A stretch of 44,858 nucleotides of DNA from Desulfobacterales bacterium (lineage in GTDB: Bacteria > Desulfobacterota > Desulfobacteria > Desulfobacterales > JAAELO01): positions 1-44,858 of the forward strand of contig JAAELO010000330.1 in the NCBI GenBank assembly GCA_024226555.1. The letters are read 5' to 3'. A model generated the notes under the pieces. It worked only from the letters and a program-made list of their open reading frames with translations. It did no database searches and was not told the DNA's origin. The position numbers and the translations under genes are program-made. This document shows, in pieces, positions 1 to 44,858 of the stretch; positions within the stretch are counted from its first letter, which is position 1; each line of letters begins with the position of its first letter.

Positions 1-449
1 GGATAAACTCTACTTATCTCTAATGAAACTTGATAAAGTAGATGCTTTGCTAATTTTTTAAACTCAAAAAGTTGTTCAAACGAGCTATTCCTTTCAAGGG
101 ATATAAAAAGTATTGGAGCAAGGCCTAAAAAATGTGGATGAGCTGTAAGTGAATTCAGGTATGCTTTTGCAAACTTCTCTGCTGGTACATCTTGCTTAAG
201 TTTTTTTAGTCGCTTTATACATTCATCAGCCCAGTTTTCAAAAAAATCCGAGAAAATATTTAAAAAGATCTCCTCTTTTGAACTAAAGTATCTGTACATA
301 TTAGATTTAGTAAAACCAGCTTCTGACGCAATTCCATTAAAGCTTACATTATCATAACCATTCTTTTTAAAAAGAGTAACAGCAGCAGCACAGATTGCCA
401 CTTTCCTTTCACTCTTCTTTTCATCTGTTCTTGCCCTTTGCCAACTCAT
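1..449 (-). CDS. TetR/AcrR-family transcriptional repressor, C-terminus cut by window edge
   Basis: The minus strand is open from an ATG at 449 to the window edge (149 codons, no stop). The N-terminus reads MSWQRARTDEKKSERKVA and leads into a TetR-type helix-turn-helix at about residues 25-55, with the hallmark FNGIASEAGFTKSNMYRYF followed by SKEEIF. The remainder is a helical ligand/dimer domain, of which roughly three quarters is present. An AAAAGGAGA ribosome site lies just upstream of the ATG. TetR proteins are dimeric DNA-binding repressors released by small ligands; the ligand here is unknown. The promoter contains palindromes that fit an autoregulatory operator. The target gene may lie left of the window in the same operon. 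Confidence 0.9.
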   Translation of the reverse strand, partial: MSWQRARTDEKKSERKVAICAAAVTLFKKNGYDNVSFNGIASEAGFTKSNMYRYFSSKEEIFLNIFSDFFENWADECIKRLKKLKQDVPAEKFAKAYLNSLTAHPHFLGLAPILFISLERNSSFEQLFEFKKLAKHLLYQVSLEISRVY

Positions 450-473
450 ATTTCTCCTTTTTGTTAAAGACTT

Positions 474-545
474 ATGGTCTCTTATAAGTAATATAAGAGA
501 CCATCGTTCACTTAACTAAACATAAGAGACCCATGGTCTCTTGTC
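474..545. promoter_or_regulatory. Double palindromic operator, four copies of an ATAAGAGACCAT half-site
   Basis: Two palindromes share one half-site. The first, 474-504, is a perfect 13-bp inverted repeat, ATGGTCTCTTATA / TATAAGAGACCAT, with a 5-bp spacer. The second, 524-542, has arms AAGAGACC / GGTCTCTT with a 3-bp centre. One lies in the promoter spacer and the other between promoter and start codon of the adjacent TetR gene. That TetR binds here is inferred from position and symmetry. Confidence 0.65.
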
Positions 546-547
546 AA
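519..547 (-). promoter_or_regulatory. Promoter of the TetR gene with an operator in its spacer
   Basis: On the minus strand a perfect -35 TTGACA (547-542) is followed by a 17-bp spacer and a -10-like TATGTT (524-519). The spacer is almost entirely the palindrome AAGAGACCCATGGTCTCTT (524-542 as read on plus). A repressor bound there would cover both promoter boxes, which is the classic geometry for TetR autorepression. Confidence 0.6.
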
Positions 548-709
548 GAAAAATAATTATCTCCGATTTTTTGATATTCGCAACTCAATGATTTATACAC
601 TTTAATCCATTAAAGTTTTTTTATAAAATCAGGACGGAACAACAATATTGCAATAGTTGTGTTATTAATTCCAAAATCAAAAACATTCGACATTACATTA
701 AAGTTATAG

Positions 710-805
710 AATGAAAGAGAAATATCTGTCCAAGATATTTGTGACCAACTGGGTATAGTGAAAAGGACTTTTTACAGATACTTAGAAAAAAATAAGGAAA
801 GTTAA
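710..805 (+). pseudogene. Serine-recombinase C-terminal HTH remnant
   Basis: An open stretch with no start codon reads ISVQDICDQLGIVKRTFYRY and ends a few residues later at a TAA (803-805). This matches the C-terminal helix-turn-helix tail (HTH_7) of Hin/resolvase-type serine recombinases, which normally closes such proteins. A stop at 707-709 sits directly upstream and no catalytic domain is present, so this looks like the last piece of a lost recombinase gene. It could instead be the tail of another HTH protein. The flanking 548-709 shows nothing recognisable. Confidence 0.45.
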
Positions 806-868
806 AATTTTGTCCAAATTGCTAAGCTTTTTTAATTTAAATTAACTGAAAATGTGCGGGGTATTACA

Positions 869-1078
869 ATGAACGAAAAAAGATTTATTCCCGCAAATTT
901 AGATAAGTTGAATAATCCGCAAAAATTGATCGACATCCCACCGGCTTATATTTGGGACAAATTGAATATAGAATTAACTGACGTAATTGTTGAAGTAGGT
1001 GCAGGAACGGCTCTTGATGGGCACTTTTTAACAAAAAAGGTAAAAATCCACCATATGGGTGACTGGTGTGAATTATAA
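869..1078 (+). pseudogene. Truncated class I SAM-dependent methyltransferase (N-terminal part only)
   Basis: From ATG 869 (preceded by GGGG) the product begins MNEKRFIPANLDKLNNPQKL and reaches VIVEVGAGTAL, the glycine-rich motif I of Rossmann-fold methyltransferases. The remaining 20 or so residues do not look like the usual continuation and the frame closes after only about 70 residues; such enzymes are about 190 residues or longer. This suggests a deletion just after motif I, leaving no cofactor-acidic loop or catalytic half. A GTG at 854 would add five residues but is less likely. Not expected to be functional. Confidence 0.5.
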
Positions 1079-1317
1079 AACCAACAAAAAGAAGTAACAG
1101 ATGCGAAAGTTAGTATTTAGTTATTCAGTAAAGTAGTCAAACAAAAAAAAGTATATTTTTTGATAGGAGAGGTGTTTTTTAATTTGACTTAACCTTTAAT
1201 GGACCCCTTTGACTGTGATGAATTATACGTAGAGACTGTTTCAAATGAAATTACAAAAAAACTCAAACTATAAACAATTGTTATTTTAGCGAAATACTTC
1301 GTTGTCCTTAAGATATA
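1079..1317. other. Gene-poor stretch
   Basis: No convincing gene. A 24-codon reading frame at 1199-1273 (MDPFDCDELYVETVSNEITK, then KLKL) has no clear ribosome site and no family I know; it may be debris. Sequence near 1262-1305 weakly resembles the left end of the MITE-like element described at 22497. Confidence 0.4.
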
Positions 1318-1390
1318 ATACTTTGATTCCGAGTGGCTATAACGCAACAGATGTGATGAAATAAATTTCACTCGAAAATAAAAAAAGGGG
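1318..1390. repeat. Inverted-repeat element, copy 1 (arms CGAGTG/CACTCG)
   Basis: Closely similar to 3203-3275: both contain AACGCARCAGATGTGATGAA and then an AT-rich tail and GGGRTTG. The arms here are CGAGTG (1330-1335) and CACTCG (1369-1374). The arm sequence differs from the other copies but remains self-complementary. Confidence 0.6.
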
Positions 1391-1393
1391 TTG

Positions 1394-1494
1394 CACCGAT
1401 ACACATGGAAACTTCTGTATTTCCACCTGTTCTCTGTAGTAGAGAAAGCCTTCGTTAAGATCGATATCTTCAACCTTAAGACCAGCTATCTTAA
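1394..1494 (-). pseudogene. Scrambled fragment of the neighbouring thiolase gene
   Basis: Two blocks match the 3' half of the intact thiolase gene at 3320-4492. Block 1 (about 1394-1437) corresponds to about 3358-3402. Block 2 (about 1438-1494) corresponds to about 3535-3603, with an internal 8-base loss. About 130 bases between them are missing. Together with the repeat at 1318-1390, which matches sequence directly downstream of the intact gene, this is a decayed partial duplication. It ends at the stop codon of the nucleotidyltransferase-HEPN gene. Confidence 0.75.
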
Positions 1495-2348
1495 TTGAAA
1501 CTCTGAATTTTCTCTTTACACAGCTTTTCTGTCAGTCTTTTCAGTTTATTTACACGCTCCGCTAACCATTCCAACTGCTCTTTGGTAATTATATAGCTTG
1601 GTTTGTAACGTGCATCCACATATGCTTTGCGTAGAAGCTTAAAACACTCTTTCTCTTTTTCTGTGGCCCTTGGAAATACAGATAAGAACTTTGGTTCAAT
1701 ACCTCCAACCCTTTGACAAAGTTTTTCAAGGTCATGGGTTTTTGGTTTATATCGAGTGAACACCAAAAGAATTGTTCCAAACAAACATTCAGTAGCTTGA
1801 TGAAGGTAAAATGCTGCCTTATTATAATCAGAACGCTGAGTTGCATGATTTACGTCAATGAGAAAACTCAATGCATTCTTAAACCAATACTCAAAATCCT
1901 CTTCAGCCAGTTTTTTTCTTTCTGTGGGGGGTATTTCCATTGGCTCTGCCAATTGAAATTTACCTGAATCAAACAAAGTAATCCCTTCCCGTATAATATC
2001 TATATAGAAATACTGGCTTTTCCGCAGGCGACGATTTACAAACTGAATATCTTCTGCAATAAGACTAACTGGAGTTCTATGGATAGCTTTAGCCAATTTA
2101 TTTGTAAGCTTGCTGTCTTGTTCAATTTTGTTGGCTTGCCTGGATGTTTCAGTAACAACAAGAAGGTCGAAGTCACTTTGATAACGATAAAGAAGGGTTT
2201 CAGGGTCAAGATCTTCTACCCAGTCACCACGGGCATAGCTACCAAATAGTATAAGCATATCGAGATCCAATTCTTCCCGAATTATCTCTACTGCTCTTTG
2301 TAACTCCTGCCGTTTTTGCTCTGGTAAATGTTCAAGTGATGTTTTCAT
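1491..2348 (-). CDS. Single-chain nucleotidyltransferase (MNT)-HEPN protein
   Basis: A protein of 285 residues. Residues about 15-115 form a minimal nucleotidyltransferase domain: LFGSYARGDW (GSxxRG motif) and SDFDLLVV (acidic metal-binding pair). Residues about 145-275 resemble a HEPN domain: FYLHQATECLFG, then KTHDLEKL and a DARYKPSY element. MNT and HEPN are usually separate adjacent genes that form toxin-antitoxin pairs, in which the MNT adenylylates the HEPN RNase. Here both are in one chain, as in some predicted resistance or adenylyltransferase-like proteins. It stands alone, surrounded by repeats and pseudogenes, as expected of a mobile accessory gene. The stop codon lies at the junction with the thiolase fragment. 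The role is inferred from domains only; the ribosome site is weak. Confidence 0.8.
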   Translation of the reverse strand: MKTSLEHLPEQKRQELQRAVEIIREELDLDMLILFGSYARGDWVEDLDPETLLYRYQSDFDLLVVTETSRQANKIEQDSKLTNKLAKAIHRTPVSLIAEDIQFVNRRLRKSQYFYIDIIREGITLFDSGKFQLAEPMEIPPTERKKLAEEDFEYWFKNALSFLIDVNHATQRSDYNKAAFYLHQATECLFGTILLVFTRYKPKTHDLEKLCQRVGGIEPKFLSVFPRATEKEKECFKLLRKAYVDARYKPSYIITKEQLEWLAERVNKLKRLTEKLCKEKIQSFN

Positions 2349-2535
2349 GCTCTAATAATAATCATAATTCATAAGAATTAACAATACTGGTTTTTCTTGA
2401 GATTCCATAACAGTAGTTTAATCTGCGTTTTTCAGAGCGTAGCGGTTTTATATCAGAATTGAATCAGGATAATTTAGAGGGCATTGAGGTCACCTATTAA
2501 AGCTTAAGTATAGAATAGAAAAAGTAGTACACCTC

Positions 2536-2594
2536 CTGGATCCCTGATACTTCAAGAATAAACAAGTTTATTTTGAAGTTCTGGGATGACGACC
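2536..2594. repeat. Hairpin repeat H1 (shared tail, unique stem)
   Basis: Begins CTGGATCCCTGA and ends CTGGGATGACGACC, with inner arms ACTTCAA (2549-2555) and TTGAAGT (2573-2579) around a loop containing AAACAAG. It shares framing and loop with H2 and H3 but has a different stem. Confidence 0.65.
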
Positions 2595-2779
2595 ACTTGT
2601 TTGTTTTCAGATGTTTGGCAAACTTATCAAATCTGAAATAAGAGGCCTTAGTTTTTAAAAAGCCAGTTTAAGTTTACCCCGGAGGTCACTGATACATCTA
2701 TTATTTTGGTTTTATTTTTATATTTTAGAAGTTGCTGAGAATTTAGTTTATTCTAAAATAAAAAATACAGCAAAAACCT

Positions 2780-2839
2780 CTGGATTCCCGACTCAGATTT
2801 GGAAACAAAACAATCCAAATCTTCTCGGGAATGACGACC
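2780..2839. repeat. Hairpin repeat H2 (shared tail, unique stem)
   Basis: The best-preserved copy. Outer arms are ATTCCCGA (2784-2791) and TCGGGAAT (2825-2832); inner arms are AGATTTGGA (2795-2803) and TCCAAATCT (2814-2822). It is followed by GACGACC. Confidence 0.75.
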
Positions 2840-2904
2840 AATCGTGGATTTACCTGAAGAGATAAAAACAGAGAAAACAAATAAAATTTCAGAGAATCAG
2901 TTTG

Positions 2905-2959
2905 TGACACAGGCACGAAATAAAAAACAAGTTTCTTATTTCGTTCTGGAATGACGACC
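2905..2959. repeat. Hairpin repeat H3 (shared tail, unique stem)
   Basis: Arms ACGAAATAA (2915-2923) and TTATTTCGT (2936-2944) enclose a loop with AAACAAG. The tail TCTGGAATGACGACC matches H1 and H2. Confidence 0.7.
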
Positions 2960-3121
2960 TATTAGGTTTTATCTATCCATAGTTTTTTATGTATCTCGTT
3001 TGATATCATTTGGTGGAAGAAGAATCTAATTTTCTGTTCTAAGTTTTTTCTAAAGCAGTTGATGCAGGGAATAGAGTTTGCGGTATATGCAAGGCACTAA
3101 GTCATGAAGGAGTATGTATTT

Positions 3122-3195
3122 TATACTTCGATTGGCTTATAACGAAGTAGATACTGTAAAATCTATTTCATACGAAATAAAAAAAGAGGATTGTG
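3122..3195. repeat. Inverted-repeat element, copy 2 (degraded arms)
   Basis: Related to 3203-3275 immediately beside it, in tandem. The left arm is TTCGATTG (3127-3134) and the right arm CATACGAA (3169-3176), which pairs imperfectly. It ends GAGGATTGTG like the next copy. Confidence 0.6.
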
Positions 3196-3202
3196 ATAAT
3201 TT

Positions 3203-3275
3203 TATACTTCGATTGGTTGATAACGCAGCAGATGTGATGAAATAAATTTCAATCGAAATAAAAAAGGGATTGTGT
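3203..3275. repeat. Inverted-repeat element, copy 3 (arms TTCGATTG/CAATCGAA)
   Basis: Arms TTCGATTG (3208-3215) and CAATCGAA (3250-3257) are fully complementary. Its end merges into the thiolase terminator. The copy at 1318 preserves the same interior with a different, still complementary arm pair. Confidence 0.65.
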
Positions 3276-3298
3276 TTACACACAATCCCTTTTTTTTA
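3261..3298 (-). terminator. Rho-independent terminator of the fadN-fadA operon
   Basis: A perfect 10-bp stem GGGATTGTGT (3266-3275) / ACACAATCCC (3280-3289) with a 4-base loop, flanked by an A run on one side and T8 on the other. It can act in both directions and lies about 20 bases after the thiolase stop codon. Confidence 0.9.
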
Positions 3299-3319
3299 TT
3301 TATCAGTGCCCGAAATTAA

Positions 3320-4492
3320 CTATACCATTTCGAAAACAGCACATGCACCCATACCACCACCGATACACATGGAAACGATTCCGTATTTTCCACCTGTTCT
3401 CTTTAGGTTAGCAAGAAGTGTAGCTGTAAGCTTTGCACCAGTACATCCTAGTGGGTGACCAAGAGCGATCGCTCCACCGTTGATGTTTACTTTATCCATA
3501 TCAAGCTTTAATTCTCTTGAGCAGTAAAGAGCCTGAGTAGAGAAAGCTTCGTTAAGTTCGAAAAGATCGATATCTTCAACTTTAAGACCAGCTATTTTAA
3601 GAGCCTTTGGAATAGCAAAAACCGGCCCAATACCCATCTCATCTGATTTACAACCAGCAACAGCATAAGCTACTATTTTTGCGATTGGCTTAACACCAAG
3701 CTCTTCACATTTGTCCAGTGACATAAGAAGAGTTGCAGCAGCACCATCTGTAGTCTGTGAAGAGTTAGCAGCAGTTGCAACTCCACCAGCTTTAAAAGGT
3801 GAGTTAAGACGAGCAATACCTTCAACTGTAGTTCCAGCTCGCACGCCATCATCTTTATCAACTAAGAACTGCTCTCTTTTGAAAGTACCATCTGCTTGTT
3901 CAACTGATCTGTATGCAGGAGTTGGAACTATTTCTGTGAAAAGTCCTTCTTCCTGAGCCTTAGCAGCCTTTGCAACAGAATTTACAGCAAATTCATCACA
4001 TTCCTGACGAGTGATTCCGTAACGAGATGCTACATTTTCAGCAGTAACACCCATTGAGATGTAAGCTGCTGGGTTTTCATTAGCATATTCAGGGTGAGGA
4101 CGAGGAGTATTTCCTCCCATTGGTACGAATGTCATTGATTCAACACCACCACCCATTGTTACATCTGACCATCCAGCCTGAATTCTAAGTGCTGCAAGAG
4201 CAATAGCTTCAATTCCTGATGAGCAAAATCTGTTTACTGTAGCACCAGATACTGACTCTGGAAAACCAGCCATCTGATTAGCAATACGTCCTATATTAAT
4301 TCCCTGCTCTCCCTCTGGGAATGAGCATCCTATCATTGTGTCATCAATTTCACCAGCATCTATACCAGCTTTATCAACACACGCTTTCATTATGAAAGAA
4401 AGAAGTTCTTCAGGTCTTGTTTCCTTGAATAAACCTCTTCCATTTTTACAACCAGGTGTTCTCACTGATTCAACAATATATGCGTCTCTCAT
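3320..4492 (-). CDS. fadA: Acetyl-CoA C-acyltransferase (3-ketoacyl-CoA thiolase)
   Basis: Thiolase of 390 residues, normal family length. It catalyses the last step of beta-oxidation, cleaving 3-ketoacyl-CoA with CoA to acetyl-CoA and a shortened acyl-CoA, in the cytoplasm. The nucleophile is Cys90 in NRFCSSGIEAIA. The NEAF motif, the GHPLGCTGAK block with its active-site His, and the C-terminal CIGGGMG with the second catalytic Cys are all present. Start ATG is supported by an AGGAGG site. It follows the fadN-like gene by 45 bases in the same direction, as in fadN-fadA operons, and ends at a strong terminator. The symbol is by analogy with that operon. Confidence 0.92.
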   Translation of the reverse strand: MRDAYIVESVRTPGCKNGRGLFKETRPEELLSFIMKACVDKAGIDAGEIDDTMIGCSFPEGEQGINIGRIANQMAGFPESVSGATVNRFCSSGIEAIALAALRIQAGWSDVTMGGGVESMTFVPMGGNTPRPHPEYANENPAAYISMGVTAENVASRYGITRQECDEFAVNSVAKAAKAQEEGLFTEIVPTPAYRSVEQADGTFKREQFLVDKDDGVRAGTTVEGIARLNSPFKAGGVATAANSSQTTDGAAATLLMSLDKCEELGVKPIAKIVAYAVAGCKSDEMGIGPVFAIPKALKIAGLKVEDIDLFELNEAFSTQALYCSRELKLDMDKVNINGGAIALGHPLGCTGAKLTATLLANLKRTGGKYGIVSMCIGGGMGACAVFEMV

Positions 4493-4537
4493 TGTTATTT
4501 CCTCCTAAATATATATATAGTTGTCAACCGATAATTG

Positions 4538-6949
4538 TTAGTTTCTTACTGGCTTACCAGTTTTCAACATACCGTCAATTCTCGCAATTGTTTTTTCATG
4601 CTTGGAAAAATCAACAAAAGCTTCTCTTTCAAGCTTAAGGATTGCTTCTTCTGTAACTTCAGTGTTCTTCTTAACATCACCACCGGAGATAACGAAAGCA
4701 ATACGTTTAGCAAGCTCAGCATCATACTCAGAAAGGAACCCACCCTGAAGCATGTTGAAGATTTCAGCATTGATCATACCCTGACCTTCTCTACCAATAA
4801 CACGTACTCTTGTCTTTCTTGGAGGAGCATAACCATCTTCAACCATTCTTAGAACTTCTTTCTTAGCTTCACCAATCTGAAGATCACGGTTGAATATAAT
4901 TCTGTCTCTGTTTGGTACAAGGTGACCATTTGCAACTGCACCAGCAGCACTCATTGAAACAGCAGCCATACCAATTTTCATAAATGTTGGAACAAAAAGT
5001 TTTGCAAGATCAGTATCTTTTTGAGTTCCAGCAGGAAGAGCATCGATGTAGTTTTTCCATAGGTTCAGACATCCACCACCAGCTGGAAGAAGACCAACTC
5101 CGATTTCAACAAGACCCATGTAAAGTTCAGCGTGAGCAACCATCTTATCAGCAGCAAGACATACTTCACATCCACCACCAAGAGTCATTCCATATGGAGC
5201 AGCTACAACTGGGAATGATGCATAACGCATTTTAAGCATACCCATCTGAGCTTTTTCAAGGAATGCATCCATCTTATCATATTCTTTAGCGTGAGCCATT
5301 TTAGATACGAAAGAAAGATCTGCACCAGCAGAAAATGCACCTGGCATTCCACCAGCCTGGTTACCAATTACAAGACCAGCAGCGTTCTCATCTAGGAAAT
5401 CATAAACTTCACCCATGAAGTTAACGATCTCTTCATTAAGTGCGTTCATTTTTGTATGGAACTCAAGGCAGTATACGTTATCACCGATATCAATAAGTGA
5501 AGCGGATGCACAAGTTTTAACTAATCCACCGTCAGCTTTGCAAACTTCAAGAGAAAGAGCAGAATCACTTAGCTCAATTGCTTTGTAAGAATCACTTGGG
5601 AAATCGTAGTAGCAGTTTTTACCATTTTCAATTTTGTAGAATGTTTCTTTTCCAGCTGCAAGCATTGCTTTAACGTTAGCAGGAACTTCAAGTCCTTCAG
5701 CTTCCATCTTAGCGCAAGACTCTTTAACTCCGATAGCATCCCATGTTTCAAATGGACCCATCTCGTAGTTGTAACCCCATTTCATGGCGTTATCTATTTC
5801 AACAATCGTATCTGAAATTTCCGGAACTCTTTTTGCTGCATACTGAAGAGAGTTAGAAACACACTTCCATGCAAACTTAGCTCCTTTATCTTCACCATAA
5901 ACGATAGCTTTTAATTTATCAGCAGAAGATTCCATTTTTTTAGCTTCAGCTAAACATGGGAAATCAGGCTTTACGATTTCAACATACTCACCTGTTTGAG
6001 GATCTATCTGATGTTTGAAGTATTTACCTTCAGGTGTGAAACCTTTTTTGTAAAAACCTTCTTTTGTTTTGTTTCCAAGCTTTCCATCAGTAACAAGCTG
6101 CTTAACGAAAGCAGGAACAACCATTGTATCTTTCATGTCATCTTCAGGACATAATTCAACAGTGTTATCTGCAACGTGGCACATTGTATCAAGACCAACA
6201 AGATCTGATGTTCCAAAAACAGCAGTTCTTGGTCTACCCATTAGAGGTCCGAAAATACCATCAACTTCTGCAAGGCTCATTTTGTCTTCAACAACAGCAT
6301 TCATTACAAAACCCATTCCCTGGATACCAATTCTGTTTCCAACGAAGTTAGGTGTGTCTTTAGCCCAAACAATACCTTTACCAAGATTTACTTCACCAAA
6401 GTTTGCGATGAAATCAAGGATTTCCTGCTTTGTTTCTGCACCAGGAATAAGTTCTAACAGGTGCATGTAACGTACTGGATTAAAAAAGTGAGTTCCTAAG
6501 AAATGTTTCTTGAAGCTGTCACTTAATCCTTCTGACATTTTAGCAAGAGGAATACCTGATGTATTTGAAGAGATAATAGAATCTGCTTTTCTTACTCCAT
6601 CAATTCTCTTAAACAGATCCTGCTTAATTGCAAGATTTTCAACAATAACTTCACAGATCCAGTCACAATCAGCTAACTTATCGAAGTCATCTTCAAGGTT
6701 ACCAATTTCTATAAGAGAAGCATCTTTTTTTGTCATGAATAGAGATGGCTTTGATGCAAGAGTTGCATTTAGTCCATTTTGAACCATTCTGTTTCTCGCA
6801 GCTGGATCGCTTTTCTCTTCGTCTGTCAAGTCAAACGGCACGATGTCCAATAGCAAAACATTAATTCCTGCACCGGCTAGAAGGGCAGCGATACCGCCTC
6901 CCATAATTCCAGACCCGATAACAGCTGCCTTTCTGATCTTTCTTGTCAT
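4538..6949 (-). CDS. fadN: Bifunctional 3-hydroxyacyl-CoA dehydrogenase / enoyl-CoA hydratase (FadN type)
   Basis: About 803 residues from the ATG at 6949, which has AGGAGG six bases ahead; a longer frame to 6982 lacks such a site. The N-terminal NAD-binding Rossmann domain has GSGIMGGGIA (residues 12-21). The dehydrogenase signature HFFNPVRYMHLLE follows, with catalytic His154, then the dehydrogenase C-domains. The C-terminal third is a crotonase fold with GAFSAGADLS and GGGCEVCLAADK. Both hydratase glutamates are apparent, in GGGCE and in VEIGVGLLPAGGG. The order dehydrogenase-then-hydratase is that of Bacillus FadN, the reverse of FadB/FadJ. With the downstream thiolase it would run the hydration, oxidation and cleavage steps of fatty-acid (or aromatic side-chain) beta-oxidation. 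Confidence 0.9.
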   Translation of the reverse strand: MTRKIRKAAVIGSGIMGGGIAALLAGAGINVLLLDIVPFDLTDEEKSDPAARNRMVQNGLNATLASKPSLFMTKKDASLIEIGNLEDDFDKLADCDWICEVIVENLAIKQDLFKRIDGVRKADSIISSNTSGIPLAKMSEGLSDSFKKHFLGTHFFNPVRYMHLLELIPGAETKQEILDFIANFGEVNLGKGIVWAKDTPNFVGNRIGIQGMGFVMNAVVEDKMSLAEVDGIFGPLMGRPRTAVFGTSDLVGLDTMCHVADNTVELCPEDDMKDTMVVPAFVKQLVTDGKLGNKTKEGFYKKGFTPEGKYFKHQIDPQTGEYVEIVKPDFPCLAEAKKMESSADKLKAIVYGEDKGAKFAWKCVSNSLQYAAKRVPEISDTIVEIDNAMKWGYNYEMGPFETWDAIGVKESCAKMEAEGLEVPANVKAMLAAGKETFYKIENGKNCYYDFPSDSYKAIELSDSALSLEVCKADGGLVKTCASASLIDIGDNVYCLEFHTKMNALNEEIVNFMGEVYDFLDENAAGLVIGNQAGGMPGAFSAGADLSFVSKMAHAKEYDKMDAFLEKAQMGMLKMRYASFPVVAAPYGMTLGGGCEVCLAADKMVAHAELYMGLVEIGVGLLPAGGGCLNLWKNYIDALPAGTQKDTDLAKLFVPTFMKIGMAAVSMSAAGAVANGHLVPNRDRIIFNRDLQIGEAKKEVLRMVEDGYAPPRKTRVRVIGREGQGMINAEIFNMLQGGFLSEYDAELAKRIAFVISGGDVKKNTEVTEEAILKLEREAFVDFSKHEKTIARIDGMLKTGKPVRN

Positions 6950-7002
6950 AATTTCCTCCTGAATTGTATAAAGAAAACACAAAATATATAAAAAAAATTA
7001 AA

Positions 7003-7016
7003 TGAATGAGCATTCA
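7003..7016. promoter_or_regulatory. Palindrome TGAATGAGCATTCA in the fadN leader (possible TetR-type operator)
   Basis: Arms TGAATG / CATTCA around a 2-bp centre, about 20-30 bases downstream of the predicted fadN start point. It resembles the TGAATGA...TCATTCA boxes known for FadR/TetR control of Bacillus beta-oxidation genes. The binding protein is not identified, and the TetR at the window start has a different palindrome. Confidence 0.5.
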
Positions 7017-7040
7017 ATCATTATATCCCGTAACAAATTA

Positions 7041-7070
7041 TTGATACCAAAATAAAGATTTGTATGTCAA
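7041..7070 (-). promoter_or_regulatory. Predicted promoter of fadN-fadA
   Basis: Minus strand -35 TTGACA (7070-7065), 18-bp spacer, -10-like TATCAA (7046-7041). The transcript would start near 7034 and run through the palindrome at 7003-7016. Confidence 0.5.
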
Positions 7071-7154
7071 GAAAAAATAACCAGAAAGAATCTTTATAAT
7101 TTCATTAAGTTACATGCAATTGCTTTAAATTATATGCAATATAACTATAAAACA

Positions 7155-7194
7155 ATGGATATATCCATCTGTTAAAAAATGAATTATCATTCAT
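7155..7194. promoter_or_regulatory. Two further palindromes between the divergent operons
   Basis: ATGGATATATCCAT (7155-7168) is a perfect 14-bp palindrome. ATGAATTATCATTCAT (7179-7194) has arms ATGAAT / ATTCAT, echoing the box at 7003. Nearby TTACATGCAAT and TTATATGCAAT form a direct repeat at about 7110-7141. Their placement suggests shared or divergent control of fadN and the gene at 7352. Confidence 0.4.
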
Positions 7195-7290
7195 ATTCTT
7201 ATTTCCACACTATTTCCACGACCGTTCATAAAAAAAATAACATTGGATAGCTTGCCATCATTTTATTATTCTGATAGGTTGTTCATTTAA

Positions 7291-7318
7291 TTGACAAAAA
7301 CAAACTAGACTATATTAA
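7291..7318 (+). promoter_or_regulatory. Predicted promoter of the 7352-9464 gene cluster
   Basis: -35 TTGACA (7291-7296) and -10-like TATTAA (7313-7318) with a 16-bp spacer, about 35 bases before the first gene. Confidence 0.4.
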
Positions 7319-7351
7319 TTGATGAATTAGACGAACTATCGGATGTAAAGA

Positions 7352-8401
7352 ATGGATTTCAAAAAGAATCTTAAACTTAAAGGGAAAACCTTTAATATAA
7401 AAAAAGTTGCTGATGCCATTGTCTATGCGCAAAAAGAAAATGGAGAAATTCAGTGGTGTGCTGGAGAGAAAACTGACCCATGGGACCTGATTGAAGCTGT
7501 TATGGGACTTTCCGTTGCTGGTTATTTTAATGAAGCAAGAAAAGCCTTTGAATGGATGGAACAAAATCAGCTTGATGATGGTAGCTGGTACGCTTCTTAC
7601 CTTGATGGAATCCCACAGGATAAAACCCACGATACCAACATGACAACATATATAGCATCAGGTGTATATCACCATTACCTTATAACTAAGGATATGGATT
7701 TTCTAGTACGACTATGGCCTGTTGTTGAAAAAGCAATTGAATTTGCACTCACTTTACAAACTGAAGAGGGAGAGATCTATTGGGCAAAAAGTCCTGAAGG
7801 TGTTGTAGACAAAATGTCTCTTCTAACCGGATCAAGCTCCGTTTTCTTTAGTTTAAAATGCGCAGTGGCTATTGCAAATGAACTTGGTCATAAAAAAAAC
7901 AACTGGAAACAAGCCCTTTTAAATCTTAAAAGTTCACTAAACAACAGAATATTTGCTTACAATATATCAAAATCCAGATTTTCCATGGACTGGTTTTATC
8001 CTGTTTTATCAGGAGCTATAACCGGAGTTGATGCCCAGAATCGTATTAACAAGTACTGGAAAAAATTTATTGTTGATGGCATGGGAGCAAGATGTGTCTC
8101 CGATGAACCATGGATAACAATTGCTGAGACTGCCGAACTTGTCCTTGCTTTAAGAGCGATGGGTAGAAAAGGAACAGCTGAGATTATTTTTAGCTGGATT
8201 GTAGACAGAACCTATGACGATGATGGTTCCTACTGGTGTGGATTCACTTTTCCAAATATGCTTATCTGGCCCGAAAGTAAGCTTTCATGGACTAATGGAG
8301 TTATGCTCCTTGCAGCAGACTCACTTTACAACATCACAGATGCACACAGATTTTTTCACCATGATTTTTGGGACATCGATAAACTAACTTTAGGCATATA
8401 A
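7352..8401 (+). CDS. Alpha/alpha-barrel protein of the 'prenyltransferase/squalene-cyclase-like' uncharacterised family
   Basis: 349 residues with no signal peptide, so probably cytoplasmic. The sequence is built of repeated helical hairpins with aromatic and Gly-Ser-Trp turns: TDPWDLIEAVMGLSVAG, QLDDGSWYASY, LQTEEGEIYWAKSPEG, DDDGSYWCG. This pattern is typical of (alpha/alpha)6 barrels such as terpene-cyclase-like and six-hairpin glycosidase folds. I recall a conserved proteobacterial family with the same blocks (EKTDPWD, LLTGSSS, SRFSMDWYYPVLSGA) that is auto-annotated as prenyltransferase, but I know of no proven activity. The stop codon directly abuts the start of the acyltransferase gene, so the two are translationally coupled. 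It is divergent from the beta-oxidation operon. The ribosome site is weak. The substrate could be a polysaccharide or an isoprenoid; this is undecided. Confidence 0.75.
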   Translation: MDFKKNLKLKGKTFNIKKVADAIVYAQKENGEIQWCAGEKTDPWDLIEAVMGLSVAGYFNEARKAFEWMEQNQLDDGSWYASYLDGIPQDKTHDTNMTTYIASGVYHHYLITKDMDFLVRLWPVVEKAIEFALTLQTEEGEIYWAKSPEGVVDKMSLLTGSSSVFFSLKCAVAIANELGHKKNNWKQALLNLKSSLNNRIFAYNISKSRFSMDWFYPVLSGAITGVDAQNRINKYWKKFIVDGMGARCVSDEPWITIAETAELVLALRAMGRKGTAEIIFSWIVDRTYDDDGSYWCGFTFPNMLIWPESKLSWTNGVMLLAADSLYNITDAHRFFHHDFWDIDKLTLGI

Positions 8402-9124
8402 TTGAGAAAAGATAACCGTCCTTATATAATAAAAAAAACATATCTCAGATTCCAGAAGTTTTATACTAAGCGTTTTTTAAAACCACAGTTTGAACACCTT
8501 GGGAGAGGTGCGCTTTTTATGAAACCATGGAATGTGGAAGTTTTTGGATCTCCGGTTTCCATAGGAAACTTCTCATGTGTAATCGCATCTCCAGATAAAA
8601 AAATAAGATTTTCCATATGGACAGATCAAAAAGATGTTCCTGGAATAAAAATAGGTGATTACTCACTCATTTGTCCGGGCACAAGAATATCCGCAGCTGA
8701 AAATATTACCATTGGTGACAGTTGCATGATCGCAAGTAATGTTTATATTACAGATTCTGACTGGCATGATATATATGACAGAGCTCTTCCGGTCGGAAAA
8801 ACAAGACCTGTTATAATAGATGACAATGTCTGGATTGGAGATAGTGCTATAGTTTGTAAGGGAGTATCCATAGGAAAGAACAGTATTATCGGAGCTGGCT
8901 CTGTGGTAACCTGTGATATTCCTGCTAACGTTATAGCAGCAGGTAATCCTGCAAAAATTGTTAAAGAACTCGATGGGGACAAAGAGATTAAAACAAGAAA
9001 AGATATGTACAAAAACCCAAAAGAGTTGTCCGATTATTTTGATTATTTAGATCAGGAAAATATGGGGGAGAACACATTTTTAGGATGGCTCCGAGCAATA
9101 ATTTCCCCAACCACCAAGGATTAA
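8402..9124 (+). CDS. Hexapeptide-repeat acyltransferase (left-handed beta-helix)
   Basis: 240 residues from a TTG that immediately follows the upstream stop (TAATTG), with TTAGG seven bases ahead. The first in-frame ATG is about 40 residues in and would leave the conserved N-terminal region untranslated. Hexapeptide repeats run from about residue 55 to 185: IKIGDYSLICPG, ITIGDSCMIASN, then DNVWIGDSAIVCKGVSIG and NSIIGAGSVV. The SDWHDIYD loop carries the likely catalytic histidine and AGNPAKIVKEL closes the domain, as in xenobiotic/maltose-type O-acetyltransferases. It probably acetylates a sugar or lipid-linked glycan. The gene sits between the barrel protein and a small acidic-tailed protein, implying a shared pathway. 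The acceptor is unknown. Confidence 0.85.
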   Translation: MRKDNRPYIIKKTYLRFQKFYTKRFLKPQFEHLGRGALFMKPWNVEVFGSPVSIGNFSCVIASPDKKIRFSIWTDQKDVPGIKIGDYSLICPGTRISAAENITIGDSCMIASNVYITDSDWHDIYDRALPVGKTRPVIIDDNVWIGDSAIVCKGVSIGKNSIIGAGSVVTCDIPANVIAAGNPAKIVKELDGDKEIKTRKDMYKNPKELSDYFDYLDQENMGENTFLGWLRAIISPTTKD

Positions 9125-9128
9125 AGAT

Positions 9129-9464
9129 ATGGCATTAGAAAATGATATAGTTATTATTCATATGGAGGATACTCCTCCTTTTTTTGCAAGGATCGAATCT
9201 ATTCTACCCGATGTAAAAAAAGACTGGTTCCATGTGAAGCTTCTTATTCTTCAGATACCTATGAACACAATTACCTGGATTTTAAGAGATGTTTATATAA
9301 ATGGTCAAACTTTCAAAATGAATGGCAAAGATGTTACATTTGAGCTTGTTCAGTTTCCACTTGATCCAAATGATAAAATGGAAGAAGAGGATGAATCTGA
9401 TTCTCAACCTGAAAAGGAAGGAAAAGTTATATCTTTTAGCAGCGCTAAAAAGAAAAAAGATTAG
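9129..9464 (+). CDS. Conserved small protein of unknown function with acidic/basic tail
   Basis: 111 residues; AAGGA precedes the ATG and only four bases separate it from the acyltransferase stop. Residues 1-80 form a compact beta-rich block: NDIVIIHMEDTPPFFARIES, LILQIPMNTITWILRD and YINGQTFKMNG. The tail is low complexity, first acidic (MEEEDESDSQPEKE) then lysine-rich (SSAKKKKD). I recall similar proteins in Desulfobacterota but no function. No signal peptide or membrane segment. The operon position makes it a candidate accessory factor for the two enzymes upstream. Confidence 0.8.
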   Translation: MALENDIVIIHMEDTPPFFARIESILPDVKKDWFHVKLLILQIPMNTITWILRDVYINGQTFKMNGKDVTFELVQFPLDPNDKMEEEDESDSQPEKEGKVISFSSAKKKKD

Positions 9465-9474
9465 TCCATTTATT

Positions 9475-9643
9475 TAAGGGAAACTCTTATAACCGCTCTT
9501 TTGGTGAAATACTGTGTTATTCCCAAAAAAAACTGTAATAAAATCGGCTCATTATTTTTGAAAATGCAGAGATTTTATAAAACTAAAAGTTTTTATAAAC
9601 GTTGAATTTCATCCAAAATTCTAATTATTAGAGGTTCCCTTTA
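9475..9643. mobile_element. MITE-like element, copy 1, abutting dusB
   Basis: About 169 bp with terminal inverted repeats: left AAGGGAAACTCTTATAA, right TTATTAGAGGTTCCCTT. The interior shares long identical blocks with 22497-22634 (for example CCCAAAAAAAACTGTAATAA and ATCCAAAATTCTAATTATTA). It is about 30 bp longer than copy 2 through extra AT-rich sequence. It has no coding capacity. The right terminus ends one base before the dusB ATG, so its GAGG (9631-9634) lies at ribosome-site distance from that ATG. Which transposase would move it is unknown. Confidence 0.8.
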
Positions 9644-9644
9644 G

Positions 9645-10607
9645 ATGCAGATAGGATCAGTAAAAATATCAGGTAAAGTAATCTTAGCCCCCCTTGCTGG
9701 AATTACAAATCTTCCATTCAGAATTATTTCGAAAAAATGTGGCTGTGATCTTGTATATTCAGAGATGGTCAGCTCAAATGGTTTGGTATATAAATCTGAA
9801 AAAACAGAAAATTATTTAAAGAATACCTCTTTTGAGAAACCACTTGCTGTTCAAATTTTTGGTTCAGACTCTGAAATAATGGGCAAAGCTGCAAAAATAG
9901 TCGAATCTTCAGGAGCTGATATTATCGATATTAATTGCGGCTGCTCTGTGAAGAAGATTTTAAAATCCCAGTCCGGTTCTTACCTTATGAAAACACCGGA
10001 TAATGCTCAAAAAGTTATTGAATCTGTAAGGAAATCTGTTTCAATACCTCTCACTATAAAGATCAGAACAGGATGGGATAGATCAGGAGAACAAGCTTTT
10101 AACCTTGCTAAAATTGCCGAAAATGCAGGAGTTGATGCAATAGCGGTTCATCCAAGAACAGCCCAGCAGGGTTTCAAAGGTGTTTCTGACTGGTCAATAA
10201 TCAAAGCTGTGAAAGAGCTGGTTAAGATCCCTGTAATCGGTAATGGTGATATAAAGGAAGCTTCTGACGCTAAAAAAATGCTGGATGATACGGGTTGCGA
10301 TGCAATTATGGTAGGACGTGCAATTATGGGAAATCCACTTCTTTTTACTCAGATAAAATCTCTTTTAGAAATGGGTGTGGTGCCTGAAATAAAACCATCA
10401 ATGATTATCAATATAATGAGAGAGTTTGTTGAAGAATCTGTTATCCATTTTGGAGAGGAAAAAACATGTTTTATGATGCGTGGACGCCTGGGCAAATTTA
10501 TAAAGGGCTTTAAGGGAAGCTCATATTTTCGGCAAAATCTCACTCAACTCTCTTCTATTAAAGAGATCATGGATTTAATTGATCAGTTGGAATTAAGGGT
10601 CAATTAA
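9645..10607 (+). CDS. dusB: tRNA-dihydrouridine synthase, DusB type
   Basis: A flavoenzyme of 320 residues that reduces uridine to dihydrouridine in the tRNA D-loop using NADPH. It aligns nearly end to end with what I recall of E. coli DusB (321 residues): LAPLAGITNLPFR, VYSEMVSSN, ADIIDINCGC, LTIKIRTGWD, VIGNGDI and MVGRAIMGNP. The conserved active-site Cys is Cys100. The usual GCP is GCS here and the preceding Met is Cys, mild deviations. The ATG is used because it begins the family N-terminus (MQIGSVKISGKV). Its only plausible ribosome site, GAGG, is in the terminal repeat of the adjacent MITE-like element. The gene is monocistronic. Confidence 0.92.
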   Translation: MQIGSVKISGKVILAPLAGITNLPFRIISKKCGCDLVYSEMVSSNGLVYKSEKTENYLKNTSFEKPLAVQIFGSDSEIMGKAAKIVESSGADIIDINCGCSVKKILKSQSGSYLMKTPDNAQKVIESVRKSVSIPLTIKIRTGWDRSGEQAFNLAKIAENAGVDAIAVHPRTAQQGFKGVSDWSIIKAVKELVKIPVIGNGDIKEASDAKKMLDDTGCDAIMVGRAIMGNPLLFTQIKSLLEMGVVPEIKPSMIINIMREFVEESVIHFGEEKTCFMMRGRLGKFIKGFKGSSYFRQNLTQLSSIKEIMDLIDQLELRVN

Positions 10608-10794
10608 CCCAATCGTACGTTTTAAGAAAAAATCCCCAAATGATTCTAATGCCATAACATCTCAAAAAACAATCTTCAAAACGAAACCAAGGTATTAAAA
10701 AAAATATAGCAGGTTTATTCAATTACTGAATTGTTAGAACTGATATATAATAAAAATAACGTTTTAAAATATCAATAAATTATAGTGGGGCTAT

Positions 10795-13065
10795 ATGAGT
10801 GAAATAAAAATTATTAAATCCTCATGCCGTATGTGCCATGGAGTATGTCAGGTAAATGTTCACCTTGATGGAGATAAGGTTGTAAAAGTTACCGGAGATC
10901 CTGATAGCATAACAAGTAAAGGTTTTATATGTCCAAAAGGAAAGGCATCTCCCGAGCTTCTGTACCATCCTGATAGAATAACAAGCCCCATGCGAAGGGT
11001 CGGTAAAAAAGGTGAAAACAAGTGGGAGAAGATCTCATGGGATGAAGCTCTTCTTGAGATGTCAGAAAAAATGAATGGGATAAGAGAGATATATGGCGCT
11101 GAATATTTTTCACTTATCCATGGTACTTCAAGACCATACTCCGATCTTGCTGCAAGATTCGCAAACACTTTTGGTACACCAAATTACTCACATATCGGAC
11201 ATATCTGCTATGTGCCGAGAGTGATGGCAAATATATTTACAATGGGAACACAGCAACTTCCTGTTGGTGATTTCTATGGATTTTCCGGAAAGAAGCCTAA
11301 ATGTATTATTATTTGGGGGAGTAATGTAACTGACCTGGGCGCGGTTCATGGAATGCCTGGATTTATAGTAAAAAAAGCTATCAGACAGGCTGATAAAGTA
11401 ATTGTAATAGACCCTAAAAGAACCAGAAATGCCGATAAAGCAAATCAGTGGCTTCAATTAAGACCTGGAACTGATGGAGCTTTGGCTCTTTCCATGATTA
11501 ATGTGATTATTGAAGAAGGGCTTTATGACAGAAATTTCGTTAACCAATATACAGAAGGATTCAGTGCTTTAAAAAAGCATGTAAAAAACAATACGCCTTC
11601 CTGGGCCGAAAAAATCACAGGGATTAAAGCCTTTGATATCACATCTGCTGCTCGTACTTATGCAACCACAAAACCAGCCAGCATCTTGTGGGGTAACGCC
11701 ATAGATATGAGTTTCTGCAGCTTTCAAACAGCAAGATCACTTCTAATACTTCGTGGGTTAACAGGCAACATAGATGTTCAAGGTGGGGATATTTTCTGCA
11801 CTCCTCCGGAAAACGTTTTATTAAAATCTCAGTTTATGAACAGGGAGATCAACGGAATGCTTCATCTTCCCTTTGAGAAATACCTGCATGTGCTTGATAG
11901 AAAAGAATCCAAAAAAGGAAATAAACTGCAGATATATTTGCTTAGAGCTGTGGACTGGATAAAAAAAAGAAACTATGGAAGACTTTCAAAAAAATCTTCT
12001 AAAGGATTAATTGCAAAACAATTCAAACTAATAAGCAAATTAAAGTCTTCAAAATACCCATTAAGCCCAATGGTGCATCTACCAACACTATGGCAATCTA
12101 TAAATTCGGCAAAGCCTTACAGACTGAAAGGTATGTGGATTCTTGGTTCCAATCAACTCATAAATCAAACCAACTCACTCGAAGTTGAAGAAGCTCTCAA
12201 AAAACTTGAATATCTTGTTGTATCTGAATTTTTTATGACACCAACTGCACAGTATGCAGATCTGATTCTCCCCTCTTCCATGTGGCTTGAGCAGGATGAT
12301 GTTGTTAACAGTATGAAGCAGTGGTGCGTAATTGCAAGGAAAAAAGTTGTCCAGGTCGGAGAAACAATGGATGACAGAGAAGTTATGATCAAGTTATCTA
12401 AAAAATTATCTATGGAGCATGGATTTCCATGGAACTCTTATCAGGATTTTCTTGATGGGATGCTCGAAAAAACAGGTCTTAGCTTTGATGAATTTTGTGA
12501 AAAGGGCTCAATCACCGGAAAGATGGTTTATGAGAAACACAAAGAAAATGGGTTTCCAACACCTTCAGGAAAGTTTGAATTTTATTCAAAAACCCTTGAA
12601 GATATGGGAGTTTCAGGTCTTCCAGTTTACAGAGAACCTCCTGATTCACCCATCTCTTCTCCTGATAATTATAAAGAGTATCCACTGATCTTATCAACCG
12701 GAAACAAGAATCTTTATTATTTTCACAGCGAGGGTAGGCAAATTAAATCCTTAAGAGATAAAGTGCCGTCCCCGTATGTGGAGATTCATCCAGAGACTGC
12801 CTCCAAACTTAATATTGGAAATGGTTCACAGGTTTATATTGAGACCCCATCTGGAAAGATAAAGATGGAGGCTAAACTTTTTGACGGAATTTTACCTAAT
12901 GTTGTGAATGCTCAGTATGGATGGTGGTTTCCAGAAGAAAAAGCTCCCGAATATCGTTGGAAGAGATCAAGTGTTAATCTTCTTTTTGGAAAAACCGAAT
13001 GTGACCCTGATATTGGTTCTGAAAGTTTGCGTAGTGCTTTATGTAAAGTATACCCAGCAAATTAA
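10795..13065 (+). CDS. Molybdopterin (Mo/W-bis-MGD) oxidoreductase, orphan catalytic subunit
   Basis: 756 residues of the DMSO-reductase superfamily. An N-terminal [4Fe-4S] site has Cys11, Cys14, Cys18 and Cys46 (C-x2-C-x3-C-x27-C). Cofactor-binding domains follow (IIWGSNVTDLG, VIVIDPKRTRNADKA, LRPGTDGALALSMINVII, ASILWGNAIDM). The C-terminal beta-barrel dinucleotide-binding domain begins near EYPLILSTGNKN. Cys138, in GHICYVPR, is placed like the metal-ligand Cys of formate dehydrogenases. No Tat signal, so cytoplasmic. No iron-sulfur or membrane subunit is nearby. The layout resembles acetylene hydratase and thiosulfate-reductase-like enzymes, but the residue after the second Cys is His15, where I recall acetylene hydratase has its catalytic Asp. 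The substrate is unknown. GGGG precedes the ATG. Confidence 0.88.
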   Translation: MSEIKIIKSSCRMCHGVCQVNVHLDGDKVVKVTGDPDSITSKGFICPKGKASPELLYHPDRITSPMRRVGKKGENKWEKISWDEALLEMSEKMNGIREIYGAEYFSLIHGTSRPYSDLAARFANTFGTPNYSHIGHICYVPRVMANIFTMGTQQLPVGDFYGFSGKKPKCIIIWGSNVTDLGAVHGMPGFIVKKAIRQADKVIVIDPKRTRNADKANQWLQLRPGTDGALALSMINVIIEEGLYDRNFVNQYTEGFSALKKHVKNNTPSWAEKITGIKAFDITSAARTYATTKPASILWGNAIDMSFCSFQTARSLLILRGLTGNIDVQGGDIFCTPPENVLLKSQFMNREINGMLHLPFEKYLHVLDRKESKKGNKLQIYLLRAVDWIKKRNYGRLSKKSSKGLIAKQFKLISKLKSSKYPLSPMVHLPTLWQSINSAKPYRLKGMWILGSNQLINQTNSLEVEEALKKLEYLVVSEFFMTPTAQYADLILPSSMWLEQDDVVNSMKQWCVIARKKVVQVGETMDDREVMIKLSKKLSMEHGFPWNSYQDFLDGMLEKTGLSFDEFCEKGSITGKMVYEKHKENGFPTPSGKFEFYSKTLEDMGVSGLPVYREPPDSPISSPDNYKEYPLILSTGNKNLYYFHSEGRQIKSLRDKVPSPYVEIHPETASKLNIGNGSQVYIETPSGKIKMEAKLFDGILPNVVNAQYGWWFPEEKAPEYRWKRSSVNLLFGKTECDPDIGSESLRSALCKVYPAN

Positions 13066-13100
13066 GCAAAAACAGACTTCTATAAATTAAAATATTCATA

Positions 13101-13118
13101 AAGGAAACCTCTAATAAC
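13101..13118. repeat. Isolated copy of the MITE terminal repeat
   Basis: AAGGAAACCTCTAATAAC matches the AAGGGAACCTCTAATAA terminus of the elements at 9475 and 22497. No partner end follows; IS3-type sequence begins shortly afterwards, so this may be a MITE end truncated by the insertion. Confidence 0.5.
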
Positions 13119-13146
13119 CTGAACATGGTACAGCCAGAAAAATAAA

Positions 13147-13841
13147 GTAGGTGATGATAAAAGAAAGAATAATAAAGGACAACCTATACCAGGGTTCTCT
13201 ATTAATCCTGATGGAACTATTATTGTTGATGGATTAATAGTGGAAGCCATAGGGAAATATAGAAACTTAAAAGAGTTTGCTAATGGAGGAGGTTATCAAA
13301 AGTTAACTCATTATCTGAGAAGGGACTATAATTATTTTGTAAATTCAAAAAAAGTATACCGTCTTTGCAAAGAAAACGATTTTCTACTGCCAAAAAAAAG
13401 AAAAGATTGTTGATTATCACATTGGATTAAGCTGCACGGGTAAAGATCTGGTTTTTACTCTTAATAATGCAATAAAACAGTATAATGTTCCTGATGGCGA
13501 ACAGTTGATTATAAGAAGTGATAATGGCTCTCAAATAACATCAAATATTTTTATTAAGAATATAGAAAGCTTTAAAGGAGATCAGTTAATGCATGAATTG
13601 ATTCCTCCTGCAACTCCAAATAAAAATGCACATATTGAAGCATTTTACTCGATATTAGAAATTGAATTTTACAACCGAGATATTTTAAACATATGGGCAA
13701 GCTTATCAGGAAACAGCCAATTTTATGGAGTTTTATAATAAAACACGAATACATGGGTCTCATAAAAATCGTACGCCTTTTGAAATGTTTGAATTGTTCT
13801 TAAAAGGTGAGAAATTCAATATTCCTATAGCAAACGTGTAA
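13147..13841 (+). pseudogene. Degenerate IS3-family transposase (orfB)
   Basis: Pieces of one transposase in three successive frames. Piece 1 (13147-13413) carries GQPIPGFSINPDG and KLTHYLRRDYNYFV...KKVYRLCKENDFLLP, the N-terminal region of this IS3 group. Piece 2 (from about 13414, to about 13720) is integrase core: DYHIGLSCTGKDLVFTLNNA, IIRSDNGSQITSN with the second DDE Asp, and PNKNAHIEAFYSILEIEF with the Glu. Piece 3 (about 13721-13841) is the C-terminus, FMEFYNKTRIHGS to FNIPIANV. About 50 residues that should hold the first catalytic Asp are deleted at the 13411-13414 junction, and a frameshift lies near 13700. It cannot encode an active enzyme. Confidence 0.85.
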
Positions 13842-13957
13842 ATAGGGTTTAGAAATAAAAAAATAATTTAATATCTACAATAGTATTAAGAGGTTATATT
13901 ACGAACAAAAAGTCTCCATAAAAAAGGGGGTTGACCCGGTTTCTAAAAAACAAGCGA
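13842..13957. mobile_element. Probable right end of the IS3-type element
   Basis: Noncoding AT-rich tail after the transposase stop, ending in GGGGGTTGACCCGGTTTC (13926-13943). Adjacent sequence is the truncated palindromic repeat at 13958. No matching left terminus was found, so the exact boundary is a guess. Confidence 0.35.
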
Positions 13958-14003
13958 TTCGAACTTCTGATCGATTGCTGCAACACTGCAAATGGAGGAA
14001 TTT
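13958..14003. repeat. Half copy of the large palindromic repeat
   Basis: Matches the right part of the element at 14636-14733 at 42 of 46 positions by eye, including GATCGATTGCTGCAACACTG. The left arm is missing and IS3-type sequence lies in its place. Confidence 0.7.
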
Positions 14004-14011
14004 GACGAGCC

Positions 14012-14320
14012 CTATTTTTTAGGGATTTTTATGACTCGATCTTCTTTCTTATCATTCTGTCTGAAGAAGATTGCAATATGGCCTATCATACCAACCATCT
14101 CACATTTGCATCTCTTCTGAATTATTCCATTTATCTCATTCTTCTGATCTTTTTCCTTAAAATCATTGAACCTTATTTTTATAAGTTCATGACTAACAAG
14201 GGCTTCTTCTACAGAATCTATCAATGCGTCTGTAACACCTTTTTGTCCAATGATAACCAATGGATCACAACCGTGGGCTAATCCCCTTAAATATTTTCTT
14301 TGAAAACCTTTTAATTCCAT
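14012..14320 (-). CDS. yhbY: YhbY / CRS1-YhbY-domain RNA-binding protein
   Basis: 102 residues, the size of the bacterial single-domain CRM protein. It has the expected elements LKGFQRKYLRGLAHGCDPLV, IGQKGVTDALIDSVEEAL and HELIKIRF. The loop corresponding to the conserved GxxG RNA-binding turn reads GQKG. It associates with pre-50S ribosomal particles in E. coli; the same role is inferred here. AAAAGG lies ahead of the ATG. The stop codon is inside a small hairpin, CCCTA / TAGGG, so the 3' end may double as a weak terminator. It stands alone between mobile-element debris and a gene remnant. Confidence 0.88.
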   Translation of the reverse strand: MELKGFQRKYLRGLAHGCDPLVIIGQKGVTDALIDSVEEALVSHELIKIRFNDFKEKDQKNEINGIIQKRCKCEMVGMIGHIAIFFRQNDKKEDRVIKIPKK

Positions 14321-14341
14321 ATCTTTGTACCTTTTTAAAAT

Positions 14342-14370
14342 AAAAAAGAGACATATTATCTCTCTTTTTT
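14342..14370. terminator. Bidirectional terminator-like hairpin upstream of yhbY
   Basis: AAAGAGA (14345-14351) / TCTCTTT (14361-14367), flanked by A and T runs on both sides. On the minus strand it would stop transcripts arriving from pheT before yhbY. Confidence 0.55.
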
Positions 14371-14446
14371 CTATTTATAATTTTAATCCTATTAGTTTAA
14401 TTTACCAACAGTACCATTTGTTTTAAATAAAACCTAAACGTCTCCT

Positions 14447-14592
14447 TCATTTCCAGATATTTTTATCTTCATCTGAATTTGAGCTTATATTTATGTCTTC
14501 TTTACTAATACGAGCACCTTCAACTGATTTAACAGCTTCAACCCATTCATCAATCGTAATATTTGAATCTCTTTCTGAATTGAGTAAGCCAT
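14447..14592 (-). pseudogene. Remnant of a small unidentified protein gene
   Basis: On the minus strand an ATG at 14592 (MAYSIQ) is out of frame with a protein-like stretch containing DSNITIDEWVEAVKSVEGAR and then ISKEDI, which ends at a TGA at 14449-14447. The pair looks like one N-terminus split by a frameshift and then truncated. I have a vague memory of small bacterial proteins starting this way but cannot name a family. The rest of 14371-14446 and 14593-14635 shows nothing. Confidence 0.4.
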
Positions 14593-14635
14593 TTCTTATC
14601 TTTTAGTTTCAGTGTTTCAGCGAAGTAAAAAACTT

Positions 14636-14733
14636 CATTTGCAAGGCGCCAGCGTTCGGTCAGGCGTGAGACGTACGTTTTTAGTACTTCGAACGTCTGA
14701 TCGGTTGCTGCAACACCGCAAATGGAGGAGTTT
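14636..14733. repeat. Large imperfect palindromic repeat downstream of pheT
   Basis: Outer arms CATTTGC (14636-14642) and GCAAATG (14718-14724). Inner complementary tracts include AGACGT / ACGTCT and GGTCAG / CTGATC. It is more GC-rich than its surroundings. The right side continues as GAGGAGTTTT toward the pheT stop. A small hairpin GAAGT/ACTTC flanks its left side (about 14622-14636). A half copy lies at 13958-14003. Confidence 0.7.
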
Positions 14734-14747
14734 TACAAGCTCCCATT

Positions 14748-17165
14748 TTAAGGGAGTTTTGCGTTGAATTTCTCTATTATCCTCTTCGACATATTAGTAT
14801 GTATCTTGTTAACCTTCTTGTCTTTAAGGGTAGTGTTCTCAGATCTATAAGTAAGTCTGAAAGATAAACTCTTATAACCTTCCTCTATATTATCACCCTC
14901 ATAAAGATCGGAAACCCTCACACTCTCAAAAAGCTTCTCTTTAAACCCTTTGAACTCTTTTAAGATATCTCCGGCTTCAACATCTTTTTCAACAATCATA
15001 GTGATATCTCTCGTTACAGAGGGATATATCGGAAGCGGATATGTATTTAAAGATTCAGGGACTGCACTTAAAAGATTTTCATAACTCAGTTCAAAAATAA
15101 ATGCATCCTGCTTAAGATCAAAATTCTCTTTAACTTCAGTTTTTACCTTACCTATTAAACCAATCTCTTTATTGCCAGAAATAATTTTAGCAGAATAACC
15201 TTTTCTTGTATACAGGCACTCATCAACTGAAAGACTTGTGTATGTAACATTTTCAATTTTCAGTCTTTCCAGAAGCTCTTCAACAATACCTTTAGCATCA
15301 TAAAAGCTGACAGAGTCTTCCTTTTGATACCATACAGGATCTTTTGTTCCACCTGTTATAACACCTGCAAGCATTTCAGTCTCAGTTGGCTGCTGGTTCT
15401 GACCATTACTGATAAAAATATTTCCAAATTCAAACAGTTTAAGAGTTTTATTCTGGTTCGCATTATTATGCTTCATGTTCTGAAGCAAACCTGGAATAAC
15501 AGATGTTCTCATCACACCCTGATCTTCAGTCAGAGGATTTAAGATTCCAAGCATCTTCCTTCTATCATCATTTTCAGGAAGCATTAGAAGATCTGCGTTA
15601 TTGTCACCAATAAAACTGTAATTAATAGCTTCCGTCATACCAAGACCAAGAAGCATATCCTTAATTTTATCCCTGTAAAAAGTTACCTTTGGTGGAAGTG
15701 CAGATACCGAAGGAGCTACCGGATGTGTCACAGGAATTTTGTCGTAACCCTCAAGCCTTGCAACCTCTTCCATAAGATCAACTGGTCTTGATACATCAAC
15801 TCTGAATCCGGGAGCAATTACAAAAAGTGTATCTTCATCTTTAATAGAAACTTCGAACTCAACACTTTCAAGATGTTTTTTAATCTCTTCAATTGAGAGT
15901 TTCAAACCAAGTGCTCTGTTGGTCTGCATCATGCTCAGATTCAGTTCAGTTCTTTTGTGCTTAATTGGATTTTCATCAATTACTCCACTAACAAGTTTTC
16001 CACCTGTAAGTTCGGCAATTAGAGCTGCTGCCCTTTTTAAAGCAAATAGTGTTCCTTCAGGATCAACACCTCTTTCAAATCTGTGCGTTGCATCTGTTCC
16101 AAGATTAAGTTTCTTTGCAGTCTTTCTAATTGAAGTAGGACTAAAATATGCACTCTCAAGAAGAACTTTAGTTGTATTATCACCAATTTCTGAATTTTGA
16201 CCACCCATTACACCACCTACTGCAACAGGCTTTTTACCATCACAAATCATCAGTGTTTCACTTGATAGAGTTCTCTCTTTGTCATCAAGGGTTGTAAATT
16301 TGTCGCCTTCATTTGCTCTCTTAACAACAATTCTGCTCTCTTCCAAATGATCAAGATCGAAAGCATGAAGGGGTTGCCCTGTTTCCATCATTACAAAATT
16401 TGTTATATCTACAATGTTATTGATTGGTGTTAAACCAACTGAAAGTAGTCTGTCCTGTAGCCAGAATGGAGAATCTGCTACTTTTGCATCAAGGATAAGA
16501 GCTGCTGTATATCTTGGGCACAACTCAGGGTCTTCTATAGTAACACTTACATGTTCATTTATATCACCTGACGCAGCAAGATCTTTAACCTCTGGAAATT
16601 TAACACTTGTATTTTCCATTGCTGCTATTTCCCTTGCAACGCCTATCAAACCAAGGCAATCTGGTCTGTTTGGAGTTAAGCCAATTTCCAGGGTATAATC
16701 TTCCAAACTAAGAGCTTTTAATAGAGTATCACCAATAGTCAGGTTTGTATCAAGCTCTATAATACCATCAGCATCAACACCTATCTGAAGTTCTATTGCA
16801 GAACAGATCATACCTTCAGATTTTTCCCCCCTGATTTTTCCCTTTTTCAGAGGTTTTCCCTCTGTTGTTGGAAGAATAGTTCCAGGAAGAGCAAGGGCTA
16901 CAGTTAAACCATCCCGCACATTTGGCGCTCCACAAACAACCTGTATAACTTTTTCACCGGTATCAACCTCACAAACACTTAGTTTGTCGGCATCGGGATG
17001 TTTTTTTGCAGAGTTTACCTTGGCTACGATTACCTCATTTAGATATTCGAATCTACTCTCAACTGTTTCAATCTCAAGTCCGGCCATAGTCAGACTGTCT
17101 GATAATTCAGTTATATCTTTATTGATAGGAGCGTATTCTTTTAACCAGTTTAAGCTTACTTTCAT
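14748..17165 (-). CDS. pheT: Phenylalanyl-tRNA synthetase beta subunit
   Basis: 805 residues, normal length. With PheS it forms the alpha2-beta2 enzyme that charges tRNA-Phe. Domains in order: an N-terminal tRNA-binding (EMAP-like) region, about 40-150, with VVCGAPNVRDGL; the B3/B4 editing domain, about 210-390; a B5 domain with RALGLKLSIEEIKKHLESVEF; the catalytic-like core; and the C-terminal FDX-ACB anticodon-binding domain, about 710-805, with YPLPIYPSVTRDITMIV. The ATG is one base after the pheS stop, so the pair is coupled. The stop codon lies within a CTCCC/GGGAG hairpin (14740-14756). Confidence 0.97.
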   Translation of the reverse strand: MKVSLNWLKEYAPINKDITELSDSLTMAGLEIETVESRFEYLNEVIVAKVNSAKKHPDADKLSVCEVDTGEKVIQVVCGAPNVRDGLTVALALPGTILPTTEGKPLKKGKIRGEKSEGMICSAIELQIGVDADGIIELDTNLTIGDTLLKALSLEDYTLEIGLTPNRPDCLGLIGVAREIAAMENTSVKFPEVKDLAASGDINEHVSVTIEDPELCPRYTAALILDAKVADSPFWLQDRLLSVGLTPINNIVDITNFVMMETGQPLHAFDLDHLEESRIVVKRANEGDKFTTLDDKERTLSSETLMICDGKKPVAVGGVMGGQNSEIGDNTTKVLLESAYFSPTSIRKTAKKLNLGTDATHRFERGVDPEGTLFALKRAAALIAELTGGKLVSGVIDENPIKHKRTELNLSMMQTNRALGLKLSIEEIKKHLESVEFEVSIKDEDTLFVIAPGFRVDVSRPVDLMEEVARLEGYDKIPVTHPVAPSVSALPPKVTFYRDKIKDMLLGLGMTEAINYSFIGDNNADLLMLPENDDRRKMLGILNPLTEDQGVMRTSVIPGLLQNMKHNNANQNKTLKLFEFGNIFISNGQNQQPTETEMLAGVITGGTKDPVWYQKEDSVSFYDAKGIVEELLERLKIENVTYTSLSVDECLYTRKGYSAKIISGNKEIGLIGKVKTEVKENFDLKQDAFIFELSYENLLSAVPESLNTYPLPIYPSVTRDITMIVEKDVEAGDILKEFKGFKEKLFESVRVSDLYEGDNIEEGYKSLSFRLTYRSENTTLKDKKVNKIHTNMSKRIIEKFNAKLP

Positions 17166-17166
17166 A

Positions 17167-18174
17167 TTAAAATTGTCCCAGAAATCTTATATCGTTTTCA
17201 TAATACTTTCGAATGTCATCAATACCGTATTTAAGCATAGCAATTCTCTCTACACCCATTCCGAAAGCAAACCCTGTGATAACCTCTGTGTCATATCCGG
17301 CATATTCAAAAACTCCAGGATGAACCATTCCTGATCCTAAAATTTCAAGCCATCCTGTTTGAGAACAAACCCTGCATCCTTTTCCTCTGCATATAACACA
17401 TCTGATATCAACCTCAGCGCTTGGTTCTGTAAAAGGAAAGAAACTTGGTCTGAATCTAAGAGAAGTATCCTCATCAAAAATCTGGTGAATAAAACTTGTA
17501 AGAACTCCTTTAAGGTCACCGAAAGAGATATTCTCATCAACCATTAACCCCTCAACCTGATGAAACATGGGTGTGTGTGTAATATCTGAGTCGCATCTGT
17601 AAACTTTTCCCGGCACAATATATTTTAACGGAGGTTTTTCTTTCTCCATAACCCTTGCCTGCATTGGAGAAGTGTGCGTTCTTAAAAGAATATTTTCAGA
17701 TACATAATAGGTATCCTGCATCTCTCTTGCCGGATGATTATGAGGGAAATTCAGAGCTTCAAAATTATAGTAATCCGTTTCAACTTCAGGTCCTTCTGCA
17801 ATATTAAAACCCATGCTTGAAAAGATTGAGCAGATCTCTCTTGTAATAATAGTTACCGGATGTAGTGCGCCCTGAGCAGGTCTCACTCCTGGCAGAGAAA
17901 CATCAATACCTGTATCTGCTTCCTCAATCTCTCTTTTAATAGAAACAATTTTTTCAGCAAGAGCAGATTCAAAAGCAGTTCGAACCTCATTAACTTTTTT
18001 ACCGGCAGCAGGTCTCTCCTCACTTGGAAGATTTGAGAGATTTTTTGAAAAAGATGTAATAAAGCCTTTTTTTCCGGTATATTTTACAGTAATGGAATCA
18101 AGTTCTTTCAAATCTTTGGCATTATCGATCTCTTCCAGCGACTCTTTTTGGATATCTTCTATGGCTTTGTTCAC
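17167..18174 (-). CDS. pheS: Phenylalanyl-tRNA synthetase alpha subunit
   Basis: 335 residues; catalytic subunit of the phenylalanine-tRNA ligase. An N-terminal coiled coil (about 1-90) is followed by the class II core with RTHTSPMQARVME, MFHQVEGLMVDE, motif 2 (RFRPSFFPFTEPSAEVD) and motif 3 (GFAFGMGVERIAMLKYGI). The CVICRGKGCRVCSQTGWLE segment is a cysteine-containing insert common in bacterial PheS. The start is GTG at 18174 (GTG AAC AAA), with a modest GAG site. A terminator-type hairpin 34 bases upstream separates it from rplT and may attenuate expression. Confidence 0.97.
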   Translation of the reverse strand: MNKAIEDIQKESLEEIDNAKDLKELDSITVKYTGKKGFITSFSKNLSNLPSEERPAAGKKVNEVRTAFESALAEKIVSIKREIEEADTGIDVSLPGVRPAQGALHPVTIITREICSIFSSMGFNIAEGPEVETDYYNFEALNFPHNHPAREMQDTYYVSENILLRTHTSPMQARVMEKEKPPLKYIVPGKVYRCDSDITHTPMFHQVEGLMVDENISFGDLKGVLTSFIHQIFDEDTSLRFRPSFFPFTEPSAEVDIRCVICRGKGCRVCSQTGWLEILGSGMVHPGVFEYAGYDTEVITGFAFGMGVERIAMLKYGIDDIRKYYENDIRFLGQF

Positions 18175-18207
18175 TTTGAGCTCTCTATAAATTTATAGTT
18201 TTAGTCT

Positions 18208-18241
18208 AAAAAAAAACCGGTGAGGTAGCAGCCACACCGGT
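18208..18241 (-). terminator. Terminator/attenuator between rplT and pheS
   Basis: On the minus strand ACCGGTG / CACCGGT (18241-18235 and 18222-18216) with a 12-base loop, followed by T9. An upstream stem GATTTGA / TCAAATC (18282-18276 and 18267-18261) lies between it and the rplT stop. This is a strong intrinsic terminator placed just before pheS, the position used by the pheM attenuator in enteric bacteria. No Phe-rich leader peptide was found. Confidence 0.85.
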
Positions 18242-18301
18242 AAATTTTTTCTATTTAGTCGATTTGAGGTTTAAATCAAATCTTAAAATTTTTTAATAGT
18301 C

Positions 18302-18652
18302 TTACTGCTGTTGTGTAGATAATTCAACAACTTTAGTAAAAGCAGATGGATCTGATACTGCAAGCTCTGCAAGTACCTTTCTATCCAGCTCCACATTCGC
18401 AAGTTTTAGTCCATGGATGAACTTGCTGTAAGAAAGACCATTCATTCTGGCTCCGGCATTAATTCTGGCAATCCAAAGCTTTCTAAAATCTCTTTTTCTC
18501 TGCTTTCTATCACGGTATCCATACATTAACGCTTTATCAACAGCATCTGCTGCTGTTCTAAATAGTTTACTGCGACCGCCTCTAAAACCTTTAGCCAGTT
18601 TTAGAACTTTATTTCTTCTTTTTCTGGCTTTAGTGCCTCTTTTTATTCTCAT
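18302..18652 (-). CDS. rplT: 50S ribosomal protein L20
   Basis: 116 residues, typical of L20. The basic N-terminal extension ([20 protein letters not shown], then [12 protein letters not shown]) and the globular part ([20 protein letters not shown]) are clear. It binds 23S rRNA early in assembly and in several bacteria represses its own operon. It lies 35 bases downstream of rpmI and shares its operon; a terminator follows. Confidence 0.98.
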
Positions 18653-18687
18653 CTATATACTCTCCTCTTAAGCGTTACATCGCAAAA

Positions 18688-18885
18688 TTATGCGTTTGGT
18701 AGAAGTCTTCTTACTTCCTTCATATCTGACTTGCAAATAATCTGGTCCGTACGAAGAGATCTTTTACGCTTTGTAGTTTTCTTTGTTAAAATATGGCTAG
18801 AGTTTGCTTTACGGAACTTAAATTTTCCCGAACCGGTTTTTTTAAAACGCTTCGCAGCAGCTCTGTTTGTTTTAATTTTTGGCAT
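18688..18885 (-). CDS. rpmI: 50S ribosomal protein L35
   Basis: 65 residues, normal for L35: [20 protein letters not shown], then [21 protein letters not shown] precedes the ATG. It sits between infC and rplT in the standard infC-rpmI-rplT order. A hairpin lies in the leader between infC and this gene. Confidence 0.98.
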
Positions 18886-18981
18886 TAAACATTCTCCTGA
18901 AATTTATATTTCTATATAATATTATTCAGATACTCTTGAAAGTTTGATAAACAGCGGGGACATAATGTCATTAAACATTTA

Positions 18982-19014
18982 AAGCGTGATCCTTTCCCTA
19001 ATAAGGTCACGCTT
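18982..19014 (-). promoter_or_regulatory. Hairpin in the rpmI leader (possible L20-responsive structure)
   Basis: AAGCGTGATCCTT (18982-18994) and AAGGTCACGCTT (19003-19014) pair almost completely. There is no T run after it on the minus strand, so it is not a standard terminator. The infC-rpmI gap is where L20 autoregulatory RNA structures occur in other bacteria; assignment to L20 is inference. Confidence 0.4.
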
Positions 19015-19044
19015 AATCGTCACAAAGTATCGGGTATACGCTAT

Positions 19045-19575
19045 TTATTTTGGTGCAATGACCATAGTCATTGTACGTCCTTCAAATTTTGGATATTGCT
19101 CTACTGTACCTAAATCTTCAACCTTTATTGAGATCTCCTGAAGAAGTTCCTTCCCTTTCTGGGAAAGAGTAATCTCTCTTCCTCTAAACATACAAGTTAC
19201 TTTGACCTTATCCTTTCTTGTAAGGAATTTTCTTATGTGGCCAACTTTTGTATTTAAATCATGTTCCCCTGTTTTAGGTCTTAATTTTATCTCTTTGACC
19301 TGAAATGAGCTCTGTTTCTTTTTTGCTTCCTGCATCTTCTTGGTCTCTTCGTATTTAAATCGACCAAAATCCATTATTTTACAAACAGGTGGTGATGCGT
19401 TTGGGGATACCTCAACCAGATCTAATCCGTGGTCACCTGCAATAGCAAGAGCTTTATACAATGGAATGACACCTAACTGTTCTCCATCCGGGTCTACTAC
19501 CCTGACTTCCTTAGCTCTTATTTGACTATTAATATTTGTTTTTTCGGTTTTTGTTGACCTATATTTCTTAGCTAT
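19045..19575 (-). CDS. infC: Translation initiation factor IF-3 with apparent AUA start codon
   Basis: 176 residues when started at ATA 19575, which lies six bases after a perfect AGGAGG. This frame gives the full IF-3 N-domain (NINSQIRAKEVRVVDPDGEQ, then LGVIPLYKAL). The linker and C-domain follow (FGRFKYEETKKMQEAKKKQ, KEIKLRPKTGEHDLNTKV, MFRGREITL). The first conventional start (TTG at 19461) would delete most of the N-domain and has no ribosome site. infC is known for starting at rare codons such as AUU, which IF-3 itself discriminates against; that gives negative autoregulation. IF-3 binds the 30S subunit and proofreads initiation. thrS, often upstream, is absent. Confidence 0.93.
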   Translation of the reverse strand: MAKKYRSTKTEKTNINSQIRAKEVRVVDPDGEQLGVIPLYKALAIAGDHGLDLVEVSPNASPPVCKIMDFGRFKYEETKKMQEAKKKQSSFQVKEIKLRPKTGEHDLNTKVGHIRKFLTRKDKVKVTCMFRGREITLSQKGKELLQEISIKVEDLGTVEQYPKFEGRTMTMVIAPK

Positions 19576-19648
19576 TGCCTTCCTCCTAACGATAATAATG
19601 TGTTAAACAAAATAAGAAACTAATCCTCTAAAATTCAAATAATTCTTT

Positions 19649-19677
19649 TATATAAATAAAATTGAACTTAAAATCAA
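19649..19677 (-). promoter_or_regulatory. Possible infC operon promoter
   Basis: Minus strand -35-like TTGATT (19677-19672), 17-bp spacer, -10-like TATATA (19654-19649). It lies about 70 bases before the infC start. The rest of the 318-base gap (19576-19893) is AT-rich with nothing else recognised. Confidence 0.35.
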
Positions 19678-19893
19678 GTGAAAAAACCAACTAAACCCTT
19701 TAATTGATTAAAAAATAAAGATATTACCATAGATTGTATATAGATACTACTTTAAATACACATATAGTGGAATTATTTTTTGTTAAAATAGTAACCTGTT
19801 TTTACATTCTTTTTTAAATTTGCCAATTTTAACAAATCTCTATTTCGGACAATTCTGATGATTTATTTCAAAAGCTTTTGAAGGGAAACAAAT

Positions 19894-20379
19894 CTATTGT
19901 TTTAGTGTATAGGATTCCAGATAACTATTTTTCCAGTATTTGTTAGCTGGATTTTTGAAAAATTCCTTAAATAAATTCAGACTTTCTGCCCTTAAAACAT
20001 CTTTTGTAATATTTAGTGAGCTTTCACTATATAAAACTGGCATTTTAGTAAGATCTGCTGAAGTTCCTCCGCCCATGGCATCTTCATAGCCATAAACAAG
20101 GTTTCCAATTCCACTTATTAAAATAGCGCCATAACACATCATGCAAGGTTCAAGTGTTGAATATATTGTAACACTCTTCCTGTCAGTAATTTCTGATTTA
20201 TAAAAACTGCTCAAGGCGTTCATCTCAGCATGGGCAGTTTCATCAAAAGAGTTCAAACGTTCTGATTCAGTAATGATCTTACCATCATGAACTATTATAG
20301 CCCCAACAGGAAACTCTCCATTATTAAGAGCTTTTTCTGCAAGTTCCAAAGCTTTTTTCATATATAAATCATGATCCAT
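19894..20379 (-). CDS. Nucleoside / tRNA-adenosine deaminase family protein
   Basis: 161 residues of the cytidine-deaminase-like fold. Zinc and catalytic motifs are intact: HAEMNAL (His plus proton-shuttle Glu) and PCMMC (two Cys ligands). The N-terminus MKKALELAEKALNNGEFPVG, then AIIVHDGKII, is typical of TadA and guanine-deaminase-like enzymes. TadA would convert A34 to inosine in tRNA-Arg. Against a firm tadA call, the second motif is EPCMMCYGAI rather than the usual EPCPMCAGAI. Monocistronic. Confidence 0.82.
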   Translation of the reverse strand: MDHDLYMKKALELAEKALNNGEFPVGAIIVHDGKIITESERLNSFDETAHAEMNALSSFYKSEITDRKSVTIYSTLEPCMMCYGAILISGIGNLVYGYEDAMGGGTSADLTKMPVLYSESSLNITKDVLRAESLNLFKEFFKNPANKYWKNSYLESYTLKQ

Positions 20380-20459
20380 ACAAACTATTCTTTCTTATTG
20401 AAATTTTTTTTTGAGAGTATCACATTTGAGTTGAAAAAAAAGCAGAATTAGAGTTTTAA

Positions 20460-20488
20460 ATGATGAGAAAAAAAGAATAGTTTGTCAA
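20460..20488 (-). promoter_or_regulatory. Possible promoter of the deaminase gene
   Basis: Minus strand -35 TTGACA (20488-20483), 17-bp spacer, -10-like CATCAT (20465-20460), about 80 bases before the start codon. The -10 is poor. Confidence 0.35.
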
Positions 20489-20622
20489 ACCACTGGGAAA
20501 CACAATCTCCCAACTTTTCCTATATTCATACGTAATCTTTTTCTTTTTTGGTATGAACCAATTCACATCAATATAAAAATAATTTTCATCCCAAATAGAA
20601 ATGCGGGAATCTATAATTACAA

Positions 20623-21558
20623 TTACCCAACCAGAGACCGCAGCACAAAAGTCAGATTTTTAGGATTCTCTCCTACCCTTCTTATTGTATAGGGCCACCA
20701 CTCCTTGCCATAAGGGGTGTAAAGTCTCAGATTAAAATCCCTTTTCACTATCTCCTCCTGAAATTTTTTCCGAACTCCATACAGCATTTCAAATTCAAAT
20801 TTGTCTTTTGATATCCTATTTCGCTTGGCAATACGTATTATTTTTTCAACCATATTATGATCATGAGTGGCAAAAACCGGGTAAAAACCATTTTCGATAT
20901 GCTTTTTTGAAAGCATCTTTTCAGAAATTGTTATGTAGTTTTTATCGATATCTTTTCTGTTTGTATAAGCACCTTTCTTTTCGGCAAAAGCTCCTTTTAC
21001 AAGCCTTACTTTACCATCTCCCCTTTGAAGTATCTGTTCAATATCATTAGATGTTCTTCTTAGATAGGCCTGCAGAGTTATTCCAGCTGGAAGACCTCCT
21101 TTAATCAAAGAATTATATATCTTCACTGTATCTGATGTTACTGAGGAATCCTCCATATCGATCATCAAATAATCATTAATCCCTCTTTTTTGCTTTTCTA
21201 TATCAAAAGCGATCTCTTTAATGTTGTTTAAGCAGTAGTCATAATCATGCATTAAACCAACTTGTGTAGGGTCTACTGAAACATGAATATCAGTTTTTCC
21301 AATTGAGTTAACAACTCTTTTTAAAGAGTTTACAGTAACTTCAATCATCTCTTTATCTTCAACATATTCGCCTAAATAAAAAAATGATGTTTTGATTTTT
21401 CTTCCTGATAATATATTTGAGGTTTCAATGATTTTCTCTTCTGAATCGCCCCCAATAAAACCCCTGGCAAACATAGAAAAAAAACGGTTATTATGAATAA
21501 AGTTTGTCAATCTTTTGCTGCGTGCCAAAAATATCATAAATTTCTGCCATATCTTCAT
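20623..21558 (-). CDS. Proline dehydrogenase (monofunctional)
   Basis: 311 residues, the size of stand-alone proline dehydrogenases, not the long bifunctional PutA. It oxidises proline to pyrroline-5-carboxylate using FAD, the first step of proline catabolism. The TIM-barrel landmarks are in order: HVSVDPTQVGLMHD, YLMIDMEDSSVTSDT, LQAYLRRT, VRLVKGAFAE, FATHDHNMV and FEMLYGVR. The C-terminal active-site block YTPYGKEWWPYTIRRVGENP carries the substrate-binding Arg pair. The aldehyde dehydrogenase partner is not in the window. The upstream AraC-type regulator in the same orientation, about 85 bases away, may control it. Confidence 0.9.
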   Translation of the reverse strand: MKIWQKFMIFLARSKRLTNFIHNNRFFSMFARGFIGGDSEEKIIETSNILSGRKIKTSFFYLGEYVEDKEMIEVTVNSLKRVVNSIGKTDIHVSVDPTQVGLMHDYDYCLNNIKEIAFDIEKQKRGINDYLMIDMEDSSVTSDTVKIYNSLIKGGLPAGITLQAYLRRTSNDIEQILQRGDGKVRLVKGAFAEKKGAYTNRKDIDKNYITISEKMLSKKHIENGFYPVFATHDHNMVEKIIRIAKRNRISKDKFEFEMLYGVRKKFQEEIVKRDFNLRLYTPYGKEWWPYTIRRVGENPKNLTFVLRSLVG

Positions 21559-21643
21559 CTCTATACTCCATGTAAAATGTTAAATTAGTAAATTATATTT
21601 TGGATTGGGGATGAAGGATTGTAAAAAATTGCAAATATAAATT

Positions 21644-22477
21644 CTATTTTTTTTTATAATCTATTGGATTAACACCAATAAAATTTCTAAAAGTCTTGAT
21701 AAAGTGGCTTTGATCAAAAAATCCTGAAGAAACTGCAGTTTCTGCAACGCTCGATCCTGCAAGCAGGAGATCTTTAGCGTATTCTATTCTTTTATTGATA
21801 AGGTATGCGTGTGGAGTTAACCTGTACTTTTTATTAAACTCTCTTATAATTTTAAATTTATTTTCATTGGTTATTTCGGTAAGATCATCAAGCCTGATCT
21901 CTTCTTTGAAATTTAAATCTATATAATCTTTGAGAGGCTCAACTGTCAGATTTTTAGAGTCTTTATTATCAACAATATTTTCTGTAATTGAAAAAACATT
22001 AAAAAATATTTCATCTAAAAATTTTATTGTTTCACTCTCTATCTTCAGCCCGTCTAACTCATTGTCAAAAATTTCGATAAATTTATTAATTAACTCAAGA
22101 GTGGAGTCATTTAGTGTGACTTGACATGGTTTCAAATTTCCGGAATTCACACCGAAAGTCTCATCAAACCAATCTTTTGATATATAGATCATTCTGAAAT
22201 TAAACTTTAAAGGATCATCAGGTTCACAAAGATGAACTGTTTCGGGAGGAATAATAATTGACTGATTAACATTTAATATGAATTCAAGCTCTTTGCAGGT
22301 AATCTTACTACTGCCACCCTCAATAAAACCTACGGAAAGTTCTTTATGGGAGTGTTTACGAACTGAATAAATATCTTCAGCCCCTGATTTGATCTCAATA
22401 TAAGGGATCAGTTTATTTCTAATGATTAAAGTACTAATTTTACTAATCCTTTCAATGAAAAGTAAAATTAACCCCAA
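21644..22477 (-). CDS. AraC-family transcriptional regulator (start uncertain)
   Basis: Up to 277 residues. The N-terminal half is a cupin-like ligand domain (SVRKHSHKELSVGFIEGG, IIPPETVHLCEPDD). The C-terminal 100 residues are the double helix-turn-helix AraC domain, with TPHAYLINKRIEYAKDLLLA, then SGFFDQSHFIKTFRNFIGV and the terminal PIDYKK. The start is a problem. The only conventional codon upstream of the cupin is a TTG at 22477 that lies inside a terminator hairpin and has no ribosome site, while GAAAGG occurs further in without an ATG/GTG/TTG at proper distance. The likely target is the adjacent proline dehydrogenase gene, by proximity only. Confidence 0.85.
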   Translation of the reverse strand: MGLILLFIERISKISTLIIRNKLIPYIEIKSGAEDIYSVRKHSHKELSVGFIEGGSSKITCKELEFILNVNQSIIIPPETVHLCEPDDPLKFNFRMIYISKDWFDETFGVNSGNLKPCQVTLNDSTLELINKFIEIFDNELDGLKIESETIKFLDEIFFNVFSITENIVDNKDSKNLTVEPLKDYIDLNFKEEIRLDDLTEITNENKFKIIREFNKKYRLTPHAYLINKRIEYAKDLLLAGSSVAETAVSSGFFDQSHFIKTFRNFIGVNPIDYKKK

Positions 22478-22492
22478 ACAATCATTTGGGGT
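22471..22492 (-). terminator. Terminator of the pnp / M16 protease transcript
   Basis: ACCCCAAA (22471-22478) / TTTGGGGT (22485-22492) with a 6-base loop, followed on the minus strand by a T-rich tract (TTAATTTTACTTTT). It would stop transcripts from the protease gene just ahead of the AraC gene. Confidence 0.65.
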
Positions 22493-22496
22493 TTAA

Positions 22497-22634
22497 TTAA
22501 GGGAACCACTAATAACAGCTCTTTTGGCGAAATACTTTGTTATTCCCAAAAAAAACTGTAATAAAATCGGATCGTTATTTTTGGAAATGCCTTGCTTTTC
22601 ATCCAAAATTCTAATTATTAGAGGTTCCCTTAAG
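22497..22634. mobile_element. MITE-like element, copy 2
   Basis: About 138 bp bounded by TTAAGGGAACCACTAATAA and TTATTAGAGGTTCCCTTAA, near-perfect terminal inverted repeats. The interior is shared with 9475-9643. It sits immediately after the M16 protease stop (22639) and before a terminator hairpin. It is noncoding. No clear target-site duplication beyond the TTAA ends. Confidence 0.8.
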
Positions 22635-22638
22635 ATAT

Positions 22639-23898
22639 TTAGAACTTTGACTCTATAGCTTTTAAATCGTCAAAAGGCCCTAAAATAGTTGTGGACAGGT
22701 TCTCTTCAGCAAGAAGTTTTTCTGAAAGATTAATGATATGATCCTCAGTAACATTTTCAATGTTTTCGATTATCTCATTAATTGGAACAAATCTATTGAA
22801 ATACAATTCATTTTGAACAAGTCTGAACATTGTATTTTCAGAACTCTCTGAAGAAAGATAAATATTACCCTTTAAATATTCTTTTGCATTTCTTAATTCA
22901 ATTTCAGAAACCTTCTTATCTCGAACTGACCTTAATTCTTTCAAGGTTAGCTCAAAGGCTTTTTCAACTTTTTTAGGATTAACAGCCAGATAGGTTCCAA
23001 GCATCCCTGAATCTGTATTTGAAGAAGTAAATGAGTAAACAGAATAAGCAAGTCCGTTTTTTTCTCTTATCTCCTGAAATAACCTTGAGCTCATATTTCC
23101 ACCCAAAATGATATTCATAAGAGAAAGTGCAAATCGGTTCTCATCCGAAGTCTTTAACCCATGACCATTTATACAAATATGAACCTGTTCCACATCCTTA
23201 TTTACAATATGGATACCGGATTTATTTACAGGTGCTTTTCTTTCACAAACAGCAGGAACTTTTTTAAGTTTTTCAAAAAAAGGTTTTACAAGTGAGACAA
23301 ACTTATCGTGGGAAACATTACCAGCCGCTGATATAATAATATCTTCAGGCCTGTATCTCTCATTATAAAAATTCACAATATCTTTTGCTGTGAAAGACTG
23401 AACGCTTTCTTTGGTTCCAAGAATAGATCTTCCAAGGGGGTGCTCTCCCCAGAGTTTCTCCTCATTGATTAAATGAATCAGATCCTCTGGATTTTCATCT
23501 ACCATCCCAATTTCCTGTAAAACAACCGGCTTTTCATTTTCAATTTCCGGCTCAGGAAACATGGAATCCAGGAAAATATCACACATCATTGTGACAAGTT
23601 TCTCAAGACCACTATCTATAACTTTTCCATGCAAACATGTGTTTTCCATGGTTGTAAAAGCATTAACCTGACTTCCCAGTGAATCAAAATCTTTTGCAAT
23701 CTTAAAGGCTGACCTGTTTCTGGTCCCTTTAAAAAGCATGTGTTCAATAAAGTGGGAGAGCCCGTTCTCTGAAAATTTTTCATCACGGGCTCCAACATTT
23801 ACCCAAATACCAACCGAAACCGATCGGATATTTGGGTTTTTTCTCGTTAATACTTTAATACCGTTATCAAAAACAGTTTTACTAACAGGCTGGTTCAT
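22639..23898 (-). CDS. M16-family zinc metalloprotease (processing-peptidase type)
   Basis: 419 residues from ATG 23898; a TTG directly before it would add one residue. The inverted zinc motif HFIEH is at residues 49-53. The downstream Glu of the third ligand is expected in the EIEN...EIGMVDENPEDL segment. The NGLAYSVYSF block, typical of M16 C-domains, is present. One-chain M16B size, no signal peptide. In many bacteria this gene follows pnp, as here: pnp ends at 23902 and the reading frames nearly touch. Its substrate is unknown. Confidence 0.9.
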   Translation of the reverse strand: MNQPVSKTVFDNGIKVLTRKNPNIRSVSVGIWVNVGARDEKFSENGLSHFIEHMLFKGTRNRSAFKIAKDFDSLGSQVNAFTTMENTCLHGKVIDSGLEKLVTMMCDIFLDSMFPEPEIENEKPVVLQEIGMVDENPEDLIHLINEEKLWGEHPLGRSILGTKESVQSFTAKDIVNFYNERYRPEDIIISAAGNVSHDKFVSLVKPFFEKLKKVPAVCERKAPVNKSGIHIVNKDVEQVHICINGHGLKTSDENRFALSLMNIILGGNMSSRLFQEIREKNGLAYSVYSFTSSNTDSGMLGTYLAVNPKKVEKAFELTLKELRSVRDKKVSEIELRNAKEYLKGNIYLSSESSENTMFRLVQNELYFNRFVPINEIIENIENVTEDHIINLSEKLLAEENLSTTILGPFDDLKAIESKF

Positions 23899-23901
23899 CA
23901 A

Positions 23902-25989
23902 CTACTCTTTTTCTTCAGTAAGTGTTGCTTTATGGCTTAATCTGATTTTACCATCTCTGGTAACTTCAAGAATCTTGACTTTAAGGGTTTCACCCTCTTT
24001 AACTATATCTGTCACTTTTTTTACTCTGTAATTTGCAAGTTCAGATATATGTACAAGTCCGTCAACACCATTTTTAACATTAACAAAGGCACCGAAATCA
24101 GTTGTTTTAGTAACTTTCCCATCAAAAACAGTTCCAACTTCAGGATCAGTTCCAATATCTTTAACCATTGCAATCGCAGCATCACAATCAGTCTGATTTT
24201 CAGCTGTAATCTTCACAATTCCAGAGTCATCAACCTCAAGTCTTGTGTTAGTATCTGCCTGTATAGCTCTGATTGTTTTTCCACCAGGACCAATTATATC
24301 ACGGATTTTATCCTTGTTGATCGTGATTGCGTATACTTTTGGAGCAAATGGAGAGATCTCAGTTCTATGAGTATCGATTGCTTTTATCATCTCATCTAAA
24401 ATATGAAGACGACCTGCTTTAGCCTGATCAAGAGCTTTAGTCATGATTTCAGGTGAAAGTTCTTTAATTTTGATATCCATCTGAAGGGCAGTTATACCCT
24501 CTTTGGTTCCTGTAACTTTAAAATCCATATCACCGGTATGATCTTCATCACCAAGGATATCTGAAAGAACAACCGTATTTTCATCACTATGAACAAGTCC
24601 CATTGCAATTCCTGAAACAGGAGCTTTAATAGGAACACCTCCATCCATAAGTGCCATTATTCCTGAACAAACAGTACCCATTGAGGAGGAACCATTTGAT
24701 TCCAATACTTCTGATATCAAACGGATAGTGTACTCAAAATCTTCCTTTGAAGGAAGTACCGGTTCAATCGCACGAAGTGCCAGAGTTCCATGCCCAATAT
24801 CTCTTCTGCTTGGTCCACCTGGTCTTCTGCATTCTCCCACTGAAAATGGAGGGAAATTATAGTGAAGCATAAATCTATTTGTAGATTCTCCGGTAAGCAT
24901 CTCAACACGCTGCTCATCCTGTCCTGATCCAAGTGTTAAAACACCAAGAACCTGAGTTTCTCCCCTTGTAAAAAGAGAACTTCCGTGAGGTCTTTCAAGA
25001 ACACCTGTTTCACAGGAAATAGAACGAATTTCATCAAAAGCTCTTCCATCAATTCTTGTGCCTTCTTTAAGGATAACATCTCTTGATATCTCTTTTAAAA
25101 GGGAGCTGAAAATAGCCTTAATCTCATCTGTACGGTCTTCTTCATCAGAGTTTACAGCTTCAATGATTTTAGCTTTTACATCATTTATAGCATCTCTTCT
25201 CTCAATTTTATCCAAAACCCTGAGAGACTCTCTTATTAATTCAGAACCAGCTGCTTTTACTTTCTCAACAAGAACCTGGTCTTTCTCTTCAACAACAAAT
25301 TCTCTTTTAGCTTTACCAATAGCTTTTTGCATCTCTTCCTGAATTGCAATGATTGGCTGCATTGCATCATGTGCAAAATTTATAGCTTCAATCATATCTT
25401 TTTCACTTACAACAGATGCTCCACCTTCAACCATGATAACACCGGTTTTGGATCCAGCAACAACAATGTTGATATCTGAACCTTCAACTTCAGTTACTGT
25501 TGGATTTGCAATGAATTTCCCATCTTTTCTGATCACTCTGATACCAGCTATTGGACCATCAAATGGAATATCTGATATTGAAAGTGCTGCTGATGCTCCG
25601 CAAAGAGCTAAAACATCTGGTTCATTTTCCTTATCCATTGAAAGAACAGATGCGATAACCTGTGTTTCAGATGCATACCCTTTTGGAAAAAGTGGTCTTA
25701 TAGGTCTATCTATAATACGACATGTTAATGTCTCTTTTTCACTTGGTCTTCCTATCTCTCTTTTAAAATAGTTACCAGGCACTCTTCCTACAGAATAGAA
25801 TTTTTCCTGATACTCTACTGAAAGAGGTAGAAAATCGATATCCATTTTTCTTTGTGATCCAACAACAGTTACAAGAACTGTAGTTCCACCATAAGCAACT
25901 ACTACTGACCCGGAAGCTTGCTTAGCCATTTTACCGGTTCTGATACTGAACTCTTTGCCTTCTATTTCGGCTTTATAAATTTTTTCCAT
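23902..25989 (-). CDS. pnp: Polyribonucleotide nucleotidyltransferase (PNPase)
   Basis: 695 residues, standard length. A phosphorolytic 3'-5' exoribonuclease, part of mRNA decay. Order: RNase PH domain 1 ([20 protein letters not shown]), the helical linker, RNase PH domain 2 ([24 protein letters not shown]-like [29 protein letters not shown]), the KH domain ([17 protein letters not shown]) and the S1 domain ([20 protein letters not shown]). AAGGAG lies before the ATG. It follows rpsO, separated by that gene's terminator, in the classic rpsO-pnp arrangement. Confidence 0.98.
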
Positions 25990-26225
25990 ATTTTCTCCTT
26001 AATTAAGGATTACTTGTTTAGCATCAAATACATTCGGTAAAATAGGAACACATGCGACATCAAATGATATTGGTTTCTTTCGGAATTTTTTCTTAAAAAC
26101 AGTATTAATGAAAGGTATTTCTAAATCTGGAATGGATTTCTTTTGTATTAATATAATAATAATCTTTTCCGACCACTTGATATAACAGGTGCGCCTATTT
26201 AAATATTTTCTGTATTTGTGCATTA
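25990..26225 (-). other. pnp leader
   Basis: No convincing gene. A 74-codon frame at 25999-26223 lacks a ribosome site and family features. The region is the 5' leader of pnp, where other bacteria carry autoregulatory RNA structure. I see only a weak AAATC/GATTT pairing near 26121. Confidence 0.4.
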
Positions 26226-26254
26226 AAAAAAGGCTGTGCTTTATGCACAGCCTT
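26225..26254 (-). terminator. Rho-independent terminator of rpsO
   Basis: AAGGCTGTGC (26230-26239) / GCACAGCCTT (26245-26254) with a 5-base loop and T7 on the minus strand, starting 8 bases after the rpsO stop. Confidence 0.92.
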
Positions 26255-26261
26255 AAATAAA

Positions 26262-26546
26262 CTATCTTCTTATACCTAATTTTTCAATTAGATCTCTGTA
26301 TCTGGTAAGATCTTTTTTCTTAACGTAGTTTAAAAGTCTTCTTCTACGTCCAACAAGAATTAAAAGTCCTCTTCTTGAGTGATGGTCTTTTTTGTGAGTC
26401 TTAAAATGCTCAGTAAGATACTCAATTCTTTCTGTTAGAAGAGCAACCTGAACCTCTGGAGATCCAGTATCACTGTCATGAACTTTATACTTCTCGATTG
26501 TTTCTTTTTTTTCTTTGCTGAAAATACCATTTTCTTCCTTCTTCAT
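26262..26546 (-). CDS. rpsO: 30S ribosomal protein S15, with ambiguous start
   Basis: The body is unmistakable: [20 protein letters not shown], then [20 protein letters not shown] and a C-terminal GIRR. In the main frame the only upstream conventional start is ATG 26546, giving 94 residues with an atypical [14 protein letters not shown] start and no ribosome site. A second ATG at 26531, five bases after GGA, starts MVFSAKKKK in another frame. It would enter the S15 frame after a -1 slip on the A-AAA-AAG run at about 26508-26514, giving the typical 89 residues. An ATT start near 26525 is a third possibility. S15 binds 16S rRNA and often autoregulates its own mRNA. Confidence 0.95.
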
Positions 26547-26797
26547 TTTTGGAATAATTTTTTTAAACTGAAAACTTTTTCAGTCAGAAATGTAAAAATC
26601 CAATATTCCATTCAGAAATTTACAATATTAACCAGCAACTATTAAAACACATTTTAATAAAAGCCAATATTTATTTTATAAATAATTTCTTTTTTTTGTA
26701 AGAAATTACTTAATATGGGAATATATTTATATAAATACCCATATATTGATATATATAATTATTGAAAAACTCAATACTTCAAATATTGATATGATCA
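26547..26797 (-). promoter_or_regulatory. rpsO leader with several hairpins
   Basis: Very AT-rich. Three stems: ACTGAAA / TTTCAGT (26567-26584), AATTTCTT / AAGAAATT (26684-26707) and ATATGGG / CCCATAT (about 26713-26744). The first lies just before the rpsO start and could belong to an S15 autoregulatory structure; the others may end the truB transcript. No gene seen. Confidence 0.35.
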
Positions 26798-27685
26798 TCA
26801 ATAATTAAAAACACAACAATAATTGTATTTAATTTCTCTGTCCTTTTTCTCAATAATAGCAATTAGTCTATCAAGATGTACTATTTTTAATGGTTTATCA
26901 TAGTTCTCCCAGGTAATATCATCTTGTGTTAGCTGGACGCCATTTGCTATCTTTTTTGCGAGGGTTACATCAACCCTAACCTCTTCAAGATCATTAAGTG
27001 TTTCTGTCATGTCTATTATTTTATCTTCTGAAAGATCAGAAAGCGTTGTACTATTTTTAAGATAAAAACCACTTGCAAATGTTCGTCTTAAATTTCTTAA
27101 AAAACCATAACATCCAAGTGCTTTTCCAATATCAGTACAAAGTGTTCTTATATAGGTGCCTTTAGAGCAGGAGATCTCAAGGATAACAGTTGGTGATTCA
27201 TATTGTAATAAATTTATATAGAAAACATTTATATCCCTTGGAGGCTTAACAACTGGCTTTCCAGATCTTGCAAGTTTATATAGTGGAACACCTTTATGCT
27301 TTAATGCCGAATATACAGGTGGAATTTGTTTTTGTTCGCCAACAAATTTATTAATCGTTTCTGTAAGTTTCTTCTCAGATATTGAAAAATCGGTACATGA
27401 ATTAATTACAGTACCTTCAATATCCTGAGTATCTGTCTCTTTCCCCAACTCAAGTTCTGCTATGTATGTTTTATTATCGTTTAAGAAAAAATTTGAGAGT
27501 TTTGTGGCTTTTCCAAGGCATATAACCATAAGTCCTGTTGCAAATGGATCTAAGGTTCCAGCATGTCCCACTTTTTTGGCATTCAATGCTTTTTTTACTT
27601 TTGAAACAAGTCCTGCTGAACTCAAACCTTCAGGTTTGTCTAAAAGCAAAACTCCATCTATTACTTTTTTCTGACTATTCATCAT
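26798..27685 (-). CDS. truB: tRNA pseudouridine(55) synthase TruB
   Basis: 295 residues. It makes the universal pseudouridine 55 of the T-loop. The catalytic Asp is in KVGHAGTLDPFATGLMVICL. Other family blocks are GVLLLDKPEGLSS, KTYIAELELGKETDTQDIEG and GTYIRTLCTDIG. The C-terminal part is shorter and less conserved. The start (ATG ATG AAT) overlaps the end of rbfA by about 11 bases, so the genes are translationally coupled. Confidence 0.96.
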   Translation of the reverse strand: MMNSQKKVIDGVLLLDKPEGLSSAGLVSKVKKALNAKKVGHAGTLDPFATGLMVICLGKATKLSNFFLNDNKTYIAELELGKETDTQDIEGTVINSCTDFSISEKKLTETINKFVGEQKQIPPVYSALKHKGVPLYKLARSGKPVVKPPRDINVFYINLLQYESPTVILEISCSKGTYIRTLCTDIGKALGCYGFLRNLRRTFASGFYLKNSTTLSDLSEDKIIDMTETLNDLEEVRVDVTLAKKIANGVQLTQDDITWENYDKPLKIVHLDRLIAIIEKKDREIKYNYCCVFNY

Positions 27686-28025
27686 CTTTAACAGATTTTA
27701 GAATTGCATCCATTTTTGAACCATAATCAAAAGAGTCATCATGGATAAACTTAAGCTTTGGTGTAAACCTTATCTTAAGTTCCTTGCCAACTGCCTTTCT
27801 TATAAACCCTGTGGCACTTTTAAATCCCTCTAAAGCTTCTTTCTGGCCTTTTTCTCCGGTATATGTGGTAAAATATATAATAGCTTCTTCCAGATTATCC
27901 GTCATCTTAACCCCTGTAATTGTGGCAAACTCAATGCGTGGGTCATTTACTTTTTTCTGGAGCAAAGCTGAAACTATTTTTTGTATTTGTCCACTTATCC
28001 TCTCTCCTCTGCTAAAGGGTTTCAT
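27675..28025 (-). CDS. rbfA: Ribosome-binding factor A
   Basis: 116 residues, normal for RbfA, a KH-like 30S maturation factor that acts on the 16S 5' end. Motifs: RGERISGQIQKIVSALLQKK, then VNDPRIEFATITGVK and LKFIHDDSFDYGSKMDAILK. AGGAG precedes the ATG. It lies downstream of infB as in most bacteria, but a strong hairpin terminator separates them. Confidence 0.96.
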   Translation of the reverse strand: MKPFSRGERISGQIQKIVSALLQKKVNDPRIEFATITGVKMTDNLEEAIIYFTTYTGEKGQKEALEGFKSATGFIRKAVGKELKIRFTPKLKFIHDDSFDYGSKMDAILKSVKDDE

Positions 28026-28062
28026 ATAGTTCTCCTATCACTAGATTTTCTCTCTTAAACTT

Positions 28063-28094
28063 AAAAAACCTGCCATATTAGTATGGCAGGTTTT
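28063..28094 (-). terminator. Terminator after infB
   Basis: AAAACCTGCCATA (28065-28077) and TATGGCAGGTTTT (28082-28094) form a perfect 13-bp stem with a TTAG loop, and the minus strand continues into T6. It ends about 37 bases after the infB stop and 38 before rbfA. It may be a partial terminator within the operon. Confidence 0.88.
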
Positions 28095-28130
28095 AAGTTA
28101 TTAATTCAATATGTTTTCTAATTTTTTATA

Positions 28131-30959
28131 TTAATCAAGTGTAGGTTTAACCTCATCCATTCTGTAACACTCAATAATATCTTCAGATTTAATATCATTA
28201 TAATTTTCAATTCCGATACCACACTCATAACCATGGTTAACTTCTTTAACATCGTCTTTAAAACGCCTTAAAGAACCTAGTTTACCGTCAAACTTAATAA
28301 TCCCATCACGAAGTAATCTTACATTAAGACCTCTCTCGATCTTACCGTCAGTAATAAACGATCCAGCAATTGAACCCCTCTTAGGAATCACAAATACTTC
28401 TCTTACTTCAGCACGACCTACAACAACCTCATTAAATGTTGACTCCATAAGACCTAAAATTGCATTTTTGATATCTTTTATAGCATCATAAATAACATCA
28501 TAGAATCTCATATCCACATTTTCTTCTTTTACAAGATCGTGGACTTTAGAGCCTGGTCTAACATTGAATCCAAGAATAATTGCATTGGAGACAGCTGCAA
28601 GAGAAACATCTGTTTCTGTAACAGTACCAGTTGCTGAGTGTATTATATTTATTTTAATTTCTTCATTTGTAAGTTTTTGCAGAGATTCTTTTAAAGCTTC
28701 AATAGAACCATGAACATCTGCCCTTATTATAAGGTTAAGATCTTTAATATCACCTTCACTAAGTGTTTCAAAAAGATTTTCAAGACTTACACGGGATGAT
28801 TTTGCAAGTTCAAATGATCTCTGTTTTTTTATTCTATTGCTACTAATCTGTTTAGCACTCTTTTCAGTGGATAAACTAATTAGTTGATCTCCCGCTTCAG
28901 GTACACCAGATAAACCGATAATTTCTGCCGGTATCGAAGGACCAGCACTGTCTATCTGGTTGCCACGGTCATCATTCAGAACTCTTATTCTACCAAAATA
29001 TACACCACAAACAACAGATTGTCCTGTTTTTAATGTTCCATCTTTAACCAGAACTGTTGCTATAGGCCCTCTTCCTGAATCAAGTTTTGATTCAACAACA
29101 AATCCTGAAGCAAGTTTATCGGGATTTGCTCTTAATTCCTGAACTTCTGCCTGCAGAAGAATCATCTCTAAAAGCTCGTCTATTCCCAATCCTGTTTTTG
29201 CAGATACATTGATAAAAATTGCATCACCACCCCAATCTTCAGAAAGTATACCATGATCAGACAACTCTCTTTTAACTCTATCAGGATCTGCATCTTCCTT
29301 ATCCATCTTGTTTACAGCAACAATGATTGGTACTCCAGCGGCTTTTGAGTGGTTAATAGCTTCGATTGTCTGAGGCATAACTCCATCATCAGCAGCAACA
29401 ACCAAAACGACAATATCAGTAACCTGAGCACCTCGGGATCGCATAGCTGTAAAAGCTTCGTGACCAGGAGTATCAAGGAAGACAATTTGTCCTTTATCAG
29501 TATGAACGTTATATGCTCCGATATGCTGAGTGATACCACCTGCTTCTCCATCAGCCACACCAGATTTACGTATTGTATCAAGAAGAGATGTCTTACCATG
29601 GTCGACATGACCCATAATTGTAACAACAGGGGGTCTTTCTTTTAATTGCTCCGGATTATCCTCAACAACAGTGATCAGGTTATCCTCTTCAAATGCTGCT
29701 CTTTCAAGCTCAAACTCAAATTCTGAAGCAACAAGTACAGCAGTATCGAAATCAATAGTCTGATTAACTGTGGCCATAACACCCAAGCCCATTAATTTCA
29801 CTATCATTTCATTTGCTTTTATACCCATTCTTTTGGCAAGTTCAGCAAGAACAATAGTATCATCAATTTTGACTCGCCTCTTAATAGCTTTTGGTGTTGT
29901 GATCTGGGTTTTTTGCCCTGTTTTAGGCTTTTGCTTTCCTCTTTTCCCTTTTCTTCGGGGACCACTATCATAAAGAGCGTTTCCTTCAACAACAGAGCGT
30001 TTTTTGAAAGGCTTCTTTAGAAATTTCTTTTCCCCATTCTCTTCTTCAGTGGTTTTTTTGTCTTTCTTTTTGAATTTTTTACCTTTTTTTTCAGTTGTCT
30101 CAGGAACTTCGGTGACACTTTTGGGTTTTTCTTCAGAAACCTTTTTAACCTGTTTCTTTTTAAATACTCTTTTCCTGTTTGGAGCCTCTTTCTTTTGTTC
30201 TTTTTTCTCTTCTTTTTTAGCTTGTGCCTTTTTGGCTTCCAATTCAAGGTCAGGCAATTTTATTATTTTAGCAGCCTGGAATTTTTTGGCTTTTTTCTTC
30301 TTTTTAGACTGTTTTTTACTCTCTTCTTTTGCAGTCTTCTTTTTAGATGCTTTTTTATCAGCAACTTTCTTTTCAGCTGGTTTTTTCTCGGCTGTTTTCT
30401 TTTCCGTTACCTTTTTTCCAGCAACTTTCTTTTCAGCTTTTTCATCTTCAGCTTTCACATCTTCAGTTTTTTTAGCTTCAGTTTTATCTTCAGTTTTTTC
30501 TTCAGCTATTTCCTTCTCAGAAGTATCATCTTCTACTTTTTTCTTCGGAGCCTTTTTTTCTGCGGCCTTCTTTTTAGCAACTTTCTTTTTAGCAGGTTTT
30601 TCTTCTTGTTCACTTTTGGCTTCTTTTTCCGCTACATCTGGCTCTTTTTCTTTTGCTTCAACAGGTTCCTTTTGAGATTCTTCGCTCTCATCTGGTTTTT
30701 CTTCTACCTCTGGAAGTTCGGAAACTTCCTGCTCTGCTACTTTTTTTCTTCTACGGATAATAGTTGATTTCACGCGTTTTTCTTCAACAACATCCTCTTT
30801 TTTACCAAAGATATGATTTTTTATTTTATGAACAACATCATCATCAAGGGAACTCATGTGGCTCCCTACTTTGATTTTTGCTTCCTTAATTTTATTTAAG
30901 AGAGCTTTGTTTGTCATGCTTAAATCTTTGGCAAGTTCGTAAACCCTGATTTTTGCCAT
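28131..30959 (-). CDS. infB: Translation initiation factor IF-2
   Basis: 942 residues. It delivers initiator tRNA to the 30S subunit and promotes subunit joining. The N-terminal IF2_N motif ([20 protein letters not shown]) is followed by about 250 residues of Lys/Glu/Ala low-complexity linker (AEKKxAEKK-type repeats), then a second N-domain ([20 protein letters not shown]). The GTPase domain has G1 GHVDHGKT, G3 DTPGHEAF, G4 NKMD and G5 SAKTG. Domains II-IV end in [10 protein letters not shown]. An AGGGGTGA site precedes the ATG. It is the third gene of rimP-nusA-infB. The linker is rich in A/T-run codons, so it is a likely site of length variation. Confidence 0.98.
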
Positions 30960-31028
30960 TCATTCACCCCTGCTTATATTATTGTTGCCAAAAGTTATTC
31001 TGCAAATTTTATTGCTATTTAAATTTCC

Positions 31029-32459
31029 TTACTGATCCTGATCATCATCATCAGGATCTTCTGCCTCGTCGACTTCTTCTGCCTCGTCGACTTCTTCTGC
31101 CTCGTCGACTTCTTCTGCCTCGTCGACTTCTTCTGTCTCGTCGACTTCTTCTGTCTCGTCGACTTCTTCTGTCTCTTCAACTTCTTCTGTCTCTTCAACT
31201 TCTGCGGATGCTTCCTCTTCATCTAATTCTATAGCTTTTGCTGAAGCATCGATAATTACCTGAGCATCTTCTTCTTCCATTCCAAGAAGCTGAGCAAGCT
31301 GTTCTGTTGAGACTGAAGCTATATCATCTAAAGATGAATAACCACTTTCAAATAATTTTGTTGCTGAAACAGGTGAGATCTCATCAATACTCATTAATGA
31401 ATCCAGAACGTTTTTAACCTGTGTGCTGTATTTCTCTTCACTCTTAACGTCCAGATGCCAACCAGTGAGTTTTGAGGCTAACCTTACGTTTTGTCCTCTT
31501 TTTCCTATAGCAACAGAAAGAAAATCATCGTGAACAATAACTTCCATCGCTCTATTTTCTTCATCTATTATCACTTTGGAAATCTCAGCCGGAGCAAGAG
31601 CATTGCAAACATATTTAGCTGCATCAAGATTCCAGGGTATAATATCTATTTTTTCTCCACGAAGTTCCTGTACAACATTCTGTACACGACTACCCTTCAT
31701 ACCAACACATGCTCCAACCGGATCAATATCTGCATCTCGGGAGCTTACAGCTATTTTAGCTCTGCTTCCAGGTTCTCTTGCGGCACCTTTTATCTCTACC
31801 AGCCCCTCACTTATTTCAGGAACTTCAGTTTTAAAAAGATTCACTATAAAGTTTGGATGTGTTCTTGATAAAACGATCTGAGGCCCGCGTGATGCTTCCA
31901 TAACTCTCAGGATTAAAGCCCTGATTCTGTCACCACGTCTGTATGATTCATTGGGAAACTGCTCTCTAACAGGAAGAACAGCGTCGGCTTGTCCTAGATT
32001 AACTATTATATCGCTACGATCAATTCTCTGAACAATACCATTTATAATTTCATTTTCCCGATCGATGAAATTCTCATAAATAGCTGTTCTTTCGGCATCT
32101 TTCATTCTTTGTATTATAACCTGCTTGGCAGATTGTGCTGCAATACGACCAAATGTTGATGTATCTACTTTTGTTCCTAAACTATCACCGATTTCACAAT
32201 CAGGGTCTAATTTTCTACCCTCACGAAGGTTGATTTGAAATTCCGGTTCTTCAACCTTTTCAACCACCTCCATAAACTGAAAAACTTCAATGTCATTCAG
32301 TTTTTCATTATACTGAACTTCAATATCTATATTACTTCCAAGTTTTTTTCTGGCAGCTGATGCCAGAGCTTCTTCTAATGTACTAATCAGTGTGTCAGAA
32401 TCGATGCCCTTGTCTTTACTGATTTGATCCACAATACGTTTCATATCTGAAATTAGCAT
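31029..32459 (-). CDS. nusA: Transcription termination/antitermination factor NusA with acidic repeat tail
   Basis: 476 residues. NusA binds RNA polymerase and modulates pausing, termination and antitermination. Order: N-terminal polymerase-binding domain with FGRIAAQSAKQVIIQRM; S1 domain (GIVQRIDRSDIIVNLG); KH1-KH2 (VGACVGMKGSRVQNVVQELR, DDFLSVAIGKRGQNVRLA); one short helical repeat (about 360-415, with ATKLFESGYSSLDDIA); then an acidic tail from about 418, eight tandem copies of VDEAEE-like hexapeptides. The ATG overlaps the rimP stop by 7 bases. A second in-frame ATG five codons in is also possible. Confidence 0.97.
   Translation of the reverse strand: MLISDMKRIVDQISKDKGIDSDTLISTLEEALASAARKKLGSNIDIEVQYNEKLNDIEVFQFMEVVEKVEEPEFQINLREGRKLDPDCEIGDSLGTKVDTSTFGRIAAQSAKQVIIQRMKDAERTAIYENFIDRENEIINGIVQRIDRSDIIVNLGQADAVLPVREQFPNESYRRGDRIRALILRVMEASRGPQIVLSRTHPNFIVNLFKTEVPEISEGLVEIKGAAREPGSRAKIAVSSRDADIDPVGACVGMKGSRVQNVVQELRGEKIDIIPWNLDAAKYVCNALAPAEISKVIIDEENRAMEVIVHDDFLSVAIGKRGQNVRLASKLTGWHLDVKSEEKYSTQVKNVLDSLMSIDEISPVSATKLFESGYSSLDDIASVSTEQLAQLLGMEEEDAQVIIDASAKAIELDEEEASAEVEETEEVEETEEVDETEEVDETEEVDEAEEVDEAEEVDEAEEVDEAEDPDDDDQDQ
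31056..31199 (-). repeat. 18-bp minisatellite in nusA (8 copies)
   Basis: Eight in-frame 18-bp units, each encoding V-(D/E)-E-(A/T)-E-(E/D). From the N-terminal side: two VEETEE, two VDETEE, four VDEA units, with nearly identical DNA toward the 3' end. The unit contains GTCGACGAGGCAGAAGAA, GC-rich for this window. It looks like recent slippage expansion. Confidence 0.9.
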
Positions 32460-32974
32460 ATACTGTCTCCGCTGGTTATATGCGCTTTTTTGACCAAGTG
32501 AAAAGGAATTTCGAACTCCTCTCCGTCAATATTCAAAACTATATTACTATCTTTATAATCTATTAAAACACCTGTAAAATTTTTTCTATCAGAAACAGGT
32601 GAAGTTGTTCTTACTTTTATGGTTTTCCCTTTAAATCGTACAAAGTCTTTCTCTTTTACGAGGGGCCTTTCAATTCCAGGTGATGAAACTTCAAGTCTGT
32701 GTGTTTTTGTGTGTTCATAGTTTACTTCTAAAATATCACTGAGTTCTCTGCTAATCGAGATACAATCATCAAGACCGATACCACCTTCTTTATCAAGGTA
32801 TACTCTTATTATTCTGTTTTCATTTTCATTTACACACTCTACACTTACTAACTCTAAATTTTCAGACTCACAAAGAGGTTCCCCAACAGATAATACATCT
32901 GCGATTATTTTTTCATTGGAAGCACCTGAATAACTATGTCTGGTACCCGAATTTTTTCTTTTCTTTTTCTTCAT
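32453..32974 (-). CDS. rimP: Ribosome maturation factor RimP
   Basis: 173 residues. RimP assists 30S maturation. It starts with a basic tail (MKKKKRKNSGTRHSYSG), a little longer than usual. The two conserved domains follow: LGDCISISRELS-like IGLDDCISISRELSDILE, LEVSSPGIERPL, then the C-terminal SH3-like barrel (FKGKTIKVRT, FTGVLIDYKD). It overlaps nusA by 7 bases as first gene of the operon. The ribosome site is weak (AAGTGA), and a terminator-type hairpin ends about 25 bases upstream, so expression is probably controlled in the leader. Confidence 0.95.
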   Translation of the reverse strand: MKKKKRKNSGTRHSYSGASNEKIIADVLSVGEPLCESENLELVSVECVNENENRIIRVYLDKEGGIGLDDCISISRELSDILEVNYEHTKTHRLEVSSPGIERPLVKEKDFVRFKGKTIKVRTTSPVSDRKNFTGVLIDYKDSNIVLNIDGEEFEIPFHLVKKAHITSGDSIC

Positions 32975-32997
32975 ATTTCACTTTATTTTTGCCCATT

Positions 32998-33019
32998 AAA
33001 AAACGGGCATAAGCCCGTT
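32998..33019 (-). terminator. Leader hairpin T2 before rimP
   Basis: On the minus strand AACGGGC (33019-33013 as the complement of GCCCGTT) pairs with GCCCGTT (33008-33002) around a 4-base loop, followed directly by T6. A nearby GGGC (32994-32991 complement) could pair with the second arm instead, a possible antiterminator. Confidence 0.75.
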
Positions 33020-33078
33020 CCTATTCTTCAAACAAAATTTTTGTGGATTTAGTGAGGATTACAAAATCACATATCTCC

Positions 33079-33115
33079 AAAAAATTTACAAGGAACGACT
33101 CATAAACCTTGTAAA
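33079..33115 (-). terminator. Leader hairpin T1 before rimP
   Basis: TTTACAAGG / CCTTGTAAA (33107-33115 and 33085-33093) with a 13-base loop, followed on the minus strand by a T6 tract. With T2 it makes two successive terminator-like structures between the predicted promoter and rimP. Confidence 0.75.
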
Positions 33116-33142
33116 AGGGTTAAACAACCAAAGTCTCTGCAT
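33086..33142 (-). CDS. Possible 18-residue leader peptide overlapping T1
   Basis: An ATG at 33142 opens the frame MQRLWLFNPFTRFMSRSL, whose stop codon lies in the last stem arm of hairpin T1. Translation through it would disrupt T1. There is no good ribosome site and no homologous leader known to me, so this is a speculative reading. Confidence 0.2.
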   Translation of the reverse strand: MQRLWLFNPFTRFMSRSL

Positions 33143-33196
33143 ATTTAAACAAGAGTTTTAAATCTATTAATATACAGCTACATCAAACATCAGGGA

Positions 33197-33225
33197 TAAA
33201 TACAACATATTATTTCATATGTCAA
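33197..33225 (-). promoter_or_regulatory. Predicted promoter of rimP-nusA-infB
   Basis: Minus strand perfect -35 TTGACA (33225-33220), exact 17-bp spacer, -10 TATTTA (33202-33197). The start point near 33190 gives a leader of about 215 bases containing T1 and T2. Confidence 0.6.
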
Positions 33226-33465
33226 TAAATTATGGGGATTTAGAAAATATCAATAAAAATATTAATTATTTTTACATAAATATTTGAAAAATTAATATTT
33301 TTTATAAATTAGATCTGCTTTTTAATAGTTAGTATTATAAAATTTGAAATACTTAATTTATATGACTGATATAAAATATTACGAGAAATGGTTTATCCTC
33401 TGAATATGTTTTTATATTTCAAGGATAAACCTTTATTGTATAACAGTATTTCTCTATAAAAATAA
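33226..33465. other. Intergenic region after oppF
   Basis: AT-rich and noncoding. One long-loop hairpin, GGTTTATCCT / AGGATAAACC (about 33390-33431), lies after the oppF stop and may end the opp transcript, although it lacks a tight T run. Confidence 0.4.
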
Positions 33466-34485
33466 TTATGCAAACTTTTTAGAGATAAGTTCCTGAACTT
33501 CATCCTTCCTATGACAAGCAACTTTGTGATTCCCAATATCTTCAAGTACAGGTTCTTTTTTCTTACAAAGTTCAATTGCAAATGGACATCTTGTATGAAA
33601 TCTGCACCCTTCAGGCGGATTCAAAGGACTTGGAACATCACCTTTAAGAATTATTCTCTTTTTCTCAATATCAAGATCTGTACTTGGAATACCTGAAAGA
33701 AGTGCATTTGTATATGGATGAACAGGATTCTCGAAAAGCTTCTCAGTCTCAGCAATTTCTACAATTTTTCCAAGATACATAACAGCTATTCTTGTACTTA
33801 TATATTTCACCACAAGAAGGTGATGGGTAACAAACATGTAAGTCAGGTTCAGTTTTTTTCTTAAAGAATCCATCAGATTTAAAATTTGTGCCTGAACAGA
33901 CACATCTAATGCTGATGTTGGTTCATCAAGCACAAGAAATTCAGGATTTGTAGCAAGCGCCCTTGCTACAGCAATTCTCTGCCTTTGTCCACCAGAAAAT
34001 TCATGGGAGTACCTGTAGAGATGATTTCTTGTTAAACCAACCATCTCAAGCAACTCAACAACTCTATCTTCAAGAGCTTTACCTTTAATATTAGTGTTTT
34101 CAATTATAGGTTCGGCAATTATATTTTTAACAAGCATCCTCGGGTTCATCGATGTTGTTGGGTCCTGAAAAACCATCTGAAGTTTACTTCTAAGACCATT
34201 TTTCTTCATGTGTCTTGGCTTCATTCTGGCTATATCATAGGAGTCTTTATGATCTTTAGGATGGAATATAATTTCACCTGATGTTGGATCATGCAGCTTA
34301 ATGATTGCTTTTGATGTTGTGGTTTTCCCGCAACCCGATTCTCCAACAACGCCAAGACACTCACCCCTGTATATATCTAGATCAACTCCATCCAGTGCTT
34401 TTACTGAATTAATCTCTTTTTTGAAAACGCCTCCGTAAATCGGATAGTGTTTTTTTAAATTTTTAAGTTCTAATATTTTTTCCAT
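33466..34485 (-). CDS. oppF: Oligopeptide ABC transporter ATP-binding protein OppF
   Basis: 339 residues. Cytoplasmic ATPase of the peptide importer. Walker A GESGCGKTT, Q-loop MVFQDPTTSMNPR, signature FSGGQRQRIAVARAL, Walker B with D-loop LVLDEPTSALDVS, switch His in MFVTHHLLV. The C-terminal oligopeptide-transporter extension has GCRFHTRCPFAIELC, a cysteine-rich segment that carries an iron-sulfur cluster in some relatives. A GGAG inside the end of oppD lies 5-10 bases before the ATG; the gap to oppD is 5 bases. The first His of the usual THDL motif region reads THHL. Confidence 0.95.
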   Translation of the reverse strand: MEKILELKNLKKHYPIYGGVFKKEINSVKALDGVDLDIYRGECLGVVGESGCGKTTTSKAIIKLHDPTSGEIIFHPKDHKDSYDIARMKPRHMKKNGLRSKLQMVFQDPTTSMNPRMLVKNIIAEPIIENTNIKGKALEDRVVELLEMVGLTRNHLYRYSHEFSGGQRQRIAVARALATNPEFLVLDEPTSALDVSVQAQILNLMDSLRKKLNLTYMFVTHHLLVVKYISTRIAVMYLGKIVEIAETEKLFENPVHPYTNALLSGIPSTDLDIEKKRIILKGDVPSPLNPPEGCRFHTRCPFAIELCKKKEPVLEDIGNHKVACHRKDEVQELISKKFA

Positions 34486-34490
34486 CTTAC

Positions 34491-35642
34491 TTATTTATCT
34501 CCAAACAGGTGACAAGCAACACTGTGATTTTTTCCAATTTCTAACAGGTTTGGAACCTCTTTATCACAAATATCCATCCTATGCTTACATCGTGGGTGGA
34601 ATCTACAACCAGCCGGAGGTGTTACAAGATTTGGCACATTACCTTCAATGGTCTTAAGAGCTCCTTCCTGATGAAATTTTGGAACCGATTCCAAAAGTGC
34701 TTTTGTATAAGGGTGACTTGGGTTGCCGAATAACTCTCTGGACTCTGCAACTTCACATAAGCTTCCCGCATACATAACACCAACCCGATCGCATGTTTCT
34801 GCCACCACACCTAAATCGTGTGTTATTAACAATATGGATGATATATGTTTCTTTTTAAGGTCTTTTAAAAGCTCAAGTATCTGCGCCTGAATAGTAACAT
34901 CAAGATTTGATGTTGCCTCATCTGCAATCAGAAGCATTGGGCTACAGGCAAGAGCGATAGCTATAACTATTCTTTGTTTCATACCACCAGACAGGTTATG
35001 TGGAAATTGAACTGCAATATCTTCAGCATGAGGAATTCCAAGTTTACTGATAATTTCAACAGCTCTTTTAAAAGCTTCCTGTCTGATTAGAAAATCCCAT
35101 CTGTTTAAAAGTGGAATATGACTAAGAAGTTTGAAAACAAAAGCATTTTCATCTTCATGATATTTCTTATACAGATTCTTAAATATTCCCTTAAAAGGAA
35201 CTTTACAATCCTGTGCATTTAGTCTTTCAAGGGAAGCTTCGCTTAAGGACTTTTTTCTGTGAAACAGGAAGCTTTCAGCAACCTGTTCACCTATGGACAT
35301 AATTGGGTTTAATGCGGCATTTGGTTCCTGGAAAATCATAGATATCTGGTCACCACAACAGCTTTGCATGTAGGATTCAGATTGCTGTAATAGATCAACC
35401 GCTTCCTGTTCGCCATTTTCATCCAGAAAAAGAAGGACTTTTCCACTCTCAACCTTTCCCGGAGATTGTATAATTCTCATCATTGAGCGCACAGTAACGC
35501 TTTTACCACAACCTGATTCACCAACCAGACCAAACGTCTCTCCATGATTTACAGTGATACAAACATCATTAAGAGCTTTAACAACCCCTTCGTATGTATA
35601 AAAATTTGTTCTAAGGTTTTCTGTTTCTATTATTTTTTTCAT
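34491..35642 (-). CDS. oppD: Oligopeptide ABC transporter ATP-binding protein OppD, with insertion
   Basis: 383 residues, longer than the usual 320-340. Walker A GESGCGKS, Q-loop IFQEPNAALNP, signature LSGGMKQRIVIAIAL, switch LLITHDLGVV and the C-terminal GCRFHPRCKHRMDIC segment are intact. An extra block of about 45 residues (roughly 150-200, with CKVPFKGIFKNLYKKYHEDE) lies between Q-loop and signature; I recall similar inserts in archaeal OppD proteins. The Walker B/D-loop reads LLIADEATSNLDVT, where DEPTTALD is usual. Starts two bases after oppC. Confidence 0.95.
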   Translation of the reverse strand: MKKIIETENLRTNFYTYEGVVKALNDVCITVNHGETFGLVGESGCGKSVTVRSMMRIIQSPGKVESGKVLLFLDENGEQEAVDLLQQSESYMQSCCGDQISMIFQEPNAALNPIMSIGEQVAESFLFHRKKSLSEASLERLNAQDCKVPFKGIFKNLYKKYHEDENAFVFKLLSHIPLLNRWDFLIRQEAFKRAVEIISKLGIPHAEDIAVQFPHNLSGGMKQRIVIAIALACSPMLLIADEATSNLDVTIQAQILELLKDLKKKHISSILLITHDLGVVAETCDRVGVMYAGSLCEVAESRELFGNPSHPYTKALLESVPKFHQEGALKTIEGNVPNLVTPPAGCRFHPRCKHRMDICDKEVPNLLEIGKNHSVACHLFGDK

Positions 35643-35644
35643 TA

Positions 35645-36553
35645 TTATTGTCTTCTCATTTTTGGATCAAAAGCGTCTCTTAATGCATCACCAATAAGAT
35701 TCCAAGCCAATACAAACAGTATTATACAACCACCTGGAAATATTATCGTGTGCCAGTACTTAAACATCTCTCCTGTTGGACCAACAATATAGTTTCTTGC
35801 CTGGGCAACCATTGATCCCCAATCTGCATAGCCTGTGGGAGCTCCCAATCCTAAAAAACTCAGAAAGGAGGCTGTAATAACCAGAGACCCTATATCCATA
35901 AAGGCAATAACCATAACCGGATAAATTCCGTTAGGTATTATATGTCTGAGCATAATCTTTATATCAGACACACCCATAACTTTAGCAGCGTGAATGAAAT
36001 CCTGATCACGAAGTGTTAGAATTGAGGCTCGCATAACGCGAACATAGTTCCTCCACTCCACCATTATGAGTGCAATAATCACATATTTAATGTCCCTTTC
36101 AAAAGCAACTACAATTGCCATAGCAAGCACCAGAAGGGGAACAGAAAAAACAATATCCACAAACCTCATGATTATTTCATCCACAAGCCCCCCGTAAAAA
36201 CCTGCTATAACTCCAAGCATGACACCAATTAATGCGGCTATTGAAACAACGAAAAGCCCAACTTTAAATGCTGTTCGGGTCCCCCAAACAACACCATAAA
36301 AAATATCATATTGCCCCGATGTCGTTCCCATGAGATGTTCTGCTGAAGGTTGTTTAGGTGTTGCAGAAAAACCTTCATGTGGCACAATATAGGGATTATG
36401 GGATTTAGTGTTTGGAGGTGCAAGCTGAGGTGCAAAAATTGCAACAACTATAAAAAACAGCAGAAGAGAAAACCCAATTATTGCTGAAGGATTTGTAAAA
36501 ATCCTGTTAAGTGTAAATTTTAATTCTTTAATTTTTGGATGGTTCTTTATCAT
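35645..36553 (-). CDS. oppC: Oligopeptide ABC transporter permease OppC
   Basis: 302 residues. Inner-membrane permease. The first membrane helix is near residues 20-42 (IIGFSLLLFFIVVAIFAP), followed by an outer loop with HLMGTTSGQYDIFYGVVWGT and then five more helices. The EAA-type cytoplasmic loop for the ATPases is RDQDFIHAAKVMGVSDIKIM with HIIPNGIYPV. The C-terminus GDALRDAFDPKMRRQ is typical of DppC/OppC. It lies 17 bases after oppB. Confidence 0.95.
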   Translation of the reverse strand: MIKNHPKIKELKFTLNRIFTNPSAIIGFSLLLFFIVVAIFAPQLAPPNTKSHNPYIVPHEGFSATPKQPSAEHLMGTTSGQYDIFYGVVWGTRTAFKVGLFVVSIAALIGVMLGVIAGFYGGLVDEIIMRFVDIVFSVPLLVLAMAIVVAFERDIKYVIIALIMVEWRNYVRVMRASILTLRDQDFIHAAKVMGVSDIKIMLRHIIPNGIYPVMVIAFMDIGSLVITASFLSFLGLGAPTGYADWGSMVAQARNYIVGPTGEMFKYWHTIIFPGGCIILFVLAWNLIGDALRDAFDPKMRRQ

Positions 36554-36570
36554 AATTATAATCTCAATAC

Positions 36571-37632
36571 TTAAGTTAGCCTTATTCTAGGATCTATGTA
36601 TGCGTAAAGAAGGTCAATTATCAGATTTGTTACTACAAAAATAACTGCCATAAAAAGACACATAAACATAATGACACTGGTATCAAGTTTCAGAGCTGCA
36701 TGAGCCAGCCAGTTACCGATCCCGTGCCTGTTGAAAATCATCTCCACAGCAATACTACCTTCCATAGATAGTGCTGCCAGTTGTCCTGCGATAGTAATTA
36801 CTGGAATAAGAGCATTTCTTTTTACATGTTTATTGAATATTGTTTTACTGTCCACACCCTTTGCCTGTGCAGTGATAACATAATCCTTTGAGATCTCCTC
36901 AACCATGCTTGATCTCATGACTCTCATAAGAATAGCAACAATTACAATAACCTGCGTTAAAACCGGAAGAAAAAGATGTTTAATAGCATCCCAAGTAATA
37001 CCAAACTCTCCATTCAAAATACCATCAATCGTATACATACCTGTATATTTTATATACTTATCCGGATTATCCAGTATAAAAGCTTCAATATTGGCACTTA
37101 GCATAGCTGGTTCAAACAAACCGAACTTACCATAAAAAATCATCAACAAAATAAGGGCAAAAAGAAATGTAGGAAGAGACCATCCTATAATTGCCAGGAT
37201 TCTTGTGACGTGGTCGTAAGTGGTATTTCTTTTGATTCCTGCCTGTTTACCAAGCCATATCCCTATTATTATAAAAAGAGGAACCACAAAAAGGTTGAGC
37301 TCAATGGTTATGGGCAGATAATGTAAAAATGCATCCCATACAGGCCTTGCAGCAACAATTGAATATCCAAAATTACCCATTGCTATCTCTTTGAGATATC
37401 TTACATACTGAACAGGATATGGATCATTTAAACCATATTTTTTTTTCAACTCTGGAATATCTTTAGCCTGCTGGGGAGAATCAACATAGAGCATTGCCCT
37501 TCTGTCAGGACCGTAAGAATATTGAATTGTGAAAACGAGTAGCGAAACACCAAAAATGACAAAAAACAAAAAAAATAATCTTCTTATAATATATGCTTGC
37601 AAAATATTTACCAATTTATGGGTACTGAGCAT
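36571..37632 (-). CDS. oppB: Oligopeptide ABC transporter permease OppB
   Basis: 353 residues. The partner permease. The N-terminal helix (YIIRRLFFLFFVIFGVSLLV) is followed by the periplasmic segment PGDPxxx-like with YGLNDPYPVQYVRYLKEIAM and GNFGYSI. The EAA loop SKDYVITAQAKGVDSKTIFN, then HVKRNALIPV, contacts the ATPases. It ends DLLYAYIDPRIRLT. A loop of about 50 residues (MLSANIEAFILDNPDKYIKY onward) between helices makes it longer than typical OppB. The ribosome site is weak and a TTG about 14 codons in is an alternative start. Confidence 0.93.
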   Translation of the reverse strand: MLSTHKLVNILQAYIIRRLFFLFFVIFGVSLLVFTIQYSYGPDRRAMLYVDSPQQAKDIPELKKKYGLNDPYPVQYVRYLKEIAMGNFGYSIVAARPVWDAFLHYLPITIELNLFVVPLFIIIGIWLGKQAGIKRNTTYDHVTRILAIIGWSLPTFLFALILLMIFYGKFGLFEPAMLSANIEAFILDNPDKYIKYTGMYTIDGILNGEFGITWDAIKHLFLPVLTQVIVIVAILMRVMRSSMVEEISKDYVITAQAKGVDSKTIFNKHVKRNALIPVITIAGQLAALSMEGSIAVEMIFNRHGIGNWLAHAALKLDTSVIMFMCLFMAVIFVVTNLIIDLLYAYIDPRIRLT

Positions 37633-37709
37633 TTTGCAGGTCTTTTAGATCCATTAAAATAATTAACAGGTAAAAAAGAACTTCAAGTTATTCAGCACCA
37701 CAATTTAAG

Positions 37710-37728
37710 GTGCGGGCATTGCCCGCAC
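37710..37728 (-). terminator. Strong hairpin between oppA and oppB
   Basis: GTGCGGGC (37710-37717) / GCCCGCAC (37721-37728) with a 3-base loop. There is no T run on either side. It is likely a 3'-end stabiliser or partial terminator that lets the binding-protein mRNA exceed that of the permeases. Confidence 0.6.
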
Positions 37729-37775
37729 TTGTTATATCAAATTACCTTAAGAAAAATATCCTTTTAAGGTGCTGA

Positions 37776-39545
37776 TTACTTTTTAGAAATTGCCTTTAGA
37801 TCTTCAGCAGCATCTGTATCAATTGAGTTTGGAACAAAACCCATTACATTATCTCTGTAAGCACGGGTTACGATCTGCTGGTATAGTGGAACTGCTAAAG
37901 CTTCTTTATACCAAAGATCCTGAAGATTATGGTAGATAACTTTTCTTTTAGAAGGTTCAGTAGTCTGAATTCCAAGAGTCGCAAGCTTATCAACACGGGC
38001 ATTTTTGTATGCCATGTATCTTCCATAAACACCTTCAGAGTGCATCATGGTATATACGAAGTTGTGAGGATCTGCATAATCAGCACCCCAGCCAATCAAA
38101 AACATTGGGAACTTATATGCTCTGTATTGAATAGTGTAATCTTTCCAGTCCACTGTTCTTACTTCAATTTTAAATTTTGGATTTAGAGAGGATACGTTTT
38201 CAGCAAGCATCATTGCAGCAGCTTTTCTCATGTCATTACCAGTATTATGGGTAATAACCATTTTAAATCCTTTTTCCCAGACTTTTCCGCCCCAGGCTTT
38301 TTTCATATACTCTTTTGATTTTTCAAGATCAAAAGCATAAAATGGAAGATTTTCTCTGTGGTATGGAAGACCTTTAATGTTTGGACTGGTTGGAAGTACC
38401 ACCATTCCACTGAAAACATCTTTTTTATATGTTTGTCTGTCCATTGCATGCAAAAACGCTTTTCGAACATTTATATCTTTAAAAAAAGTTGGCGGGATAC
38501 CATTTCCATCCAGCTTACCACTACCAATACTTGTGTTTCCTCTTGGATCAACGTTCTGGCAGAAAAAAGCCATTGTTACTGAAAGAAGTGGTACATCATA
38601 TGTTTTAACACCCTTCATAGCTTTAACTTCTGATAGATAGTTTGTATCTACCTGGGCACGATCTGCATCACCATTGTGAAGCATTAGCTTTCTGGTACTC
38701 CACTCGGAAACATTCTTAAAAATTGCTGTTTTTATTTGTGGTTTTCCACCCCAGTAAGTATCAAATCTTTCAAAAACAAACTGTTTACCTGGCTCCCAGC
38801 TTTTTAGTGAATAAGCACCTGTTCCGTTTGCTATTTTTTTCAGGGGTTCATAACCTGGTTTAGGGTCATTAAATTTTGATGCATTTGCAATATTGCCATC
38901 CCAGCATTTATTTGCAATTGCCCATTTTTTACTTAAAATAATTGATGATGTATATGTTAGAATACTCATAAAAGGAGGATATGCTGTGGGAAGATGAAAA
39001 ACCACTGTATCACCTTTTGCTTCAACACATTTGTCTATTTTTTCAAAAATTCCTGGGATTATTTTTTCATTTTTTCTTGTTACTCCAGATCCTGTAAGAG
39101 CTTCAAGGAGCATCCACATTGGACCACCGGCAGAATCTGCGATCATATTACGTTTAAAAGAGTAAACAACATCTTCAGGTGTAACTTCACCGCCCTGATG
39201 ATATTTCACACCTTTTCTGATTTTAAAAGTGTATGTTTTACCATCTTTTGAAATTCCGCCATTTTCAACTGTTGGTACCTCAGAGGCAATCATTGGCTTA
39301 AATTTATCTGTGGCTGATCCAGCAAAGTAAATTAAAGGTTCATAAAGATTCATCAACCTTTGCCTTCCAACATTATCATAGCATACTGATGGATCCAGCG
39401 AACGAAGAGTTCCATATTCAACTAAAACAAAAGTATCCTTATTTTTAACTTTAACCTTTTTTTCAACTTTACTTTCACCACAACCTATCAAAACAATCCC
39501 TGCTGCTATACAAAATGCAAGAATCCATAGTAATTTTGTCTTCAT
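37776..39545 (-). CDS. oppA: Oligopeptide-binding lipoprotein OppA
   Basis: About 589 residues from the third of three consecutive ATGs; AGGGGG abuts the first, so the third has the best spacing. A lipoprotein signal (MKTKLLWILAFCIAAGIVLI) ends at the lipobox LIGC, making the Cys the lipidated residue. The mature part is an SBP_bac_5 peptide-binding protein, with RSLDPSVCYDNVGRQRLMNLY, GKTYTFKIRKGVKYHQGGEV, PEDVVYSFKR and NGTGAYSLKSWEPGKQFVFE. It captures peptides (or nickel/opine-like ligands in relatives) for OppBCDF. First gene of the operon. Confidence 0.94.
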   Translation of the reverse strand: MKTKLLWILAFCIAAGIVLIGCGESKVEKKVKVKNKDTFVLVEYGTLRSLDPSVCYDNVGRQRLMNLYEPLIYFAGSATDKFKPMIASEVPTVENGGISKDGKTYTFKIRKGVKYHQGGEVTPEDVVYSFKRNMIADSAGGPMWMLLEALTGSGVTRKNEKIIPGIFEKIDKCVEAKGDTVVFHLPTAYPPFMSILTYTSSIILSKKWAIANKCWDGNIANASKFNDPKPGYEPLKKIANGTGAYSLKSWEPGKQFVFERFDTYWGGKPQIKTAIFKNVSEWSTRKLMLHNGDADRAQVDTNYLSEVKAMKGVKTYDVPLLSVTMAFFCQNVDPRGNTSIGSGKLDGNGIPPTFFKDINVRKAFLHAMDRQTYKKDVFSGMVVLPTSPNIKGLPYHRENLPFYAFDLEKSKEYMKKAWGGKVWEKGFKMVITHNTGNDMRKAAAMMLAENVSSLNPKFKIEVRTVDWKDYTIQYRAYKFPMFLIGWGADYADPHNFVYTMMHSEGVYGRYMAYKNARVDKLATLGIQTTEPSKRKVIYHNLQDLWYKEALAVPLYQQIVTRAYRDNVMGFVPNSIDTDAAEDLKAISKK

Positions 39546-39709
39546 CATCATCCCCCTGATTTTGAGTTTTAAATTATATCTTTAAAAATTGAACTTAAAT
39601 TTGCACAACAGTTCCCAAGAGTTATGGAAAACATAGTACTTGCTCTTTACCCGTTAAACAAGCAAATGTTAACTCACAGAAATTAACATCGTGAAATTTA
39701 TTGAATCTT

Positions 39710-41938
39710 TTATGCTTTATTTTCTATCATATTGTTCAACTCCATGCAAAGGTTTGATGAGGTTAAAACTCTTTTTCTGTTAACTGAGGAAACGGGTACA
39801 ACTCCCATAAGTGAATTTGTAAGGATTAAGCCACAATCACTTGAGATATCCCTAAGAAATATTTTTTCATTTTTATGCTTAAATCCCATTTTTAGAAGAC
39901 ATTCTATAATTTTTTTAACAATTGTTCCAAAAAGCTGATGTTCTGAAACAGGTGTTACAAATTCATTGTCTTTTAACAATATTATATTTGCTGTATTGGT
40001 CTCTGAAACAGACCCATCGGTATTTAAAATAACTGCTTCATCAAATCCGTTTTTTTTGGCCCATTTTTCCGCCTCATAATAATACATATAGTTCATAGTC
40101 TTGAAATCTGACAAGTAATTATGTCTTGGAAATTCAAAAACGCCAATATCCAGAGATTCCTTATTCAAGAGCTTAAGTCTGTGGGTATATTTTCGGGCAG
40201 TAACAATAAAATTGTCATCATAGGGCTTACTGTCAGAAGAACCTTTAGAAACAGCAATTTTTATCGCGCATGTTTCACTTAAAAGATCATTCTTTTCAAG
40301 AACTGACCCAATTACATCGATCCATGTAATATCCGGAATTCTACCGAGAAACTTAAGAGCTGCTCTGTTTAACCTTTCGATGTGTTCATCCAGATAGTAT
40401 ATATGTCCATTTTTTGTAAGGATTGTTTCAAAAAAACCATGTCCATATTGGAAACCTGTTGTTGTTACAGGAATAGTCGCATTCTCAGATTTAACCAATT
40501 TCCCATTTAACCATATATATTCGAATTCAATATCTTTTTCACCGGATATTGCTTCAAAAAAAGTTCTGCCCTTATGAAGTGTTTCTTCATATTCATCATC
40601 CGGATCTGAGTCATAAACAATACCTCCTCCCACTGAGAAAAAAACAGAATCATTTATAATTGTTGCTGTTCTGATTGCTATGGAAAAATCCATAGTATCA
40701 TGAAAACTGATATAGCCAATTGATCCAGTATAAATATGTCGCCTTACCGACTCTAATTCATCAATTATCTCCATGGATCTGATTTTAGGACACCCTGTTA
40801 TAGATCCACCCGGAAATGTTGCCTTAATGAGGTCCGTAGAATCTTTGTCCTTTGCAAGCTCTCCCTCTACGATTGAAACAAGGTGATATACATTCTGGTA
40901 AGCCTCTACTTTCTTGTGTTCTTTTACTCCTACAGTTCCGCCATCACAAACTTTTCCGATATCATTTCTTAAAAGATCAACAATCATTGAAAGTTCTGCA
41001 TCATCTTTTTTAGATTTTAAAAGATCATTTCTTAAGCTTTGATCTTCAGTCTGAGTTTTTCCCCTTGGTCTGGTCCCCTTAATGGGCCTTGTTTCGACAA
41101 AACTTCCATTTTGTGTAACAAATCTTTCCGGTGATGTGGATACTATATAATGATCATTACAATTTAAATATGAAAAGAAAGGAGCGGGGTTTTTCTCATA
41201 TAATTTTTTGAATAAGCTAAATGGATTACCTGAAAAATCGGTTTTAAATCTCTGTGACATATTGACCTGATAAACATGCCCCTCCTTAATATACTCCTTT
41301 ATCTTATCTACTTTTTGAACATATTCATTCCTTGAAAAATTCGATTTCAGACCTTTTAAACCTGCACTAAAACTTTTTTGTCTATCTTTCTTTCTGTTTT
41401 CATAGAACTCTTTGAGATCAAATTCAGTACCGGATATTTTTCCATCTCTTTTAATTTTGACAAGAGTTGTATGGTCTCCTTTTTTATCATGGATAAAGAG
41501 GATAGTTGGGATGTTAAAAAGCATATGGGGTAGTTCAAGTTCATCAACTGATGTTCTTGGCAATTTTTCAATCATATCTTTCAAATCGTATGAGAGATAA
41601 CCAAAGAGGCCTGATATAACAGGAAGCCCGTCCTTAAAAGTTTTAAAATGCTGTGTAATTATTTTCAGAGTTTCAAAGGGGTCGCTCTTTATTTGATATG
41701 TTGTATCATCTATGGAAACCTCAATCTCTTCGTATCTGGATTTAATATAAAAAAAAGGGTTCGATGAAATTATATCATAGCGTGAACTATCATTCTCACT
41801 ACCACTAAGCAGTACAGTTGTTCCTGTTGTTTCAGCAAACATTCCTGCAAAATCTATAAATGAACAAGGTAGATTAAACGCCTCTTTTTCAATTGTTATT
41901 TCCCCTGTTTTTTCAAGTATTTCTGATAATTTTAACAT
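39710..41938 (-). CDS. pabBC: Fused aminodeoxychorismate synthase component I and aminodeoxychorismate lyase
   Basis: 742 residues. Residues 1 to about 465 are a chorismate-binding PabB: ISGLFGYLSYDL, YQVNMSQRFK, VSTSPERFV, ETRPIKGTRPRGK, ELSMIVDLLRNDIGKVC and PGGSITGCPKIRSMEII. Residues about 475-742 are a class IV PLP lyase (PabC): WLNGKLVKSENATIPVTTTG, QYGHGFFETILT, the PLP-Lys region FKTMNYMYYY, and VSETNTANIILL. Together they convert chorismate to 4-amino-4-deoxychorismate and then to p-aminobenzoate and pyruvate, for folate. PGGSITGCPK has the Lys typical of PabB. Coupled to pabA through TAATG overlap. Confidence 0.93.
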   Translation of the reverse strand: MLKLSEILEKTGEITIEKEAFNLPCSFIDFAGMFAETTGTTVLLSGSENDSSRYDIISSNPFFYIKSRYEEIEVSIDDTTYQIKSDPFETLKIITQHFKTFKDGLPVISGLFGYLSYDLKDMIEKLPRTSVDELELPHMLFNIPTILFIHDKKGDHTTLVKIKRDGKISGTEFDLKEFYENRKKDRQKSFSAGLKGLKSNFSRNEYVQKVDKIKEYIKEGHVYQVNMSQRFKTDFSGNPFSLFKKLYEKNPAPFFSYLNCNDHYIVSTSPERFVTQNGSFVETRPIKGTRPRGKTQTEDQSLRNDLLKSKKDDAELSMIVDLLRNDIGKVCDGGTVGVKEHKKVEAYQNVYHLVSIVEGELAKDKDSTDLIKATFPGGSITGCPKIRSMEIIDELESVRRHIYTGSIGYISFHDTMDFSIAIRTATIINDSVFFSVGGGIVYDSDPDDEYEETLHKGRTFFEAISGEKDIEFEYIWLNGKLVKSENATIPVTTTGFQYGHGFFETILTKNGHIYYLDEHIERLNRAALKFLGRIPDITWIDVIGSVLEKNDLLSETCAIKIAVSKGSSDSKPYDDNFIVTARKYTHRLKLLNKESLDIGVFEFPRHNYLSDFKTMNYMYYYEAEKWAKKNGFDEAVILNTDGSVSETNTANIILLKDNEFVTPVSEHQLFGTIVKKIIECLLKMGFKHKNEKIFLRDISSDCGLILTNSLMGVVPVSSVNRKRVLTSSNLCMELNNMIENKA

Positions 41939-42513
41939 TATGCTTTTAGAACACCTTTATTTAAGAAGTTTTCAATTATCTTTTCCCCATATTCAGTCAT
42001 AAAGCTCTCAGGGTGAAACTGAACGCCATAAAGTGTTTCCGTTTTATGCTGAAATCCCATAACTATAGAACCCGTATGGGCAGTTTCAACAAGATCTCCA
42101 TTTTTTCTTTCAACAACAAGGGAGTGATACCTGGCAGCATTAAAAGATTCCGGGATATTTTCAAAAATACCATTTCCAGTGTGTCTTACCTCACTTATTT
42201 TCCCGTGAACAGGGATCTCAGCTTTAATGGTCCTTCCTCCAAAAGCCTCATTAATGCACTGCATACCTAGACATACTCCCAATACCGGAATTTTCTTATA
42301 AAATTCTAAAATCAGGGGGACAGATATTCCTGAATGGGTTGGAGATTTAGGTCCGGGGCTAATAAGAATATAATCAGGATCTATTTTTTTGGCATCATCA
42401 AGAGTTAAGTCGTCACTTCTCTTTACATGAATTGAAAGGTCGTAGAGTTTAAACATCTGAACTAGATTATAGGTAAAAGAGTCATAATTATCGATAACAA
42501 GCAGCTTGGCCAT
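41938..42513 (-). CDS. pabA: Glutamine amidotransferase component II (PabA/TrpG)
   Basis: 191 residues, class I amidotransferase that supplies ammonia to its partner. Catalytic Cys in GVCLGMQCINEAFGG, catalytic His/Glu in GVQFHPESFMTEYG, oxyanion motif LISPGPKSPTHSG. PabA and TrpG are indistinguishable by sequence; the pabB-pabC fusion immediately downstream favours folate, though it could serve both pathways. A strong GGGAGAGG site lies ahead of the ATG. Confidence 0.95.
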   Translation of the reverse strand: MAKLLVIDNYDSFTYNLVQMFKLYDLSIHVKRSDDLTLDDAKKIDPDYILISPGPKSPTHSGISVPLILEFYKKIPVLGVCLGMQCINEAFGGRTIKAEIPVHGKISEVRHTGNGIFENIPESFNAARYHSLVVERKNGDLVETAHTGSIVMGFQHKTETLYGVQFHPESFMTEYGEKIIENFLNKGVLKA

Positions 42514-42591
42514 ACCTCTCCCTCAATAATAGAATATTATTTTGAAGAGCCTGGGTGGCTTAAGCCTATTACATAACTCTTGTTTCTATTT

Positions 42592-42620
42592 TTGATATAT
42601 AAATGCATATCAAAAGTCAA
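42592..42620 (-). promoter_or_regulatory. Possible pabA operon promoter
   Basis: Minus strand -35 TTGACT (42620-42615), 17-bp spacer, -10-like TATCAA (42597-42592), about 80 bases before pabA. Confidence 0.4.
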
Positions 42621-42671
42621 AGCTAATTTTAAATAAATCATAATTACATATCTTCAATAAACATCTATTTT

Positions 42672-42700
42672 TTGACATTTCCTGTTTTTTTTAATATTAT
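42672..42700 (+). promoter_or_regulatory. Predicted promoter of the chemoreceptor gene
   Basis: -35 TTGACA (42672-42677), 17-bp spacer, -10 TATTAT (42695-42700), about 80 bases before the ATG. Strong sigma70-type match, divergent from pabA. Confidence 0.6.
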
Positions 42701-42779
42701 ACTTAAGAAACATACCGAAAAATCCTAATTTTTTACTAATCTTTACAATAATTTATTAATTTTTAGCTCAGAGTAATTA

Positions 42780-44462
42780 ATGAATAAAAATCTTTTCGCT
42801 ATAAAACTTAAAAACAGTATCCAAATAAGATTAAGCTTATATATCATTATAATGTTAACGCTTGTTCTTTCTTGCTTTTCATACCTAAGCTACTCGGTAA
42901 CAAAAGATAAAATGTATCTGGACATAAACAGATTTGCCGAAATAACTCTTAAACAGCTAACACAGAGCTTGGTTATTCCCATATGGGAATTCAATGAGAA
43001 ACAGATTGATAAAACACTTGTATCTGCAATGAGTGATCGCTCAATATACGCCATAATGATTCTTGAAAAAGGTCAGAAAAATGTTTCAATAGGCAAAATT
43101 CGTGATGATAAATGGGGGATTATCAACAATATTAAAGATATCAAAGGTGATTATATTATAAAAACCGGTGATATCAAAAAAGAAAATAAAATTATTGGCC
43201 AGGTAAATATATATATCACTACAAAATTCATCAAAGAAAATCTCCAGAATCTTCTGTTTTACGATATTACACTTTTATTTGTTACAGATTTGAGTCTGAT
43301 GTTTACAATGTTCTTTATTATTAGAATTCTTTTGATCGTTCCAATAGGTAAAATTTCTGAATATATAAGCAGATTGAAAGAGGGAGAACTGTCTGCTGAC
43401 CTTAAAGTGGGAAAGTTTAGAAATATACTTGATGACAACAAAGATTTAAATGAACTTGAACGGATGAGTTACGAGCTTAAGGAGATGGCTGAAGGCCTTA
43501 ACAAAAAAGCAAATATCGCTGCCAAAATAGCTGATGGTAACCTTATGCAGGAAGTTGAGACATTCTCAGGTAAAGATATTTTAGGGCTTTCACTTACTGA
43601 TATGATAATAAGTTTAAACAAAGTTATATCAGAAGTTTATGAAGCTGTATCACAGGTTAATGCAGGAGCCGCCCAAATTTCAAATTCAAGTAGCGAGCTC
43701 TCCCAGGGGGCGACCCAGCAAGCATCATCCCTTCAGGAGATAACTTCCAAGATGATAGATTTCAGTTCCCAGACAAAAAAAGCTGCTGAAAATGCATCTG
43801 AGGCTAACAAAGAAACAGAGCTTGCAAAACTTGCTGCTGAAGATGGTACAAGACAGATGCAAAAAATGTTATCTGCCATGGAGGGTATCTCAAAATCAAG
43901 TAAATCCATCGCTAAAATTATTAACACTATTGATGCAATTGCTTTCCAAACTAACCTTCTCGCTTTAAATGCCTCTGTTGAAGCTGCAAGGGCCGGTAAG
44001 CATGGCAAAGGCTTTGCTGTGGTTGCCCAGGAAGTGAGGCAACTTGCGACAAGGTGCTCTGAAGCTGCAAGCCATACTGAGGATCTTATTCAGGAGTCCT
44101 TTAACAGTGTTGAATTTGGTAGTGAAAATGCGAAAAGTACTGAAGAGGCTTTGGGGAATATCTTTGATCATATCTCAAAAGTAGTATCGCTAATGGATGA
44201 AATAGCAGTATCAAGTAATGAACAGGCCCAGGGAATTATTCAAATAAATGACAGATTAGCTATGATAGGTCAAATAACCCAGCAAAGTACCTCAAATGCG
44301 GTGGAGACAGCATCTGCTGTTGAAGAACTTTCTTCACAGGTTGCATTTGTTAAGCAACTATTCAGAAGGTTCAAATTAAAAGGATATAAACCAAAGAAAA
44401 TCAGAGATGATTACTACACCGCTGAGGTCACTCCAGAAGAGATAATAAAATTAGATCAGTAA
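42780..44462 (+). CDS. Methyl-accepting chemotaxis protein
   Basis: 560 residues. Two membrane helices (about 17-38 and 162-186) bracket a periplasmic sensor of about 120 residues (single-Cache-like, ligand unknown). A HAMP domain (about 187-240) is followed by a second HAMP-like stretch with [17 protein letters not shown]. The signalling coiled coil then holds the invariant hairpin tip [20 protein letters not shown], then [15 protein letters not shown]. No CheR-binding pentapeptide at the C-terminus (ends EEIIKLDQ). It transmits to CheW/CheA elsewhere in the genome. No other chemotaxis gene is present nearby. A 122-bp tandem repeat follows. Confidence 0.95.
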
Positions 44463-44495
44463 AATCGGACAAAAGATCCTTTTATTTTAGAAGCA

Positions 44496-44858
44496 CTCAT
44501 AAAACTAATCCAAAAAACATGATTAGTTTTATTTAAGACGTTATGAAGTCTAACTTGAATAAAGAGGCACATAAAAAAACTTGAAATAAAATTTAAGCTT
44601 TTTTTATTTAATAAGCCCTCATAAAACTAATCCAAAAAACATGATTAATTTAATTTAAGACGTTATGAAGTCTAACTTGAATAAAGAGGCACATAAAAAA
44701 ACTTGAAATAAAATTTAAGCTTTTTTTATTTAATAAGCCCTCATAAAACTAATCCAAAAAACATGATTAGTTTTATTTAAGACGTTATGAAGTCTAACTT
44801 GAATAAAGAGGCACATAAAAAAACTTGAAATAAAATTTAAGCTTTTTTTATTTAATAA
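44496..44858. repeat. 122-bp tandem repeat, three copies, reaching the window edge
   Basis: Units start at 44496, 44618 and 44740, each beginning CTCATAAAACTAATCC. They are almost identical; copy 2 differs mainly in GATTAATTTAATTT where the others have GATTAGTTTTATTT. Each unit carries a 12-bp hairpin ATAAAACTAATC / GATTAGTTTTAT (44499-44510 and 44521-44532 in copy 1) and a second AT stem AAATAAA / TTTATTT. The first hairpin could end the chemoreceptor transcript. No coding frame crosses the units. Confidence 0.9.

What the first reader, a model, noticed from the sequence alone, without database searches (positions are those of the whole stretch)
32975..33225. Tandem terminator-like leader, with overlapping mini-ORF, before rimP-nusA-infB
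A near-consensus promoter is followed by two hairpins each ending in a T6 tract within about 190 bases, then rimP. Since NusA itself governs intrinsic termination, the leader could be a feedback sensor. An 18-codon ORF ends inside T1, and an alternative pairing could disarm T2.
Basis: partly seen in the sequence, partly recalled or inferred. Interest (0 to 1): 0.55.

Follow-up and report, generated by a model that had tools for sequence, protein, structure and literature searches.

The report
Known rimP-nusA leader terminator, one variant
The strong hairpin just before the rimP-nusA-infB genes is a copy of an already described and very widespread early stop signal, by which cells probably limit how much NusA they make; this copy has a few local oddities but is otherwise ordinary.

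Summary
Both hairpins are real and lie on the minus strand before rimP (ATG 32974). T2 (AACGGGC-TTAT-GCCCGTT plus T run, 23 nt before the ATG) is the important one. A hairpin of the same pattern stands before rimP in all 103 loci examined in this order (102 relatives plus the window). It is nearly single-copy: of 81 pattern matches in 77 of 106 genomes, 73 lie at rimP. T2 meets the tested features of the 'rimP-leader' terminator (GGGc...gCCC stem) published in 2010, whose authors named NusA as best candidate effector. NusA-stimulated leader termination is reported for B. subtilis. The feedback idea is therefore plausible but known, and untested here.

T1 is unlikely to be chance (4 of 1000 shuffles as stable) but is not shared across the order. 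The 18-codon ORF is chance-level (1190 of 2000 shuffles). The promoter has a perfect -35 but a poor -10. No antiterminator was found.

Oddities: the locus lacks the tRNA-Gly(CCC) found upstream of T2 in 98 of 103 loci, and its T2 has the poorest distal U run of the 103. Verdict: new member of a known kind.

The parts
32998..33021 (-). T2: rimP-leader type intrinsic terminator (stem GGAACGGGC/GCCCGTTTT, TTAT loop, T run 33003-32998)
33079..33115 (-). T1: upstream terminator-like hairpin (9-bp stem, 13-nt loop, T6); not shared across the order
33086..33142 (-). 18-codon ORF ending inside T1; chance-level, no SD-like run
33197..33225 (-). Possible promoter: TTGACA, 17 nt, TATTTA (perfect -35, -10 with 3 of 6)
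32453..32974 (-). rimP
31029..32459 (-). nusA
28131..30959 (-). infB
27675..28025 (-). rbfA
33466..34485 (-). Upstream neighbour: oligopeptide ABC transporter ATPase, same strand; 491 nt lie between it and rimP

Best explanation
T2 is the rimP-leader: a dedicated, nearly single-copy intrinsic terminator directly in front of rimP-nusA-infB-rbfA. Transcription reaching it (from a promoter in the leader, or by read-through from the opp genes) partly stops there and the rest continues into the operon. The most likely control is homeostasis by NusA: more NusA gives more termination at T2 and less rimP-nusA-infB mRNA, without a competing antiterminator. Shown here: the hairpin, its position, its presence before rimP throughout the sampled order, its strong preference for rimP, and the lack of a stable competing fold. 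Inferred: that it terminates in vivo, that NusA is the effector, and that T1 adds a first partial stop in this genome.
For: T2-type core before rimP in 103 of 103 loci examined when 700 nt upstream are searched, 99 of 103 within 300 nt; the same core occurs in 3 of 2060 shuffled regions and 2 of 103 reversed regions. In 101 distinct aligned elements 99.6% of cells keep the pairs, and two pairs show changes on both sides (innermost CG/UA, outer AU/GC). A tighter pattern matched 81 places in 77 of 106 genomes (palindromes counted once): 73 within 400 nt upstream of the RimP match, 4 elsewhere, 4 in genomes without a RimP match; one place in the own genome. A covariance model of the element hits just before rimP in 32 of the 62 genomes outside the order that had both a model hit and a RimP match. 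The published rimP-leader has the same stem motif, position and lack of a larger element, with NusA named best candidate (passages). B. subtilis NusA is autoregulated by NusA-stimulated leader termination (review passage). Only 23 nt separate T2 from the ATG, which leaves no room for a full promoter downstream of T2. No competing fold.
Against: No expression data for this organism. The invariant stem columns are exactly those that the core pattern fixes, so identity at those positions is built in; the informative fact is that every locus matched. The window's T2 lacks the distal U run that 100 of 103 loci keep with at least 3 of 5 T, which may make it weaker or different. The covariance model is not rimP-specific at low scores: in the own genome another terminator-like hairpin (C323:12003-12043) scores 35.6 bits against 32.5 for T2, and in 30 of 62 genomes outside the order its hits lie only elsewhere. 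In 98 of 103 loci a tRNA-Gly lies upstream, so T2 could there also end or trim tRNA transcripts. In 7 of 103 loci T2 is not in the minimum-energy fold of the last 150 nt. NusA as effector rests on other species.
Confidence: 0.75

Rival explanations
1. T1 and T2 are ordinary terminators that only end transcripts of the upstream opp genes; rimP has its own start further down.
For: The opp genes lie upstream on the same strand with no classical terminator directly behind them: the hairpin at 33431-33390 has no T run. T1 has no order-wide counterpart.
Against: T2-type hairpins stand before rimP in 103 of 103 loci examined, 98 of them with a tRNA-Gly upstream. Only 23 nt lie between T2 and the ATG.
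Confidence: 0.12
2. A two-terminator switch in which translation of the 18-codon ORF or an alternative RNA fold decides termination.
For: The ORF ends inside T1.
Against: Such ORFs occur in 1190 of 2000 shuffles, with no SD-like run. No competing fold. T1 is not shared across the order: 11 of 103 loci have a hairpin that stable against 4.25 expected, six of them a different GCCTTT-type stem.
Confidence: 0.04
3. T2 is an attenuator, but its stem is read by another factor than NusA (RimP, another operon product, or Rho-linked control).
For: The stem sequence is kept as well as the pairing (with the caveat that the pattern fixes part of it). The 2010 paper mentions RimP as a possible feedback factor. 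An E. coli rimP 5' UTR plus ORF fusion had decreased expression in a Rho mutant (PMC7815308, passage).
Against: NusA autoregulation by leader termination is reported for B. subtilis, and the 2010 authors judge NusA the best candidate.
Confidence: 0.15

Closest known systems
rimP-leader, Naville and Gautheret 2010 (PMC2965389; passages read)
   Same: Intrinsic terminator before rimP-nusA-infB; GGGc...gCCC stem; T stretch; 4-130 nt from the gene; no larger conserved element; motif tied to rimP.
   Different: In this order the stem mostly reads ACGGGC/GCCCGT, and most members have a second U run after the first; the window's copy lacks that second run. Figures and supplements were not seen, so I cannot say whether the published set includes this lineage.
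B. subtilis nusA leader attenuation (Mondal et al. 2016: recalled, not held; stated in the review PMC12288461, passage read)
   Same: NusA-stimulated termination in the leader limits transcription into the gene.
   Different: NusA dependence is untested here; T1 in front is extra; T2's hairpin is fairly strong (-14.0 kcal/mol).
Rfam RF01770, gammaproteobacterial rimP leader (family name seen in PMC5955585, passage)
   Same: Position before rimP.
   Different: No match in the window and 0 of 49 genomes (own plus 48 relatives).
E. coli metY-rimP-nusA-infB leader with terminators t1 and t2 (PMC6511841, passages read)
   Same: Two terminators before rimP; a tRNA gene heads the operon in E. coli, as tRNA-Gly(CCC) does in most relatives of the window.
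   Different: The window has no tRNA. The E. coli sequences were not compared here.

Membership tests
rimP-leader (Naville and Gautheret 2010) | Terminator hairpin directly upstream of rimP in a rimP-nusA-infB operon | tested here: met
rimP-leader (Naville and Gautheret 2010) | GGGc(...)gCCC in the stem, followed by a T stretch | tested here: met
rimP-leader (Naville and Gautheret 2010) | 4 to 130 nt between terminator and gene start | tested here: met
   23 nt in the window
rimP-leader (Naville and Gautheret 2010) | Stem motif specific to rimP among terminators | tested here: met
   One place in the own genome; 73 of 81 places at rimP in 106 genomes. The looser covariance model is less specific.
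rimP-leader (Naville and Gautheret 2010) | No larger conserved element and no visible antiterminator | tested here: met
   Low column information outside hairpin, flanking purines and U runs; no competing fold in the window
Rfam RF01770 (gammaproteobacterial rimP leader) | Match to the covariance model | tested here: not met
   Not among the matches; 0 of 49 genomes, with E. coli ringing as control (stricter filters)
Gammaproteobacterial tandem rimP-leader | Second upstream terminator with inverse CCCg(...)cGGG stem and an antiterminator | tested here: not met
   T1 stem is TTTACAAGG/CCTTGTAAA; no competing fold
NusA-autoregulated leader (B. subtilis type) | Termination in the leader rises with NusA | not testable with these tools
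   Needs Term-seq or in vitro transcription

The most novel reading that the evidence does not exclude
This lineage rebuilt its rimP leader: it lost the heading tRNA-Gly(CCC) and the distal U run of T2 and gained a second terminator, T1, so that NusA control is split over two stops. More generally, the conserved GGG/CCC stem with a two-part U run would be a terminator whose sequence, not only its shape, is read by NusA or another operon product.
Probability: 0.25. Interest if true: 0.45.

Novelty: new member of a known kind. Interest (0 to 1): 0.24.

Why it matters
It documents a published but little-studied attenuator in a further bacterial order with clear numbers (103 of 103 loci examined; nearly single-copy), and points to a two-part U run and a heading tRNA-Gly that could be tested. 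For this window it replaces a speculative leader-peptide switch by a simple known one.

Tried and rejected
Mini-ORF as leader peptide: rejected, chance-level. Antiterminator: none found in the window; the GGGC at 32994-32991 could pair with T2's 3' arm over about four pairs only and is made after the terminator (sequence read directly). Rfam: no match in the window at gathering scores; three low-scoring unrelated families at E up to 5. T1 in relatives: hairpins of -5 kcal/mol or better plus T run in 11 of 103 loci, the window included, against 4.25 expected; six of the 11 share a GCCTTT-type stem 110-120 nt before T2 that is not T1's. An earlier run of that scan had a register error that missed T1 itself and is discarded; only its tRNA distances are used. 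tRNA in the window: none. In the own genome the 8 places most like a relative's tRNA-Gly(CCC) are 2 Gly(GCC), 3 Gly(TCC), 2 Val and 1 Pro; the assembly is incomplete (97.95%), so loss is not proven. Hairpin behind opp: one 81% partial copy at C244 and many short weak hits, not pursued. Named genomes: 14 of 50 usable loci had a GGG...CCC...TTTT hairpin near the extrapolated rimP start, without a shuffle control.

Rows dropped: L010 (match at a contig end) from the 104 loci; 3 of 53 named loci as too short; 2 of 103 elements as identical when the alignment was made. Eleven of the 78 genomes searched for RimP had no model hit and were not used. The core pattern fixes GGG, C.CG and TT, so the invariant columns are exactly those built in; the controls are the shuffled and reversed regions.

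Full report
What is there. rimP, nusA, infB and rbfA run on the minus strand. rimP starts at 32974; an oligopeptide transporter ATPase gene on the same strand ends at 33466, so 491 nt lie between them. T1 (33115-33079) and T2 (33021-32998) are present as described. T2 lies 23 nt from the start codon. A hairpin like T2 arose in 0 of 5000 shuffles. T1 is unlikely to be chance: 1 of 5000 with its own 9-bp/T6 rule, 95 of 5000 with a looser one, 4 of 1000 as stable. The 18-codon ORF is what AT-rich sequence gives (1190 of 2000 shuffles). The promoter claim is weak: a perfect -35, a -10 of 3 in 6, and fewer promoter-like sites in the region than in shuffles.

Conservation. RimP was found in 104 of the 116 genomes searched, the window's own included. 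The others are of the same order; none of the same family was among them. One of the 104 loci (L010) ends at a contig edge. In the other 103 (66 families by the labels), a hairpin of the T2 type stands before rimP: 84 by a narrow pattern within 250 nt, 99 by the core pattern within 300 nt, and 103 when 700 nt are searched. The last four lie 332-341 nt before the extrapolated start, which may be misplaced there. Shuffled regions gave 3 of 2060 and reversed regions 2 of 103. In the alignment of 101 distinct elements 99.6% of cells keep the pairs, with changes on both sides at two pairs. The fully invariant columns are those that the pattern fixes, so they carry no extra weight; positions it left free, such as the A before C and the C/G closing pair, are also mostly constant (AU 88 and CG 98 of 101). 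The loop is free in sequence and mostly 4 nt (74 of 103).

Two-part U run. Most relatives have a second T run after the first: 100 of 103 loci have at least 3 T in positions 8-12 of the tail, two have 2, and the window alone has 1. Some elements of named Clostridia and Gammaproteobacteria look alike.

Specificity. The pattern ACGGGC-N3-7-GCCCGTTTT occurs at 81 places in 77 of 106 genomes, palindromes counted once. Of these, 73 lie within 400 nt upstream of the RimP match, 4 elsewhere, and 4 in genomes without a RimP match. A stricter pattern has one place in the own genome. A covariance model of the element hits 76 of 247 genomes of the phylum, of which 67 are outside the order. Of these 67, 62 had a RimP match; in 32 a hit lies just before rimP, and in 30 hits lie only elsewhere. 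In the own genome the model's best hit is another terminator-like hairpin (35.6 bits, C323), ahead of T2 at 32.5, so the model is only a rough tool.

Context. In 98 of 103 loci a tRNA-Gly(CCC) stands upstream of T2 (93 within 400 nt of the extrapolated rimP start), with a median of 147 nt between tRNA and T2. The window and four relatives (L117, L123, L141, L144) have none in the stretch searched and still have T2. The own genome showed no tRNA-Gly(CCC) among 8 similar places. The arrangement recalls the metY gene at the head of the E. coli operon.

Mechanism. In the isolated leader T2 forms with probability 0.999 and T1 with about 0.97; when T2 is forbidden nothing replaces it. In 96 of 103 loci T2 is in the minimum-energy fold of the last 150 nt. 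A plain attenuator without antiterminator fits. The best documented control of such a leader is NusA-stimulated termination, stated for B. subtilis in a review (PMC12288461, passage; the primary paper is not held). Naville and Gautheret proposed NusA for the rimP-leader in 2010 (PMC2965389, passages). That NusA acts on T2 here is inference.

Known or new. T2 meets each tested feature of the published rimP-leader and does not match Rfam RF01770, named in PMC5955585 as the gammaproteobacterial rimP leader. Listings of searches for 'rimP-leader' (2 papers), rimP/nusA/termination words (11), rimP/terminator/Desulfo/leader/nusA (9) and tRNA-Gly/rimP/nusA/operon (0) showed no title or abstract on this lineage's leader; most of those papers were not opened, and subscription papers are mostly missing from the library. 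I file it as a new member of a known kind.

Noticed in passing
Loci L004-L032 and L086-L159, upstream of rimP: A tRNA-Gly(CCC) gene lies upstream of rimP in 98 of 103 loci of the order, as metY does in E. coli; the window lacks it and no copy was seen among 8 similar places in its genome.
   Followed up: partly
window 33390-33431, minus strand: Strong hairpin (GGTTTATCCTT...AGAGGATAAACC) behind the opp genes without a T run; an 81% partial copy lies at G000:C244:19877-19943, and short weak matches elsewhere.
   Followed up: partly
window 31029-31245, minus strand: NusA carries a long acidic tail of repeated EEVDEAEEVDEA-like units behind its last recognised domain.
   Followed up: no
window 29960-30810, minus strand: IF2 has a long lysine- and glutamate-rich repetitive N-terminal part.
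   Followed up: no
Elements of alignment A1, positions 7-12 after the stem: The U tract comes in two runs split by one or two other bases in most relatives; some Clostridia and Gammaproteobacteria look alike.
   Followed up: partly
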